Assembly (NCBI GenBank): GCA_022763425.1
Contig: JALEGD010000001.1
Span: forward strand, 944,572 to 1,008,571
Reading direction: 5' to 3'
DNA from: Pelagibacteraceae bacterium
GTDB lineage: Bacteria; Pseudomonadota; Alphaproteobacteria; Pelagibacterales; Pelagibacteraceae
DNA: 64,000 bases
Position numbers and translations under genes: made by a program. The notes under the pieces were generated by a model. That model searched no databases. It was not told where the DNA came from and saw nothing but the letters and a program-made list of their open reading frames with translations. Below, in pieces: positions 1-64,000 of the stretch (its first letter is position 1; every line of letters begins with the position of its first letter).

Positions 1-746
1 TTGGCTTACTTGCAATAATATTTCAATTAATATTGTCAGTATATATTACACCTTTATTTTCGGCAAAAGGTAGGCAAATTCTTGGACAATCAAAATTTAG
101 TTTGATTAACTCATTAGTAAAAGAAAAAAATTTCAATTCACCTCTCAAAGGCCTAACTATTTATGTTGATGCCAATGATCAAAAAGGAAATTTAAATGGT
201 GTCTTTATTTATGAAAAAACAAGAACGATTATAGCCAAAAGAGGCGAGGTTATATCGAGTGACGGTAATAGTTATTTAAAATTATATGATGGTATAACAC
301 ATGAAAAAGTTGATGAAAATATAAATACTATCAATTTTAAAAATACTATTTTTGATTTTTCTAAATATCAATTGCAAAATATTATAGATTTAAAATTCAG
401 TGAAAGAAGTACATATTGGCTATTTCAAAATTTAAGATCTGCAAACAAAAAGGCAAACGAAATAAGGGAGGAATTTAATAAAAGAATAATCAGCCCTCTA
501 TTTACTATATTAGTATGTGTTGCATGCGGTTTCTTACTGTACTCCAATAATGAAAAAATAAATTTAAAAAAATATAAATTATTAATATACACCTCTGTTA
601 TTTTATCTTTAATTATAAATCAAATATTAATTGGATTAAGTGGGGAAAGTATAAAATTATCAATTTTATATTTTTTTTTAATTATATTTTCAATTATATT
701 TTTGTATTTGAGCTTAGTTAAACTAATAAACAGTGAAGTAAAATGA
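1..746 (+). CDS. lptF: LPS export permease LptF (5' end cut by window)
   Basis: Inner-membrane subunit of the LptB2FG transporter, which extracts lipopolysaccharide and passes it to the periplasmic Lpt bridge. The reading frame is open back to base 3 with no stop, so the ORF beginning at the internal TTG at 33 is not a true start and the gene continues off the window. The visible part holds the periplasmic beta-rich domain, then three C-terminal membrane helices (last ~80 residues). Its stop overlaps the lptG start in an ATGA junction. The order lptF-lptG-lptD supports the call. LptF and LptG are paralogues; position before lptG decides for LptF. Confidence 0.85.
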   Translation, partial: GLLAIIFQLILSVYITPLFSAKGRQILGQSKFSLINSLVKEKNFNSPLKGLTIYVDANDQKGNLNGVFIYEKTRTIIAKRGEVISSDGNSYLKLYDGITHEKVDENINTINFKNTIFDFSKYQLQNIIDLKFSERSTYWLFQNLRSANKKANEIREEFNKRIISPLFTILVCVACGFLLYSNNEKINLKKYKLLIYTSVILSLIINQILIGLSGESIKLSILYFFLIIFSIIFLYLSLVKLINSEVK

Positions 747-1849
747 AAAAAAGATATACCCCAAAAAAAATTATTCAATACTTAATCAAAGAGTTTTCAT
801 TATCTTTAACAATTTTTTTTTTTATTTTTGTATCACTAATAATACTTTCAACTTATATAGAAGAAATTATTTTTTTTAGAGAAAAAGTAACATCAGGTAA
901 TTTTTTTTTAAAAACTTTTATTTTAAGCCTAATTAAAACGCCAACTTTAATAATTAATATTTCACCATTTATTTTTTTATTTTCTGGAATCTTTTTCTTT
1001 GCAAAGTTGCTTAGATCAAATGAAATTACACCATTAAGTTTATCTGGTTTTTCAAAGAATTTTATTACTATTATTCCTGCATGCTTTTCTTTTTTTTGTG
1101 GCTTGATAATAATTTTAATATTAACTCCTGTTTCATCTGAATTATCTAAGTATTATGAGACCGTAAAACAAAAGTATACTAATAACGATAACTTAATAAT
1201 TATGAGCAATACAGGACTTTGGTTAAAAGAAAAAAATAATAATAAAATTTTTATAATTAGAAGCGATAAAATTTCAAATCAAATATTTAATGAACTTTCA
1301 AATGTCACAATTTACGAATTTGATGATAATTATAATTTTAAAATGCGAATAGACTCAAAAAAGGTAAAAATAACAGAAAAAAAATGGACTATTTTTAATT
1401 CACGAGAAATTACACAAAAAGGAAAATCAATAAACTCAATTAAAAACTTTAATACTTCGATTGAATTGAATAGCCTTAAAAATTTTTTTTCTAATGCTAA
1501 TACTTTTTCAATATGGAATATTCAGGATGAATTAGGTAAAATTAGAGAAAGGGGCTACTACGGCCAGGACATAATAATTACACTAAATAAATACTTGTCA
1601 TTACCATTTTTGCTTTTTTCGATGATTATTTTGGCAACATTTTTTACTATTAAAATCGGCTATCAGTTTAATAATTTCATTTACGCTTTTTTTGGAATTT
1701 TATCAGGAATTGTGGTGTATTTTTTATCAGATTTATCAATTGCAATTGGCAAAAGTGGTAAAATACCTTTAATATTGTCAGTATGGGTTCCTGTAATAAT
1801 AATTTTATTACTTTCAATTTATAATTTAATAAACCAAGAAAATGAATAA
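743..1849 (+). CDS. lptG: LPS export permease LptG
   Basis: Second membrane subunit of the LptB2FG ABC transporter. The 368 residues match the family's usual length, with three N-terminal membrane helices (about 17-37, 58-80, 100-125), a periplasmic beta-jellyroll-like middle (about 130-270) and three C-terminal helices. It starts in an ATGA overlap with lptF and its 3' end overlaps lptD by 8 bases, so the three genes are probably co-translated. A run of 11 T lies near 823-833 inside the coding region. Confidence 0.88.
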   Translation: MKKRYTPKKIIQYLIKEFSLSLTIFFFIFVSLIILSTYIEEIIFFREKVTSGNFFLKTFILSLIKTPTLIINISPFIFLFSGIFFFAKLLRSNEITPLSLSGFSKNFITIIPACFSFFCGLIIILILTPVSSELSKYYETVKQKYTNNDNLIIMSNTGLWLKEKNNNKIFIIRSDKISNQIFNELSNVTIYEFDDNYNFKMRIDSKKVKITEKKWTIFNSREITQKGKSINSIKNFNTSIELNSLKNFFSNANTFSIWNIQDELGKIRERGYYGQDIIITLNKYLSLPFLLFSMIILATFFTIKIGYQFNNFIYAFFGILSGIVVYFLSDLSIAIGKSGKIPLILSVWVPVIIILLLSIYNLINQENE

Positions 1850-4169
1850 TTTTAAAAATTTTAGAAAACTAATCATAATTGGGTTAATTTTTTTTCAATG
1901 CGATTACGCTCACTCTGAAGATTTTTTTGAAATTGAAGCTGAAAAATTTCAATACTTAAATAATAATAAAACAATAGTAGCAACCGGTAATGCCATTGCA
2001 AAAAATAAGGAAGGTACAACAGTTTCTTCAGATAAAATAATTTATCATAAAGAAAAAAAGTTAATAGAAACATTTAATAATTCCAAATATCAAGATGGGA
2101 AAAATATATTAACAGCAGTTAATTTTAAATATGATATTAATTTAAAAACAGTAGAAGCGAATAAAAACGTAATTCTTATAGATAATAAAAAAAATAAATA
2201 CCGCTTTAGTTTTTTTAAATATTTTGAACTAAAAGAAAATGGCTATGGAGAAGATAGTAAAGTCAATTTTGCAGATGGATCTTATCTTGAAGCCGCAGAG
2301 ATTAATACTAATAATAAAAACCAAATAACAAAATTAAACAATGCAAATTACACTACTTGTTCAAAGATAAAAAATAAAAATAAAGAGTTCTGCCCAACTT
2401 GGTCATTAAAAAGTAAAGAAGTAATACACGATAAAAAAAAAGGTTTAATAAAACATAAAAATTCTTTTTTGAAGATTAAAAATATTCCTATTCTTTACAG
2501 TCCTTACATATCTCATCCAGATCCGAGTGTTAAAAGGAAAAGTGGTTTTCTTCCTCCATTGATAAAAAGTATATCAAATTTAGGAAGGACAATCAGAACT
2601 CCGTATTTTTGGGCTATATCTGATGATAAAGATTTAACATTAACTCCAGTTTATTATTTTAATGAAAAAAATTCTATTCAAGCTTCTTATAGACAAGTAT
2701 TTAAAAATTCTTTTTTAAATTTAGAAACTGGATACTCGGGTGGATATAAAAAATTTAATAAGACAGGAAGAACTAAAGGATCAAGAAACTATTTATTTGC
2801 AGAATACAACAAAAATTTTAATAAAAATAATCTAGATAACAATCAAATTAATTTAAAAATTCAGAGAATTTCACAAGAAAATTTTGTCAGAGTAAATAAA
2901 ATTAATACAAAATTATTTAAAGAGGATATTAGAACTCTTGAGAATAGCTTAAAAATCAGCTCATACAAAAACACAAAAAGATTAGAAATGAAAGCTGGAA
3001 TCTTTGAGAATCTTAATATCTCGGATACTGAAAAATATACATATTATTTTCCAGATGGCTTATTTTCAAACAGTTTTGATAAATTTGAAAATTTTAAAAT
3101 AAATTATACAAACTATTTTCAAGGTAGAAAGTTTTCAAAAGATCAAAAACAATTTAAAATTAGAAATTTATTAAATTTAGAAAGCAAATTATTTCCTTAT
3201 AAAAAAATTGGCTTGGGAACTCAATTAAAAGCAAATATTTTTAACAAAAATATTTATAATGACAATGTCACGGGAGAAAAAGATAATACTAACGTTGATA
3301 ATTATTTAACTCTTGCATTAAATAACTCATTACCTTTGGTAAAATTTAACAATAATTCTTATCAAACTTTAACTCCAAAAATTTTTATAAAGTATACTAC
3401 TGGATCAATGCAAAATGCTTTACAAAATGAAAAAATACTTAATTACGCGGATATTTATTCAATGAACAGAACAAACAACTTAGACTTACCCGAAGTTGGC
3501 TCAAGCATGGGGCATGGAATTGAGTATTCATACAAAAGAAAAAGTAAATTAAAGAATAACAGCACCATATATAGCCTAACATCTGGTATTGGCCAGGTAA
3601 TAAGAAGTAACAGGTTGGATAATATGCCTATTAAATCATCATTAAATAATAGTTCTTCAGATTTTGCTGGATTTGCTAAGTTTTCTTTTTTTGGAGACGA
3701 GAATATAAAAATTAATAAGCAGAACAATAAAATAAATTTTTTAAATTATTTTGAAAAAGATTTTATTGAATTTAATTATAAATATAACTTAGATAATAAT
3801 TTAAAAAAATTGAATAGAAACAACATTAGTTTAAACAGTAATTTTAATAATTTTAACTTTTCGCTCGCATACGATGAAAAAAATAATCATATTGGAAATG
3901 ATAGATCAGGTTTATTTAATTTAAAAACTCTTTTGAAAAAAAATTATTATTTAGGATTTGAAAGTAAAAAAAATCTTTTAACTAATAAATCTGAATATCT
4001 GAATTTTTCACTTAATTACGAGAACGATTGTATAGTAACAGCTTTAACTTTATCAAAAGAATTTTATAATGATAAAGATCTGACAAATTCCAAAACTTTA
4101 ATTTTAAGTATAATAATTAAACCTTTTTCAGATAGCTTTGCTCCGGATTTAACAAACTTTATTAATTAA
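1842..4169 (+). CDS. lptD: LPS assembly outer-membrane protein LptD
   Basis: Outer-membrane beta-barrel that inserts lipopolysaccharide into the outer leaflet. The 775-residue protein begins with a signal peptide (hydrophobic residues 9-20, likely cleavage near AHS-ED), followed by an OstA-like beta domain that fits repeated patterns such as VATGNAIAKN, and a long C-terminal barrel region. A cysteine pair lies in the N-terminal third (TTCSK and EFCPTW) and one cysteine near the end (ENDCIV), compatible with disulfide-assisted assembly as known for LptD. It overlaps lptG by 8 bases and is followed one base later by the surA-like gene. Confidence 0.88.
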   Translation: MNNFKNFRKLIIIGLIFFQCDYAHSEDFFEIEAEKFQYLNNNKTIVATGNAIAKNKEGTTVSSDKIIYHKEKKLIETFNNSKYQDGKNILTAVNFKYDINLKTVEANKNVILIDNKKNKYRFSFFKYFELKENGYGEDSKVNFADGSYLEAAEINTNNKNQITKLNNANYTTCSKIKNKNKEFCPTWSLKSKEVIHDKKKGLIKHKNSFLKIKNIPILYSPYISHPDPSVKRKSGFLPPLIKSISNLGRTIRTPYFWAISDDKDLTLTPVYYFNEKNSIQASYRQVFKNSFLNLETGYSGGYKKFNKTGRTKGSRNYLFAEYNKNFNKNNLDNNQINLKIQRISQENFVRVNKINTKLFKEDIRTLENSLKISSYKNTKRLEMKAGIFENLNISDTEKYTYYFPDGLFSNSFDKFENFKINYTNYFQGRKFSKDQKQFKIRNLLNLESKLFPYKKIGLGTQLKANIFNKNIYNDNVTGEKDNTNVDNYLTLALNNSLPLVKFNNNSYQTLTPKIFIKYTTGSMQNALQNEKILNYADIYSMNRTNNLDLPEVGSSMGHGIEYSYKRKSKLKNNSTIYSLTSGIGQVIRSNRLDNMPIKSSLNNSSSDFAGFAKFSFFGDENIKINKQNNKINFLNYFEKDFIEFNYKYNLDNNLKKLNRNNISLNSNFNNFNFSLAYDEKNNHIGNDRSGLFNLKTLLKKNYYLGFESKKNLLTNKSEYLNFSLNYENDCIVTALTLSKEFYNDKDLTNSKTLILSIIIKPFSDSFAPDLTNFIN

Positions 4170-4170
4170 T

Positions 4171-4752
4171 ATGAAAAAAATTTTATTTTATATAATAATT
4201 TTTTTCATATTAATTAATAAAATTATATATGCCAAAAATTTAGAAATCATGACTTTGGCAAGTATAAATAATACGTCGGTAACAAATCTTGATCTTTTTA
4301 ATGAAATAAAATTATTAGAAATAATTGAAAATAAAAAAATATCAGTTGAATCACAAAAATTAATACTTAATAAATTTATAGATGAAAAAATTAAGGAATT
4401 AGAAACCAAAGAAATTAAGCTTAACAGTAATCAATTAGACAGCATAGAAAATAAAATGTCATTAATTATTAATGAAATTAATAGTAAAAATTTAAGCTTT
4501 AATAACGATATAAGAAAAAAATTAAGAAAAAAATTAGAAATCTCATTAAAGTGGGAAAAGTTAATTTATTTAAAATTTAAAAATAAAATAGAGGTTAATC
4601 TTAATGAAATTGAATCTCTCCTTAAAAATAAAATGCAAAATAAGATAGATAGAGAAAAAATTATAAATTTTGAAAAACAAAAAAAGTTAAAAATTATTTC
4701 CAAAGGTTATTTTGATAAAATAAAGAATAAATACTTAATTGAATTTTATTAA
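4171..4752 (+). CDS. surA: Shortened SurA-like periplasmic chaperone
   Basis: Probable outer-membrane-protein chaperone. It occupies the classical surA slot in lptD-surA-pdxA-rsmA. The 193 residues comprise a signal peptide (about 1-21), a helical region resembling the SurA N-terminal chaperone domain (ASINNTSVTNLDLFNEIKL onward), and a short C-terminal segment like the closing helix of SurA. Typical SurA is about 430 residues and carries two parvulin domains; none is visible here. The stop overlaps pdxA by one base (TAATG). Function is inferred from position and N-terminal similarity; sequence similarity is modest because of the heavy Lys/Asn/Ile bias. Confidence 0.65.
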   Translation: MKKILFYIIIFFILINKIIYAKNLEIMTLASINNTSVTNLDLFNEIKLLEIIENKKISVESQKLILNKFIDEKIKELETKEIKLNSNQLDSIENKMSLIINEINSKNLSFNNDIRKKLRKKLEISLKWEKLIYLKFKNKIEVNLNEIESLLKNKMQNKIDREKIINFEKQKKLKIISKGYFDKIKNKYLIEFY

Positions 4753-5642
4753 TGAAAAGCATTTGTATAATTCTTACAGATCCAGATAGTATTAATGAGC
4801 AAATATTGCTTAATTCTTTTAATAAATTGAAGAAAAGTAATTTAAAAAAAATTTATTTATTAGGTGACTCTAAATTATTTCCAAAATTATTTAAAAAAAT
4901 TTCAAAAATTAAAAAAATCAATTTTTTTAATATAAAGCTTCAACAAAAAAATTATTTAAAATATTTGCATAATTTGACCGATAAAAGCTTGGAGCTATTT
5001 GATAAAAAAAAAATTCAATATTTAATTAATATGCCTTTAAATAAGAAAAAATTTTTAAAAAATAAATTTTTAGGATTTACCGAGTTTATTTCTCATAAAA
5101 TTGATAAAAAAAAAAATGAGAATATGTTACTTTTTAATAAAAATTTTTCTGTTTGTCCCCTCACTACTCATGAACAGATTAAAAATGTACATAAAAAAAT
5201 AAACAAAAAAATTTTAATAAACGCTATTAAAAATATAATTTTCTTTTACAAAAAAATTTTAAAATTTAAAGATACTAAAATAATAGTTTTAGGATTAAAT
5301 CCTCATGCAAGTATTGATACTAATAAAATTTCAAAAGATAATACTTGTATCAAACCAGTTGTTAAATTTTTCAAAAAAAAAAAAATAGATATATCAGGTC
5401 CCGTTTCAGCAGATACAGCATTTATTAACACTGAAAATAAGGTTTTTTTAGGAATGTATCATGATCAAGTTTTGATACCTTTTAAAATGAAAAATAAATT
5501 TAACGGAATTAACATTACAATTGGTAAAAAAATTATAAGATTATCTCCTGATCATGGGACAGGTATAAATTTAAAAAATAAAACAAAAAATATTGATAAT
5601 ACAAGCTTTATAGAATGTATAAAATTTTGTGAAAAGTATTAA
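4752..5642 (+). CDS. pdxA: 4-hydroxythreonine-4-phosphate dehydrogenase PdxA
   Basis: Oxidises 4-phosphohydroxy-L-threonine in the DXP-dependent pyridoxal phosphate pathway. The metal-binding histidine motifs expected for PdxA are present: ISHK (about residue 117), GMYHDQVLIPF (about 235) and SPDHGTGI (about 270). At 296 residues it is shorter than the E. coli enzyme (about 330). It is joined to surA and rsmA by one-base TAATG overlaps. A run of 13 consecutive A residues (5373-5385) encodes four lysines and is a potential slippage site. Confidence 0.87.
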   Translation: MKSICIILTDPDSINEQILLNSFNKLKKSNLKKIYLLGDSKLFPKLFKKISKIKKINFFNIKLQQKNYLKYLHNLTDKSLELFDKKKIQYLINMPLNKKKFLKNKFLGFTEFISHKIDKKKNENMLLFNKNFSVCPLTTHEQIKNVHKKINKKILINAIKNIIFFYKKILKFKDTKIIVLGLNPHASIDTNKISKDNTCIKPVVKFFKKKKIDISGPVSADTAFINTENKVFLGMYHDQVLIPFKMKNKFNGINITIGKKIIRLSPDHGTGINLKNKTKNIDNTSFIECIKFCEKY

Positions 5643-6409
5643 TGCCTAAAAAAAAATTTGGTCAAAATTTTTTAAACAATGAAGGTTTGTGTGACCAGAT
5701 TATACAACTTGAAAAAATAGAAAATAATAATATTTTAGAAATTGGAGCAGGAAATCTCGCTCTTACTAAAAAAATAGTTTTAAAAAATCCAAAAAAATTT
5801 GTGTCACTAGAAATTGATATAGATTTAATAAAAAAATATGAAAATACTTCATTTTCAAAATATTTATATCATGCAAATGCATTAAAAATTGATGAGATGA
5901 TTTTTTTTAGAGATGAAAAATTTACAATAATTTCAAATTTACCTTTTAATCTATCATCAGAATTATTAATTAAATGGATTAAATTTCAAAATACCAACAA
6001 TCGCATAAAAAGTATGACTTTAATGTTTCAAAAAGAACTTGCAGAAAGAATAATTGCAGAAAAAAATACAAAAAAATTTGGACGAATATCAATACTCGCA
6101 GGTGCTTATTTTAGTATAAAAAAAAAAATTGATATAAAAAAAAATAATTTTTTCCCTATGCCTCAAGTTGATGCTACAGTTTTGCAATTTACGCCTTTAA
6201 AAAAAAATAGAATTTCAAAAAATAATTTAAATAAGTTAGAAAAAATTACATCACTTTTTTTTAATGATAGAAGAAAAAAAAATCAAAAAAAAATAAAAAA
6301 AATATTTACTGAAGAACAGATAAAAAAAGAAGGATTTGATATTTTTTTCGATTTACGACCTGAAAATCTTGATAGAGAAACTTATTATAAATTCACAGAA
6401 AAATTATAG
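5642..6409 (+). CDS. rsmA: 16S rRNA dimethyladenosine transferase RsmA (KsgA)
   Basis: Dimethylates two adjacent adenosines in the 3'-terminal helix of 16S rRNA during small-subunit maturation. SAM-binding motif I (EIGAGNLALTKK) lies near residue 36 and the catalytic NLPF motif near residue 99, followed by the usual C-terminal helical domain. The 255-residue length is close to normal. It is the last gene of the lpt-surA-pdxA run. Its stop overlaps the stop of the oppositely oriented gmk by six bases. Poly-A stretches of 9-11 bases occur within the gene. Confidence 0.92.
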   Translation: MPKKKFGQNFLNNEGLCDQIIQLEKIENNNILEIGAGNLALTKKIVLKNPKKFVSLEIDIDLIKKYENTSFSKYLYHANALKIDEMIFFRDEKFTIISNLPFNLSSELLIKWIKFQNTNNRIKSMTLMFQKELAERIIAEKNTKKFGRISILAGAYFSIKKKIDIKKNNFFPMPQVDATVLQFTPLKKNRISKNNLNKLEKITSLFFNDRRKKNQKKIKKIFTEEQIKKEGFDIFFDLRPENLDRETYYKFTEKL

Positions 6410-7012
6410 ATTTTTAATTTTTTTATAAATAGTTGACATTCTTTTTTTTTCGTCAAGTAACATTTTTATTTTTTTTATAATAGCGCTTGAACATTCATTT
6501 AAATTATCATTAATAAAAACAAAGTCATATTCTACCCAGTGAGCGATATCTTTTTTGGCTGCGGAAAACCTTTTTAATGCATTAATAGGGTCATTTGGAT
6601 GCCTCTTTATTAATCTTTTTTTCAAAACTTCTCGACTTGGGGGAAGTAAAAAAAAAGAATAACAGTTTTTTTTTATTTTTTTTTTAATTGATTTTGCTCC
6701 TTGCCAGTCAACATCAAATAAAACAATATTTTTATCTTTTATTTTTTTTGAAACTTGACTTTTTAGAGTGCCATAGAAATTGTCATAAACTTTTGCATCT
6801 TCTAAAAATTTATTATTTTTTTTTAAGTTTATAAATTTTTTTTTTGATACAAAAAAATAATCTACACCATCTTTCTCTCCATCTCTTGGCTTTCTGGTAG
6901 TACAAGAGATAGAAAGTTGAGATTTTTTAATTTTTTTTAAGATCTTTTTCGTAATAGTTGTTTTTCCAGCACCAGACGGAGAAGAAATAATTATAGAAAG
7001 TCCAAAATGCAA
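6404..7012 (-). CDS. gmk: Guanylate kinase
   Basis: Phosphorylates GMP/dGMP with ATP in purine nucleotide synthesis. The P-loop SPSGAGKTT lies near residues 10-18, and the GMP-binding SCTTRKPRDGE segment and DVDWQG motif follow. The 202 residues are normal for the family. It begins 9 bases after the acpP stop, so it probably belongs to the fabD-fabG-acpP transcript. In many alphaproteobacteria fabF and mltG-type genes separate acpP from gmk; here nothing does. Confidence 0.93.
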   Translation of the reverse strand: MHFGLSIIISSPSGAGKTTITKKILKKIKKSQLSISCTTRKPRDGEKDGVDYFFVSKKKFINLKKNNKFLEDAKVYDNFYGTLKSQVSKKIKDKNIVLFDVDWQGAKSIKKKIKKNCYSFFLLPPSREVLKKRLIKRHPNDPINALKRFSAAKKDIAHWVEYDFVFINDNLNECSSAIIKKIKMLLDEKKRMSTIYKKIKNL

Positions 7013-7021
7013 AGGTAAAAA

Positions 7022-7258
7022 TTACTTAGAATTACTTTCTATAAATTTTACCGCATCACCAACGGTTAATATTTTCTCTGCTTCACTATCTGAAATTTCA
7101 GATCCAAATTCTTCTTCAAAAGCCATTACTAATTCAACAGTATCCAAACTATCAGCTCCTAGGTCTTCAATAAAACTTGCCTCATCAGTCACTTTTGCAG
7201 CATCCACGCCTAAGTGATCAACTATTATTTTCTTAACTTTTTCTCTTACTTCGCTCAT
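7022..7258 (-). CDS. acpP: Acyl carrier protein
   Basis: Carries growing acyl chains on a 4'-phosphopantetheine arm during fatty-acid synthesis. The 78-residue acidic protein contains the attachment motif [10 protein letters not shown] with the modified serine at residue 37. It follows fabD and fabG. A strong ribosome-binding site (AAGGAG, complement of 7263-7268) precedes the ATG, in contrast to most genes here, consistent with high expression. Its composition is noticeably less lysine/asparagine-rich than its neighbours, as expected for a conserved acidic carrier. Confidence 0.96.
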
Positions 7259-7308
7259 AAATTCTCCTTTTTGTTATAATATTTTAATAGATGATTAATT
7301 GAACTTAA

Positions 7309-8043
7309 TCAAGCCATATACATCCCACCATTCACATGAATTGTCTCACCAGTAATGTATGAAGAATTTTCAGAACACAGAAATATTACAGCATTTGCAA
7401 TATCTTCCCCTGTGCCCAATCTATTAATTGGTATATTTTTTAGAAGTTCATTTTTATATTCTTCCTTTAAGTCTTTTGTCATATCAGTAGATATAAAACC
7501 TGGAGATACACAGTTCAATCTAATATTTTTTTTTGCATACTCTTTTGCTAATGATTTTGTCATTGCGACCACGCCTGCTTTTGATGCTGTGTAATTTGCT
7601 TGGCCAGCATTACCAGTATGCCCAACTACGGAAGTTATATTAACTATACATCCTGATTTATTTTTAATCATTGCCTTAATAGCAATTTGACAGGTAAAGA
7701 AAACTGAATTCAAATTAATATCAATAACATCTTGCCATTCATCTTCCTTCATTCTTAAAGTTAAGTTATCTTTAGTAATTCCTGCATTATTAATTAAAAT
7801 ATCTAATCCACCAAGAGTATCTATAAATTTTGGAAATTGGTTTAAAACTTCTTTTTGATTTTTTAAATTTAGCTGTTCAATTTTGATATTAGAAAAATTT
7901 TTCTTTAAATTTTCCAAATTACTTAAGTTAGAACCAATGGTTAAAATTTCTGCACCTTGCTCGTAAATTTTTGATAACACTGATAGTCCAATGCCTCTAG
8001 AGCCACCAGTAATAATAATTTTTTTATTTTTTAAATCATTCAT
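7309..8043 (-). CDS. fabG: 3-oxoacyl-[acyl-carrier-protein] reductase FabG
   Basis: NADPH-dependent reduction of 3-oxoacyl-ACP in fatty-acid elongation. It is a short-chain dehydrogenase with the cofactor motif TGGSRGIG near the N-terminus, NNAG, and the Ser-Tyr-Lys catalytic set (ITSVVG and YTASK). An in-frame upstream start at 8070 exists, but MNDLKNKK at 8043 matches family N-termini and makes an 8-base overlap with the fabD stop, so it was chosen. It lies between fabD and acpP in a typical fab cluster. The C-terminal NGGMYMA is characteristic. Confidence 0.93.
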   Translation of the reverse strand: MNDLKNKKIIITGGSRGIGLSVLSKIYEQGAEILTIGSNLSNLENLKKNFSNIKIEQLNLKNQKEVLNQFPKFIDTLGGLDILINNAGITKDNLTLRMKEDEWQDVIDINLNSVFFTCQIAIKAMIKNKSGCIVNITSVVGHTGNAGQANYTASKAGVVAMTKSLAKEYAKKNIRLNCVSPGFISTDMTKDLKEEYKNELLKNIPINRLGTGEDIANAVIFLCSENSSYITGETIHVNGGMYMA

Positions 8044-8962
8044 AATTCTTAATATCTTCCAAATTGTCAATTTTTAAACATTTAATTTCAAAATCAAATC
8101 TTTTAAACATGTTTGTCAAAGCTTTTCCTGGGCCGCATTCTACAGCTTTTGATATTTTGTTATTTGAAAAAAATTTGACTGTATCCCTCCATTTTACTCT
8201 TGAGTAAACACATTTAATTAAAAGGTTTTTTATTTCATTGTTTAAATTTTCAGCTTTTGTGCTGACATTAGATACTAAAGGAATTTTAGGATCTTTAAAA
8301 TGAAAATCCTCAATATAATTCTTTAGTTCTTCAGCTGCAGGTTTCATCATTTTACAATGAAATGGAGCGCTTACAGGTAAAAGTATGGATTTTTTTTTCA
8401 ATTCTACTTTTAATGAAATCACCATTTTATCAATTTCTTGTTTCGCTCCACTTATAACACATTGGCCAGGACAGTTATCATTTGAAATTTCAATAGTTTG
8501 AAATTTTTTTTCTAAAATAAATTTTTCTAGATTATCTATGTCGGTATTTAAAACAGCTGCCATACTTCCTTCTCCAATCGGTACAGCACTTTGCATTGCT
8601 TGACCTCTTTTTTTTAAAATTTTTGCTGCATCAGAAAGTTTAATCGATTCAGAGGCAACCAGGGCACTATATTCCCCCAGTGAGTGACCAGCGCAAAAGT
8701 CAAAATTGTTGATACAAATACCTTTTTCTTTTTTCAATGCTTCAAAAGTGGCAATACTTACAGCCATAATTGCAGGTTGCGTGTTTTCAGTTAAATTTAA
8801 TTTATTAATATCTTCTCCAAAAATAACCCTGCTAAGATTTTGATTTAATGCATTATCTACCTCATCAAATACACGTCTTGATACATCAAAATTCTCATTT
8901 AAATACTTTCCCATTCCTAAATATTGCGACCCCTGGCCTGGAAAAACTATACATTTAGTCAT
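8036..8962 (-). CDS. fabD: Malonyl-CoA:ACP transacylase FabD
   Basis: Transfers malonyl from CoA to acyl carrier protein to feed fatty-acid elongation. The nucleophile motif GHSLGEYSAL puts the catalytic serine near residue 94, the catalytic histidine lies in APFHCKMM near residue 200, and the N-terminus carries the oxyanion GQGSQ motif. The 308 residues match the family. It is the first gene of the minus-strand fab transcript, divergent from rpsF across 78 bp. Confidence 0.94.
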   Translation of the reverse strand: MTKCIVFPGQGSQYLGMGKYLNENFDVSRRVFDEVDNALNQNLSRVIFGEDINKLNLTENTQPAIMAVSIATFEALKKEKGICINNFDFCAGHSLGEYSALVASESIKLSDAAKILKKRGQAMQSAVPIGEGSMAAVLNTDIDNLEKFILEKKFQTIEISNDNCPGQCVISGAKQEIDKMVISLKVELKKKSILLPVSAPFHCKMMKPAAEELKNYIEDFHFKDPKIPLVSNVSTKAENLNNEIKNLLIKCVYSRVKWRDTVKFFSNNKISKAVECGPGKALTNMFKRFDFEIKCLKIDNLEDIKNYE

Positions 8963-9040
8963 TTTTTAAAGAATATATCTATTGAATTAAAATTAATACT
9001 CTTATATCAAACCATTTTTTTAAATTAAATAATTATAATT

Positions 9041-9367
9041 GTGAATATATACGAACATACATACATTGCTGCACCTGAGGCAAATAAAAAAGACTTAGAG
9101 AATATTGAAAAAAAAATTGAAGAGATTCTTGTTAAATCATCAGGCAAAATCTGCATAGTAGAAGACTGGGGTTTGCGAAACTTAGCCTATCCAATTAAAA
9201 AAAATAATAAAGGACACTATAGAAATTTATATTTAGAAGGTGACAACAAAACAATTAAAGCAATTGAAGAATTTGAAAAATTTAACAATAAAATAATAAA
9301 ATATTTGTCTATAAAAATTAAAAAACTTCCAAAAGACAAATCTGAATTAGCTATAGAGAATAACTAA
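9041..9367 (+). CDS. rpsF: 30S ribosomal protein S6
   Basis: Small-subunit platform protein that pairs with S18. A GTG start gives MNIYEHTYIAAPEA, which aligns with the usual S6 N-terminus (Y-E-hydrophobic-PE). The 108 residues are normal. No clear Shine-Dalgarno precedes the GTG; a TATAAT string at 9034-9039 sits too close to act as a -10 element for this start. It is the first gene of the rpsF-rpsR-rplI operon, with one-base or smaller gaps. Confidence 0.93.
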   Translation: MNIYEHTYIAAPEANKKDLENIEKKIEEILVKSSGKICIVEDWGLRNLAYPIKKNNKGHYRNLYLEGDNKTIKAIEEFEKFNNKIIKYLSIKIKKLPKDKSELAIENN

Positions 9368-9634
9368 ATGAAAAAAAAACAATTTAAGAAAAAAAAAGGT
9401 TTTGGTTTATCTTCAAAACTGTCCCAGATCGGTAAAAAAAATTGCCCATTAGCAAAAAAAAGTATCGAGGAGCTTAACTATAAAAATATTAAATTATTAA
9501 AAAAATATATCTCTGATTCTTCAAAAATATTACCAACAAGAATTACAAATGTATCGCATGGCAAACAAAAAATTCTTGTAAGAGAAATTAAAAAAGCAAG
9601 AGCATTAGCTTTATTGCCCTACGTAGGAAACTAA
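9368..9634 (+). CDS. rpsR: 30S ribosomal protein S18
   Basis: Partner of S6 on the 30S platform. The 88 residues show the conserved YKNIKLLKKYIS core, the S-K-I-x-P-T-R-I-T segment and the ending ARALALLPY. The N-terminal tail is lysine-rich and somewhat longer than in E. coli (75 residues). It starts directly after the rpsF stop with no gap. One cysteine (NCPLAKK) is retained. Confidence 0.93.
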   Translation: MKKKQFKKKKGFGLSSKLSQIGKKNCPLAKKSIEELNYKNIKLLKKYISDSSKILPTRITNVSHGKQKILVREIKKARALALLPYVGN

Positions 9635-9636
9635 AC

Positions 9637-10086
9637 ATGAAAGTAATATTATTAGAAAATATAAAAAAATTGGGAACCATTGGTCAAAAGGTAAACGTCA
9701 AAGATGGTTTTGGAAGAAACTATTTATTAAAAAAAGGTAAAGCCTTACTACCGACCAAAGAAAATGTTGCTCACTTTGAAACAAAAAAAGCAGAAATAAT
9801 GAAAAAGAATGAAATTGAAAAAACCAAAGCTATTGAAATCTCAGAAAAATTAAAAAAAATTAAAGTTACAGTAAAAAAAGAAGTTATGGAAAATGGAAAC
9901 CTTTATGGTTCGATAACTATCAAGGAAATTTGTAATGAAATTTTAAATACCTCAAATCTTGAAATAAAAGCAGAGCAAATTGAATTAGCTTCAAATATTA
10001 AATCAAAAGGTGAATATAAATTTATAGTAAACCTTCATGCAGAAGTTCAATCTGAAGTTTTATTGGAAGTAATATCTAAAGAATAA
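9637..10086 (+). CDS. rplI: 50S ribosomal protein L9
   Basis: Large-subunit protein at the base of the L1 stalk. The N-terminal domain has the family signature region (LGTIGQKVNVKDGFGRNYLL, about residues 12-31), then a central helix and a smaller C-terminal domain. The 149 residues are typical. It starts 2 bases after rpsR and closes the ribosomal trio; the next gene, dnaB, follows after 71 bp, the same order as in many alphaproteobacteria. Confidence 0.94.
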   Translation: MKVILLENIKKLGTIGQKVNVKDGFGRNYLLKKGKALLPTKENVAHFETKKAEIMKKNEIEKTKAIEISEKLKKIKVTVKKEVMENGNLYGSITIKEICNEILNTSNLEIKAEQIELASNIKSKGEYKFIVNLHAEVQSEVLLEVISKE

Positions 10087-10138
10087 TTGTAAACTTTTCC
10101 ACACTAAAAATTTTTTTTTTAAAATGAAAAATTTTTTT

Positions 10139-10159
10139 ATGAGTATATTGAGCACTCAT
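10139..10159 (+). promoter_or_regulatory. Small inverted repeat covering the dnaB start
   Basis: ATGAGT (10139-10144) and ACTCAT (10154-10159) form a six-base inverted repeat with a nine-base loop. The 3' arm includes the first two bases of the dnaB start codon, so an RNA hairpin would sequester it. The stem is short and could be chance; no function is shown. Confidence 0.25.
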
Positions 10160-11579
10160 GAATTCAAAGTTAATTAATTTAGAGTTAAATAATAATCAAA
10201 TACCTCAAAATATTGAAGCTGAACAAACAATTTTAGGTTCTATACTTGAAAATAATGAGTTGTTTGATGAGATTACAGACGAAATAGATGAAGGTCATTT
10301 TTATGATACTATTCATCAAAAAATTTATAAGATTATTTCAAATTTAATTTCTAAAGGATTACTTGCAAACCCTGTAACAATTAAAAATTTTTTTAATAAT
10401 AATGAAGAATTAACAGAAATTGGTGGAGTGGAATACCTTTTGAAGTTAACAAAAGTATCAACCACTAAAAATCAGATTAAACACTATTCAAAACTTCTTT
10501 CTGATCTTTATATCAGAAGACAATTAATAAAGATTAGCGAAGAAACTCTTGAGGATAGTAAAAACAAAGAATTAGAAATTACTGGTACAAATATTTTAGA
10601 GAATACTGAAAGAAAACTTTTTGAAATCGCTGAAAGAGGAGAATTTCAAAGAAGCTTTGTTACATTTAAGGACGCGCTTAAAGAAACAATCGATATGGCA
10701 ACTGCAGCATATAAAAATGACCAGGGCATAGTTGGTGTGCCATCTGGACTAACAGATCTTGATGATCGATTAGGTGGGCTTCATAAACAAGATTTGATAA
10801 TCATCGCAGGCAGACCGTCAATGGGTAAAACAGCTCTTGCAACAAATATTGCATTTAACGCAGCAGAAAATATTCAAAAACAAAACAAAAAAACATCAGT
10901 TGCATTCTTTTCACTGGAGATGTCGTCTGAACAACTCTCAACGAGAATTCTATCTGAACAATCTCGTATAAAATCTAATGACATAAGGAGAGGAAAAATT
11001 AATCAAGAAGATTTCGAAAAATTCATTGAAGCTTCTAAAAATTTAGAAAATTTGCCACTACATATTGATGACACTCCCGCAATTACAATTTCAGCACTAA
11101 GCAATCGAGCTAGAAGATTAAAAAGAAAGCAAGGATTAGACTTAATTGTAATTGATTATATACAATTAATGAAATCTTCAGGCTATAGAAATGAAGGCAG
11201 AGTTTTAGAGATTGCTGAAATAACGCAAGGTTTAAAAGCTTTAGCCAAAGAACTTGATGTACCTGTATTGGCATTATCACAATTGTCGAGACAAGTAGAG
11301 CAGCGTGAAGACAAAAAACCACAATTATCTGATCTGAGAGAATCTGGATCAATTGAACAAGACGCTGACGTGGTAATGTTTGTATTCAGAGAGCAATATT
11401 ATTTAGAAAAACAAGAGCCAAAATTAGGAACTGCAGAGCATGTTGAATGGCAAGAAAAAATGAACCAGGTTCATAATCAAGCTGAAATAATTATTGGCAA
11501 ACAAAGACATGGTCCTACTGGACTTATCAAGTTAGAATTTGAGAGTGCATTTACTAAATTTAAGGATGCCAGTAATTAA
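10158..11579 (+). CDS. dnaB: Replicative DNA helicase DnaB
   Basis: Hexameric ATP-driven helicase that unwinds the replication fork. The 473 residues carry the N-terminal DnaB domain (about 15-120), a linker, and the RecA-like C-terminal domain with Walker A GRPSMGKTALA near residue 218, Walker B (LDLIVIDYIQLM), and the DnaB signatures QLSRQVEQRE and LRESGSIEQDAD. No intein interrupts it. It follows rplI in the usual order; the 71-bp gap holds A/T tracts and a small hairpin around the start codon. Confidence 0.95.
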   Translation: MNSKLINLELNNNQIPQNIEAEQTILGSILENNELFDEITDEIDEGHFYDTIHQKIYKIISNLISKGLLANPVTIKNFFNNNEELTEIGGVEYLLKLTKVSTTKNQIKHYSKLLSDLYIRRQLIKISEETLEDSKNKELEITGTNILENTERKLFEIAERGEFQRSFVTFKDALKETIDMATAAYKNDQGIVGVPSGLTDLDDRLGGLHKQDLIIIAGRPSMGKTALATNIAFNAAENIQKQNKKTSVAFFSLEMSSEQLSTRILSEQSRIKSNDIRRGKINQEDFEKFIEASKNLENLPLHIDDTPAITISALSNRARRLKRKQGLDLIVIDYIQLMKSSGYRNEGRVLEIAEITQGLKALAKELDVPVLALSQLSRQVEQREDKKPQLSDLRESGSIEQDADVVMFVFREQYYLEKQEPKLGTAEHVEWQEKMNQVHNQAEIIIGKQRHGPTGLIKLEFESAFTKFKDASN

Positions 11580-11631
11580 AAATTAGTTACTTTTTATATA
11601 ATTAATTATATATACCAACCATCAAATAGAA

Positions 11632-12711
11632 ATGAAATATTCTACCCCAACTTTAGATATTAATTTAAGCGCAGTTAAGCAAAACTATTTAACAATAAAA
11701 AAATTTTGCAAAAAATCTGAAGTTTGTGGAACAGTTAAAGCTTCAAGTTATGGACTTGGTGGACATAATAAAATTGTAACTACTTTGAAAAATTCAGGCT
11801 GTAAAAGATTTTTTGTCGCAAATATCAATGAAGGAATTTTTATTAGAAAAAAATTTAAATCAATAATTATAAACATTCTAAATGGCTTAAATCGTGGTGA
11901 AGAAAATATTTTATATAAATATAATCTAAACCCAGTCATAAATACTATTTCACAACTTAAGAAATGGTTAAAATTTACTAAAAATAAAAAAAAAGAAAGA
12001 CTAATAATCCATTTTGATACTGGAATGTGTCGATTGGGAATACAAGAAAATCAAATCCAAGAAGTTAAAAAACTAAAAGAGCAAATAAATAAATTTAAAG
12101 AAGTTATAATTATGAGTCATTTGGCATGTGCTGGTGACAAAAAAAATGGATTTAATGAAATACAAAGAAAAAAATTTGAAAAAATAAAAAAAAACTTACC
12201 AGGTTATAAATATAGCTTAGCTGCATCTGGTGGTATATTTTTAGGCAAAAAGTATCATTATGATTTAGTACGTCCAGGAATAAATCTTTATGGTGGAAGT
12301 AAAAGCTTAAATAAAAAAATTAAACACGTTGTTAGTCTTAGAGCTCCTATTATTCAGATTAATAATCTTAAAAAAGGTGAGACTGCAGGATATTCAAGAA
12401 CATTTAGAGCAAAAAAAAATTCTGTAACCGCCACAATTCCAATGGGTTATGCTGATGGCATTGGTATTAGACTTTCAAATAAGGGTTATGTTCATTTTAA
12501 AAATAAAAGAATTCCTATGATAGGCAGAGTGTCTATGGATCTCATCATATTAGATATTACTCAAATTAAAAACAAAATTAAAGTTGGAGATTTTGTAGAA
12601 GTGTACAACGATAAATTTACCATTGATAATTTCGCAAATCTTACAGGTACAATCCCATATAGAATTATAACCTGTATATCAAAAAGATATTTAAGAAATT
12701 ATAAAAATTAA
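11632..12711 (+). CDS. alr: Alanine racemase
   Basis: PLP enzyme producing D-alanine for peptidoglycan. The cofactor lysine is in the segment GTVKASSYGLG (Lys 36), the catalytic tyrosine region in MGYADGIG, with a conserved GRVSMD motif beyond. The 359 residues are normal. It lies 52 bp after dnaB and its stop overlaps the next gene's start by one base (TAATG). Confidence 0.93.
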   Translation: MKYSTPTLDINLSAVKQNYLTIKKFCKKSEVCGTVKASSYGLGGHNKIVTTLKNSGCKRFFVANINEGIFIRKKFKSIIINILNGLNRGEENILYKYNLNPVINTISQLKKWLKFTKNKKKERLIIHFDTGMCRLGIQENQIQEVKKLKEQINKFKEVIIMSHLACAGDKKNGFNEIQRKKFEKIKKNLPGYKYSLAASGGIFLGKKYHYDLVRPGINLYGGSKSLNKKIKHVVSLRAPIIQINNLKKGETAGYSRTFRAKKNSVTATIPMGYADGIGIRLSNKGYVHFKNKRIPMIGRVSMDLIILDITQIKNKIKVGDFVEVYNDKFTIDNFANLTGTIPYRIITCISKRYLRNYKN

Positions 12712-15179
12712 TGTTTGGAAAATTTTATAACAAAATTCTACAATATCCTTTTTATATTCTATTAATTTTTACAACATTATTTTTATTTTCAATCTATCAA
12801 TCTAAAAATTTTGAATTAGATGCATCTGCAGATACGCTGTTAATAGATAATGATCCTGATTTAATTTTTTTAAGACAACTTAATAAAAAATATAAATCCG
12901 AAGAATTTTTTATCATTACCTACACGCCTAATAACTCAAATAAAAAAGAAACAATCAAAGAATTAGAAAAATTAGTTTTAGAAATAAATAATTTTAGATG
13001 GATTAGCAAAACTATATCGGTAATCAATGCTCCTTTACTTCAATCCACAAATGAACCTTTGATGGATAGAATAAAAAACCTAAAGTACATCACAAGTGAT
13101 AACATTAACACCGATAAGGCCATAAAAGAATTAACTACAAGTCCTGTTTATAAAAATTTAATTATAAGTGAAGACTCTAAAACATTTGGAATTGTAGCTT
13201 TCCTTAAAGACAATAAACCTTACTTAGACGCTATAGATAAAAAAACTAAATTATTACTTTCAAAGGAAATAAATAAAAAAGACTTAGAATTGATTAATCA
13301 AAAATTAAAAAGACTACAAAAACAACAATCAAATAAAATTAGTGAATACAACGCCTCAATAAAAAAACTTATAAGTAACTATCAGTCAAATGCAGAAATA
13401 AGATTGAGCGGAATACCTATGATTGCTGATGATATGATCTCATTTATAAAAAATGATATTATTATTTTTGGTTTTGGAGTTTTTTTATTTATTATTTTTA
13501 CTCTTTGGTATGTTTTTAAAAACATAAATTGGGTAATTTTTCCATTATTAAATTGCTTACTTGCGATTACATTAATGATTGGTTTTCTAAGTGTAGCTGG
13601 ATGGAAAGTGACTGTTATATCGTCAAACTTTATTGCACTGATGTTAATTTTAACTATGTCTATGAATATTCATTATTTAGTAAGATACATGCAAGTAGAT
13701 ATAGGTGATTATAATTCCGAAGAATTGAAAGAACGAACAAATTATAGAATTAAACAAACTTCTAATTCAATATTTTTCCCTATCCTTTATGCCGTTCTAA
13801 CTACAATATGTGCATTTTTATCCTTAGTATTTAGTGAAATAAAACCTGTAATAGACTTTGGATGGATGATGACAATCGGATTGTTTATTTCTTTCAGTAC
13901 TACTTTTTTATTTCTTCCTACATTAATAAAAATTTTCAAACCTCCTCTTTCAGAAAATTTAAAATCGTCGGACTCTAAAATTGCTAAAATTTTTCTCTAT
14001 ATATCAAATAAAAATAAATTCATTTATTTAACTTCATTATTCCTAATCATTATTTCATTTGTAGGAATATCTAATCTTAAAGTTGAGAATAGTTTTATAA
14101 ATTATTTTGACAAAGATACTGAAATTTATAAAGGCATGAAAAATATTGATGAAAAGCTTGGAGGAACAACCCCTTTGGAGATAATATTAAAATTTAAAAC
14201 CAAAAAATTAAATGATAACGATGATGATAGTTTTTTAGGATCTAATGAAAATAAAGAGGATGATTTTCTTGGGGGGCAAATATCACAAAATGATAATTCA
14301 AAGTATTGGTTTACGAGAGACAAGATAGACAAGATAGTAAATATACATAAGTATTTAGAAAACCAACCTGAAATAGGAAAAGTTTTATCTTTCTCGTCAA
14401 TATTAAGTATAGCTGAAAGCTTAAATAATAATAAAAAACTTGGAAGTCTTGAAATGGGTGTTCTATATGAAAAGCTGCCTAATAATATTAAAGAGCAAAT
14501 AATTAAACCTTATATTTCAATTAAAGACAATGAAGCAAGAATTACCATGAGGATTAAAGATTCTAAAAAAGATCTCAGAAGAAAAGAATTAATAAATAGA
14601 ATTCAAAATGACCTTCAAACAAAATTTAAAATTAATAGTGATGAGTTTAAATTAGCTGGTGTTTTGATTATTTTTAATAATTTATTACAGAGCTTATTTG
14701 ACTCTCAGATTAAAACTTTGGGAATAGTTATGGCTGGAATTTTTGTGATGTTTTTTGTACTATTTAGATCAATAAAACTTTCAATAATTGGCATAGTTCC
14801 AAATTTTATTGCAGCTACTTTTGTGCTAGGCTTTATTGGTATTTTGAATATACCTTTAGATATGATGACTATTACTATTGCAGCAATAACCATTGGTATT
14901 GCTGTTGATAATAGCATTCATTACATTTATCGATTTAAATTTGAAAAAGAAAATAACAATATTGATGGTAAACAAATAACCAGTAATTGTCACCAGTCTG
15001 TTGGTAAGGCAATAATTAGTACGTCTTTTACAATTATATTTGGATTTTCGATTTTAGTATTATCGAACTTTATTCCTACTATTTATTTTGGATTATTTAC
15101 TGGATTAGCAATGTTGACTGCATTATTTTTAGTTTTAACATTGTTACCTAATTTACTAAATAAATTTTATACAAATTAA
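12711..15179 (+). CDS. RND/MMPL-family membrane transport protein
   Basis: Large inner-membrane protein of the RND superfamily (MMPL/Patched-like branch). The 822 residues show the two-fold RND layout: one N-terminal helix, a soluble domain (about 35-245), five or six helices (about 250-410), a second single helix and soluble domain, and a final helix group (about 665-815) containing the GIAVDNSIHYIYRF motif in helix 4 of the repeat. Substrate cannot be read from sequence; related proteins move lipids or hydrophobic compounds. It is translationally coupled to alr upstream (TAATG) and cvpA downstream (TAATG). Confidence 0.75.
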   Translation: MFGKFYNKILQYPFYILLIFTTLFLFSIYQSKNFELDASADTLLIDNDPDLIFLRQLNKKYKSEEFFIITYTPNNSNKKETIKELEKLVLEINNFRWISKTISVINAPLLQSTNEPLMDRIKNLKYITSDNINTDKAIKELTTSPVYKNLIISEDSKTFGIVAFLKDNKPYLDAIDKKTKLLLSKEINKKDLELINQKLKRLQKQQSNKISEYNASIKKLISNYQSNAEIRLSGIPMIADDMISFIKNDIIIFGFGVFLFIIFTLWYVFKNINWVIFPLLNCLLAITLMIGFLSVAGWKVTVISSNFIALMLILTMSMNIHYLVRYMQVDIGDYNSEELKERTNYRIKQTSNSIFFPILYAVLTTICAFLSLVFSEIKPVIDFGWMMTIGLFISFSTTFLFLPTLIKIFKPPLSENLKSSDSKIAKIFLYISNKNKFIYLTSLFLIIISFVGISNLKVENSFINYFDKDTEIYKGMKNIDEKLGGTTPLEIILKFKTKKLNDNDDDSFLGSNENKEDDFLGGQISQNDNSKYWFTRDKIDKIVNIHKYLENQPEIGKVLSFSSILSIAESLNNNKKLGSLEMGVLYEKLPNNIKEQIIKPYISIKDNEARITMRIKDSKKDLRRKELINRIQNDLQTKFKINSDEFKLAGVLIIFNNLLQSLFDSQIKTLGIVMAGIFVMFFVLFRSIKLSIIGIVPNFIAATFVLGFIGILNIPLDMMTITIAAITIGIAVDNSIHYIYRFKFEKENNNIDGKQITSNCHQSVGKAIISTSFTIIFGFSILVLSNFIPTIYFGLFTGLAMLTALFLVLTLLPNLLNKFYTN

Positions 15180-15730
15180 TGGACTCTTTTTTTGAAATTT
15201 TTGAAGGAGTAGTAACACTTTTGGATACTATATTAATAATATACATTCTATTTAATTTAATTTCAGGAATTAGAAATGGTTTTGTTGCCAGTTTAATATC
15301 TTTCTCAAAATGGATTATTGCTTTTTTGTCTGTTAAATTTTTACTTCCAATTCTAAGACCTTATCTAGATAATATAATTTCTTCTGAACTTATGACGGAT
15401 ATAATTTTAGGTAGTGTCATATTTTTTATTACTTTATTTATTGTTTTGTTAATTAATAAAGGTTTGAAGAAAACAATCAAATGGGCAGGATTAGGTTCTA
15501 TCGATACTATTTTTGGTTTTATTTTTGGAATAGTAAAAGGGTATATTTATTTTGTGTCCATCTTTACTATTATAAACTTTTTGCATCCTAGTGATAGATG
15601 GCCAGATTATTTGAATAAAGGTTTAACTTTTAACTATATTATTTGGGGAAATGAACTTTTGATTGAGACATTCCCAAAAAGGTATGAATACCTAGATAAA
15701 AGTAAAGAAAAATTAGATAAAATTAAATAA
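15179..15730 (+). CDS. cvpA: CvpA-family membrane protein
   Basis: Small inner-membrane protein of the CvpA family (colicin V production/purF-linked), with about four membrane helices in its first 140 residues and the family pattern N-x-I-S-G-I-R-N-G. The biochemical role is not established; family members are linked to envelope homeostasis. It directly precedes purF, the classic cvpA-purF arrangement, and starts in a TAATG overlap with the RND gene. Its 183 residues fit. Confidence 0.85.
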   Translation: MDSFFEIFEGVVTLLDTILIIYILFNLISGIRNGFVASLISFSKWIIAFLSVKFLLPILRPYLDNIISSELMTDIILGSVIFFITLFIVLLINKGLKKTIKWAGLGSIDTIFGFIFGIVKGYIYFVSIFTIINFLHPSDRWPDYLNKGLTFNYIIWGNELLIETFPKRYEYLDKSKEKLDKIK

Positions 15731-15782
15731 AACAAATTAATGTATATATGACATTTTATAATTTTTATTATACTAAGGTTTC

Positions 15783-17222
15783 GTGGAAGATAGATTAAAA
15801 GAAGAATGTGGTGTCTTTGGTGTTTATAATCACCCTGAAGCATCTGCATTAGTGGCTCTCGGCTTACATGCGCTACAACATAGAGGGCAAGAAGCGTGTG
15901 GAATAAACTCTTTTGATGGAAAAAACTTTTATTTAATAAAAAGAAGAGGTCTTGTTGGGGATAATTTTACAGACCCTAAAATTATTGAACAATTAAAAGG
16001 ACATACTGCAATTGGTCATAATAGGTATTCAACTACAGGTGCTCCCTTAATTAGAAACATTCAACCTTTTTTTGCAGACCTTCACACTGGAGGATTAGGC
16101 ATAGCTCACAATGGAAACTTAACTAATGCAATTAGTATTAGAGAAAAAATGGTAAAAGAAGGAGCTATATTTCAATCTACTTCTGATACAGAAACGCTCG
16201 TTCAGCTTATTGCTAGGTCAAAAAGAACAAAAACTATCGACAAAATTATAGATGCTATATTTCAAGTCCATGGTGGATATGCATTAACTATTATGACAAA
16301 TAAGAAATTAGTTGGTGTAAGGGATCCCTATGGGATTAGACCTTTGGTTTTAGGTCAACTTGATAAAGCATATATTTTAGCATCAGAGACATGCGCACTT
16401 GATATTATTGGGGCCAAATTTGTTAGGGAGATAGAAAATGGAGAAATAGTGGTTATCGATAAAAATGGTATTGAAAGTATCAAGCCATTTCCAAAGGTAA
16501 AATCGAGACCATGTGTATTTGAGTACGTCTATTTTTCAAGACCAGATAGTATAGTTGGAGGTAAAGCAGTTCACGAATATAGAAAAAAACTGGGAGAAGA
16601 ATTGGCAAAAGAAAATAAAATTGATGCAGATTTAGTTTCTGCAGTCCCAGACTCTGGAATTCCAGCAGCTATTGGATACTCCAATAAATCAAAAATTCAA
16701 TATGATATGGGTATTATAAGAAATCATTATGTTGGAAGAACTTTTATTGAACCAACACAACAAATTAGGCAATTAGGTGTTAAGTTAAAACATAATGCTA
16801 ATAAAGAAATTATTAAAAATAAAAAATTAATATTAATAGATGACTCAATAGTTAGGGGAACAACCTCTAAAAAAATTGTAGATATGTTGTTCAGTGCTGG
16901 AGCAAAGGAAATTCATTTATGTATATCAAGTCCACCGATTAAATATCCAGACTATTACGGTATTGATACACCAAGCATTAAAGATTTAATTGCTGCAAAT
17001 CATAGCATAGAGGAAATAAGAAAAATCATTGGAGTAAACACTTTAAACTTTCTTAGTATAGATGGCTTGTATAAAGCTCTTGGCTTTAACAAAAGAGACA
17101 ATAAAAATCCGCAATTCACAGATCATTGCTTTACGGGGGACTACCCTGTGCAACCAATTGATCAGCTAAATCAATTTGAAAAAAATAACCAGCTTTCTTT
17201 ACTTAGCAATATTAGAGTCTAA
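15783..17222 (+). CDS. purF: Amidophosphoribosyltransferase PurF
   Basis: First committed step of purine synthesis: PRPP plus glutamine to phosphoribosylamine. A GTG start gives an 8-residue propeptide before the N-terminal catalytic cysteine (EECGVFG, Cys 9), so self-cleavage is expected. The glutaminase domain is followed by a phosphoribosyltransferase domain with PRPP loop LILIDDSIVRGTTSKK. Of four iron-sulfur ligands known in the Bacillus enzyme, two equivalents appear replaced (Asp in YPDYYGID, Thr in FTDHCFTG), so a cluster is unlikely. The stop overlaps that of der by four bases. Confidence 0.94.
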   Translation: MEDRLKEECGVFGVYNHPEASALVALGLHALQHRGQEACGINSFDGKNFYLIKRRGLVGDNFTDPKIIEQLKGHTAIGHNRYSTTGAPLIRNIQPFFADLHTGGLGIAHNGNLTNAISIREKMVKEGAIFQSTSDTETLVQLIARSKRTKTIDKIIDAIFQVHGGYALTIMTNKKLVGVRDPYGIRPLVLGQLDKAYILASETCALDIIGAKFVREIENGEIVVIDKNGIESIKPFPKVKSRPCVFEYVYFSRPDSIVGGKAVHEYRKKLGEELAKENKIDADLVSAVPDSGIPAAIGYSNKSKIQYDMGIIRNHYVGRTFIEPTQQIRQLGVKLKHNANKEIIKNKKLILIDDSIVRGTTSKKIVDMLFSAGAKEIHLCISSPPIKYPDYYGIDTPSIKDLIAANHSIEEIRKIIGVNTLNFLSIDGLYKALGFNKRDNKNPQFTDHCFTGDYPVQPIDQLNQFEKNNQLSLLSNIRV

Positions 17223-18040
17223 CTAATTTTTTTAAAAGGATTCTTATTATTTAAATATTTAATTACTACTACTTGGTTAAATATTTTTAATTTTAAAAGT
17301 AATTGTTTAATGAAGTAATTTTTATATTCTTTACTTAGAGATGTTAATTTATTTCCAAAAGCTTTGAATATCATTGGATCAGAATTTACATGTCTTAGAA
17401 ATTTTATGCTAGGTCTGGCTTTATTTGAATAAGCAGGCTGATGATGACTCAATATGGATTTCAAAACATTATTCACATCTTTATTATTTAATAACTTAGT
17501 AGAACTTTGATGAACTTCGCATATTTTTTTTAATAAAAATTCTTTTTTTACTAATTTTAAAGCAGAAATAAAAATAGGTTTTAGTAAAATATTAGGGTAA
17601 TTTTTTTCAAAAAAATATTTAAAATAATCTTCTTTTTTTTTTAAATTATTTTTTATTAAATCAGTTTTGTTTATTATAACAATTACATTTTTTAATTTAT
17701 TTAAAATTAACCTAAATAACTGTTTATCATTTTTCGTTATAAGATCACTTCCATCAACAATAAATAAAATTATATTAGCATATTTTAATTGATTTAATGT
17801 TTCAGCTGTTATTAATTTTTGTATTTTTTCATATGATTTATTTTTTTTTTTTAATCCACCAAGATCTATTAAATTTAAATTAAAATTCTTATAATCCTGT
17901 GTTGAAATGATTGGATATACAGTGGTGCCTGAAACATGGCTTACTTCTGAAACATTCTTTCCAATCAATTTATTAAAAATTGTAGATTTTCCAACATTAG
18001 GTTTTCCAATAATAGCTATATTAATATTATGACTCATCAA
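17219..18040 (-). CDS. der: Short Der/EngA-like GTPase with one G domain
   Basis: Ribosome-assembly GTPase of the Der family. Visible: P-loop GKPNVGKST (about 12-20), switch I SGTT, G3 DLGG, G4 NKTD, G5 SAL, then a C-terminal KH-like domain with the HHQPA segment and the family ending KNPF. Normal Der is about 440-490 residues with two tandem G domains; this 273-residue protein has one G domain plus KH. The start is fixed by an ATGA overlap with the bamB-like gene, so no second domain is hidden upstream. Its neighbours yfgM and bamB match the classical yfgM-bamB-der order. Confidence 0.8.
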   Translation of the reverse strand: MMSHNINIAIIGKPNVGKSTIFNKLIGKNVSEVSHVSGTTVYPIISTQDYKNFNLNLIDLGGLKKKNKSYEKIQKLITAETLNQLKYANIILFIVDGSDLITKNDKQLFRLILNKLKNVIVIINKTDLIKNNLKKKEDYFKYFFEKNYPNILLKPIFISALKLVKKEFLLKKICEVHQSSTKLLNNKDVNNVLKSILSHHQPAYSNKARPSIKFLRHVNSDPMIFKAFGNKLTSLSKEYKNYFIKQLLLKLKIFNQVVVIKYLNNKNPFKKIS

Positions 18041-19302
18041 TATTTTGCAATAACGCTATTTGATAAAATAAATAAATTATTTTTTGAAATTAAAAGGCTT
18101 TTATAACCATGAGTAAATTTATTTAATGAATATGAATTAAAATTTTCTAAATTAATACTCAAATAGAAACCTTTTGTATTAAATAAATAAATATTATTCT
18201 TACCTATTATCAAATCTTTAAAAAATAATTCTTTTTTATGATTGATATTTATCTTATTATTATAAACAATCTCACCTATTCTCTTATCAATTATAAATAA
18301 TCTATTAAAATTTAAAAAAAATAAATACTTTTTAGTTGAAATAAATCTATTTAAAGAAAAAATTTCTTTTGACCAGTTAATAGATCCTGTGCGAGCATTT
18401 ATATTGTAAGTATAACCATAATTTGTAGAAATAATTAAATTTTCACTATCGTCAATTAAAATTGGGCTTGACTTAAAAACCAAAGGTACTTTTTTAAATG
18501 CTGGCGTTTCAAAAGTTAAAGACCACGTGATTTTTTTTTTATCTAAGTTTAAACAAAATATTTCAGCATTATCATTTGTGAAATATAAGTTATTATCAAA
18601 AATTGCTATTTGATAAGAAGATTTGCTTTTAATACTATTAGAAGCAGTTTCAAAACTCCAATTAATTTTTCCATTTCTTGAGTCTATTGAATAAAGCTTA
18701 CTATTACTATTAATCAAATAAATATTATCTTTATAAATTTTTATATCGGATTTAAATGGTACGCTCAAATTTTTCTTCCAAATAATTTTTAAATCATCAA
18801 TAGAAAGGCAAAAGATTGCACCCAAACTATCTGAGATAAAAATTTTATTTTTATAAATAATTACACTATGGTCAATATTAAATTTTTTATAAATTTTCTT
18901 TTGATAAATTTTTTTTGTTAAAATTTTTTTCAAATCTTGATTGTATATTTGTACTTCTGAAGTACTAGTAATAACTATTAACTTGTTTTGATAAGAAACA
19001 ATTTTTTTGAATTTACCTGCGGTTATTTTTTTCTTTTTGAAAATATTAATTTCAGATGGTCCTATTAAGTTTTGAATATTGTAATTTTCTTGATTCCAAT
19101 TTAAAAAAACATCTCTATTGGAGATTTTTAAATTTTTAATTTTTGATACATTTGTATTAAAATGATTTTTATAATTTATAAGATCAATTTTTTTTCCATC
19201 TTTAAAAAAAGAATCAATATCAACTAAATCACTGTCATTTTTTGAACATGAAAAAATAAAAAAAAATATTATTACAAAAAAAAATTTTCTAATTATGGTC
19301 AA
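18037..19302 (-). CDS. bamB: BamB-like PQQ/WD beta-propeller lipoprotein
   Basis: Probable outer-membrane lipoprotein of the BAM beta-barrel assembly machine. The 421 residues start with a lipoprotein-type signal (hydrophobic 5-18, then FSCSKND with the likely acylated cysteine) followed by repeated propeller blades of the type I-D-x-R-x-G-x-I-x-W (DSRNGKINWSFE, NARTGSINWSKE, DKRIGEIVYN). Sequence alone supports a PQQ-type propeller; the BamB assignment rests on its place between the yfgM-like gene and der. ATGA overlaps join it on both sides. Confidence 0.75.
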   Translation of the reverse strand: MTIIRKFFFVIIFFFIFSCSKNDSDLVDIDSFFKDGKKIDLINYKNHFNTNVSKIKNLKISNRDVFLNWNQENYNIQNLIGPSEINIFKKKKITAGKFKKIVSYQNKLIVITSTSEVQIYNQDLKKILTKKIYQKKIYKKFNIDHSVIIYKNKIFISDSLGAIFCLSIDDLKIIWKKNLSVPFKSDIKIYKDNIYLINSNSKLYSIDSRNGKINWSFETASNSIKSKSSYQIAIFDNNLYFTNDNAEIFCLNLDKKKITWSLTFETPAFKKVPLVFKSSPILIDDSENLIISTNYGYTYNINARTGSINWSKEIFSLNRFISTKKYLFFLNFNRLFIIDKRIGEIVYNNKININHKKELFFKDLIIGKNNIYLFNTKGFYLSINLENFNSYSLNKFTHGYKSLLISKNNLFILSNSVIAKY

Positions 19303-19853
19303 TTTAAAAATTGTTTTGCTTTGTTTAATTGGTTTGATTTAATATAAAAATCATAAATAAGTTTCTTTTTAATCAAATTAAAATATTCTTCATTATTTAT
19401 AAAAAAATTTTGTATTTTTTTTTCATTGATATAGTCAAATTCTACAATTATTCTCTTTATTTCATTAATCTCATTTAACAATTCATTATTATAATTTTTC
19501 TTTTCTTTTAATATTTCTAATGCCTTAATTTTATCACCATTTGCAATATAATATTCTGTCAATTTTAAAATAGATAATAGCTGGACTGTTTCATTGCTCT
19601 CATTTTTCAAATTATTAAGTAATTCTATAGATTTACGCTCATTTGTTGACATTAATGTTTCGGCTTGAATATATCTTGAAATCAGTTGTTCATTTTTTTT
19701 TAAATTGTAAAGATTATAAAATTGAAATATTATTGGAAAAATTAGAATTATAAAAAAAACACATAAAATTTTTAATTTATTATCTTTATAGAATAATTTA
19801 ATTCTATCATTTTTTAAACTATCTTGTATTTGTGTCTCAATATCGTTTTGCAT
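19299..19853 (-). CDS. YfgM-like single-pass membrane protein with TPR-like domain
   Basis: The 184-residue protein has one membrane helix (about 28-46) near the N-terminus and a helical, TPR-like periplasmic part. E. coli YfgM, next to bamB and der, has the same build and works with the SecYEG/PpiD chaperone network. Similarity is judged from topology and position, as the sequence itself is diverged. It abuts the panB stop upstream and overlaps the bamB-like start (ATGA). Confidence 0.6.
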   Translation of the reverse strand: MQNDIETQIQDSLKNDRIKLFYKDNKLKILCVFFIILIFPIIFQFYNLYNLKKNEQLISRYIQAETLMSTNERKSIELLNNLKNESNETVQLLSILKLTEYYIANGDKIKALEILKEKKNYNNELLNEINEIKRIIVEFDYINEKKIQNFFINNEEYFNLIKKKLIYDFYIKSNQLNKAKQFLN

Positions 19854-20621
19854 CTAAATATATATATTTTTAGAAGATGGAAATTTTTTTATTCTCACTT
19901 CATTGGAATATTTTTGAACAGCATTTTTGATTTGGCTTCTCAAATTCATATATTTTTTTACAAATTTGGGCACTTTATCGAATAATCCAAGCATATCTTC
20001 TAAAACTAAAATTTGTCCATCGCAATTCTTTGAAGCTCCTATGCCTATAATAGGAATTTTACTTTCTTTTATGACTTTATTGGCAACATTTAAATTTACA
20101 GCTTCAAGAACTATTGAAAATGCACCTACCATTTCTATAGATTTTAAGTCATCAATAATTATCTTTATCTCTTTGTTGTTTTTGCCTTTAACTTTGTAAT
20201 CTTTTTTTCTCTTTACACTTTGCGGAAGCAAACCAATATGACCCATTACATTAATTTTATTATCTACCAAATTCTTTATAATATCTTGGATTTCAGTACC
20301 GCCTTCTAATTTTACTGCATCACATTTAGTTTCTTTGATTATTTTTTTTGCATTTTTAAGTGCCTGTTTTTTCGTAATGTAAGAGCCGTACGGCATATCA
20401 ACTACCATTATAGATTTTTTTATTCCTTGCCTTACTGATTTACCATGCTTAATCATATCTTGAATTGTAATGGATCTAGTAGAGGGATATCCGTAATACG
20501 CCATACTTAAAGAGTCCCCCACTAATATTAAGTCACAATATTCATCTATTAATTCTGCGTAAAATTTATTATATGCAGTAAGACAAACAATTGGTTTTTT
20601 TTTAAAAACAATTTTTTTCAT
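19854..20621 (-). CDS. panB: 3-methyl-2-oxobutanoate hydroxymethyltransferase PanB
   Basis: Makes ketopantoate from 2-oxoisovalerate and methylene-THF in pantothenate/CoA synthesis. Motifs: LTAYNKF near the start, VGDSLSM (metal-binding Asp), DMPYGSY, VKLEGG, and GHIGLLPQS. A GTG at 20633 is in frame, but the ATG at 20621, two bases after the guaA stop, fits family N-termini better and was chosen. It is part of the guaB-to-der chain. Confidence 0.92.
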   Translation of the reverse strand: MKKIVFKKKPIVCLTAYNKFYAELIDEYCDLILVGDSLSMAYYGYPSTRSITIQDMIKHGKSVRQGIKKSIMVVDMPYGSYITKKQALKNAKKIIKETKCDAVKLEGGTEIQDIIKNLVDNKINVMGHIGLLPQSVKRKKDYKVKGKNNKEIKIIIDDLKSIEMVGAFSIVLEAVNLNVANKVIKESKIPIIGIGASKNCDGQILVLEDMLGLFDKVPKFVKKYMNLRSQIKNAVQKYSNEVRIKKFPSSKNIYI

Positions 20622-20623
20622 AG

Positions 20624-22189
20624 TTATTCCCACTCGATTGTTCCTGGGGGTTTTGATGTAATATCGTATACAACTCGATTTATTCCTCTTACTTCATTAA
20701 CAATTTTATTTGAAATTTCTGAAAGATCTTTATTTTTAAAATTATAATAATTTGCAGTCATACCATCCTGAGATGTGACAGCTCGTAAAGCGCAAATATA
20801 ATCAAAGGTTCTAGTATCACCCATTACCCCTACTGTTTTAATCGGAATTAATACTGCAAAAGCTTGCCAAATATTATCATAAATTTTTCTTTTTTTTAGT
20901 TCTTCAATGAAAATTTTATCTGCTTTCTTTAAGATATTAATTTTATACTCACTTATTTTTCCTGGAATTCTTATGGCTAATCCAGGTCCTGGAAAAGGAT
21001 GTCTATTAATCAAGAATTTATTTACCTTTAAAGATTTACCAATTTTTCTGACTTCATCTTTAAACATTTCATTAAATGGTTCAATCAATCTTAACTTCAT
21101 TTTTTTAGGTAATCCTCCTACATTATGATGGGATTTTATTATTGATGTTGGACTACCAGAAAAACTCTTACTCTCAATCAAGTCAGGGTAAAGTGTTCCT
21201 TGTGCTAAATACTTAATATTTCTATTTTTTTTTGTAAAATTTTCAAAGATTTTAATAAATGTATTTCCAATAATTTTTCTTTTTTTTTCGGGATCATGAA
21301 TATTTTTTAAATTATTTAAAAAAACTTTTTTAGCATTTATTTTATAAAAAATTTTCCTAAATTTTTTACTAAAAATCCTGCTTATCTCCTCTGTTTCTCC
21401 CAAGCGCATTAGTCCAGTGTCGACATAAACACATATAAGGTTTTTTTTTACTGCTTTAAACAGAAGATGAGCAAGTACACTGCTATCTACTCCACCAGAT
21501 AAAGCACATAAAATTTTCTCGTTTTTTTTTATCGATGATTTTATAGACTTAATCATTTTTGAGATTTTATATTTATCAGTCCATTCTTTTTTTACTTTAC
21601 AAATATTAAATAAAAAATTTGAGAAAATAATTTTACCGTTTTTTGTATGAAAAACCTCAGGATGAAATTGAGTAGAATATATTTTCTTCAAATTATGTTC
21701 TAAGATTGCAAATTTTGAATTTAAACTACTCGCTACTACATTAAAGTTCTTTGGTTTGCTTTGCACTGAATCAGAGTGACTCATCCAAACTATATTTTTT
21801 TTATTTTTAAAAAAACCAGATGTTAATTTAGATTTTTTTATCTCAATTAATTCAGCACTGCCAAATTCCTTTTTTTTTGAATATTTTGTTTTTCCTCCAA
21901 ATAAATTTGAAATTAATTGATGGCCATAACATATTCCTAGCACTGGAATATCGGAATTTATTAATTTTTTATTAATTGTTGGAGCAGATTTGTGTAATGT
22001 TGATTTGGGACCTCCAGATAAAACAATTCCTTTTACTGTGTTATCAATGAGTTTATTTTTATTAAATAATTTATAATTAATTAATTCACAATAAACCCCG
22101 AGCTCCCTTATTTGTCTAGCTATTAGTTGTGTAACCTGAGACCCAAAATCAACTATTATTATTCTTTGAACATTATTTTTGCTCATCAA
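20624..22189 (-). CDS. guaA: GMP synthase (glutamine-hydrolysing)
   Basis: Converts XMP to GMP. The N-terminal class I glutamine amidotransferase has GICYGHQ with the nucleophile cysteine near residue 86 and its histidine in STQFHPEVFH. The ATP-pyrophosphatase domain carries the P-loop ALSGGVDSSV near residue 230, and the dimerisation domain ends with the conserved SKPPGTIEWE. The 521 residues are normal. It shares a transcript with guaB, separated only by a TPR-protein gene, and overlaps that gene's stop by four bases. Confidence 0.96.
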   Translation of the reverse strand: MMSKNNVQRIIIVDFGSQVTQLIARQIRELGVYCELINYKLFNKNKLIDNTVKGIVLSGGPKSTLHKSAPTINKKLINSDIPVLGICYGHQLISNLFGGKTKYSKKKEFGSAELIEIKKSKLTSGFFKNKKNIVWMSHSDSVQSKPKNFNVVASSLNSKFAILEHNLKKIYSTQFHPEVFHTKNGKIIFSNFLFNICKVKKEWTDKYKISKMIKSIKSSIKKNEKILCALSGGVDSSVLAHLLFKAVKKNLICVYVDTGLMRLGETEEISRIFSKKFRKIFYKINAKKVFLNNLKNIHDPEKKRKIIGNTFIKIFENFTKKNRNIKYLAQGTLYPDLIESKSFSGSPTSIIKSHHNVGGLPKKMKLRLIEPFNEMFKDEVRKIGKSLKVNKFLINRHPFPGPGLAIRIPGKISEYKINILKKADKIFIEELKKRKIYDNIWQAFAVLIPIKTVGVMGDTRTFDYICALRAVTSQDGMTANYYNFKNKDLSEISNKIVNEVRGINRVVYDITSKPPGTIEWE

Positions 22190-22614
22190 CTTTTAGATTT
22201 TTTAATTAAATTATTTAATTCATTTTTTTTCGCACATAGTTTTTTGCAAGATTGCTTAAAAGTTTCAAATTTTTTTGTAGCTAAGTCATAATCACCATCA
22301 GTCAATTTTTTTAATACCATCATGTATAAAGCCTCTTCATTTTTCGGTTCTAAAAGCAAAACTGTATTTAAATTTTTTTCATACTTATCATTCTGATTTT
22401 TGATTTTAAAAATCTTTGATAAATATAGATAACCATTAAAATCCTTGGGGTATCTAACTATATATTTCTCAAAATCAATTTGAGCCTCTTCATATTTTTT
22501 TTTTTCAAAATTTTTTTTACCTTGATTCAAAAATTTTGAACTTTCCTCTGATTTAACAGTAACATTACAATTGAAAAAAACTAAAATAATTAAAGCAAAA
22601 ATTTTTTTACTCAT
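22186..22614 (-). CDS. Small exported TPR-type protein between guaB and guaA
   Basis: Unnamed 142-residue protein with an N-terminal signal or anchor (about 4-15, followed by a cysteine in FFNCN) and two to three TPR-like helical repeats (KFLNQGKKNFEKKKYEEAQI and later segments). The longer frame opens at 22722 inside guaB, but the ATG at 22614 overlaps the guaB stop by 8 bases (ATGAGTAA) and puts the hydrophobic stretch at the N-terminus, so it is preferred. The lipobox is imperfect. Probable periplasmic protein-interaction module; its role is unknown and its place between two guanine-synthesis genes gives no clear hint. Confidence 0.7.
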   Translation of the reverse strand: MSKKIFALIILVFFNCNVTVKSEESSKFLNQGKKNFEKKKYEEAQIDFEKYIVRYPKDFNGYLYLSKIFKIKNQNDKYEKNLNTVLLLEPKNEEALYMMVLKKLTDGDYDLATKKFETFKQSCKKLCAKKNELNNLIKKSKS

Positions 22615-24067
22615 TAGTAGGATAATTTGGAGACTGTTTGGTAATTTGAACATCATGAACATGTCCTTCTTTAATGCCTGAATTTGATATTTCAACAAAT
22701 TTAGCATTTTTTTTAAATTCACTAATATTTTTTGCTCCCAAGTAACCCATTGATGACTTTAAACCTCCAGTTAGTTGATCTATGATATTTTTTACTGGAC
22801 CTCTATAAGGTACACGCCCCTCTATACCTTCTGGAACAAGTTTTAATTGATCTTTAACATCTTGTTGAAAATATCTATCTGCTGAACCTCTTGACATTGC
22901 AGCTATGGAACCCATACCTCGATAAGATTTATATGATCTCCCTTGATAAAAAAATATATCTCCGGGGGTTTCATCTGTACCTGCTAGTAATGATCCTATC
23001 ATAACAGCATCAGCTCCAGCTCCAATAGCTTTAGCAATATCACCTGAATACCTTATTCCACCATCCGCTATTATTTTTACATCTTTAAATTTTTTCAAAG
23101 CTTTTTTAACGTTTAAAATCGCAGAAAATTGCGGGAACCCAATACCTGCCACAACTCTAGTTGTGCAAATTGAGCCTGGTCCAATTCCAACTTTTACAGC
23201 ATCAACTCTTAATTTTGCAAGATCAATCGCGGCTTCCTCTGTTGCAATGTTTCCAGCAATTAAAGTAATTTTCTTATTTAAATTCCTTATTTTTTTAACA
23301 ACCTCTAATACTGCTTTGCTGTGACCATGTGCAGTATCAACAACTAAAAAATCACAATTTGCAGCGATTAGAGATTTAGCTCTTTTAAATCCATCATCAC
23401 CAACTCCAACAGCTGCTCCCACTATTAATGATTTTTTTTTGTCTTTAGAAGCTAAAGGAAATTTTTCTGATTTCTCAATATCTTTTACTGTTATCAAACC
23501 TAAACATTGATTTTGATTATTAGTAACAATTAATTTTTCTATCCTATGTTTATGCAATAATTTTTTTGCTTCATTGTTTGAATACCCTTGATTAATAGTA
23601 ATTACATTTTTTGTCATAAGATCTTTAACTTTAGCTTTATCATTTCTGCTAAATCTGAGATCTCTATTAGTGATTATACCAAGAATTTTATTATGATTAT
23701 TAACCACAGGTATACCCGAAATATGTTTTTCTTTAATTATTAATTTTACTTCTGCAATATAATTATCTGGACCAATAGTAATTGGATTAATAACCATTCC
23801 TGACTCATATTTTTTAACTTTCAACACCTCCTCGACTTGTTGATCTATAGACATATTTTTGTGCAAACATGTGGCACCTCCCAATTGAGCCATTGCAATA
23901 GCAATTTTCGACTCTGAAACTGTGTCCATGGCTGCTGATAGAATTGGCACCTCTAGTTTTATAGTTTTCGATAAATTTGTTGCTGTGCTACAACTACTTG
24001 GTTGAACGCTACTTTTCTGCGGAATTAAGAGGACATCATCAAATGTATAGGCTTTGGATATTTCCAT
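22607..24067 (-). CDS. guaB: IMP dehydrogenase
   Basis: Oxidises IMP to XMP, the first step toward GMP. The TIM barrel is interrupted by a CBS-domain pair (about 95-205). The catalytic loop GIGPGSICTTRVVAG holds the active cysteine near residue 303, and the flap motif GSADRYFQ is present. The 486 residues are normal. It heads the seven-gene minus-strand chain ending with der. A candidate promoter lies just upstream (TTGACA 24096-24101) so close that the message would be nearly leaderless. Confidence 0.96.
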   Translation of the reverse strand: MEISKAYTFDDVLLIPQKSSVQPSSCSTATNLSKTIKLEVPILSAAMDTVSESKIAIAMAQLGGATCLHKNMSIDQQVEEVLKVKKYESGMVINPITIGPDNYIAEVKLIIKEKHISGIPVVNNHNKILGIITNRDLRFSRNDKAKVKDLMTKNVITINQGYSNNEAKKLLHKHRIEKLIVTNNQNQCLGLITVKDIEKSEKFPLASKDKKKSLIVGAAVGVGDDGFKRAKSLIAANCDFLVVDTAHGHSKAVLEVVKKIRNLNKKITLIAGNIATEEAAIDLAKLRVDAVKVGIGPGSICTTRVVAGIGFPQFSAILNVKKALKKFKDVKIIADGGIRYSGDIAKAIGAGADAVMIGSLLAGTDETPGDIFFYQGRSYKSYRGMGSIAAMSRGSADRYFQQDVKDQLKLVPEGIEGRVPYRGPVKNIIDQLTGGLKSSMGYLGAKNISEFKKNAKFVEISNSGIKEGHVHDVQITKQSPNYPTNE

Positions 24068-24074
24068 ATATGTA

Positions 24075-24101
24075 ATTATGATATTTGAATTTTTTTGTCA
24101 A
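24075..24101 (-). promoter_or_regulatory. Candidate guaB promoter
   Basis: On the minus strand a perfect TTGACA (24101-24096) is followed after 15 bases by CATAAT (24080-24075). The predicted start point would be at or within a few bases of the guaB ATG at 24067, and no Shine-Dalgarno is visible, so a leaderless or very short leader is implied. The 15-base spacer is shorter than ideal. Confidence 0.4.
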
Positions 24102-24115
24102 ATACTTACTTCTTA

Positions 24116-24733
24116 CTATTTTTGAGCGAAAACATACATTTCTTTTGAGTCTTTTCTGCTAGATCTAGGTTTTATAATTTTATTTTTTCGAAAATATTTT
24201 CGAGAAAATTCAATTATTTCTTTATCTAGTTCTCCATTAAAATATTTAGCAAGGACATATCCGCTATTCACGAGATTATTGCTAGCAAAATCAAGAACAT
24301 CTAAACAGATAGAATTTGTTTTAAATGAGTCTAATTTTTTATTACCTGTAGTGTTTGAGGCAATATCAGATAATATAATATCAATTTCTTCAAATTCTTG
24401 GAGAATTTTTTTTTTTATATCTTCATTTGTAAAATCTCCTAAGATAAATTTTACATTAGGTAATTTATTTATTTCTAGAATATCAATAGCTAGTAAATTT
24501 TTAAAACCTTGTTTTGATAAATATTGTGACCAACTACCAGGTGCAGCTCCAAGATCTATTATGTTTTTATTTTTATTTAAAAAACTTAATTTATTATTTA
24601 TCTCCTCTAACTTGAATATTGCCCTTGATCTATAACCTAATTTTTTTGCTTTATTGACAAGATCATCATTGTAGTGCCTTTGTATCCACCTTTTTGAACT
24701 ACCGCTAAGATTTTTTTTTTTAAATTTAATCAA
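24116..24733 (-). CDS. rlmE: 23S rRNA 2'-O-methyltransferase RlmE (FtsJ/RrmJ)
   Basis: Methylates the 2'-OH of a uridine in the 23S rRNA A-loop. The 205 residues have SAM motif DLGAAPGSWSQYL and the K-D-K-E catalytic set (Lys in YRSRAIFKLEE, Asp in LSDIASNTTG, Lys in AKYFNG, Glu in RKDSKEMYVFA). It overlaps the upstream glycosyltransferase gene by 8 bases and is the last gene of the psd-pssA group. Confidence 0.93.
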   Translation of the reverse strand: MIKFKKKNLSGSSKRWIQRHYNDDLVNKAKKLGYRSRAIFKLEEINNKLSFLNKNKNIIDLGAAPGSWSQYLSKQGFKNLLAIDILEINKLPNVKFILGDFTNEDIKKKILQEFEEIDIILSDIASNTTGNKKLDSFKTNSICLDVLDFASNNLVNSGYVLAKYFNGELDKEIIEFSRKYFRKNKIIKPRSSRKDSKEMYVFAQK

Positions 24734-25649
24734 TGCTATATCGTAAAGATTTGTAAATTTTTTTTCCTGACAATGTAGAAATTTTGATTTTAAGATTTTT
24801 ATTGTATCTCATATCTTTTTTCCCAACAAAAAAACCTCCAGCTAAATGCATGATTCCGATTTCATTATTGGGAAAATATTGTTCCACAAAACAATTTTTA
24901 TTTTCATCCCATAAAGTATTTTTTAAATTCGGGATCCAGTTACAAAAATGAGGTAATAACTCAGTTTTTAAATTCTCATGATAAATACAAATATTCATTG
25001 TTAACTGCTCAGAAGCAAAGAAACGTCCTCTTAATGCAGCTAACTTATAATGCCTTTGCCAAACATCCCAAAAACTACTATTTGAGTTTAAAGCAAAAAC
25101 ACCACAATTAACATGAGGTTTTAAAGCTAATTTTCTAGATATATTTAGGCCATAACCTGAAGATAAAGCGTGTTTAAAATTTTGACTTTTCATCATACCA
25201 ATTGACCTAAAAAACCATTTAAAGTTCAAAACTTTTTCATTATGACGGTCAGCTGTAGCAACGGCAGCAAATTTATCATTTGAAGATGCTTCTATTAAAT
25301 ATTCAATTGCTTTCCACGAGTTGAGCCATGCATCAGAATCAATCCAGATAAATTTATCAAATTCAGGAAATGTCTCTCTTAAATAAAGTCTTGAGACTAA
25401 GCCTGCAAAATAAGGTTTTTTTTCGTATTTTTCAAAACCGATAAGATCGTGCTTTAAATTTCTTATTGAAAAAACTTTATTTTTTATTTTTTCTTTTTGC
25501 TCACTGGTTAAGCCGCCATCAATTACACAAATACTTAAATATTTGCTATCCTCGAACCTTAATATCGATTCTATTAATTCTTCCAGTAATTCAAAATAAT
25601 TATGATCTGCGCAAGTTACTATTGCTGTTTTTTGATTATATAATTTCAT
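24726..25649 (-). CDS. Glycosyltransferase (GT-A fold, GT8-like)
   Basis: The 307-residue soluble protein has a nucleotide-sugar transferase look: N-terminal TAIVTCADHNYFELLEEL, a DxD-type metal site in FIWIDSDAWL (about residue 100), a middle NCGVFALNS segment typical of GT8-like enzymes, and a late GIMHLAGG histidine motif. Acceptor and sugar are unknown. It overlaps pssA by 14 bases and rlmE by 8, so it is expressed with phospholipid head-group genes, making a lipid or surface glycan target plausible. Confidence 0.65.
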   Translation of the reverse strand: MKLYNQKTAIVTCADHNYFELLEELIESILRFEDSKYLSICVIDGGLTSEQKEKIKNKVFSIRNLKHDLIGFEKYEKKPYFAGLVSRLYLRETFPEFDKFIWIDSDAWLNSWKAIEYLIEASSNDKFAAVATADRHNEKVLNFKWFFRSIGMMKSQNFKHALSSGYGLNISRKLALKPHVNCGVFALNSNSSFWDVWQRHYKLAALRGRFFASEQLTMNICIYHENLKTELLPHFCNWIPNLKNTLWDENKNCFVEQYFPNNEIGIMHLAGGFFVGKKDMRYNKNLKIKISTLSGKKIYKSLRYSID

Positions 25650-26424
25650 CTGAAATCAAACTATTGCCCTTTTTGAAACTTTTATCTTTTGTTTTTTTTA
25701 AATTTAAAAAATGAACAAAACTTACGGGAATTGATAACAGATAAATAAATCCTGCAAATGTAAGCGTTTCTAACATTTTATTATATAACAAGCCGAAAAA
25801 TAATACAAAACTTAAAGCTAGTAATACAAATGTACTTTTTGAAATTTTAATTTTTTTGAATGCATAAGTTGGAATTTTGCTAATCATTAAAAAAGATATG
25901 AAAATTATTAAAATTAATACAAACTTACTGTTTATGTATTCATTAATCAAATTGCCAAAATCAGAATAAGTCATAATCATTGGCATCATAATCAATCCTG
26001 CTCCAGCAGGCGCAGGTACTCCTGAGAAAAAATTTATTCGCCAATCATTTTTTCCGTCTTTAATACCTATGTCAATATTGAAACGAGCTAACCTCAAACA
26101 GCAGGCCACAATAAATATTAAAGATCCAATCCATCCATAAAAAGTTAGGTTATTTAAAATCCAAAAATAAATTATTATGCTAGGGCAAACTCCGAAATTA
26201 ACGAAGTCTGTCAACGAGTCTAACTCTGCACCGAATTTAGAAGTCCCATTTATCAACCTCGCTATTCTACCATCCAGAGCATCTAGAATTGCAGCTAAAA
26301 CAATAAAAGTGATTGATTTTTCGAAATTTCCCTCGAAGGCCAATTTAAGCGAATTTAATCCTAGACATAAACCTAAAATAGTAATTAAGTTTGGTAATGC
26401 TATTTTGAAGTCAATTTTTTGCAT
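25636..26424 (-). CDS. pssA: CDP-diacylglycerol-serine O-phosphatidyltransferase PssA
   Basis: Integral membrane enzyme forming phosphatidylserine. The CDP-alcohol phosphotransferase signature D-x2-D-G-x2-A-R-x8-G-x3-D-x3-D is seen as DALDGRIAR followed by GAELDSLTD (about residues 47-70), with about seven membrane helices around it. The 262 residues match the PssA type II family. Its ATG directly follows the psd stop (TAAATG), giving a complete PE pathway in two adjacent genes. Confidence 0.93.
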   Translation of the reverse strand: MQKIDFKIALPNLITILGLCLGLNSLKLAFEGNFEKSITFIVLAAILDALDGRIARLINGTSKFGAELDSLTDFVNFGVCPSIIIYFWILNNLTFYGWIGSLIFIVACCLRLARFNIDIGIKDGKNDWRINFFSGVPAPAGAGLIMMPMIMTYSDFGNLINEYINSKFVLILIIFISFLMISKIPTYAFKKIKISKSTFVLLALSFVLFFGLLYNKMLETLTFAGFIYLLSIPVSFVHFLNLKKTKDKSFKKGNSLISDEII

Positions 26425-27099
26425 TTAAGCTTTAACAGACAATATTTTTCTGCCTGCTATTAATGTTTCACCGCCAACTACTGTTTGCCCTTTTTTAACT
26501 AAAATTCTAAACTGATCTGAAAAAAACATATCAACTCTACTACCAAATTTAATAATACCAAAACTTTGTCCTTGTTTATATTCGTCATTACTATTGCAAT
26601 AAGAAACTATCCTTCTGGCAACTAAACCTGCTATTTGTGTAAGTATAATACTGTCATTATTGGATGAAGTAATTTTGATTAGGTTTCTTTCGTTCTTTAG
26701 GCTGGCATCATCAAGTGAAGCATTCAAGTACTGACCAGGCTTGTAAAATACTTCATCTACTTTGCAATCAATTGGAAATCTATTTACATGACAATTAAAA
26801 ACATTCATAAATATACTTACTTTTGTAAATCTTTCATTTTCTAAAGAAAATTCTATTGGACCGTTCACACCTTCCTCGATCTGACATATCATTCCATCAG
26901 CTGAAGCTAATAAAAAATTATTATCTTGAATTGGAAATCTTTCAGGATCTCGAAAAAAATAAAATACCCAAATTGATATTATAATTCCAATCAAACCTAA
27001 AAACTTTGAAAACAATAAAAATATAAATGTAATTACTAAACTTATTGTTAAAAATTTTTGTCCTTCTTTGTGTAATTTTGGTAATAAAATATCTAACAT
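26425..27099 (-). CDS. psd: Phosphatidylserine decarboxylase
   Basis: Converts phosphatidylserine to phosphatidylethanolamine. It is the short (224-residue) form with two N-terminal membrane helices, the conserved FMNVFNCHVNR region, and the self-cleavage site FGSRVDMFF (Gly-Ser) about 35 residues before the end, which generates the pyruvoyl prosthetic group. It is the first gene of the psd-pssA-GT-rlmE group and is divergent from icd across 51 bp. Confidence 0.93.
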   Translation of the reverse strand: MLDILLPKLHKEGQKFLTISLVITFIFLLFSKFLGLIGIIISIWVFYFFRDPERFPIQDNNFLLASADGMICQIEEGVNGPIEFSLENERFTKVSIFMNVFNCHVNRFPIDCKVDEVFYKPGQYLNASLDDASLKNERNLIKITSSNNDSIILTQIAGLVARRIVSYCNSNDEYKQGQSFGIIKFGSRVDMFFSDQFRILVKKGQTVVGGETLIAGRKILSVKA

Positions 27100-27104
27100 T
27101 ATGA

Positions 27105-27132
27105 TTGATTGATTTTTTAATTTATATATAAG
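27105..27132 (+). promoter_or_regulatory. Candidate icd promoter
   Basis: TTGATT (27105-27110), a 16-base spacer and TATAAG (27127-27132) make a sigma-70-like promoter, with a start point expected near 27139 and a leader of about 12 bases. No Shine-Dalgarno is visible before the icd ATG. Confidence 0.4.
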
Positions 27133-27150
27133 CCACTTTTTATTAACAAA

Positions 27151-28365
27151 ATGGCAAAAATCAAAGTTAAAAATCCTGTAGTTGAATTAGATGGAGACGA
27201 AATGACTAGAATAATATGGTCATTTATTAAGGAAAAATTAATTCTACCATATCTAGATATAGATTTAAAATATTTTGATCTGGGAATGGAAAGCAGAGAT
27301 AAAACAGACGATCAAATTACAGTTGACTGCGCTAAAGCAATACAAAAGTATAATGTGGGTGTAAAATGTGCAACTATTACTCCAGATGAAGATAGAGTTG
27401 AAGAATTCAAGTTAAAAAAAATGTGGAAGTCTCCAAATGGTACGATCAGAAATATTTTAGGTGGTACAATTTTTAGAGAGCCAATTATTTGTAAAAATGT
27501 TCCAAGATTAGTCCCACATTGGACAAGTCCAATTGTAATAGGAAGACATGCATTTGGTGATCAATACAGAGCAACAGATTTTAAAGTACCTGGAAAGGGA
27601 AAATTAATCGTAAAATGGGAATCAGAAGATGGCTCTCAAAATATTGAACATGAAGTATTCAACTTCCCTTCATCTGGAATAGCACTTTCAATGTATAACC
27701 TTGATGACTCAATTAGGGATTTTGCAAGAGCTTCGATGAATTACGGACTACAAAGAAAATGGCCTGTTTATATGTCGACAAAAAATACAATTTTAAAAGC
27801 TTATGATGGAAGGTTCAGGGATATATTTCAAGAAATATTTGACAAAGAATTTAAATCAGAATTTGAAAAAAATAATTTAACTTACGAACATAGATTAATA
27901 GATGACATGGTTGCATGTGCATTAAAATGGTCAGGAAAATTTGTTTGGGCGTGTAAAAATTATGATGGTGATGTTCAATGTGATACTGTTGCTCAAGGTT
28001 ATGGTTCTTTAGGATTAATGACTAGTGTTCTAATGACACCAGATGGCAAAACAGTAGAGTCAGAAGCTGCTCATGGAACAGTAACACGTCACTACAGACA
28101 GCATCAACAAGGTAAAGAAACTTCAACTAACCCAATTGCATCTATTTTTGCCTGGACAAGAGGTTTATTGCATAGAGGCAAATTAGATGGAAATGAAGAA
28201 TTAACTAAATTTGCAAATGCACTTGAAGAAGTTTGTATAGAGACTGTAGAAAACGGGGAGATGACAAAAGATCTTGCAATCTTAATAGACAAAAATTCAA
28301 AGTTTTTAACTACAAATCAATTTCTTGAAGCGTTAGATAAAAACCTTCAAAAAAAGTTAAATTAG
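27151..28365 (+). CDS. icd: NADP-dependent isocitrate dehydrogenase (homodimeric, eukaryote-like type)
   Basis: Decarboxylates isocitrate to 2-oxoglutarate in the TCA cycle. The 404 residues carry the substrate motif SPNGTIRN, the metal and catalytic segments ([28 protein letters not shown]), and the NADP-binding [16 protein letters not shown]. It is the type shared with alphaproteobacteria and mitochondria rather than the E. coli type. It is a single-gene unit: divergent from psd, and its stop overlaps the alaS stop by four bases (TTAG). Confidence 0.95.
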
Positions 28366-31040
28366 ATTTCCTCAGATATTTTATTTAAGGCTTCTTTAAC
28401 TTTTTCTAATGTAGACGATCCTCCACCTGCTTGTGCAAAATCCTTTCTTCCACCACCACCTTTTCCACCTAGATAAATGGATATTTTTTTTGCAAAATTT
28501 GCAGCATCATATCTGTCTGTTAAATTTTGAGAAATACCTACACCAATTGAAGTTTTTTGATCTTCCAGAGAAATAATAAATATTATTGTATTATCTTTTG
28601 TTTTTGTTCCCTGATCAACTAAACCTCTGATATCTTTTGATGATAGTCCTATTAATATCTGGTTAATTACCTCAATTCCATTTTTAGAACTTAAGGTAAT
28701 AATATTTTTATTTTTATCATCTAATATGTTTTTGGCTCTAAGTTTATTTAAATAATTTATAGCTTCATTAATTTGTCTTTCATTTTGATAATCTGAAAAA
28801 TTTTTATAATCACCTTTTAATTTTTTAATTTGACTAATAATCTCCTCAAATTTTAACTTATTTTTCTTTAAATTCTCTTGTTGGGATAGATTTTTGTTTT
28901 CTAAGTAAGTTTTTAATTGATCACCTCTTAATGCTTCAATACGTCTAACACCTGAAGCTATAGAACTTTCATTTATAATTGAAAATTGTCCAATTTTTCC
29001 TGTATTTTCAACATGAGTACCGCCACAAAGTTCTAGTGAAAATATTTTGTCATTGTTTTTACCCATAGATACAACTCGAACTTCTTCACCATATTTTTCA
29101 CCAAATAGTGCCATTGCACCCTCTTTAATTGCTTTTTCTGGAGACATTAGCCTTGTAACCACTTTATCATTTTTATTTATAAAATGATTTACTCTAGAAT
29201 TTATTTTTTTTTGTTGCTCAGAATTTATTTGTTTTGAATGACTAAAATCAAATCTTAAACGATCAGGGCCAACATAAGAACCTCTTTGAGCAACATGGTT
29301 ACCCAGTTCTTCTCTCAAAGCTGCATGAAGTAAATGTGTTGCAGAATGGTTTGATTTAATATTTTCCCTTCTTTCAAGATTTATTTCTAAATAAGAGTCT
29401 TGATTTTTCTCAATGTACCCCTCTTTTACAAAACCAATATGAATAAACAAAGAGCCAAAAAACTTTTGCGTATCTTCTACTTCAACAATTCCTGTTTCAG
29501 TTTTAATTATTCCACTGTCACCAACTTGACCACCAGACTCTGCATAAAAGCAAGTTTGATTTGTTATTATGTTTATTTTATCTTTCTCTTTAGCTTTTAA
29601 AATTTCTTTTCCATCTTGATTTACTATTGAACTAACTTTTGCTTCAGTTTTTTCAGAGCTATAGCCTAGAAATTCTGTCGAGCCATACCTATCTTTTAGA
29701 TCAAACCATACCTTATCAATTGAATCTGAACCAGAACCTTTCCAAGATTTTCTTGCTTCTTGTTTTCGTTTTTCCATTAATTGATTAAACTTATCGATAT
29801 CAACTTTAATTTTTAAAGGTTTAAAATAATCTTCAGTTAAATCTAATGGGAAGCCATAAGTATCATATAATTTAAATGCAACTTCTCCACTTAATGTATT
29901 GTTTTTAATTTTATTTTTTTCATCATGTATAATTTTCATTCCATTTGATAGCATTGATTGAAATTTTTCTTCTTCATTTATTATAGTTTCTTTTATTAAA
30001 TCTTTAGCTCTATCTAACTCGTTATACTCTGAAGACATTTCTTTTATTAAATGATCTATCATTTTTGACAGAACATGATCTTTTGAACCTAAAGTGTTTG
30101 CGTGTCTCATTGCTCTTCTCATTATTCTTCGTAACACATATCCACGACCTTCATTTGATGGCATCAATCCATCTGCAATTAAAAAACATGAAGCTCTTAA
30201 ATGATCAGAAATTACTCTATGGCTTGGAATAGTATCTTTGTTAACTTGTGTTTTTGTAATATCAGCACTTAAATCAACTAATTTTTTAAACAAATCAATT
30301 TGATAATTATCATGGGTACCTTGTAATACTGCAGCCATTCTCTCTAAACCCATACCAGTATCAACAGATGGTTTTGGTAAATTAATTCGTTTATCTTTTG
30401 AAACTTGCTCATATTGCATAAAAACTAAATTCCAAATTTCAATAAAGCGATCTCCATCTTCGTCTTTTGAGCCTGGAGGACCTCCATATAAATGTTCACC
30501 ATGATCATAAAAAATTTCTGAGCATGGTCCACAAGGTCCAGTTTCACCCATTGACCAAAAATTATCTGACGTAGTAATTTTAATTATTTTATCTTCACTA
30601 AAACCTGCAATTTTTTTCCATAAGTCATATGCTTCTTGGTCTTCTGAAAACACAGTTACACATAATTTATTTTTTGGTAGAGCAAAGTCCTTAGTTATCA
30701 ATTCCCAGGCATATGCTATCGCTTGTTCTTTAAAGTAATCACCAAAAGAAAAATTACCCAACATTTCGAAAAAAGTATGGTGTCTTGGTGTATATCCAAC
30801 ATTTTCAAGGTCATTATGTTTTCCACCAGCTCTTACGCATTTTTGTGAAGTAGTAGCACGATTATAATCCCTTTTTTCAATCCCTGTAAAAACATTCTTA
30901 AATTGAACCATGCCTGAGTTTGAAAACATTAAAGTCGGATCATTTTGAGGAATTAGTGGACTAGAACTTATTACTTTGTGGTCATTTTTTTCAAAAAAAT
31001 TTTTAAAAGTTCCTCTTGTATCTCTTAGAGTTTTTTTCAT
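28362..31040 (-). CDS. alaS: Alanyl-tRNA synthetase
   Basis: Charges tRNA-Ala and edits mischarged Ser/Gly. The 892 residues cover the class II catalytic domain (N-terminal ~250), the tRNA-recognition helices, an editing domain with zinc/catalytic motifs [11 protein letters not shown] and ELCGGTHVE, a coiled coil (about 735-780), and the C-Ala domain with glycine-rich [16 protein letters not shown]. It sits downstream of recA, the common recA-alaS order, but a strong terminator separates them, implying its own promoter in 31041-31083. Confidence 0.96.
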
Positions 31041-31087
31041 TTCTAAGATAATTACAACTTTTACTGTATATGTCTAGTAATGGAAAA

Positions 31088-31112
31088 GGCGCTATCATTT
31101 ATAGATAGCGCC
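31088..31112 (-). terminator. Rho-independent terminator after recA
   Basis: A perfect nine-base GC-rich stem (GGCGCTATC / GATAGCGCC) with a seven-base loop lies 20 bases past the recA stop and is followed on the minus strand by TTTTCC. It is the only classical intrinsic terminator I found in the window and stands out against the AT-rich background. Confidence 0.85.
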
Positions 31113-31131
31113 CAAAGAGATGGTTAATTAT

Positions 31132-32259
31132 TTAATCTTTTTTCTTATCAACTGATTTTGCTTTATCAGTAACTTCACTAACTTCTTCAGTTTTTTCTTT
31201 AGTGATAGGATTACCTTCAAGCTTTTCACTTATTAACCCAGCATTTGCACGGATTGCCATTTCAATTTCAGCTGCAATATTCACATTATTTTTTAAATAC
31301 TGCTTTGCATTTTCTTTCCCTTGGCCAATCTTTTCTCCTTTATAAGAGTACCATGCACCACTTTTTTCGATAATATTTGCCTTAGCACCCAGGTCAATTA
31401 ATTCACCCATTTTACTAATTCCTTCACCGTACATTATATCGAACTCTACTACCTTGAATGGTGGTGCAACTTTATTTTTGACAACTTTCACTCTTGTTTG
31501 ATTACCAATAATCTCATCTTTTTCTTTAATGGCACCAATTCTTCTAATATCTAATCTTACTGAAGAATAAAATTTAAGAGCATTACCGCCTGCAGTTGTT
31601 TCTGGACTTCCAAACATTACACCAATCTTCATTCTAATTTGGTTAATAAAGATAACCATAGTATTAGATTTAGAGATACTTCCTGTAAGTTTTCTTAAAG
31701 CCTGACTCATTAATCTTGCTTGTAAACCTACATGCGTGTCACCCATGTCACCTTCTAATTCTGCTCTTGGTGTTAAGGCTGCAACTGAATCAACAACTAA
31801 AACTGATACTGCGCCAGATCTAACTAATGTATCCGCGATTTCTAACGCCTGTTCCCCTGTATCAGGTTGAGATATTAATAATTCAGAAGTATCTACACCC
31901 AATTTTCTTGCATAGGTTGGGTCCAATGCATGCTCTGCGTCTACAAACGCACAAACTCCACCTGCTTTTTGGGCTTCAGCTATTGCTTGTAAAGCTAGAG
32001 TAGTTTTTCCAGATGATTCTGGTCCATAAATTTCCACTATTCTGCTTTTTGGCAATCCGCCAATTCCCAAAGCAATATCTAAACTTAAAGAACCTGTTGA
32101 AATAGCTTCAATATCTAATGCCTGATCTTTTTGACCAAGTTTCATTACTGAGCCTTTTCCAAAATTTTGGTCTATCTGCCCGATAGCTGCTTCTAAAGCT
32201 TTTTGCTTCTCATCTAATTCTTTTGGGTTATTTACCACTTTCAAATTACCTTTTGTCAT
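31132..32259 (-). CDS. recA: Recombinase RecA
   Basis: Strand-exchange protein and co-protease of the SOS response. Walker [13 protein letters not shown] lies near residues 79-90, Walker [11 protein letters not shown], and loop L2 with the [19 protein letters not shown] region. The 375 residues end in an acidic/lysine tail. A good ribosome-binding site (AAGGAT) precedes the ATG. A SOS-like box lies about 50 bases upstream (32308-32322) and a strong terminator follows. Confidence 0.98.
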
Positions 32260-32307
32260 TTTGTATCCTTTTGTTTAATTTTTTTTAAACGACTCAATAC
32301 AAAAAAT

Positions 32308-32322
32308 GTACATATTTTGTTC
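32308..32322 (-). promoter_or_regulatory. SOS-like (LexA) box upstream of recA
   Basis: On the minus strand GAAC-AAAATAT-GTAC matches the alphaproteobacterial LexA consensus GAAC-N7-GAAC with one mismatch. It shares the ten bases GAACAAAATA with the perfect box at umuD (39286-39300). Its place about 49 bases before the recA start suits an operator. Confidence 0.6.
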
Positions 32323-32367
32323 TCATTTACAATAATTTAAATAAGTTATTGATTTTATTAAATTTAA

Positions 32368-33696
32368 CTAAAAAATATGTCTAATCCAATTGGTTTTTGG
32401 ATTTAATTGTTTTGTTTCGAGTTGTAAATAAAGCGAAGTTAAATTTCCTGTAATTTGCAAAAGCTTAAATCTTGATAGCACCTCTTCTTTTTCAACATTG
32501 GCAAAATTTAAGCTAGCATTTAATAACAGTGACCTAGAACTTAAAACATCCAAGGTATCTCTTGCTCCACTTTCATATTCTTGAACTATTCCTTCATAAG
32601 CAATTTCCGCAGCTTTTAATTGCGCTTTAGCTAACTCAAGCTCACTTTTTTTTAACTGATATTCTGACCAAGTATTTACTGAATCTTTTTTATTCTTATT
32701 TTTTGCATCTTCAAAATCTAGTTTACTACTAACTTTTAATGCTTTTTTCTCTTTATAAAAAGAATAGTTTTTACCACCAGAGTACAGAGGAATTTCAACT
32801 TTAGCTTCAAATTGAGATTGATCTCTGGCGCTTATCGAAGAACTTATATCTTCGTTTTCTGAAACTTCATAAGACACTGATGCCTTTGGGGCAAATATTT
32901 CTAATGCATCCTTTAACAAATAATCTGATTTTTGAAATTTTAATTTAGCAATTAATAAATCAGGGTTATTTTTAGATGATAGTTCTAAAGCTTGATTGAG
33001 GTTTTCTGGTAATTTTAGATCTAGACCATTAATTTTTTTTAAATTATTTGGTTTGTACCCTACTATATTTATAAAGTTTTGTTCATTTACTAGGTAATTA
33101 TTTCTTGCCCTAATAAATTTTGCTTTTGCATCCGCAAGAGATGATTCTGATTGTGCCAAATCTGATAGTTTTATTGCACCTCTTTCATATCTACTTTTAT
33201 CAAGCTCAACTTGTTTGTCAGATAAATTTAAATTATCTTCAGTTATTTTTAAAATTTTTTCAGCAGCAAGTATTGAAGTAAAAGCATCTACTGCTTTGTA
33301 CAAAACATTTTGCTCAACTTTTTTTAATTCTAATTTTGCAATTTGAACATCTGTTTTTGCCGCCAATGATTTTGGTATACCTTGTAAAATTTTTTGCTCA
33401 ACTTTAATTGATTTTTTTTCAGATTGTAAATTACTATCACTTAAATTATTACCATCTGCATCTTTTTGCCCCTCATTTAAATAATCACTTTTACTTAAAG
33501 AACCGGTGATAGATGGTTTAAATATAGAATAAGATTGAATTAAAGTTTCATTTACCGCTTTAGTTTTTTCACGTTGAGAATTAAGCTCCTTGTTTTCTAA
33601 ATAAGTGCTAGTTAATGTTTTATATAAATCTTCTGAAAAAGAATTATTATTAAATATAAAAATTAATATGAAAAAAATTAAAAAATTTTTTTTCAT
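32368..33696 (-). CDS. tolC: TolC-family outer-membrane efflux protein
   Basis: Trimeric outer-membrane channel for type I secretion or RND efflux. The 442 residues start with a signal peptide (hydrophobic 5-19, cleavage near SFS-ED) and show two repeats of long amphipathic helices with the family patterns YERGAIKLSDLAQSESSLADA and YESGARDTLDVLSSRSLLL. It starts in a one-base junction with the isomerase gene upstream. Its partner pump is not obvious; the RND-like protein at 12711 is of a different branch. Confidence 0.85.
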   Translation of the reverse strand: MKKNFLIFFILIFIFNNNSFSEDLYKTLTSTYLENKELNSQREKTKAVNETLIQSYSIFKPSITGSLSKSDYLNEGQKDADGNNLSDSNLQSEKKSIKVEQKILQGIPKSLAAKTDVQIAKLELKKVEQNVLYKAVDAFTSILAAEKILKITEDNLNLSDKQVELDKSRYERGAIKLSDLAQSESSLADAKAKFIRARNNYLVNEQNFINIVGYKPNNLKKINGLDLKLPENLNQALELSSKNNPDLLIAKLKFQKSDYLLKDALEIFAPKASVSYEVSENEDISSSISARDQSQFEAKVEIPLYSGGKNYSFYKEKKALKVSSKLDFEDAKNKNKKDSVNTWSEYQLKKSELELAKAQLKAAEIAYEGIVQEYESGARDTLDVLSSRSLLLNASLNFANVEKEEVLSRFKLLQITGNLTSLYLQLETKQLNPKTNWIRHIF

Positions 33697-34286
33697 TATT
33701 TTAATTTATCTTCTAAATATTCCAACCTATCTTGCCCCCAAAAAATCTCGTTATTAAAAATAAAAGAAGGGGCTCCAAAGACATCTTCGCTAATTGCATC
33801 ATTAGAATTACTTTCATATTTTGATATAATTTTATTATTTTCTGATAAACTTTTTAATTCATCAAAATTAAGGTTTAGATTGTTACAAATTTCCTTAATT
33901 ACATTTAAATCTGAAATATCTTTTTCTTTTGCCCACAAATAGCTTAAACACTCTCTACCAAATGTAAGTAGGTTTCCTTTTTCAATAGCAGCAATTACAA
34001 ATTTTGCTGGAATATGCGGATCACTTGGTGGAAAAAATTTTGGCTGAGAGTTAATATTAATATTATATTTTTTACCAATTCTATCGATTTCTGCTAATCT
34101 ATATTTTAGTCTAGATGGATGTCTCTTTGGAACAGGCAATCCTCCTGTATTTGGAAAAACTTTACCTACTAGGTCAAAAGGTTTTTCTTCTACCTGCAAA
34201 TTATATTTTTTTACAAGTTTAATAAACCTATCTATTGCTAAATATGCAAATGGTGATGCAACACTGTAATAATATTTTATTTTCAT
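33696..34286 (-). CDS. DsbA-fold 2-hydroxychromene-2-carboxylate isomerase family protein
   Basis: Glutathione-dependent isomerase-type thioredoxin-fold protein. The 196 residues begin KIKYYYSVASPFAYLA, where a serine (SVASPF) replaces the CXXC of DsbA, as in the HCCA isomerase/GST-kappa family, and end with DVFGAPSFIFNNEIFWGQDRL, the cis-proline GAPSF region. The true substrate is uncertain since naphthalene degradation is not expected here. It is divergent from a glutathione S-transferase gene, a suggestive glutathione-linked pairing. Confidence 0.75.
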   Translation of the reverse strand: MKIKYYYSVASPFAYLAIDRFIKLVKKYNLQVEEKPFDLVGKVFPNTGGLPVPKRHPSRLKYRLAEIDRIGKKYNININSQPKFFPPSDPHIPAKFVIAAIEKGNLLTFGRECLSYLWAKEKDISDLNVIKEICNNLNLNFDELKSLSENNKIISKYESNSNDAISEDVFGAPSFIFNNEIFWGQDRLEYLEDKLK

Positions 34287-34335
34287 AGTTTTATTATGGT
34301 ATATACACTCTCACTTTATATTTAGATAGAAAATT

Positions 34336-34962
34336 ATGTTTGAATTATATAGCGCGGATACCCCGAATGGTAAAAAAATTTCTATAATGCTTGAAGAATT
34401 AAAGCTTAATTACAAAGTTAAAAAAATTAATATTATGAAAGGTGAACAGTTTAAACCGTCATTTTCAAAAATTAGTCCATTTAACAAAATTCCTGTATTA
34501 AAAGATATCAAAGAAAAAAAAGTTATTTTTGAGTCAGGTGCAATACTTATTTATCTTGGTGAAAAATATAAAAAATTTTATGATAAGAAAGATAGATTAA
34601 AAATTTTACAATGGTTAATGGCGCAAATGGCATACATTGGTCCAATGATTGGGCAACATCACCAGTTTCATCATTATAATTCGGGAAAAAGTAAATTTGG
34701 TGAAGAGAGGTATTTTAGAATTGCTAGGACAATTTATAAAGATTTAGATAGAAGATTATCTAAATCAAAATATCTTGCAGGTGGTAAATATAGTATTGCT
34801 GATATTGCAACATTTCCATGGATCGCAAGGCATGAGTGGCATGATATTGGATTGAAAAAACACAGGCACTTGAGTAGATGGTATAAACTGATTTCTAAAA
34901 GAAAAGCAGTGATCAGAGGTTATGATTTTATGAATAGAGGTGAGCTCGTTCCAAAAGTCTAA
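34336..34962 (+). CDS. Glutathione S-transferase family protein (YfcG/Nu-like)
   Basis: The 208 residues have the thioredoxin-like N-terminal domain (MFELYSADTPNGKKISIML, then NKIPVL and the ESGAILIYL glutathione-binding segment) and an all-helical C-terminal domain with QHHQFHHYN and SIADIATFPW. The TPNG start matches the YfcG/YghU type, which act as disulfide reductases or peroxidases with glutathione. Its stop overlaps the dksA stop by four bases (CTAA). Confidence 0.8.
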   Translation: MFELYSADTPNGKKISIMLEELKLNYKVKKINIMKGEQFKPSFSKISPFNKIPVLKDIKEKKVIFESGAILIYLGEKYKKFYDKKDRLKILQWLMAQMAYIGPMIGQHHQFHHYNSGKSKFGEERYFRIARTIYKDLDRRLSKSKYLAGGKYSIADIATFPWIARHEWHDIGLKKHRHLSRWYKLISKRKAVIRGYDFMNRGELVPKV

Positions 34963-35375
34963 TCTTCAGCGTAGATTTTTTCTTGTTTTTCGTGTCTTTC
35001 TTGAGCTTCGACAGTCATTGTTGCAATTGGCCTTGCGATTAATCTTTTCAAACCAATCTCTTCACCCGTTTCTTCACAATAACCGTAAGTTCCATCTTCA
35101 ATTTTTTGAAGAGCAGAATCTATTTTTTTCATAAGTTTCTTGTGACGATTTACAGTTCTCATTTCAACTGATTTACTTGTGAAAGATGTGGCCTGATCTA
35201 CCACATCTGCCGAAGCAGCGTTGTCATCGTCATTACCAAAAATAATTCTATTATTCTGTTCTATTAAATCATTTTTCCACTCAGCTAGAACTTTTCTAAA
35301 AAAAGCTTTATGTTTAGCGCACATATACTTTTCTTTTGCTAATGGCACGTAAGTTTTTGAAATTTTAGTTGGCAT
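34959..35375 (-). CDS. dksA: RNA polymerase-binding factor DksA
   Basis: Binds the RNA polymerase secondary channel and, with ppGpp, adjusts rRNA and biosynthetic promoters. The 138 residues show the coiled-coil tip region (DVVDQATSF, with the functional Asp/Ala area) and the C-terminal YGYCEETGEEIG...RPIATMTVEAQERHE. Only one of the four zinc-finger cysteines of E. coli DksA is present, the normal state in alphaproteobacteria. It has its own good promoter (35394-35421). Confidence 0.92.
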   Translation of the reverse strand: MPTKISKTYVPLAKEKYMCAKHKAFFRKVLAEWKNDLIEQNNRIIFGNDDDNAASADVVDQATSFTSKSVEMRTVNRHKKLMKKIDSALQKIEDGTYGYCEETGEEIGLKRLIARPIATMTVEAQERHEKQEKIYAED

Positions 35376-35393
35376 AATTAAATTAACCGGTGG

Positions 35394-35421
35394 AATATAT
35401 GTTTCATATTTTTAGTGTCAA
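35394..35421 (-). promoter_or_regulatory. Candidate dksA promoter
   Basis: On the minus strand a perfect TTGACA (35421-35416), 16-base spacer and TATATT (35399-35394, five of six) place transcription start near 35387, about 12 bases before the dksA ATG. This is one of the best sigma-70-like matches in the window. Confidence 0.5.
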
Positions 35422-35450
35422 TTAATATGAATAATTATAAAAACTAAATA

Positions 35451-36758
35451 ATGGCAATTAATAGACTTTTTTTTTGTTTTTTACTCACACATTTGGTGAT
35501 TTGGACACTAATACCAAGTATTACAAATCATAATTTACCTCTTGATACTATTGAAGCTTTAGCCTGGGGCAGCAATCTAGATTGGGGATTTAACAAACAC
35601 CCTCCTCTAAGTGCCTTGGCAGTTGAAATATTTTATAAAATCTTTGGTCCTCAAGATTGGGCTTACTATCTTTTGAGTCAATTATTCGTGGTAACTGCCT
35701 TCTGCTTTGTGTTTAAATTATCAAAAGAAATTCTTAATACTGAGAAGCATGCGTTATTATCTGTTTTGCTATTAGAAGGAATTTATTTTTACAACTTCAC
35801 TACTCCAGAGTTCAATGTGAATGTATGTATGTTACCATTCTGGGCAATGACTGGTTACTATGCTTACAAATGCTTAAAAGATAATCTTAAAAAAGATTAT
35901 ATTATTCTTGGTATTGTTGCTGCACTTGGATTTTTATCAAAATATCTTTTTTTTTATTTATTAGTTGGAATAAAAATTTTTTACATTTTTTATATAAGAA
36001 AAAATAATTTTAAAATTAATTATATCATTCCAGGAGTTATATTTTTGTTAATTCTAACTCCGCATTTAATTTGGCTTACTGAAAATGATTATATTACAAT
36101 CATTTACGGTCTAAAAAGAACAGGAGAAATTAAAAGTTATCTTGACCACATTATTTTACCACTAACTTTTATAGGTAAACAAATTGGAATTTTGATTCCT
36201 TTTTTTATTCTTTTGTTTATCTTAACTAAAAATCTTAAAACTAATTTTTCTTTTAAAGATCAAAATCTTTTATATTTATTATCTATTACAATATTACCAA
36301 TTGCCTTAATATTTCTTACCTCTGTGATTATGGGTGCAAAAATTAGAACAATGTGGATGACTCCATTCTATTTATTTATTGGGACTTTTTTTATTTATCT
36401 CTTTCAAAACCATATAGTTAACAACAAACTTAAGTCTTTTAACTACATTTTTATTTTTTTATTTTTACTTTCTCCTTTTCTATACGGCTATGTTTCTATT
36501 TCACAAACTAATAAAAGAACTGATTATAAAGGAAAAGAAATTGCTAAAGTAGTTGAAAGAAATTTAATAAAATTAAAATATAATAATGTTATAAGTGTAG
36601 CTGGTAATGAATGGATTGCTGGTAACCTTTGCTATCATTTAAAATACCGACCAAAATGTGAAATTATAGATATCAATTTAATAATAATATCAGCAGAAGG
36701 TAAAAATGGACCTGTCTCATTTAGTTTAAAAGAATTGATATCTGACAATTATAAATAA
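35451..36758 (+). CDS. Polytopic glycosyltransferase, GT39/ArnT-like
   Basis: Membrane glycosyltransferase of the GT-C fold that uses a polyprenyl-phosphate sugar. The 435 residues hold about ten membrane helices. The first loop contains LPLDTIEALAWGSNLDWGFN followed by KHPPLSALA, matching the D-x-E and K-x-P-x features of ArnT/PMT-type enzymes. A soluble C-terminal tail (about 360-435) follows. The next gene, starting immediately after the stop, is a GT2 enzyme of the type that makes polyprenyl-phosphate sugars, so the two probably act in sequence on lipid A or another surface acceptor. Confidence 0.75.
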   Translation: MAINRLFFCFLLTHLVIWTLIPSITNHNLPLDTIEALAWGSNLDWGFNKHPPLSALAVEIFYKIFGPQDWAYYLLSQLFVVTAFCFVFKLSKEILNTEKHALLSVLLLEGIYFYNFTTPEFNVNVCMLPFWAMTGYYAYKCLKDNLKKDYIILGIVAALGFLSKYLFFYLLVGIKIFYIFYIRKNNFKINYIIPGVIFLLILTPHLIWLTENDYITIIYGLKRTGEIKSYLDHIILPLTFIGKQIGILIPFFILLFILTKNLKTNFSFKDQNLLYLLSITILPIALIFLTSVIMGAKIRTMWMTPFYLFIGTFFIYLFQNHIVNNKLKSFNYIFIFLFLLSPFLYGYVSISQTNKRTDYKGKEIAKVVERNLIKLKYNNVISVAGNEWIAGNLCYHLKYRPKCEIIDINLIIISAEGKNGPVSFSLKELISDNYK

Positions 36759-37628
36759 ATGAAAAAATATATTATTTTAATTCCTGTTTTTAATGATTGG
36801 CAATCTGTTTTTAAATTAATTGAAAATATTGATTTACAGATAAATAATCAAACTATTGACATTGTAATTGTTAACGATGCTTCAACTGAAAGTTTTGATA
36901 ATAATCAAAAACAATTTTCAAAAATTAATTCTGTAAAAATTATTAATTTAATTAAAAATGGTGGCCATCGAAAAGCAATTGCAACTGGCCTAAAATATTG
37001 CCAAGAAAATTTAGAATATGATTACATCATTCCAATGGATGGTGATGGAGAAGATAGGCCTGAGGAATTAAAAGATTTCTTTAACCAAGTTCAAGAAACA
37101 CAACCTGAAGTCATTACTGCTACCAGAGTAAAAAGAAGTGAAGGTTTTTTATTTAAATTTTTATACTCAATTCATAAAATTTTTACTCATCTTATTACTG
37201 GCAAGCTTATTAAATTTGGTAATTATACGTGTTTATCAAAAAATGCTGTTTCAAAACTTTTATCTGATGGATCTGTGTGGTTAAGCTTCTCTGGTGCCGT
37301 TACCAAGCATTTTACTCAATTTTCTACCATTCAATCTATTAGAGGTGAGAGATATTTTGGGCCTTCAAAAATGAGTATTTTAGCACTTCTTTTACATTCT
37401 TTTAGAATTTCAACAGTATTTAGAGAGAATATATTTATTCGGGTAGTCATTGTAATTCTTATTTTTGGACTGCTTGCCTATTATTCTTCTGCTTATTTTC
37501 TTATCCCATCATTAGCTGGTTGGATATTTTTGTTTTTTATTATTTGTTTGGCTTTAGATGATGATATTAAAAAATTAAATAACTGCCTTAATAATATTAA
37601 AAGCCTATCTGATATTTATAGTCGGTAA
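36759..37628 (+). CDS. GT2 glycosyltransferase, polyprenyl-phosphate sugar synthase type
   Basis: The 289 residues begin YIILIPVFNDWQSVFKLIEN with a GT-A domain (DIVIVNDAST, the DGDGEDRPEEL metal motif near residue 95), followed by two C-terminal membrane helices (about 228-268). This build resembles dolichol/undecaprenyl-phosphate sugar transferases such as ArnC or DPM1. It starts right after the GT39-like gene. Its 3' end overlaps umuC by 24 bases. Sugar identity cannot be read. Confidence 0.75.
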   Translation: MKKYIILIPVFNDWQSVFKLIENIDLQINNQTIDIVIVNDASTESFDNNQKQFSKINSVKIINLIKNGGHRKAIATGLKYCQENLEYDYIIPMDGDGEDRPEELKDFFNQVQETQPEVITATRVKRSEGFLFKFLYSIHKIFTHLITGKLIKFGNYTCLSKNAVSKLLSDGSVWLSFSGAVTKHFTQFSTIQSIRGERYFGPSKMSILALLLHSFRISTVFRENIFIRVVIVILIFGLLAYYSSAYFLIPSLAGWIFLFFIICLALDDDIKKLNNCLNNIKSLSDIYSR

Positions 37629-38906
37629 GAAATCATAACTAGAAGTATCAATCTTTGAGGAATGCCCCCTTCTCATTCTCCAGTTATTACAAAATCCGGT
37701 ATCTGCAACTGTAATCATATTTCTTCCAAATTTAAAATTTGTTTTATCAATTGCTTTCATTAAACTTTGGGACTTTTCTTTCTTTTGATATGAAAATAAA
37801 CCTTCATCATATTTTCCTTTTCTTGATAATCCTGAAAAAATCACACCGGCTTTTTGATAACGAGGACCTTTTAAAAATATTTCTTTTAAAGATTGAATAC
37901 AAACTTTTGTTAACAAAATACTATCATCGCTAGGTATTGGCAGATCTACTTTTTTAGATCTAGAAAAAAACTTTTCACTTTTATCGAAAGGACTATTTCT
38001 TATAAAAACAATTACTGATTTTACAACTTGCCTATCAACTCTAATTTTTTCAGCAGCATTTAAACAATGTGCAACAATAGACTCTTTTAATGTATCATAA
38101 TCTAATACTTTTCTGCCAAATGATCTTGATACACAACAATTTTTTCTTGGATTTGAATTAGACTCAAACCCTATACAATTTATCCCTCTTAACTCCATAA
38201 CTGTTTTCAAACCAAGAACATTTGTATTTTTTTTTATCCATGCATTGCTTGTATCTTTTAAATCATAAGCACTTTTAATATTATTGCTTTTATATAATTT
38301 AGATATTTTTCTACCTACCCCCCAAATATCTTCAATTGGAAAATTTTTTAATAAATCATCAATTTCTTTTTCATTATTCAAAATAAAACTTTTAATTCCG
38401 ATTTTTTCTTTTTTTGCAATATGATTTGCAACTTTTGATAATGTTTTTGTTTTTGCAACACCAATACTTACAGGGATGCCTGTCCATTTTAATATTATAA
38501 ATCTTAATTCACTAATAAAATTTTCTAGATTCTCATCTTTTATTAAACTTAAATCTAAAAAAGCTTCATCAATTGAATATATTTCAATTGTTGGGCAAAA
38601 CTTTTTTAGAATATTCATTACTCTTCTTGAAATATCTCCGTATAGTGCATAGTTAGAAGAAAATACCTGTACTTTATGAGATTTAACTAAATGCTTAACT
38701 TTAAAATAAGGCTCTCCCATCTTTATTCCTATTTTTTTTGCCTCTACTGATCTTGATATAACGCAGCCATCATTATTAGATAAAACAACAACAGGAAGGT
38801 TATTTATTCTTGGGTTAAAGAGTCTTTCGCAAGAAACATAAAATGAATTGCAATCAACTAATGCTATTTTTTTTGAATTTTTATTTTTTAACTTTATGTA
38901 TGACAT
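37605..38906 (-). CDS. umuC: Y-family DNA polymerase UmuC (Pol V catalytic subunit)
   Basis: Error-prone translesion polymerase. The 433 residues have the Y-family palm motifs LVDCNSFYVSCERLFNP and YSIDEAFLDL (catalytic acidic residues), a helix-hairpin-helix region (IEDIWGVGRKISKL) and a little-finger domain, ending with the UmuC C-terminal extension. It overlaps umuD by 26 bases and shares its SOS-type control. The 3' end overlaps the convergent GT2 gene. Confidence 0.93.
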   Translation of the reverse strand: MSYIKLKNKNSKKIALVDCNSFYVSCERLFNPRINNLPVVVLSNNDGCVISRSVEAKKIGIKMGEPYFKVKHLVKSHKVQVFSSNYALYGDISRRVMNILKKFCPTIEIYSIDEAFLDLSLIKDENLENFISELRFIILKWTGIPVSIGVAKTKTLSKVANHIAKKEKIGIKSFILNNEKEIDDLLKNFPIEDIWGVGRKISKLYKSNNIKSAYDLKDTSNAWIKKNTNVLGLKTVMELRGINCIGFESNSNPRKNCCVSRSFGRKVLDYDTLKESIVAHCLNAAEKIRVDRQVVKSVIVFIRNSPFDKSEKFFSRSKKVDLPIPSDDSILLTKVCIQSLKEIFLKGPRYQKAGVIFSGLSRKGKYDEGLFSYQKKEKSQSLMKAIDKTNFKFGRNMITVADTGFCNNWRMRRGHSSKIDTSSYDFLPTINIR

Positions 38907-39285
38907 AAGTTACCACTCCCCAAACTTGGGTTTCATTATCTTCGGTAATTTCAATAAAATGGTTATGATCACCTAATTTAGAAATTAGAAAAAATTTATT
39001 ATTTTTTTTTACAATTTTTTTAACTACAAGTTGTCCTTGATAATTAAGAACTGCAACTGAGTTGTGTTTAACATTAAGGCTTTTATCGACGATTAATACA
39101 TCTCCGTCATAAATATGGTCTTCAACCATTGAATATCCTGAAACTCTTATTAAGAAAGTTGATGCTTTGTTTGAAATTAATTCTTCATTAAGATTTATTT
39201 CGTCCTCCAAGTAATCTGTTGCAGGGGAAGGAAATCCAGCACATACCTTTTGAAGAATAATTGGTAACTTTTCATGAATTTTCAT
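38881..39285 (-). CDS. umuD: UmuD, LexA-like self-cleaving S24 protein
   Basis: Regulatory subunit of DNA polymerase V, cleaved with RecA help. The 134 residues contain the cleavage segment CAGFPSPATDYLE (likely between Ala and Gly near residue 16), the catalytic serine in VSGYSMVEDHI and the catalytic lysine in GQLVVKKI. No DNA-binding domain precedes it, so it is UmuD rather than LexA. A perfect SOS box touches the start codon, and the gene overlaps umuC. Confidence 0.92.
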   Translation of the reverse strand: MKIHEKLPIILQKVCAGFPSPATDYLEDEINLNEELISNKASTFLIRVSGYSMVEDHIYDGDVLIVDKSLNVKHNSVAVLNYQGQLVVKKIVKKNNKFFLISKLGDHNHFIEITEDNETQVWGVVTYVIHKVKK

Positions 39286-39300
39286 GTTCTTATTTTGTTC
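39286..39300 (-). promoter_or_regulatory. Perfect SOS (LexA) box at umuD
   Basis: Minus strand GAAC-AAAATAA-GAAC exactly fits GAAC-N7-GAAC (equivalently GTTC-N7-GTTC), the LexA site known in alphaproteobacteria. It ends at the base before the umuD ATG. A TATAAT (39330-39325) upstream could be the -10, which would place the box downstream of the start point, where a bound repressor would block elongation and the ribosome site. Confidence 0.75.
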
Positions 39301-39416
39301 TTTTTTTACAAATATTTCAACTAAATTATAGGTTGTATTTTGAGTCCAGAGCTGAATCGGAACAGAATCAAATAGAGAACATTTACACCTAAACGATACT
39401 GAAATGTGGATAAAAA

Positions 39417-39785
39417 TTATGAAGCTTTTCTTTTAAAATAATTTCCAAGAATAGTTGCGCCAGGTTCGATACTTATAGAGTTGTAGGAAATTTTGCCATG
39501 GACCTTTGCGGATGGACCTATTGCAACTCTATTTGCAATAATATCACCTTTAACCTCACCTAAAACAAAAACCCAATCTGAATTAATATTTCCAGCAACA
39601 AAAGAGTTTGGTCCAATTTTAAGAAACTTACATGTTAAGTTTCCATTTATAGTACCGTTAAAAAATAAGTTACCATCATACTCTACATCAGCATTACAAT
39701 TAAAAATATTAGGCTTACTTGGAAAAATTATATTAATTTCTTTGGTTTCTTTAGAATAAAAAAGTGATTTAAAAAAATTAATCAT
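39417..39785 (-). CDS. Bactofilin (CcmA-like)
   Basis: Cytoskeletal beta-helix protein that polymerises without nucleotides and often scaffolds envelope or cell-shape enzymes. The 122 residues carry a regular hydrophobic/glycine beta-helix repeat (VEYDGNLFFNGTINGNLTC, GPNSFVAGNINSDWVFVLGE, GPSAKVHGKISYNSISIEPG). The start touches the ferredoxin reductase stop. Downstream is the 131-bp umuD leader. No M23 peptidase, the frequent bactofilin partner, is next to it. Confidence 0.8.
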   Translation of the reverse strand: MINFFKSLFYSKETKEINIIFPSKPNIFNCNADVEYDGNLFFNGTINGNLTCKFLKIGPNSFVAGNINSDWVFVLGEVKGDIIANRVAIGPSAKVHGKISYNSISIEPGATILGNYFKRKAS

Positions 39786-40801
39786 TATTTTATACCTAAT
39801 CTTTTTTGTATATCGCTAGATGATGTTGTAAATCTAAAAACATATTTTTCATCTGGTCTTGCTCTTTTAAAACATTCTTGTGCACATAAAGCGCTTTCAT
39901 GAAAACCACTTAATATAAGTTTTAATTTTCCTGGATAGGTGCAAATATCTCCGATGGCAAATATTCCTTTTTCATTAGTCTCAAAATTTTCAGTATTAAC
40001 TTTTAAAGACTTTGCCTCTAAGTCTAAACCCCAATTAGCAATTGGACCAAGTTCCATTTTAAGGCCAAAGAAAGCTAATACGCTATCAGTGGCTATTTCT
40101 TTTTGATCTCCATTATCATGCTTTAATACAACTTTTTCTATTTTATCATTGCCATCAAAATTAACTGGTTGATAGTTAGTTAATATTTCAACTTTTCCAT
40201 TTTTTTCTAACTCTCTAGCAAGGTTAACTGTATGTTGTGCAGCTCTAAACTCTTCTCTTCTGTGGACTAAAATAATTTTTTTCGAAATTTTAGAAAGTTC
40301 AACTGTCCAGTCTAAAGCAGAGTCTCCTCCTCCAAAGATACAAACGGTTTGATCTTTAAATTTATTTTTATCTTTCACTGAATAAAACAAGTTTGTTTTT
40401 TCAAATTTTTCAATATCCTTAATTGGAGGTTTTCTTGGCTCGAATGAACCAACGCCTGCAGCAATAATAATATTAGGTGTTTCAAATTGATTTTGATCAC
40501 TAGTCGTTACAATCCATAAATTATTTTTCTTTTCTAATTTTTCTACACGCTGGTTTAAATGAAAATTTGTTTTAAATGGATCTATTTGTTTTAGTAAATT
40601 TTTAGTTAAACTTTCACCCGTACACTCAGGTAATGCTGGAATATCATAAATAGGTTTATCAGGATAAAGCTCAATACATTGGCCACCAACTTTATCTAGA
40701 TTGTCAATAACATGAGCGTTTAAACCCATAATTCCAAGTTCAAATACTGCAAACAAACCAACTGGACCTGCTCCTACAATAACTGCATCTGTTTTAATCA
40801 T
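39785..40801 (-). CDS. Ferredoxin-NADP+ reductase, thioredoxin-reductase-like type
   Basis: Flavoprotein exchanging electrons between NADPH and ferredoxin. The 338 residues have an FAD-binding motif IVGAGPVGLFAVFE at the N-terminus, an NADPH motif IFGGGDSALDW near residue 160, and FAIGDICTYPGKLKLI near 285. The CxxC of thioredoxin reductase is absent, which with the HRREEFRAAQHT segment fits TrxR-like FNR. It directly follows the ferredoxin gene, a natural functional pair. Confidence 0.85.
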   Translation of the reverse strand: MIKTDAVIVGAGPVGLFAVFELGIMGLNAHVIDNLDKVGGQCIELYPDKPIYDIPALPECTGESLTKNLLKQIDPFKTNFHLNQRVEKLEKKNNLWIVTTSDQNQFETPNIIIAAGVGSFEPRKPPIKDIEKFEKTNLFYSVKDKNKFKDQTVCIFGGGDSALDWTVELSKISKKIILVHRREEFRAAQHTVNLARELEKNGKVEILTNYQPVNFDGNDKIEKVVLKHDNGDQKEIATDSVLAFFGLKMELGPIANWGLDLEAKSLKVNTENFETNEKGIFAIGDICTYPGKLKLILSGFHESALCAQECFKRARPDEKYVFRFTTSSSDIQKRLGIK

Positions 40802-41122
40802 CTAACCTTGTTTCTCTGGAAGATTAACCACAATACCATCGTGCTTATCTTCTAATATTAACTGACAACTTAACCTGCTATTACTTTTGGTTTCAAAAGC
40901 AAAATCTAACATATCTTTTTCACTATCGCTTTGCTCTGATAACTTATCTAGCCATTCTTCTTTAACATAAACATGGCAAGTCGCACACGCACATGCTCCC
41001 CCACAATCTGCATCAATTCCAGGAACACCATTTTGAACTGCCCCTTCCATAATAGAAAGCCCTGATTCAACGCTAACTTCGTGCTGAGTTCCATTATGCT
41101 CGATATAAGTGACTTTTGGCAT
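40802..41122 (-). CDS. 2Fe-2S ferredoxin (adrenodoxin type)
   Basis: Electron carrier of the ISC/adrenodoxin type. The 106 residues contain the cluster motif CGGACACATC with the fourth cysteine in RLSCQL; it also has the acidic segment ([11 protein letters not shown]) used for reductase contact. It heads an operon with the ferredoxin reductase and bactofilin, and is divergent from the epimerase gene across only 36 bp. Confidence 0.9.
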
Positions 41123-41158
41123 AGGGACTTTATATTCATAGATATTTATAAAACAACA

Positions 41159-42115
41159 ATGAAGTACAAAAGCTATACCATCAGTTATGAAAATAAAAAG
41201 TTTAAACTAAAAGAAGCTTTTAAAATTTCTAGAGGCTCAAAATCATCAATAAAAACATTAAAAATTAAAGTAGAAAAAAATAATATTTTTGGACACGGAG
41301 AGTGCGTTCCTTACACCCGATATGGTGATAAATTAGAAGAAATAACAAAAATTTTAAAAAGTAATAAAAATATTAATAATCTTAATGAAATAAAATTTTT
41401 GTCCCTAAGAAATGCAATTTCAAATGCCTATTACGATTTAAAATTGAAAGAAAAAAAAATTCCTTTTAAAAAAATTGTAAAATACGCAAAATTCAAAACT
41501 GCAATAACTATTCCTATAGTTAATGAAAAGAAATTTAAGAAACAAGTTATCAAATATAAAAATGTTAAATATCTAAAAATTAAACTAAATGAAAAAAATA
41601 TTTTTAACTATCTAGATATTGTCAAAAAACATTCTACCAAAAGTAAAATTATAATTGATGCTAACGAAGGTTGGTCACTATCTTTTTTAAGAGCAAATGA
41701 AAAAAAATTAAAACAATATAATATTTTATTTATAGAGCAGCCCTTGAAATCAAACAAAGATCATCTGCTAAAAAGCGATTTACCTTTGTGCGCAGATGAA
41801 AGTTTTCATTTAAATAAAAATAATAAAAATATTAAAAAAATTTATAAATGGGTAAATATTAAACCTGATAAATTTGGAACTGAGAAAGATATTATGAAAG
41901 CAATAAAATATGCTCGTAAAAATAAATTAAAAATATTTTTAGGATGTATGGTGAGTAGTTCATTATCAATTATACCCTCTCTTCGATTTGCAAAATATTG
42001 CAACGTACTTGATCTTGATGGAGCAATGTTTTTATCTCAAGATTATAAATTTGGTTTAAAATATAAAAAAGATAATTTGATTTATAAAAAAAGCTTTAAT
42101 TTTGGGCACAATTAA
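41159..42115 (+). CDS. Enolase-superfamily dipeptide epimerase (L-Ala-D/L-Glu epimerase-like)
   Basis: Probable epimerase recycling the murein dipeptide L-Ala-D-Glu. The frame opens at 41081 inside the ferredoxin gene's opposite strand, but the ATG at 41159 gives the usual N-terminus ([17 protein letters not shown]). Motifs: catalytic K-x-K in KYLKIKL, metal ligands in [14 protein letters not shown] and CADESFH, and the second lysine in NIKPDKFG. The 318 residues match. Substrate within the muconate-lactonising group is inferred from the motif set. Confidence 0.75.
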
Positions 42116-42187
42116 TGTTGCGGTGTAAAACATATTATCTTTGATTTTAATTTTATTTTTAATTAAAATATTAGAAGGGAAAATTAA

Positions 42188-44074
42188 TTGAGCAAATATC
42201 AAGAAACATTTAATCATTCACTATCAAATCCAGATGAATTTTGGTCTGAAGCTGCTGATCAAGTCAAATGGATTAAAAAATTTGACAAAGTTGTTCACTG
42301 CGAAAAAGAACCTTTCTATAGATGGTTTAAAGGTGGAAAAATTAATACATGCTACAATGCTTTAGACCGGCATATTGAGGAAGGAAATGGAGATAGGACT
42401 GCACTAATCTTTGATAGTGCAATGACTAATACGAAGAAAAAATTTTCATATAAAGAATTAAGAGATGCTACTGCAAAACTTGCAGGTGGACTTCAAAGGC
42501 AAGGTGTAAAAAAAGGTGACCGTGTCATTATATATATGCCAATGATCCCTGAGGCTATTCAAGCTATGTTGGCTTGTGCAAGAATTGGTGCAGTTCATAG
42601 TGTTGTGTTTGGTGGATTTGCATCAAATGAACTTGCAAGTCGTATAGATGATAGTGGTGCAAAAGTTATTTTATCTGCATCTTGTGGTTTAGAACCGGGA
42701 AGAACTGTAGACTATAAACCACTACTTGAGGGCGCTTTACAAGAGGCAAAACATAAAGTTGAAAAAGTTGTAATATTTCAAAGAGATGCTCACAAAATTG
42801 ATTTAGCTGAAGGTTTTGTTGATTGGAATAAATTTATTGATGGAGCTGATCATGCAGAATGTGTTGAGTGTGATGCAAATGATCCAGCATACATTTTATA
42901 TACTTCTGGAACGACTGGAGTTCCAAAGGGAATATTAAGAGATATAGCAGGTCACATTGTTGCATTAAAATGGACGATGCAAAATGTTTATGACATTAAC
43001 CCTGGTGATGTTTGGTGGTCAGCTAGTGATATTGGTTGGATTGTAGGGCATTCTTATATTGTTTATGGTCCACTGTTCCATGGATGTACAACGGTAGTTT
43101 TTGAAGGAAAGCCTGTCGGAACACCAGATCCTGGTGCTTTTTGGAGAATAATTTCAGAGTATAAAGTTAAAACTCTATTTACTGCTCCTACTGCATTTAG
43201 AGCAATTAAAAAAGAAGATCCAAATGGTGAGTATTTTAAAAAATACGATCTATCTCACTTTGAAGCTTTGTATCTAGCTGGGGAAAGAGCAGACCCAGAT
43301 ACTATTCACTGGGCAGAAAAATTATTACAAAAACCAGTGATTGATCATTGGTGGCAAACTGAAACAAGCTGGACAATTTCTGGTAACTTTAAAGGATTAG
43401 GATTATTCGATACGAAATACGGATCTGCTGGAAAACCGGCTCCAGGTTATGATGTGAAAGTTTTAAAAGAAGATGGCAGCGAAGCAAAACCTGGAGAAAT
43501 GGGTGATATCTGTGTTAAGCTTCCTTTGCCACCAAGCACTTTTCCAACACTCTGGAACGCAGACAAAAGATACGAAGATAATTACATGAGTACCTATCCT
43601 GGATATTACCAAACATACGATGCAGGTCATATTGATGAAGATGGTTATGTTTGGATTATGTCTAGAACCGATGACATTATTAATGTTGCAGGACATAGAT
43701 TATCAACGGGTTCTATGGAAGAAGTTCTATCTGAACATCCTGATGTTGCAGAATGTGCAGTTATTGGAATAGCAGATAAACTCAAAGGTCAAATGCCAGT
43801 TGGATTGGTAGTGTTAAAAGCAGGCGTTACAAAAACACCAGAAGATATTCAAAAAGAATGTGTAAAAATGATTAGAGAAAAAATAGGACCCGTTGCAGCT
43901 TTTAAAACTGCAATTGTAATCAAAAGACTTCCAAAAACTAGATCTGGAAAAGTATTAAGAGGCACAATGAGGAAAATTGCAGACAAAGAAGAATATAAGA
44001 TGCCAGCAACGATTGATGATCCTGCAATATTAACAGAAATATCAGACTCTCTTAAATCCGCAGGAATACTCTAG
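42188..44074 (+). CDS. prpE: Propionyl-CoA synthetase PrpE-type acyl-CoA ligase
   Basis: AMP-forming activation of propionate (possibly acetate or 3-hydroxypropionate) to the CoA thioester. A TTG start with an AAGGGA ribosome site gives MSKYQETFNHSLSNPDEFW, collinear with E. coli PrpE, also 628 residues. Motifs: ARIGAVHSVVFGGFASNEL, P-loop YTSGTTGVPKGI, DHWWQTETSW, and the acetylatable lysine region RSGKVLRGTMRKIA. It lies just before the PHB genes and could feed C3 units. Its stop overlaps the MAPEG gene (CTAG). Confidence 0.85.
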   Translation: MSKYQETFNHSLSNPDEFWSEAADQVKWIKKFDKVVHCEKEPFYRWFKGGKINTCYNALDRHIEEGNGDRTALIFDSAMTNTKKKFSYKELRDATAKLAGGLQRQGVKKGDRVIIYMPMIPEAIQAMLACARIGAVHSVVFGGFASNELASRIDDSGAKVILSASCGLEPGRTVDYKPLLEGALQEAKHKVEKVVIFQRDAHKIDLAEGFVDWNKFIDGADHAECVECDANDPAYILYTSGTTGVPKGILRDIAGHIVALKWTMQNVYDINPGDVWWSASDIGWIVGHSYIVYGPLFHGCTTVVFEGKPVGTPDPGAFWRIISEYKVKTLFTAPTAFRAIKKEDPNGEYFKKYDLSHFEALYLAGERADPDTIHWAEKLLQKPVIDHWWQTETSWTISGNFKGLGLFDTKYGSAGKPAPGYDVKVLKEDGSEAKPGEMGDICVKLPLPPSTFPTLWNADKRYEDNYMSTYPGYYQTYDAGHIDEDGYVWIMSRTDDIINVAGHRLSTGSMEEVLSEHPDVAECAVIGIADKLKGQMPVGLVVLKAGVTKTPEDIQKECVKMIREKIGPVAAFKTAIVIKRLPKTRSGKVLRGTMRKIADKEEYKMPATIDDPAILTEISDSLKSAGIL

Positions 44075-44451
44075 ACAATCAAAATAATTAAATAAACTAA
44101 ATTACTTACCAGAGGTATCATGGTCATCACCATACCAATAACTCTTAAAATACCTTTTTTTAAAAACATACTTAAAGCATGAGAAACTCTACCAAGAACA
44201 AATATTGATCCTAAACAAGCAACATAATCACAATTTTTTGATAGTTGATCAACTATAACTAAGCTGATTAAAAACATTGGAGTAAATTCTGAAAAATTTC
44301 CATGGGCCCTTACTGCTCTAATTAATTTCTCATTTTGACCTTCTCCAACTGCTAATCCAGATTTTCGTCTTGTGTAAGCAGCATTAAAAGATAAGCCGAT
44401 GAATAAAAATAAAAGAGTGATAGTTACGTAATAAATATTATTACACATCAA
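44071..44451 (-). CDS. MAPEG-family membrane protein
   Basis: Small integral membrane protein of the membrane-associated eicosanoid/glutathione metabolism family. The 126 residues have four membrane helices and the family segment RAVRAHGNFSEFTPMFLISL with its Arg-His-Asn-Glu set near residues 46-57. Bacterial substrates are unknown. It is 23 bp after phaA on the same strand, so may be the last gene of the phaB-phaA transcript. Confidence 0.8.
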   Translation of the reverse strand: MMCNNIYYVTITLLFLFIGLSFNAAYTRRKSGLAVGEGQNEKLIRAVRAHGNFSEFTPMFLISLVIVDQLSKNCDYVACLGSIFVLGRVSHALSMFLKKGILRVIGMVMTMIPLVSNLVYLIILIV

Positions 44452-44474
44452 CTATCGCTCTTTTTAAAATTTTA

Positions 44475-45671
44475 TTATTTATGATTTAAAAAGTTTCTTT
44501 CAACACACATGGCGATACCCATACCGCCACCAACGCAAAGAGTAGCTAAACCTTTTTTAGCTTTTTTCTTTTGCATTTCGTGAAGTAAAGTAACAAGAAC
44601 TCTAGCACCAGATGCACCAATTGGGTGTCCTAATGCAATCGCTCCGCCATTTACGTTTACTCTGTCAGGTGTGAAACCTAATTCTTTATTGACTGCAATC
44701 GCTTGAGCAGCAAATGCTTCGTTAGCTTCAATCAAATCTAACTGATCTTCACCCCAACCCGCTTTTTCTAAAGCTTTCTTAGAAGCCGGAATTGGACCTG
44801 TTCCCATAATTGAAGGGTCAACACCGCATACAGCCCAAGAAACAATTTTAGCAATTGGTTCAATATCTCTATTTTTAGCTTCTTCAGCAGTCATTAAAAC
44901 TACTGCTGCAGCACCATCATTAATACCAGATGCGTTTCCTGCAGTTACTGTTCCATCTTTTTTAAAAGCTGGACGAAGTTTGGCTAATTTCTCAACTGTT
45001 ACACCGTCTTTTGGATATTCGTCCGTATCAAAAGTTATTTCATCTTTTTTAACTTTGATTTTTACTGGTACGATTTCATCTTTAAATTTTTTCCCTTTAA
45101 TTGCCTCAACTGCTTTTCTTTGAGAAGCTGCAGCAAAAGCATCTTGGTCTTCTTTTGTAATTTGATACTTTTCAGCTACGTTTTCAGCAGTCACACCCAT
45201 GTGATAATCATTCATCGCACAAGTTAGGCCATCTTTAATCATTGAGTCTTCAAGTGTACCAGGGCCCATTTTAATTCCGTTTCTTATATTAACCAAATGC
45301 GGAGCATTACTCATACTTTCTTGTCCACCGCATACAGCAATTTTAGCTTCACCTAAAAGAATAGAATTATAACCATATCCAACTGAAGTTAATCCGGAAG
45401 CACATAATTGGTTTACTGTACAAGAAATTGTTTCATTTGGAATTCCTGCAGCAATGGCAGCTTGTCTTGCTGGGTTCTGTTTAGAACCAGCTTGTAAAAC
45501 TTGACCCATAAATACAGTATCAACTTCTTCGCCTTTAATTTCTGAGTGCTCTAAACACTTTTTAATGACTTCTGCGCCTAACTCTGGAGCTGATTTTGAA
45601 GATAAGCTTCCTCCAAAAGATCCAATTGCAGTTCTAAAAGCACTTGTGATTACTATTTCTTTATTTGACAT
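44475..45671 (-). CDS. phaA: Acetyl-CoA acetyltransferase (beta-ketothiolase) PhaA
   Basis: Condenses two acetyl-CoA to acetoacetyl-CoA, the first step of PHB synthesis. The acyl cysteine lies in [10 protein letters not shown], the histidine in [16 protein letters not shown] and the base cysteine in [10 protein letters not shown]. The 398 residues are typical. A strong AAGGAG ribosome site lies in the 25-bp gap after phaB. With phaB, phasin, phaC and phaR nearby, the biosynthetic role is well supported. Confidence 0.94.
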
Positions 45672-45696
45672 TTTTTTCTTCTCCTTGATTTAAAAA

Positions 45697-46425
45697 TTAT
45701 TGCATATACTGACCACCATTAATATTCATGGTAGCACCCGTAATAAATCCTGCTTCTTCACTGCAAAGATAACTTGCTAAAGCTGCAATTTCACTAGGTT
45801 CAGCCAATCTTCCTACCGGAATTTGACCAACGATACCTTGTAAAATTTTTGGATCAATTTTTTTAACCATATCTGTTCCAACATAACCTGGAGCGATAAT
45901 ATTTACTGTAATTCCTTTATTTGCATTTTCTTGAGCAATAGCTTTTGTAAAACCAATTAAACCTGCTTTTGCAGCAGAATAGTTTGCTTGACCGATTTGA
46001 CCTTTGACACCATTGATAGAACTTAAACTTACAATTCTACCCCAGCCATTTTTTCTCATTCCTTCAATAACGTTTCTTGTTACGTTAAATACAGAATTTA
46101 AATTTGTCTTTATAACTGCATCCCATTCTTCAACTGCCATCTTGTGTAAGAACCTATCTTTTGTAATACCTGCGTTATTGATTACGATATCAATAGTTCT
46201 TCCAAAATCTTGTTGAATTTGATCTATTGCATTTTTGCAACTTTCAAAATATGCAACGTCAAATTTGTATGTTTTAATACCTGTTTCTTTAGAATATTTT
46301 TCTGCTGCTTCTGGATGACCGATGTATGTTGAGATAACTTCATGACCATCTTTTTGTAATTTATCAGCTATTGCCGCTCCAATTCCTCTTGTACCACCTG
46401 TAACTAATGCTAATCTTTTTATCAT
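45697..46425 (-). CDS. phaB: Acetoacetyl-CoA reductase PhaB
   Basis: NADPH-dependent reduction of acetoacetyl-CoA to (R)-3-hydroxybutyryl-CoA, the PHB monomer. It is a short-chain dehydrogenase with TGGTRGIG at the N-terminus, NNAGITKDRFLHKM (a PhaB-type segment), and the Ser-Tyr-Lys set in SLSSINGVKGQIGQANYSAA. The 242 residues end INGGQYMQ. FabG was considered, but context between phaA and phasin favours PhaB. No clear Shine-Dalgarno precedes it. Confidence 0.92.
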   Translation of the reverse strand: MIKRLALVTGGTRGIGAAIADKLQKDGHEVISTYIGHPEAAEKYSKETGIKTYKFDVAYFESCKNAIDQIQQDFGRTIDIVINNAGITKDRFLHKMAVEEWDAVIKTNLNSVFNVTRNVIEGMRKNGWGRIVSLSSINGVKGQIGQANYSAAKAGLIGFTKAIAQENANKGITVNIIAPGYVGTDMVKKIDPKILQGIVGQIPVGRLAEPSEIAALASYLCSEEAGFITGATMNINGGQYMQ

Positions 46426-46458
46426 AATAGAAAATGCTTATAATACTTTAAGTTGTTA

Positions 46459-46505
46459 CTACAAGGTTAGATTATAAATTAGGGGAGAGAAATCTAACCT
46501 TGTAG
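46459..46505 (-). terminator. 15-bp perfect hairpin after the phasin gene
   Basis: CTACAAGGTTAGATT (46459-46473) and its exact complement (46491-46505) form a 15-bp stem with a 17-base loop, 13 bases past the phasin stop. The minus-strand sequence after it (TAACAAC) has no T tract, so it is not a classical intrinsic terminator. It may stabilise the phasin 3' end, serve as a processing site between phasin and phaB, or terminate weakly. Confidence 0.6.
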
Positions 46506-46518
46506 ATAATTACTAAAA

Positions 46519-46986
46519 TTAGTTTTTAGTAGTTTCAGCTTTAACAGTAGCTTTAGCAGTTTCTTCAGAAACAACTTTTTTAAGCTCAGTTAAACCATCT
46601 AAAAATCTAGTATTTAGAATTTGGTATGCTTCTTGAGCAGTTTTTTCATTGATTTTAGATAATTCAGCAACGTTTTTTTGTGCTTCCACGATTGCTTTTT
46701 TAACTAATTCAATTGATTTAGCTGCTGATTCTTGAGTATTACCTTTTGCAACTTCAGAAGTAGCATCTTTTGCGCTAGAAATAGCTGCATTTAAGATTTC
46801 TACTTGTTTGCCTGCGAAAGCGTTTACACCTTCGAAAACAGCTTTAGATGCACCAGCAACCGCTTCAAGAGTTTTCTTTTGAGCGTCAATGTAGCTAGAT
46901 GAATTAAGATCTACATTTGGTAATTTAGCTGCTGATAATACTTTTTGAAAATCAAACATTTCAAATGGATTGTTAGCGTTGAACAT
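46519..46986 (-). CDS. phaP: Phasin (PHB granule-associated protein)
   Basis: Amphipathic protein coating PHB granules. The frame opens at 47019, but the ATG at 46986 has a strong AAGGAG site six bases upstream and begins MFNANNPFEMFDFQK like other alphaproteobacterial phasins, so it was chosen (155 residues). The body is helical and alanine-rich (AVAGASKAVFEGVNAFAGKQ, with heptad-like continuation) as in the Phasin_2 family. Its codon and amino-acid make-up is richer in A/G than its neighbours, typical of an abundant protein. Its promoter overlaps a palindrome likely bound by PhaR. Confidence 0.88.
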   Translation of the reverse strand: MFNANNPFEMFDFQKVLSAAKLPNVDLNSSSYIDAQKKTLEAVAGASKAVFEGVNAFAGKQVEILNAAISSAKDATSEVAKGNTQESAAKSIELVKKAIVEAQKNVAELSKINEKTAQEAYQILNTRFLDGLTELKKVVSEETAKATVKAETTKN

Positions 46987-47029
46987 ATTGTTCTCCTTGT
47001 TTTTGTTGTTGTTACTCATAATTGAGGAT

Positions 47030-47058
47030 CATATATATTGCGATGCGCAATATATCAA
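47030..47058 (-). promoter_or_regulatory. Phasin promoter with embedded palindrome (candidate PhaR operator)
   Basis: On the minus strand TTGATA (47058-47053), 17-base spacer and TATATG (47035-47030) form a promoter for the phasin gene. A perfect 10-bp inverted repeat ATATATTGCG / CGCAATATAT with a three-base centre (47033-47055) fills the spacer and overlaps both elements, so a bound repressor would block polymerase. PhaR is known to repress phasin genes in PHB-forming alphaproteobacteria. Confidence 0.6.
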
Positions 47059-47110
47059 TAGATAAAATTAAATAATTTTATAAGTTATTGAATTTATTTA
47101 ATTTTTTTTA

Positions 47111-47161
47111 TGTGCGTGGCACAATAATATATTGCAATGTAAAAAAATATGTTGCAATTGC
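47111..47161. promoter_or_regulatory. Cluster of TGC/GCA inverted repeats upstream of phaC
   Basis: Three related elements precede phaC: TGTGC-GTG-GCACA (47111-47123), ATTGCAAT (47131-47138) and TTGCAATTGC (47152-47161). The last two are spaced about two helical turns apart. TGC-N3-GCA resembles PhaR sites described in Paracoccus/Rhodobacter (CTGC-N3/4-GCAG). Probable operators for phaC-phaR autoregulation. Confidence 0.45.
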
Positions 47162-47206
47162 TCATAAAAACAAATTAAATAAAGTTAAAGATTAAAGGGT
47201 TAATAT

Positions 47207-49075
47207 ATGAAGAAAGAAAATAAGACCGTAGATTTTGCTCAAATTCAAACACCAAATTTTGATCAACTTAATGATATATTTCAAAATAACCTAAAAATTT
47301 ACAATAACTTTGTAAGTAATATTTCGACAACTAATCATTCAAATAATAAATCAGAAAAAACTAATGGAAAAACAAACGGTCAAAACTTTACCCCGGTTGA
47401 TCTTTTAAATTTAATTAATCCAACAACATCAAAAATTACGAACTCTTTATTTGATATTTCGAGTAAAATGACTACCGCACCAGATGTTTACTATCAACAT
47501 ATCAATAAATGGATACAAGAAATTACATCATTAAACTTTTACTTTATTTCACGTTTATCTAATAAGCCCGCTGATCCAGTAGCGATACCAGATAAGACAG
47601 ATAAGAGATTTGCAACACCTGAATGGTCTGAAAATCTTTTCTTTGATTTTATTAAACAATTCTATCTTTTAACATCTCGTATGATGGATAACATTGTTGA
47701 TTCATTGGAGCATATTGATCCTAAACAAAAAAAATTAATTAAATTTTATACAAACCAAATTAACGCGGCTTTTTCACCTACTAACTTTGTTGCAACCAAT
47801 CCTGAAGTTTTAAACCAAACTATAAAAGAAGGTGCCCAAAACTTAGTAAGAGGTTTTGAAAACTTTAGAAAAGATTATTTAAAACATCCAAACAAAATGT
47901 TTATCTCACAAACAGCTGATGAATTTACTGTTGGAGAAAATATTGGAAACACTAAAGGGTCTGTAATTTTTAAAAATAATGTATTTGAATTAATTCATTA
48001 CACTCCGAAGACTAAACAGCAGTTTGCAAAACCTATGCTGATTATTCCTCCATTCATTAACAAATTTTACATCATGGATTTAAATGAAAAAAAATCTATG
48101 ATTAAATATTTATTAGAGAGTAATCAAAATACTTTTTTAATCTCTTGGAAAAATCCTAAATCGGATAGTAAAGACTTTGGATTTAATGAATATATCAATG
48201 ATGGTGTATTAAAAGCATTAGAGATTGTATGCAAAGAAACGGGTGCTGAAGGAGCAAACACTGCATCATACTGTGTTGGCGGAACATTAACATCTATGGT
48301 TCTTGCTCATATGGCTAATCTAAAAAATAATAAATATAAAATTTTATCATCTACTTTTTTCACTAGTTTAGTTGATTTTACTGAACCAGGTGATCTTGGT
48401 GTGTTTATTAGTGAAGAACAGATCAATATGATTGAAAGACAAATGAAGGGCAAAGGTTACTTTGATGGAAAAGATATGGCTGCATGCTTTAACTTTTTAA
48501 GACCAGGCGATCTTTACTGGAATTATGTAATAAATAATTATTTAAAAGGTAGTCAGCCCACTGCATTTGACATGCTTTATTGGAATAGTGACTCAACTAG
48601 AATTCCAGAGGTTCTTCATAGTGATTATTTAAGATCAATGTATTTAAATAATCTACTGGTTAAAAAAGAATATGATTTTAATGGAAACATTTTAGATATG
48701 TCTAAAATTTCTACTCCAATGTTCCATGTAGCAACAACTGATGATCATATTGCTCCTTGGAAATCGGTTTTCATGGGATTATCTCAATATAAAAGTAATA
48801 TAGAATTTACTCTTGCTAATTCTGGCCATATTGCTGGTATTATTCAGGGAAAAGGTGCAAAACCAGGTAAGCAATATTACTTCGAGAACAATAAATTAGA
48901 AAAAGACTCTGAAAAATGGTTAGAAGGCTCAAAAAGAGTTGAGGGTTCTTGGTGGCCTAAATGGACCGAATGGTTAAAAAAATATTCTGGTGATTTAAAA
49001 GATATCAATGAAATTAATTTAAATAATTTCAAAGAACTATATAAAGCTCCCGGAAAATACGTATTAGAAAAATAA
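47207..49075 (+). CDS. phaC: Class I polyhydroxyalkanoate synthase PhaC
   Basis: Polymerises (R)-3-hydroxyacyl-CoA into PHA. The 622 residues have a variable N-terminal part (1-130) and an alpha/beta-hydrolase domain with the nucleophile cysteine in ASYCVGGTL (about residue 357), the aspartate in TTDDHIAPW and the histidine in NSGHIAGII. The usual G-x-C-x-G-G box has serine at the first position. Length fits class I. The phaR gene starts in its stop (TAATG). An AAGGG site precedes the ATG. Confidence 0.94.
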   Translation: MKKENKTVDFAQIQTPNFDQLNDIFQNNLKIYNNFVSNISTTNHSNNKSEKTNGKTNGQNFTPVDLLNLINPTTSKITNSLFDISSKMTTAPDVYYQHINKWIQEITSLNFYFISRLSNKPADPVAIPDKTDKRFATPEWSENLFFDFIKQFYLLTSRMMDNIVDSLEHIDPKQKKLIKFYTNQINAAFSPTNFVATNPEVLNQTIKEGAQNLVRGFENFRKDYLKHPNKMFISQTADEFTVGENIGNTKGSVIFKNNVFELIHYTPKTKQQFAKPMLIIPPFINKFYIMDLNEKKSMIKYLLESNQNTFLISWKNPKSDSKDFGFNEYINDGVLKALEIVCKETGAEGANTASYCVGGTLTSMVLAHMANLKNNKYKILSSTFFTSLVDFTEPGDLGVFISEEQINMIERQMKGKGYFDGKDMAACFNFLRPGDLYWNYVINNYLKGSQPTAFDMLYWNSDSTRIPEVLHSDYLRSMYLNNLLVKKEYDFNGNILDMSKISTPMFHVATTDDHIAPWKSVFMGLSQYKSNIEFTLANSGHIAGIIQGKGAKPGKQYYFENNKLEKDSEKWLEGSKRVEGSWWPKWTEWLKKYSGDLKDINEINLNNFKELYKAPGKYVLEK

Positions 49076-49590
49076 TGATTGAAATCAAAAAATACTCAAA
49101 CAGACGATTATATAATACTGAAACCAGCTCTTATATTACTCAAGAAGATATTGTTGCTTTAATTAAGCAGGGCAAACAATTTAAAATCAAAGATGTTGAA
49201 TCTAAAAAAGATATTACTTCAAGTATCTTAACTCAAATTGTTTTGGAAAGAGAAACTACTGGGACGAATTTAATTCCTGAAGAGTTTTTAAAACAAATTA
49301 TTCTTTTTTATGAAAACGATAGATCTTCAGAAATGTTTGGTTTTTTAAATAATGTGATGAATTTTGCTGATGCAAATAAATTTTTTAATAATGGTTTTCA
49401 AAATATAATGAAATTTAATCCATTTGATTTTCAAAGTTACTTTAACCAGAACTCTAATTCAAAAACTCAGCAAGAAACGCCCCCACCTGATAATAATCCA
49501 GAAAAAGATGCAGAAATCTCAAAACTGGCTGATCAGATTGATCAACTAAAATCTGAAATAAATAAATTAAATAAAGAAAAAGTTAGTTAA
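49075..49590 (+). CDS. phaR: PHA synthesis repressor PhaR
   Basis: DNA- and PHB-binding repressor that senses free polymer and controls phasin and its own gene. The N-terminal PHB accumulation regulator domain (IEIKKYSNRRLYNTETSSYI and the following ~45 residues) is highly characteristic. The C-terminal part includes a hydrophobic middle and a final coiled coil (about 147-168). The 171 residues are normal. It is translationally coupled to phaC, and its stop overlaps that of pyrC by eight bases. Confidence 0.93.
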   Translation: MIEIKKYSNRRLYNTETSSYITQEDIVALIKQGKQFKIKDVESKKDITSSILTQIVLERETTGTNLIPEEFLKQIILFYENDRSSEMFGFLNNVMNFADANKFFNNGFQNIMKFNPFDFQSYFNQNSNSKTQQETPPPDNNPEKDAEISKLADQIDQLKSEINKLNKEKVS

Positions 49591-50893
49591 AGCTATAAGG
49601 TTTGCCAAAACCTTTTTCAATCAATTCTTGATTCCAAACTGTTGTTTTTCCATTAATGATTGTACCGTAAGGAGTAACATCAACAGTCGTACCATTAAAA
49701 GGTGTCCAGCCACATTTACTCTCTATCCATTCATCTTTGATAGTAAATTTTTCATTTAATTTATAAATTGTAAGATCTGCAACATTACCAGCTTTAAGCG
49801 CTCCCCTATTTTTAATGCCAAAAATTTTACATGGATTAACACACAAAAGATCTACCAATTTTTTTAAAGTAATTTTTCCTTTTAAAAAATAATCGGTCAT
49901 AATTAATCCAATAGTTTGTGTACCTGGCATGCCTGACGGGCTTTTTGGATAAGGTTGTTTCTTTTCTTCCTTGGTGTGCGGTGAATGATCTGACCCAATA
50001 ATACTAATCAAATCATCATCTACACCTTTCCATATTCCATCACGATGATCTTTTGTTCTAATCGGAGGATTTATTTGAGCAAAGGTATTTAATTGATCAT
50101 AAATATCTGGCGCATATAAAGTTAGGTGTTGAGGAGTAGTTTCAAAAGTTGCAAAATCTGTTTTATTATCTCTCAAATAATCTACTTCATTTTTTGTTGT
50201 AATGTGTAAAATATGAATATTTTTCATATGTTTATTAGCAAAAGCAATTAATTTTTTTGTAGATGATACTGCACATTCAACACTTCTCCATTTGTAATGT
50301 GATTTAACATTTCCCTCTTCTATAATATTTTTTCTAGCTAAAAGCATATCTTCGTCTTCTGAATGAATAGATACAATTCTTGGTGAATTTTTTATGACTT
50401 GCTCAATGTAAAAATCATCTTTAACTAGAAGATCTCCTGTTGATGATCCAACAAACATTTTTACACCACAACAACCATCAAAACCTTTTAAAAAACCTAA
50501 CTTATCTGAATTTTCATTTGTAGCTCCAAAGTAAAAAGCATAATTGCAGTGCATATTATCTTTTGCTCTAGTAAGTTTATCCTCTAGCATTTCTTTATTG
50601 TCAGTAATTGGAGAGGTGTTTGGCATCTCAAAAATTCCCGTGATACCACCTAAAACTGCAGCTCGACTTCCGCTTTCTAAAGTTTCTTTTTTTGGATGAC
50701 CTGGCTCTCTAAAATGAACATGTGTATCAATAAATCCAGGAAATATGGTAAGACCAGTGCAATCTTTCACTTCATTGGCGCCATCACTTATATTTTTTTC
50801 TACTTTTTTTATTTGATTATCTTCAATTAAAATATCTAAATTTTGAAGTTCATCTTTGTAGTAAACTTGGCCGTTTTTTAATAATAATGACAT
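49583..50893 (-). CDS. pyrC: Dihydroorotase (class I)
   Basis: Zinc enzyme closing carbamoyl-aspartate to dihydroorotate in pyrimidine synthesis. The 436 residues carry DTHVHFREPGHPKKET (metal histidines), a lysine/His set in the barrel (VSIHSEDED, HILHITT) and IIGSDHSPHT with the catalytic aspartate. The class I type is the long form, as in Gram-positives and many alphaproteobacteria. Its start lies only 10 bp from the divergent ygfZ start. Confidence 0.92.
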   Translation of the reverse strand: MSLLLKNGQVYYKDELQNLDILIEDNQIKKVEKNISDGANEVKDCTGLTIFPGFIDTHVHFREPGHPKKETLESGSRAAVLGGITGIFEMPNTSPITDNKEMLEDKLTRAKDNMHCNYAFYFGATNENSDKLGFLKGFDGCCGVKMFVGSSTGDLLVKDDFYIEQVIKNSPRIVSIHSEDEDMLLARKNIIEEGNVKSHYKWRSVECAVSSTKKLIAFANKHMKNIHILHITTKNEVDYLRDNKTDFATFETTPQHLTLYAPDIYDQLNTFAQINPPIRTKDHRDGIWKGVDDDLISIIGSDHSPHTKEEKKQPYPKSPSGMPGTQTIGLIMTDYFLKGKITLKKLVDLLCVNPCKIFGIKNRGALKAGNVADLTIYKLNEKFTIKDEWIESKCGWTPFNGTTVDVTPYGTIINGKTTVWNQELIEKGFGKPYSFN

Positions 50894-50903
50894 AATTAAA
50901 GTA

Positions 50904-51725
50904 ATGAGAACTAACTATACAACTAACTTAAAAAACAAAAGTGTAATTTCTATAACTGGGGATGAATCTGGCACTTTTTTAAACAATATCATTACTAATG
51001 ATGTAAAAAAAATTAATTCTATCAACTCTATTTATTCTTGCTTATTATCACCCCAAGGGAAAGTAATCAGTCACTTTTTTATAACCGAAACTAATAATCA
51101 GCATCTTTTAATATTAGATAACTTTTTATTAAATGATCTTATTGAAAAACTAAATTTTTATAAACTAAGATCTCAAATAGAGATCAAAGAAGAAAATGCT
51201 TACAATGTAATATTTACAACAGATGAGACTATTAAATTAGACTCCGCCTTGGAATTTAAAGACCCTAGAATTGCTAATTTTGGCAAATATTTAATTTTAA
51301 AAAAAGATCAAAATCTAAATGTTAAGTTAGAAAATGAGGATAATTATAAGAAAGCAATTAATTCAAATGGATTAATTGATAATGTTTTTAATCAAGTACA
51401 AGGACAGTGTTTTTCTTTAGAACTCAACATGAAAGAGTTGAATGCATTGGATTTTTCTAAAGGTTGTTTTGTTGGGCAAGAAAATACAGCTAGAATGAAT
51501 TTAAAAGAAAAAATATCTAAAAAGATTTTCTTAATTAACTCTGAAGCAAAACTTATTGTTAATGAAGATTTATTTTTTAATAATGAAATTGTAGGAAAAA
51601 TAATTAGTGAAGATCCAAATTTTGCAATGATTAAAATGTTAAAATTTAATGAATTCTGTGAGAAAGATTTAATTACACAAAATAATGTTAAAGTTAAAAT
51701 TTTTAAACCTAGTTGGATGAATTAA
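50904..51725 (+). CDS. ygfZ: YgfZ/GcvT-like iron-sulfur repair protein (CAF17 family)
   Basis: Folate-dependent factor for iron-sulfur enzyme maintenance. The 273 residues show an aminomethyltransferase-like fold with the family signature KGCFVGQENTARM near residue 190, including the key cysteine. It stands alone: 10 bp divergent from pyrC and ending two bases before the tRNA-Leu 3' end on the other strand, so its promoter must lie inside pyrC. Confidence 0.88.
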   Translation: MRTNYTTNLKNKSVISITGDESGTFLNNIITNDVKKINSINSIYSCLLSPQGKVISHFFITETNNQHLLILDNFLLNDLIEKLNFYKLRSQIEIKEENAYNVIFTTDETIKLDSALEFKDPRIANFGKYLILKKDQNLNVKLENEDNYKKAINSNGLIDNVFNQVQGQCFSLELNMKELNALDFSKGCFVGQENTARMNLKEKISKKIFLINSEAKLIVNEDLFFNNEIVGKIISEDPNFAMIKMLKFNEFCEKDLITQNNVKVKIFKPSWMN

Positions 51726-51727
51726 AA

Positions 51728-51812
51728 TGGTGCGGTCAGAGAGACTTGAACTCTCACGGGATAACCCACACGGCCCTCAACCGTGCCTGTCTACCAATTC
51801 CAGCATGACCGC
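51728..51812 (-). tRNA. tRNA-Leu (GAG)
   Basis: The minus strand folds as a class II tRNA: seven-base acceptor GCGGTCA/TGACCGC, anticodon stem CACGG/CCGTG around loop TTGAGGG (anticodon GAG, reading CUC/CUU), a long variable arm as expected for leucine, the T arm GAGAG-TTCAAGT-CTCTC, and an encoded CCA end. It is 85 bases long. The 3' end lies two bases from the ygfZ stop. Confidence 0.95.
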
Positions 51813-51888
51813 TTTTTTACTGTATTCAGAATATAAAATGTGACATTAATGTTAAATATTTTTTTTTAAATAAATATTATGTTTAGTT

Positions 51889-52890
51889 ATGAGTAGCGAA
51901 TTAAAGTTTAATCCTGAGATAGAGAGCAAAACAAGCTCACTATATAAAAAAATTCAAGGCTCAATTCCTGAAATTGAATGGCCAACCATGGCACCATATA
52001 TTTATGAAATTAATAAGCTTAAAAAAGAAAAAGATGTCACAATCTTAGCCCACAACTATCAAGCTCCAGAAATTTTTTACGGTGTTGCAGATATTGTCGG
52101 GGACTCGCTTGGTTTGGCAATTGATGGTGCAAAAGTAAAAACAGATAAAATTTTAATGTGCGGTGTTCACTTTATGGCTGAGACTGCAAAAATTATGTCG
52201 CCTGAAAAAAAAATAATTCTTCCTGATTTGTCAGCCGGTTGTTCATTAGCAGAATCCATTACTGCGGTAGATGTAAGAAAATTAAAGGAAGAAAATCCAG
52301 GAGTACCAGTTGTGACTTACGTAAATACATCTGCGGACGTTAAAGCAGAAACAGATGTATGTTGCACCTCCGCTAACGCAGTTAAGATTGTTGAGTCACT
52401 TAATGTAGATAAAGTTATTTTTTTACCAGATGAATATTTAGCAAAATATGTTGCGAGCAAAACTAAAGTTGAAATTATTTCATGGAAGGGAAAATGTGAG
52501 GTTCATGAAAAATTTACTGATACAGAAATTCTGGAACTTAGAAAAAAATATCCTGATTTAAAAGTTGTTTCACATCCTGAATGCCCTCCTGATGTCATAA
52601 AAGCTTCAGATTATACTGGATCTACAGGTGCTATGATTGATTATGTTAAAAATACAAAAGCTAAAGATATCTTTTTAGTTACTGAATGCTCAATGAGCGA
52701 TAACATTCAAGTTGAAAACCCAAATATAAATTTTGTTAAACCGTGCAATCTTTGTCCTCACATGAAAAAAATTACACTTCAAAGTATTTTAAAATCGTTA
52801 CGAGAAGAAAATAACTTTATTGAAATAGATCAAGAAGTTATTTTAAAAGCTCGTGGTGCAATTGAAAAAATGATTGCTGTTGGCAGATAA
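51889..52890 (+). CDS. nadA: Quinolinate synthase NadA
   Basis: 4Fe-4S enzyme condensing iminoaspartate with dihydroxyacetone phosphate to quinolinate in NAD synthesis. The 333 residues include conserved LAHNYQAPEI near residue 55, cluster cysteines in LMCGVHFMAE, DVCCTSANA and CNLCPHMKK, and HPECPPDV. It precedes nadC by two bases. The usual third gene, nadB, is not in the window. The 76 bp between it and the tRNA hold AT tracts only. Confidence 0.94.
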   Translation: MSSELKFNPEIESKTSSLYKKIQGSIPEIEWPTMAPYIYEINKLKKEKDVTILAHNYQAPEIFYGVADIVGDSLGLAIDGAKVKTDKILMCGVHFMAETAKIMSPEKKIILPDLSAGCSLAESITAVDVRKLKEENPGVPVVTYVNTSADVKAETDVCCTSANAVKIVESLNVDKVIFLPDEYLAKYVASKTKVEIISWKGKCEVHEKFTDTEILELRKKYPDLKVVSHPECPPDVIKASDYTGSTGAMIDYVKNTKAKDIFLVTECSMSDNIQVENPNINFVKPCNLCPHMKKITLQSILKSLREENNFIEIDQEVILKARGAIEKMIAVGR

Positions 52891-52892
52891 TC

Positions 52893-53723
52893 TTGGTGAG
52901 TGAAAAACAAATAAAACAATTAATCAATCTTTCCATTCAAGAAGATAAAGTTTATCAAGATATTACATCTAAATTAACAATCCCCAATCATCTAGTTGCT
53001 TCAGTTAATATTGTATCTAAAGGTACTGGGGTCGTATTTGGGGTAGATATTTTGAAAAAAATTTTAAAAATCCTAGATAAAAAAATAAAAATAAAAGTTT
53101 TTAAGTCAGATGGAAAAATAATCAAAAGGGGTAATAAAATTATTAATTTAAAAGGTAAGGGACAATCAATACTTAAAAGTGAAAGAACTATTTTAAATTT
53201 CCTTGGCCATTTGAGCGGAGTTGCATCTGAAACTAGAAAATTAGTGAATCAAACAAAAAAATATAAAACAAAGATTTGTTGCACCAGAAAGACATTGCCA
53301 GGGATGAGATATCTTCAAAAACAGGCGGTCAAAGCTGGGGGTGGCTACAACAATAGATATAATTTAGAACAAGAAATTTTTATTAAAGATAATCATCACT
53401 TAGATAAGATAAAATTTAGAGATAAAATAATTAGAGTTGTTAAAAAAAACAAAAATAAAAAAATCATTAATGTTGAAGTTGATAATACTAATCAATTAAA
53501 ACAAATTATTGATTTAAAAATACAAAGAATATTATTAGATAATTTTTCACCAAAAAATTTAAAAAAAGCTTTAAAATTGATACCAAATAGTATTCAAACA
53601 GAAGCTTCGGGTAACATTAACCCTAAAAATATTATTCAATACGCTAAAACTGGAGTAAATCGAATATCTTTAGGTTATCTAACTCACTCAGTTAAAAATT
53701 TTGATTTTTCTTTAGAATTTTAA
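52893..53723 (+). CDS. nadC: Nicotinate-nucleotide pyrophosphorylase (carboxylating) NadC
   Basis: Converts quinolinate and PRPP to nicotinate mononucleotide. The 276 residues contain ERTILNFLGHLSGVAS, CTRKTLPGMRYLQK (substrate-binding Arg/Lys/His), KAGGGYNNR, IKDNHH and the ending RISLGYLTHS. The start may be TTG at 52893 or GTG three bases later (L/V-S-E-K); both lie just after nadA. The stop abuts the convergent ppdK stop with no gap. Confidence 0.93.
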   Translation: MVSEKQIKQLINLSIQEDKVYQDITSKLTIPNHLVASVNIVSKGTGVVFGVDILKKILKILDKKIKIKVFKSDGKIIKRGNKIINLKGKGQSILKSERTILNFLGHLSGVASETRKLVNQTKKYKTKICCTRKTLPGMRYLQKQAVKAGGGYNNRYNLEQEIFIKDNHHLDKIKFRDKIIRVVKKNKNKKIINVEVDNTNQLKQIIDLKIQRILLDNFSPKNLKKALKLIPNSIQTEASGNINPKNIIQYAKTGVNRISLGYLTHSVKNFDFSLEF

Positions 53724-56390
53724 TTAATTTTTTTTTGACAAGATACATGCTTGAGCTGCAGAAAGTCTTGCTATTGGAACTCGATATGGTGAACAAGAAA
53801 CATAGTTTAATCCTGCTTTTTGACAGAACATTATTGAGTCTGGGTCTCCACCATGTTCACCACAAATACCCAATTTAATTTTTGATTTATTTTTCTTTGC
53901 ATTATTACAAGCAAGCTCAACTAATTGACCTACCCCATTCACATCTATGCTTACAAATGGATCAATTTTAAAAATATTATTATCTACATAGTCATCTAAA
54001 AATTTTCCAGCATCATCTCTACTAATTCCTAGAGTTGTTTGAGTTAAATCGTTTGTTCCAAAACTAAAGAAGTCTGCATGTTTAGAAATATCGTATGCAT
54101 TTAGTGCTGCTCTTGGAAGTTCGATCATCGTTCCAACAATATAATCAAGTTTTTGACTATATTTTTTTGATATTTCTTCTGCTTTACTATCTACAAGTTC
54201 TCTTAAAATTTCCAATTCTTGACCTGTCGCAACAAGTGGAATCATAATTTCAGGTAAAACTTTAATTTTTTCTTTTTTGCACTGTATTACCGCTTCAAAA
54301 ATAGCTTCACATTGCATTTCATAAATTTCTGGATAAGAAATAGCCAATCTACAACCCCTATGACCAAGCATTGGATTTTCTTCATGAAGATCAGAAATTC
54401 TATCTTTAATTTCCTTTTCTGAAATTCCTAAAGAAGACGCTACAGATGAAATTTCCTTGTCACTTTTTGGCAAAAACTCATGAAGTGGAGGATCTAATAA
54501 TCTTATAGTAACAGGCAAACCTTTCATAATAGAAAATATTTCATAAAAATCTTTTTTTTGGAAAGGTAAAATTTTACTCAAAGCTTCGCTTCTATCTTCT
54601 TTAGATTTAGATAAAATCATTTGCCTTACATATAAAATTCTTTCTTCATCAAAAAACATATGTTCAGTTCTACATAAACCAATACCTTCTGCTCCAAACT
54701 CTCTTGCAACTTTTGTATCCAAAGGAGTTTCAGCATTAGTTCTAACTTGCATTTTCCGTGTCTTATCAGCCCAAGACATGATTTTTGAAAAGTCTCCTGA
54801 GATATCTGGTTTTATAGTTTTTACTTCTCCTGACATCACTTCTCCACTCGATCCATCTATCGTAATGATATCACCTTCCTTGAATATTCTCTGACCAACT
54901 CTAAATTCTTTATTTTGATAATCTATCTGAATGGTTCCAGTACCAGACACGCAAGGTTTTCCCATACCTCGTGCAACAACCGCAGCATGACTGGTCATTC
55001 CTCCACGACAAGTTAAAATTCCTTCAGCTGCATTCATACCATGAATATCTTCAGGTGATGTTTCTAATCTTACTAAAATTGTTTTTTGATTTTGAGCTTT
55101 TAAAGTTTCAGCATCATCAGCTGAAAAAGTTATTTTTCCAGATGCTGCTCCTGGTGAAGCTGGTAATCCTTTTGCTATAATATCTTTTTCTGCTTTTGGA
55201 TCTAAAGTAGGGTGAAGCAAAGTATCTAGCATTTTAGGATCAATTCTTAAAAGAGCTTCATCTTTTTTGATCAAATTTTCTTTCACCATATCAACTGCAA
55301 TTTTAATTGCAGCTTTTGCCGTTCTTTTTCCAGATCGTGTTTGAAGCATCCACAGTTTTTTATTTTCAACTGTAAACTCAATATCTTGCATATCTTTGTA
55401 GTGTTTCTCTAATTTTTTATAAATTTGAACCAATTGCCCATAAACTTTTGGCATTGTTTCTTCCATTGATAAGGCATCTGATTTTGCTTCTAATCTTGCT
55501 TTTTTAGTAATGTTTTGTGGTGTTCTTATTCCAGCAACAACATCCTCACCTTGAGCATTGATTAAATATTCACCATAAAAACTTTTTTCACCAGTTGATG
55601 GGTTTCTTGTAAACGCAACTCCAGTTGCACAATCATCCCCCATGTTTCCAAAAACCATTGACTGGACATTTACAGCTGTTCCCCACTCTTCTGGAATATT
55701 ATTTAATTTTCTATAAGTCTTTGCTCTTTGATTTCTCCATGATTGAAACACTGCTCCAACCGCTCCCCATAATTGTTGATATACATCTTGAGGAAAATCT
55801 TTTTTGATTTCTCTTTTAATAACATCTCTAAAATCTTTAATTAATTTTTTCCAATCTTCTGCATCCAAATCAGTGTCTAATGTTACACCTTTGGTTAATT
55901 TATAATTTTCAATTAAATCTTCAAAATTATGATGATCAACACCAAGAACAACATTGCTATACATTTGAATAAAACGTCTGTAGCTATCATACGCAAACGT
56001 TTCATTTTTAGTCTTAGCGGCTAAACCTAGAACTGTTTCATCATTTAAACCTAAGTTCAAAACCGTATCCATCATACCAGGCATAGAAACTCTCGCTCCT
56101 GATCTTACAGATACTAAAAGTGGATTCTTTTTATCTCCAAACTTTTTACCAATTTTCTTTTCTACATCTTTGATCGCAGACTTTACTTGTTTGTCTAAGC
56201 CGACTGGATTTTTTCTGTTTCTTTTATAAAATTCATTACATGCTTCAGTAGAAATCGTAAAACCTGGTGGCACAGGAAGGCCTATTTTTATCATTTCGGA
56301 AAGGTTTGCACCTTTTCCACCTAGTAAATTTTTTAAACCAGTTTTGTCTTTTTTTGGTGTCTTGCTAAAATTATAAACCCAAGTTGCCAT
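53724..56390 (-). CDS. ppdK: Pyruvate, phosphate dikinase
   Basis: Reversible interconversion of pyruvate/ATP/Pi and PEP/AMP/PPi. The 888 residues have an ATP-grasp domain (GGKGANLSEM near the N-terminus), the phosphocarrier histidine in CRGGMTSHAAVVARGMGKPC, and the PEP/pyruvate barrel with GICGEHGGDP near the C-terminus. This is standard length. It follows glyS by two bases, an order seen in alphaproteobacteria. It may take the place of pyruvate kinase or PEP synthase in central carbon flow. Confidence 0.96.
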   Translation of the reverse strand: MATWVYNFSKTPKKDKTGLKNLLGGKGANLSEMIKIGLPVPPGFTISTEACNEFYKRNRKNPVGLDKQVKSAIKDVEKKIGKKFGDKKNPLLVSVRSGARVSMPGMMDTVLNLGLNDETVLGLAAKTKNETFAYDSYRRFIQMYSNVVLGVDHHNFEDLIENYKLTKGVTLDTDLDAEDWKKLIKDFRDVIKREIKKDFPQDVYQQLWGAVGAVFQSWRNQRAKTYRKLNNIPEEWGTAVNVQSMVFGNMGDDCATGVAFTRNPSTGEKSFYGEYLINAQGEDVVAGIRTPQNITKKARLEAKSDALSMEETMPKVYGQLVQIYKKLEKHYKDMQDIEFTVENKKLWMLQTRSGKRTAKAAIKIAVDMVKENLIKKDEALLRIDPKMLDTLLHPTLDPKAEKDIIAKGLPASPGAASGKITFSADDAETLKAQNQKTILVRLETSPEDIHGMNAAEGILTCRGGMTSHAAVVARGMGKPCVSGTGTIQIDYQNKEFRVGQRIFKEGDIITIDGSSGEVMSGEVKTIKPDISGDFSKIMSWADKTRKMQVRTNAETPLDTKVAREFGAEGIGLCRTEHMFFDEERILYVRQMILSKSKEDRSEALSKILPFQKKDFYEIFSIMKGLPVTIRLLDPPLHEFLPKSDKEISSVASSLGISEKEIKDRISDLHEENPMLGHRGCRLAISYPEIYEMQCEAIFEAVIQCKKEKIKVLPEIMIPLVATGQELEILRELVDSKAEEISKKYSQKLDYIVGTMIELPRAALNAYDISKHADFFSFGTNDLTQTTLGISRDDAGKFLDDYVDNNIFKIDPFVSIDVNGVGQLVELACNNAKKNKSKIKLGICGEHGGDPDSIMFCQKAGLNYVSCSPYRVPIARLSAAQACILSKKN

Positions 56391-56392
56391 TT

Positions 56393-58456
56393 TTAAGATC
56401 CATCTAATTTTGAAAAATCAGTAAATTTTTCAAAAGTTTTACATAAGAGAGTTAATAATTCTAGCCTATTTTTTCTTACCTGTTGATTATCATCGTTGAC
56501 CTTTACATTATCAAAGAAATTATCCGTCATAGGTTTTAGCTCTGACAATAAAGTTATAGTTTTTTCATTATCTCTTAGTCGACTTGGAGTTGTAAAATAA
56601 TCTCTAGCTTCGTTTAATTTAATAAGTATTTCATCTTCAGAAGGGTGTTGAAATAAAACATTATCCGGATTTCCAAAAAACTCTTCTTCTTGATTTGATT
56701 GATCTAAAATGTTTTTTGATCTTTTATAAATTGAAATAGCATCCTGGCCTTGGGATTTTTTTAAACATTTTGAAAGTTCATTTATATTTTTCATAATTAA
56801 ATAAAAATCATCTGACCTGTTATTTTCTAAAATTGAATTGGTAATATCTAATCTTGCACCTTTGTCCTTTAAATTAATTTTAAATCTTTCAATAAAAAAT
56901 TGAAAAAGATCCTCTATAACTTTTTCATTTGTTAATTGGTAATTTTGAGCAAGGTAAAGATTCTTTGAATTATTTAATATCTCTTTTAAAGACAAACTAA
57001 TTTTATTTTCAGTGATTAATCTTAAAACACCAAGACAAGCTCTCCTTAGAGCAAAAGGATCTTTTGAACTTGTTGGTTTTTCATCAATTCCAAAAAAACC
57101 AATTAAAGTGTCAATCTTATCAGCAATTGCAACTGCAATTGAAATTTTTTCTTTTGGAACTTTTCCACTTGGGCCAAGAGGTAAATAGTGATTTTGAATA
57201 GCATTACTAATTTCTTGGCTAAAACCTTGCTCTAATGCAAAGTATCTTCCAATAGTACCTTGCAACTCTGGATACTCCCCTACTAAATCAGAAACCAAAT
57301 CTGCTTTGCAAATTGAACCAGCAATTTCTGTATCTTCTTTGTTTGCTCCAATGGTATCGGCAATCACAGAACTCAACTGACGAATTCTTTGAGTCTTGTC
57401 ATAAAGCGTACCCAGCTTTTGATAAAATACTATTGAATTTAATTTAGTAACTTGTTTAACTAAATTTTGCCTTTTATTTTTATCCCAAAAAAATTTAGCA
57501 TCTGATAATCTTGCATCAATTACTTTTTCGTTTCCTTTAGTAATTAAATTTTTATTATCAAAATTATTTGCAACAAATAAAAATGAATTTATTATTTTAT
57601 TTTCCTGCTCTGACTTCATGGGAAAATATCTTTGATGATTAACCATTGTTAAGTTCAATAATTCATCTGGCAATACTAAATACTCTGGGTCAAACTTACC
57701 TTTTAAAATTACTGGTGTTTCTACTAAATTTGTAACTTCATCAACTAAAGCATTATTAATTTCTAAAGAGCATTTATTTTTTTTTAATAGTTTCTCTAAC
57801 TCAATATTAATTTTTGACTCTCTTTTTATATGATTGATTTCAATTTTATTTTTTTCTAAGTTTTTTTTATAATCTTTAAAATTTCTAATCTTAACTTCTT
57901 TATCTTCAAAAGGCCCGTTCACATAAGTAGAGTTTGATGAATTAATATGAAAAAAACTAAAATCTAAAACTTGATTATCAAGTAAACACAGTATGGACTT
58001 TAAAGGTCTTCCCCAAAAACAATCATGATCAGACCATCTCATTGACTTTTTCCAGTTAATAGTCTGAAGAATTGAAGGTAATTTTTTTCTTAAAATATCA
58101 GAAGTCAGTAAAGTTTTGGCTGGTAATTTTACAAAATAAAATTCTCCTTTATCTGTATTTTTTTGAATTAAATCCTCTTTTAGTGCATTTTTAGATTTCA
58201 AAAATCCCTCAAGTGCTTGATCGTTGCATCCAATTTTAGGTCCTTTCACTTCTTGAGATTCTATTTTTTGATTTAAAGTAATATTTTCAATAAAAACTAT
58301 TAATCTCTTAGGAGTAGAAAAAACATCAAATCCTTTGAACTTAATATTATTTTCATTTAATTCCTTTAATATTAATTCGTGAATTTGTTTTCTAGCATGA
58401 ATCTGTAAGCCGTGTGGAATTTCTTCAGAGTAAAGTTCTAGAAAAAAATCTGACAT
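56393..58456 (-). CDS. glyS: Glycyl-tRNA synthetase beta subunit
   Basis: Beta chain of the heterotetrameric bacterial GlyRS; it binds tRNA-Gly. The 687 residues begin SDFFLELYSEEIPHGLQIHA and include NHQRYFPM, an HD-type region (IADKIDTLIGFF) and a C-terminal anticodon-binding DALR-like domain. It starts in a one-base overlap with the glyQ stop and precedes ppdK. Confidence 0.95.
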   Translation of the reverse strand: MSDFFLELYSEEIPHGLQIHARKQIHELILKELNENNIKFKGFDVFSTPKRLIVFIENITLNQKIESQEVKGPKIGCNDQALEGFLKSKNALKEDLIQKNTDKGEFYFVKLPAKTLLTSDILRKKLPSILQTINWKKSMRWSDHDCFWGRPLKSILCLLDNQVLDFSFFHINSSNSTYVNGPFEDKEVKIRNFKDYKKNLEKNKIEINHIKRESKINIELEKLLKKNKCSLEINNALVDEVTNLVETPVILKGKFDPEYLVLPDELLNLTMVNHQRYFPMKSEQENKIINSFLFVANNFDNKNLITKGNEKVIDARLSDAKFFWDKNKRQNLVKQVTKLNSIVFYQKLGTLYDKTQRIRQLSSVIADTIGANKEDTEIAGSICKADLVSDLVGEYPELQGTIGRYFALEQGFSQEISNAIQNHYLPLGPSGKVPKEKISIAVAIADKIDTLIGFFGIDEKPTSSKDPFALRRACLGVLRLITENKISLSLKEILNNSKNLYLAQNYQLTNEKVIEDLFQFFIERFKINLKDKGARLDITNSILENNRSDDFYLIMKNINELSKCLKKSQGQDAISIYKRSKNILDQSNQEEEFFGNPDNVLFQHPSEDEILIKLNEARDYFTTPSRLRDNEKTITLLSELKPMTDNFFDNVKVNDDNQQVRKNRLELLTLLCKTFEKFTDFSKLDGS

Positions 58457-59391
58457 TATTGTTTTTCAATCCAGAGTTCTCCACATGCTTTTGCTAAAGT
58501 TCTAATTCTTGTAATATAGTTAGCTCTTTCAGCAACACTAATCACTCCTCTTGCATCTAATAAATTAAATAAGTGACTAGCTTTTAGACACTGGTCGTAA
58601 GCTGGTAAACAAAGTTTTTTTTCTGCTAAATCTTTTGACTCTTTTTCAACTTTATTAAACTGGTCAAATAAGCTTTCTGTATTTGCGTGTTCAAAATTAT
58701 ATGCTGAAAATTCTTTTTCAGCTTGTAAAAATACATCTCCGTATTTGACACCTTCATGATTCCAATCAAGATCATAAACATTATTTTTGTTTTGAATATA
58801 CATACAAATTCTCTCTAAACCGTAAGTAATTTCTGATGACACAGGCTTGCACTCAAATCCTGCCATTTGTTGGAAATAAGTAAACTGAGTAATTTCCATT
58901 CCATCACACCACACTTCCCAACCTAGTCCTGAAGCACCTAATGTTGGACTTTCCCAATCATCTTCAACAAATCGAATATCATGATCTTTATAAATAATTC
59001 CAAGAGTCGTTAAGCTTTTTAAATATAACTTTTGAATATCTTCTGGCGAAGGCTTTATGATTACTTGAAATTGGTAGTAATGCTGAAGACGATTTGGATT
59101 TTCTCCATAACGTCCATCTGTTGGCCTTCTTGATGGTTGAACATACGCTGCTTTCCAATGTTTTGGCCCGAGTGATCTTAATGTAGTTGCTGGATGAAAT
59201 GTACCGGCGCCTACTTCAATATCATATGGTTGTAAAATTACACATCCTTGATCTGACCAAAATTTTTGCAGTTTAAAAATAATTTCTTGAAAAGTTAGAT
59301 AGGGAACTTTTTTTTTTAATTTTTTAACTTTTGGCTGTTTTTTAACTTTCGTTTTAACTTTTTTTTTAACTAAGTTTTTCTTTTTGATCAT
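58456..59391 (-). CDS. glyQ: Glycyl-tRNA synthetase alpha subunit
   Basis: Catalytic alpha chain of bacterial GlyRS. Motifs: [19 protein letters not shown], the [20 protein letters not shown] substrate region, [20 protein letters not shown]. The 311 residues include about 30 extra lysine-rich N-terminal residues before the conserved start, with no other methionine between. It overlaps the sppA-like stop by four bases and glyS by one. Confidence 0.95.
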
Positions 59392-60194
59392 AGTCCAAAT
59401 TTATTCCATAATGATCTTGTTTCAATTTCGTCTGCAATATTTGAAAATTGGTTTGAAATTTGACTTGATAATTTTCTTTTTAACCAGCTTTCAGGTTTAT
59501 CAAATTTCTTAATTACAACTTTTTTTCCATATTTTTCTTGAATAACATCTTCCATATTACCAAGACCATCAACTAATCCTAATTTTTTAGATTGAATACC
59601 TGACCAAAATTCACCAGTAAATAATTGATCATCTTTATCAGATGAGATTTTATCTTTTCTACTATTTTTTACTAAGCTAATGAATTGTTCGTGCAAATCT
59701 AATTGTATTTTTTTTAATCGTTCTATGTCTTCTGGCTTTTCATCCATAAAAGGATCTAGAGTACTTTTATTTTTACCTGCAGTATGAACTCTCCTTTCAA
59801 TACCAATTTTTTTAATGAGTTCTTTTAATCCAAATGATGAATATATAACTCCAATAGAACCTACAATCGAACTGGGGTTCGCATAAATTTCATCACCCGC
59901 ACAAGCAAGCATATATCCTCCGGATGCAGCCACATCTTCAGCAAACGTTATAACCTTTACTTTTTTTTCTTCAGCCAATCTTCTGATTAACGAATAAATC
60001 AAATGAGATTGTACTGGCGATCCACCTGGTGAATTAATTGAGATTGCTACAGCAGATAGTTTTTTTTGATTAAATGCTTTTTTAATAATTTGCTCATGAC
60101 TACTTAGACTCATGCCTTGCTGAAATCGTCCAACATTTCCGATAACTCCGCTTAATCTAATGTGTGCAACTTGTGGTTTTTTTGAAAAAATCAT
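59388..60194 (-). CDS. SppA/SohB-like S49 signal-peptide peptidase
   Basis: Serine protease of family S49, which degrades leftover signal peptides or membrane fragments. The 268 residues are the short form. Catalytic serine lies in [20 protein letters not shown] (about residue 92), the lysine in [13 protein letters not shown], and [11 protein letters not shown] is conserved. No strong N-terminal membrane helix is present, unlike many homologues, so its location is uncertain. It is the first gene of sppA-glyQ-glyS-ppdK. Confidence 0.85.
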
Positions 60195-60300
60195 AAATAT
60201 AAAAAATACTTATATTTATTGGTAATTTAATTAAAAGTGCTTATTACAACTGCGTCATTTCATTGTTAACAAATCATCATTAAATAAGCTAATAACACAT

Positions 60301-61314
60301 ATGCTTTTAAACGTATTACCTTTTAAAAAGATAAAAACTAACCCTTTTGAGGAAATTAAATCGGCATATCAAGATCAGCTGAAAAAGGTCGATGATCATA
60401 TTAAGTTAAAACTGTCGAGCCATGTCGAACTTGTTGGGGAGATGGCAACTCACCTTATGAGTACGGGTGGCAAAAGACTAAGGCCACTTTTAACAATATG
60501 CTCTTCTGAAATATTTAACTACAAAGGTAATAGACATATTAATTTAGCAGCTTGTGTAGAGCTCATTCATAATGCCACTTTATTACATGATGATGTAATT
60601 GACAAAAGCGATTCTAGAAGAGGTTTTAAAACAACCAATGCAATTTGGGGAAACAAAAGTTCAATTTTAGCAGGTGATTACTTGCTTAGCCGATGTTTTG
60701 AAATGATGGTAGATGATGGATCACAAGAAGTTTTAAAAATTTTGTCATCAGTATCGTCTGAAATCGCACAAGGTGAAATTATGCAATTACAATTTGAAAA
60801 ACAAGTTGATATGGTTGAGAAAAATTACCTAGATATTATTTCTGCAAAAACAGCATCTTTATTTGGTGCTTCAATGCGCGTTGGCGGTTGTATCAATGAT
60901 AGATCAAATAAAGAAAAAGAAGCACTAGAGTCTTATGGAAGAAATCTAGGAATTTGTTTTCAAATTACAGACGACATTCTAGATTATTCATCAAAAGAAA
61001 AGGTATTTGGAAAAAAAATTGGAAATGATTTTTTAGAGGGAAAAATAACATTACCAATCATTTTACTATTTCAAAAATCAACTCCTGAAGAGAGAGAAGT
61101 GCTACAAAAGTATTTTTCTCAAAGTGTAAGATCTGAAAATGACTTTGAACAAACATTAAAATTGATAAATAAATATCAAATTATTGAAACTTGCAAAAAA
61201 AGAGCTGATTACTTTTCGAGTGTAGCCTCTGACTCACTATCAGTTTTTGAAAAAAATTTTGTTGTAGAAAAACTACAAGAATTATCTTTTTATATTGTAA
61301 ATAGACTTAATTAA
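60301..61314 (+). CDS. ispB: Polyprenyl diphosphate synthase (octaprenyl-type)
   Basis: Chain-elongating prenyltransferase that makes the ubiquinone side chain. The 337 residues have both aspartate-rich motifs, LLHDDVIDKSDSRRG near residue 95 and FQITDDILDYSS near 225, plus GGKRLRPLL. Small side chains before the first motif favour a long-chain product. Divergent from the sppA-like gene over 106 bp, in which a ten-base palindrome TTGTTAACAA (60263-60272) may be a regulatory site. Confidence 0.88.
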   Translation: MLLNVLPFKKIKTNPFEEIKSAYQDQLKKVDDHIKLKLSSHVELVGEMATHLMSTGGKRLRPLLTICSSEIFNYKGNRHINLAACVELIHNATLLHDDVIDKSDSRRGFKTTNAIWGNKSSILAGDYLLSRCFEMMVDDGSQEVLKILSSVSSEIAQGEIMQLQFEKQVDMVEKNYLDIISAKTASLFGASMRVGGCINDRSNKEKEALESYGRNLGICFQITDDILDYSSKEKVFGKKIGNDFLEGKITLPIILLFQKSTPEEREVLQKYFSQSVRSENDFEQTLKLINKYQIIETCKKRADYFSSVASDSLSVFEKNFVVEKLQELSFYIVNRLN

Positions 61315-61786
61315 TTAAATATAATCCAAAATTTAAAGCTGAAGCGAAGATTACCCAAAGTAAATAAGGTACCATAAGTATAAAAGATATTCTTGATCTT
61401 GGTAAATATAAAACCATTAAAATACTAATCGCTATAATTAAAAATATAATATTTATAAAAGCAGCAAAAATTAAATGATAATAAAAAAATACAAAGCTCC
61501 ATGTTAAATTAATCACTAAATGATAAAAATAAATTTTTATAATTTTTTTTGAAAAACTTGGTTCGCTCACTTTCGTTTTTTCATAAACAATCCAAATCGC
61601 AATACTCATGAACGCATAAAGTGTTGTCCAAACAGGGGCAAAAATCCAATCAGGTGGAGAAATTGGCAAACGATTTAATGATTGGTACCAAGGATCAATA
61701 TTTATTCTTGTAACATAACCTGCAATTGATGATGAAAAAAAGGTGACTAATAATATTAAGATTAAGCTCTTATATTTTTTAATCAT
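61307..61786 (-). CDS. tspO: TspO/MBR-family membrane protein
   Basis: Five-helix membrane protein that binds porphyrins or related ligands. The 159 residues contain the family segments LPISPPDWIFAPVWTTLYAF (helix 2), NLTWSFVFFYYHLIFAA and a late LWVIFASALNFGLYLIN. In bacteria such proteins are linked to tetrapyrrole or oxidative-stress signalling. It starts in a TAATG overlap with a small upstream ORF, and its stop overlaps the ispB stop by eight bases. Confidence 0.88.
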   Translation of the reverse strand: MIKKYKSLILILLVTFFSSSIAGYVTRINIDPWYQSLNRLPISPPDWIFAPVWTTLYAFMSIAIWIVYEKTKVSEPSFSKKIIKIYFYHLVINLTWSFVFFYYHLIFAAFINIIFLIIAISILMVLYLPRSRISFILMVPYLLWVIFASALNFGLYLIN

Positions 61787-61947
61787 TAAAAACTAAAGTG
61801 CTTAGAATAATATAAAGCTAATAGACCTAAAATATGACCGTAGTAAGTTAAGTTAACAAAAACTCTAAATATAAATTTATGATCATCTTTCATTTTTAGA
61901 TAATCACACAGTACGTTACCTGGATTGTATAATACTTCTAATTTCAT
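61786..61947 (-). CDS. Small membrane-protein ORF between gcvP and tspO
   Basis: A 53-residue ORF that starts [19 protein letters not shown] and has one hydrophobic helix (about residues 26-47). It exactly fills the gap: its ATG overlaps the gcvP stop (TAATG) and its stop overlaps the tspO start (TAATG). Such coupling on both sides argues for a real gene. I do not recognise the family. The charged MKDDHK segment before the helix suggests a single-pass inner-membrane peptide. Confidence 0.65.
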   Translation of the reverse strand: MKLEVLYNPGNVLCDYLKMKDDHKFIFRVFVNLTYYGHILGLLALYYSKHFSF

Positions 61948-64000
61948 TAGGCCGCTTCTTCGTCGCGGTAACTATCTATAGATGGGCATGAACAAATCAA
62001 GTTTCTATCGCCATGAACATTGTCTACTCTTGCCACAGGTGGCCAGAATTTATTGGCTTTTAAATAGCTAAGCGGGAATGCAGCTTGCTCTCTTGTATAC
62101 TTATGTGTCCAAGAGTCAGATGATAGTTCTAAATTCGTATGAGGTGCATTTTTAAGTGGATTATCTTGTTTATCAAAAACTTCGTTTTGAACCATTTTAA
62201 TCTCTTTTCTAATATTAATCATCGCATCACAAAACTTATCCATTTCTAATAAGCTTTCACTTTCAGTTGGCTCAATCATCAATGTACCTGCAACTGGCCA
62301 AGACATTGTTGGAGCATGATAACCATAATCTATTAATCTTTTAGCTATATCTTCTTCAGAGACTCCAGACTCAGCTTTTATTGGTCTAAAATCCAAAATA
62401 CATTCATGGGCTACCAGGTTATTTTTTCCTTTGTATAAAGTTTGATAAGAAGTCTCTAACTTTTTTGACATGTAATTTGCGTTTAATATTGCAACTTCAG
62501 TTGCTAATCTTAAACCTTCTGCTCCCATCATTTTGATGTACATCCATGAAATCGGTAGAATACTTGCGCTTCCCCAAGGTGCTGCTGACACAGATCCCAT
62601 TCCAGTTTTAGGGCCAGAATTAACAAGAACATGATTTGGTAAAAATGGCTCTAAATGTTTTCCAACACCAATAGGTCCCATTCCAGGTCCACCGCCACCA
62701 TGAGGTATACAAAAAGTTTTATGAAGATTCATATGACAAACATCTGGTCCAAACTTTCCAGGTTTTGCCAATCCTACTAGAGCATTTAAATTTGCTCCAT
62801 CCATATATACTTGACCACCATGCGAATGAATAACATCACAAATCTCTTTAATATGCTCTTCAAATACCCCATGTGTTGAAGGGTAAGTAACCATTAAAGC
62901 TGCCAGTTGTTTTGAATTTTCTTCAGCTTTTTTGCTTAGATCATCAATATCAACATTACCGTCTTTATCACAATTAACGACGACAACTTTCATACCTGCC
63001 ATCTGTGCACTTGCTGGATTAGTTCCGTGTGCTGAACTTGGTATCAGACAAATATTTCTATCTTTATCTCCGTTACTTAAATGAAACTTTCTAATCACCA
63101 TCAATCCTGCATACTCGCCTTGTGCTCCTGCATTTGGTTGTAAAGATACTCCAGAAAATCCTGTAATTTCTGTAAGCATATCTTCGAGATCAGCAAACAT
63201 TTTTGAATAACCTTTAGCCTGATCCAAAGGTGCAAAAGGATGAATACCGCCAAACTCTGGCCATGTTACTGGTATCATTTCTGCAACAGCATTTAATTTC
63301 ATTGTGCAGGATCCAAGTGCAATCATTGACCGATTTAATGCTATATCTTTATCTTCTAATTTTTTTAAATATCGAAGCATTTCTGTCTCAGAATGATATG
63401 AATTAAAAATTTCATGAGTTAAAAATTTAGAGGTTCTTTGAAGTGAATTTTCAATTGAAGAAATATTTACATTATTAATGCTATCGATTTGTTCATTTAA
63501 ACCAAAAATTTTTAAAAGATTATTTAAATCTTTAATTTCTGTTGTTTCATCAAAAGAAACTGACAGTGCATGTTGATCTATTAATCTTAAATTGACTTTA
63601 AACTCTAAAGCTTTTGCATAAATCTCTTGCGTTTTATCTTTTGTGTTTATTGTAACAGTGTCAAAAAACTGATCTGATAAAATTTCAAATTTTGTTTTTA
63701 CAATATCTGCAAATGCATTTGCGAATTTTGCTGTTCTTTCTCCGATATGTTTTATGCCATCTGGACCATGATAAATTCCATATGCTGCTGCCATTATTGA
63801 TAATAATGCTTGGGCTGTACAAATATTACTTGTCGCTTTTTCTCGTCTAATATGTTGTTCTCTTGTTTGAAGAGCCATTCTTAAAGCTTGATCATTATTT
63901 CTATCTTTTGATACACCAATTAATCTTCCTGGCATTGCGCGTTTAAATTCATCTTTAGTTGCAAAGAATGCTGCGTGAGGACCACCGTAACCCATTGGAA
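61947..64000 (-). CDS. gcvP: Glycine dehydrogenase (decarboxylating) GcvP, 5' end cut by window
   Basis: P-protein of the glycine cleavage system; decarboxylates glycine on PLP. The frame is open to the window edge and the visible [15 protein letters not shown] is an internal motif (preceded by proline), so about 270 N-terminal residues lie outside. Visible: C-terminal repeat with [13 protein letters not shown] and the PLP lysine in [17 protein letters not shown], and the conserved end. A single-chain type of about 950 residues is implied. It is followed by the small ORF and tspO. Confidence 0.95.

Follow-up and report, generated by a model that had tools for sequence, protein, structure and literature searches.

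What controls PHB storage in SAR11, and does a palindrome in front of a phasin gene take part in it? SAR11 genomes contain few regulators. PHB was reported in the SAR11 strain LSUCC0530 in a 2025 study, the accessible text of which describes no obvious regulator (PMC12113158). We analysed a 64-kb stretch of DNA (64,000 nucleotides; hereafter the window) from a single-contig genome of 1,211,322 bp, which is a member of SAR11 subclade IIIa and belongs to the same genus as G006. The window carries phaA, phaB and phaP on the minus strand, and phaC and phaR on the plus strand. It was aligned with further phaP/phaC regions of the brackish IIIa and freshwater LD12 types of SAR11 to give a set of 19 (the window, 15 relatives, and L115, L120 and L128). 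This set leaves out G056/L067 (contig without phaP), G007, G014 and G027 (no phaC found) and five further distant records. The features of the locus, in window coordinates, are as follows.

44475–45671, minus strand: phaA-like thiolase gene (Pfam thiolase domains).
45697–46425, minus strand: phaB-like short-chain dehydrogenase gene (Pfam adh_short and adh_short_C2).
46519–46986, minus strand: phasin gene phaP (PF09361, 36.8 bits).
47030–47035, minus strand: −10 hexamer TATATG of the putative phaP promoter (TA at the same offset, 17 nt from the −35 hexamer, in 19 of 19 regions).
47033–47055, no strand assigned: site 1, the palindrome of the sequence-only reading (consensus match at 47033–47053; core TGCGATGCG at 47039–47047, centre 47043; core in 19 of 19 regions).
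47053–47058, minus strand: −35 hexamer TTGATA of the putative phaP promoter (TTG at the same offset in 19 of 19 regions).
47107–47127, no strand assigned: site 2, TTTATGTGCGTGGCACAATAA, a PhaR-like site towards phaC (14.9 bits, the top matrix score of the window).
47127–47147, no strand assigned: site 3, ATATATTGCAATGTAAAAAAA, a weaker PhaR-like site (10.35 bits, rank 8; one mismatch in the YGCRNYGCR core).
47147–47167, no strand assigned: site 4, ATATGTTGCAATTGCTCATAA, half-site-like and doubtful (4.1 bits, rank 133).
47207–49075, plus strand: PHB synthase gene phaC (PF07167, 206.6 bits).
49075–49590, plus strand: phaR-like gene (PF07879, 86.1 bits, cut-off 25; TIGR01848, 107.8 bits, cut-off 109.45).

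The phaP start is probably at 46986, which AAGGAG precedes, and not at 47019, where the ORF finder had placed it. In most relatives the match to the long ORF begins at its residues 7–18, which supports the shorter start. The phaB and phaA genes probably share the phaP transcript, in what we infer to be an operon. In the phaP–phaB gap (46459–46505, minus strand) lies a hairpin of 15 uninterrupted pairs with the loop TCTCTCCCCTAATTTAT. All 18 genomes that have phaP and phaB contain a hairpin whose apical loop includes at least CCC, as counted by a script that looked specifically for such a C-rich loop; stem letters differ between genera. Other hairpins with as many or more pairs (one mismatch allowed) exist in the window, and a comparison of the phaP–phaB hairpin with Rfam gave no match at gathering thresholds. 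The hairpin could act on the phaP portion of the transcript, either stabilizing or limiting it. Inspection by eye showed that the C-rich loop can pair with the ribosome site of phaB in some relatives but not in the window, and this idea was dropped.

The sequence-only reading had placed a PhaR gene 2 kb from the palindrome, and the ORF at 49075–49590 does carry the PhaR DNA-binding domain PF07879 (PHB_acc_N), well over the curated cut-off. The score against the NCBIfam equivalog model TIGR01848 is short of its cut-off by 1.65 bits, and we therefore name the product a PhaR-like, PF07879-domain protein, which probably works like PhaR. Three other SAR11 homologues scored 90.6, 100.7 and 103.8 bits, so that all four tested fall under the TIGR01848 cut-off. 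Model-based annotation may thus miss SAR11 PhaR, and these sub-cut-off scores may explain why phaR was overlooked in SAR11. Within the domain, 28–31 of 57–58 residues are identical to those of the six other alphaproteobacteria whose phaR loci were translated on the correct strand. A search for a solved structure of a PhaR homologue returned two matches only, both to unrelated proteins (E values of 0.2 and 0.92). The phaR-like gene is the likely source of a protein that would bind sites 1–3.

The palindrome, ATATATTGCGATGCGCAATATAT, is an inverted repeat at 47033–47055 with perfect 10-bp arms (47033–47042 and 47046–47055) separated by 3 nt. On the minus strand, the phaP promoter would consist of TTGATA at 47058–47053, a 17-nt spacer at 47052–47036 and TATATG at 47035–47030. 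The perfect repeat that had been described is present. At 23 bp it exceeds the 17-nt spacer and extends 3 nt into each hexamer, so that it does more than fill the spacer; the conserved dyad is centred on 47043, not on 47044. The 10-bp inverted repeat occurs once in the window at ≤3 mismatches, whereas shuffled windows contain a mean of 0.01 (1 of 100 shuffles had any match). A simple sigma-70 scan of the window, which requires T at the last −10 position, did not list the TATATG promoter; it found 15 promoter-like sites, fewer than in shuffles (mean, 28.0). Promoter consensus alone therefore proves nothing here, and we used conservation instead.

All 19 regions share, at fixed offsets from the core, TTGNNN, a 17-nt spacer that holds YGCRNYGCR, and TANNNN. 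The assignment of TTGATA-N17-TATATG as the phasin promoter is supported by this exact spacing, and the palindrome does recur before the PHB genes of relatives, in the form of its core at the same promoter position. Invariant columns of the alignment make up 16 of 29 in 47030–47058 versus 6 of 48 in 47059–47106; elsewhere they number 2 of 40 in the leader, 0 of 21 in site 2, 4 of 20 in site 3, 1 of 20 in site 4 and 0 of 39 in 47168–47206. The site might instead serve mainly the divergent phaC–phaR promoter, with the phasin promoter elsewhere, given that both sides share the intergenic region and that the phaC promoter was not located (a search by eye gave several candidates, none of which was settled). 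We regard this as extremely unlikely, as the TTG-17-TA arrangement surrounds the core on the phaP side in every one of the 19 regions. Two members of the comparison deserve mention. In G012, phaC is followed immediately by a PF07879 gene, and the phaP promoter contains a canonical PhaR site. L128 (SXSU01000136.1), titled as a Bdellovibrionales metagenome-assembled genome, carries LD12-type phaP and phaC with a canonical site, and is probably a mis-binned SAR11 contig.

The same alignment locates the dyad. The conserved form, TGCG-A-TGCG, is centred on 47043, and TTGC-RNY-GCAA, with its centre at the base aligned with 47043, is present in 14 of the 19 regions. Four regions of the window's genus (the window, L052, L053 and L054) have TTGC-RNYGC-GCAA, a form that re-centres the outer arms on 47044 and leaves the core and the promoter spacing unmoved; the perfect 10-bp palindrome with the 47044 centre was found only in this genus. 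The L115 site reads GTGCGATGCAC, and TATATTGCRNYGCGCAA is present in 4 of 197 genomes (G000, G003, G004 and G006). The dyad used by PhaR is thus probably one base away from that drawn in the sequence-only reading. Substitutions around an unmoved core would explain the form of the operator in the window's genus; a 2-bp insertion in the operator offset by a 2-bp deletion beside the −35 hexamer was considered and rejected, as the alignment needs no gap there.

Site 1 was compared with published PhaR sites, each taken from the accessible portion of the respective paper. It matches the Sinorhizobium meliloti PhaR consensus WNWDDNYGCRNYGCRNHHWNW (PMC12542648) at 47033–47053 with 0 mismatches, and agrees with the Bradyrhizobium diazoefficiens footprint consensus TGCRNYGCASMA at 11 of 12 positions; by reading, it departs from the Ralstonia eutropha motif YTKNTGCRNYGCANMAR at four positions, where the authors of that motif allowed three. 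Taken alone, the S. meliloti consensus match does not exceed chance (0.38 matches expected per window; a match in 30 of 100 shuffles); the case rests on conservation. We also built a weight matrix from 18 sites in promoters marked 'Efficient' in Table 3 of the same paper, excluding exoH sites 1 and 4 and the acyP mirror row (PMC12542648; table as accessible). The two top matches in the 64 kb are sites 2 and 1, both in the phaP/phaC intergenic region. The window has three matches of ≥13 bits, whereas 30 shuffles averaged 1.4 and had at most 3; when each region was shuffled 1,000 times, its top matrix score was reached in 0 to 12 shuffles (3 of 1,000 for the window, for site 2). The exact consensus occurs six times in the whole genome, and only site 1 is outside a reading frame; the other five matches lie within reading frames, downstream of a start codon. 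The shorter pattern TGCRNYGCA occurs 19 to 23 times per genome (three genomes counted). The level of the consensus match is the point in favour of a functionless chance palindrome in AT-rich DNA. Set against it, position and core are kept in 19 of 19 regions while PhaC identity to the window protein falls to 54% among the regions compared, which makes chance very unlikely, and we give this explanation almost no weight.

An operator of PhaR is expected to have the core YGCRNYGCR within AT-rich arms (as in the S. meliloti consensus), to lie in a PHB-gene promoter, usually that of a phasin gene, and to occur together with phaR. The stretch 47033–47053 has this core and such arms, and it lies in the spacer of TTGATA-17-TATATG before a PF09361 gene. 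The third property was found in family f1 (118 genomes, G000–G117). PF07879 was detected in 32 of the 197 genomes searched, 20 of them in f1, and 17 of these 20 have phaC; no phaC-bearing f1 genome was without PF07879. The pattern TATRTTGCRNYGCAA is present in 14 of 20 PhaR-positive and 6 of 98 PhaR-negative f1 genomes, and in none of the 53 genomes from the sister family f2. All 14 PhaR-positive genomes with the pattern have a copy outside coding sequence (a call that for G014, G027 and G028 means that the copy precedes the first start codon in an open frame). The six PhaR-negative genomes contain seven copies, all of them coding: six follow a start codon, and the seventh, in G079, is in a gene that is cut by the contig end and homologous to that of G060. 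When the 13-bp form is included, a non-coding site is found in 18 of 20 PhaR-positive versus 0 of 98 PhaR-negative genomes (the Fisher value of 2e-19 overstates the case, as related genomes are not independent). The two PhaR-positive genomes without one are G007, which has only degenerate sites in the phaR–phaA gap, and G056, in which the contig ends before phaP. Among 26 genomes from other families of the class, with position disregarded, the pattern fails to separate the two groups, being present in 6 of 12 genomes with PF07879 and in 5 of 14 without. One genome of the class from another family, G196, has six matches to TATRTTGCRNYGCAA and no reported PF07879 match; the one copy looked at is within an open stop-to-stop frame.

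PhaR and the PHB genes are mostly found in the same genomes, and co-occurrence cannot fully separate them. The palindrome could accordingly serve as operator for another regulator of the PHB genes, with PhaR acting elsewhere. Two observations speak against this. The core is the published PhaR core, and the site stays with phaR in two genomes, G014 and G027, in which neither phaC nor phasin was found. In G014 (L057), G027 (L060) and G007 (L055), phaR lies beside a thiolase gene, and searches for phaC and phasin found neither (the phasin search covered seven genomes and had no positive control; G014 and G027 are 85% and 79% complete). G014 and G027 have a canonical PhaR site in the 52-nt thiolase–phaR gap, upstream of the first start codon. 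In these two genomes the site therefore goes with phaR, not with phasin, and we consider a different regulator unlikely. As a tentative idea, PhaR may outlive PHB in some SAR11, where it would regulate thiolase and acetoacetyl-CoA flux and sense something other than PHB granules.

The proposal that the palindrome is a PhaR site is favoured by its exact fit to the S. meliloti consensus, by a core kept in all 19 regions and by non-coding copies that track PhaR in the family. We are fairly confident that it is a PhaR operator, from which PhaR would occlude the phaP promoter until newly forming PHB pulls the protein off. When little PHB is present, a PhaR dimer would occupy the YGCRNYGCR core within the 17-nt spacer, cover both hexamers and block RNA polymerase. 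Once PHB starts to form, PhaR would be pulled to the granule and the phaP promoter would open, and phasin would then be made, probably with phaB and phaA on one transcript. Such release has precedents in the accessible parts of two studies: PHB almost abolished binding by B. diazoefficiens PhaR in vitro (PMC6201568), and in S. meliloti accumulated PHB sequesters PhaR and relieves repression (PMC12542648). PhaR might also bind here and activate phaP, or both activate and repress it, as R. eutropha PhaR has a dual role, repressing phaP1 and activating phaP3 (PMC12849132, available text). This is improbable for the window, where the site covers the promoter itself; in the activated R. eutropha gene, the same text places the sites at about −70, at about −200 and in the coding region.

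Repression by PhaR may extend to the divergent genes through the additional sites, which the sequence-only reading does not mention. Site 1 and site 2 are 74–76 nt apart by alignment in 18 of 19 regions (80 nt in L115), and site 2 and site 3 are 20 nt apart, distances near seven and two helical turns, respectively. A second site of ≥8.3 bits is present in 10 of 19 regions, and canonical second and third sites are absent in 9 of 19. In the nine LD12-type regions, the positions of the further sites mostly have TTGC-N4-GCAA-like spacing and poor scores. As the further sites are canonical in one group and poorly spaced and scoring in the other, autoregulation of phaC–phaR is likely in the window and IIIa-type genomes, where these sites would probably let PhaR damp phaC–phaR too, and doubtful in LD12-type genomes.

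These results bear on how PHB storage in SAR11 is regulated. On the comparative evidence, the repressor PhaR, which senses granules, very probably docks at the site in the phasin promoter. The term 'phaR' has no occurrence in the accessible text of two SAR11 PHB papers, including the main text of the LSUCC0530 study (PMC12113158), and literature searches (with subscription papers and preprints outside their coverage) returned no report of PhaR control in SAR11. The LSUCC0530 genome appears to carry both a PhaR-like gene and the phaP-promoter site. In the available text on this strain, the fraction of granule-bearing cells is similar irrespective of nutrients (PMC12113158); constant expression across nutrients is compatible with PhaR control, because PhaR would follow granules. 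PHB storage in SAR11, lately described without obvious control, is thus probably controlled by a PhaR encoded by an adjacent gene.

The proposed operator resembles and differs from those of known PhaR systems, as described in the accessible portions of three papers. Like the phaP1 and phaP2 operators of S. meliloti PhaR (AniA), it follows the consensus WNWDDNYGCRNYGCRNHHWNW, has AT-rich arms and lies in a phasin promoter; a site in the exoH promoter region of that species, AAATATTGCGGGGCGCAATTT, shares the TTGC-N5-GCAA shape with the window site (PMC12542648). In S. meliloti, two sites flank the −35 of the phasin gene, whereas in the window one site fills the space between −35 and −10, and phaP is, unlike in S. 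meliloti, divergent from phaC–phaR (PMC12542648). At B. diazoefficiens phaP1 and phaP4, the footprinted TGCRNYGCASMA is next to or over the −35 of the phasin promoter; at one of these 12 positions the window site carries G in place of A, and it is located between the two hexamers (PMC6201568). The R. eutropha phaP1 and phaP3 sites are likewise degenerate palindromes built around one central base; each gene has several, and they are associated with phasin-gene repression, but unlike the window site they are placed next to the −35 and near the start or at a greater distance (PMC12849132).
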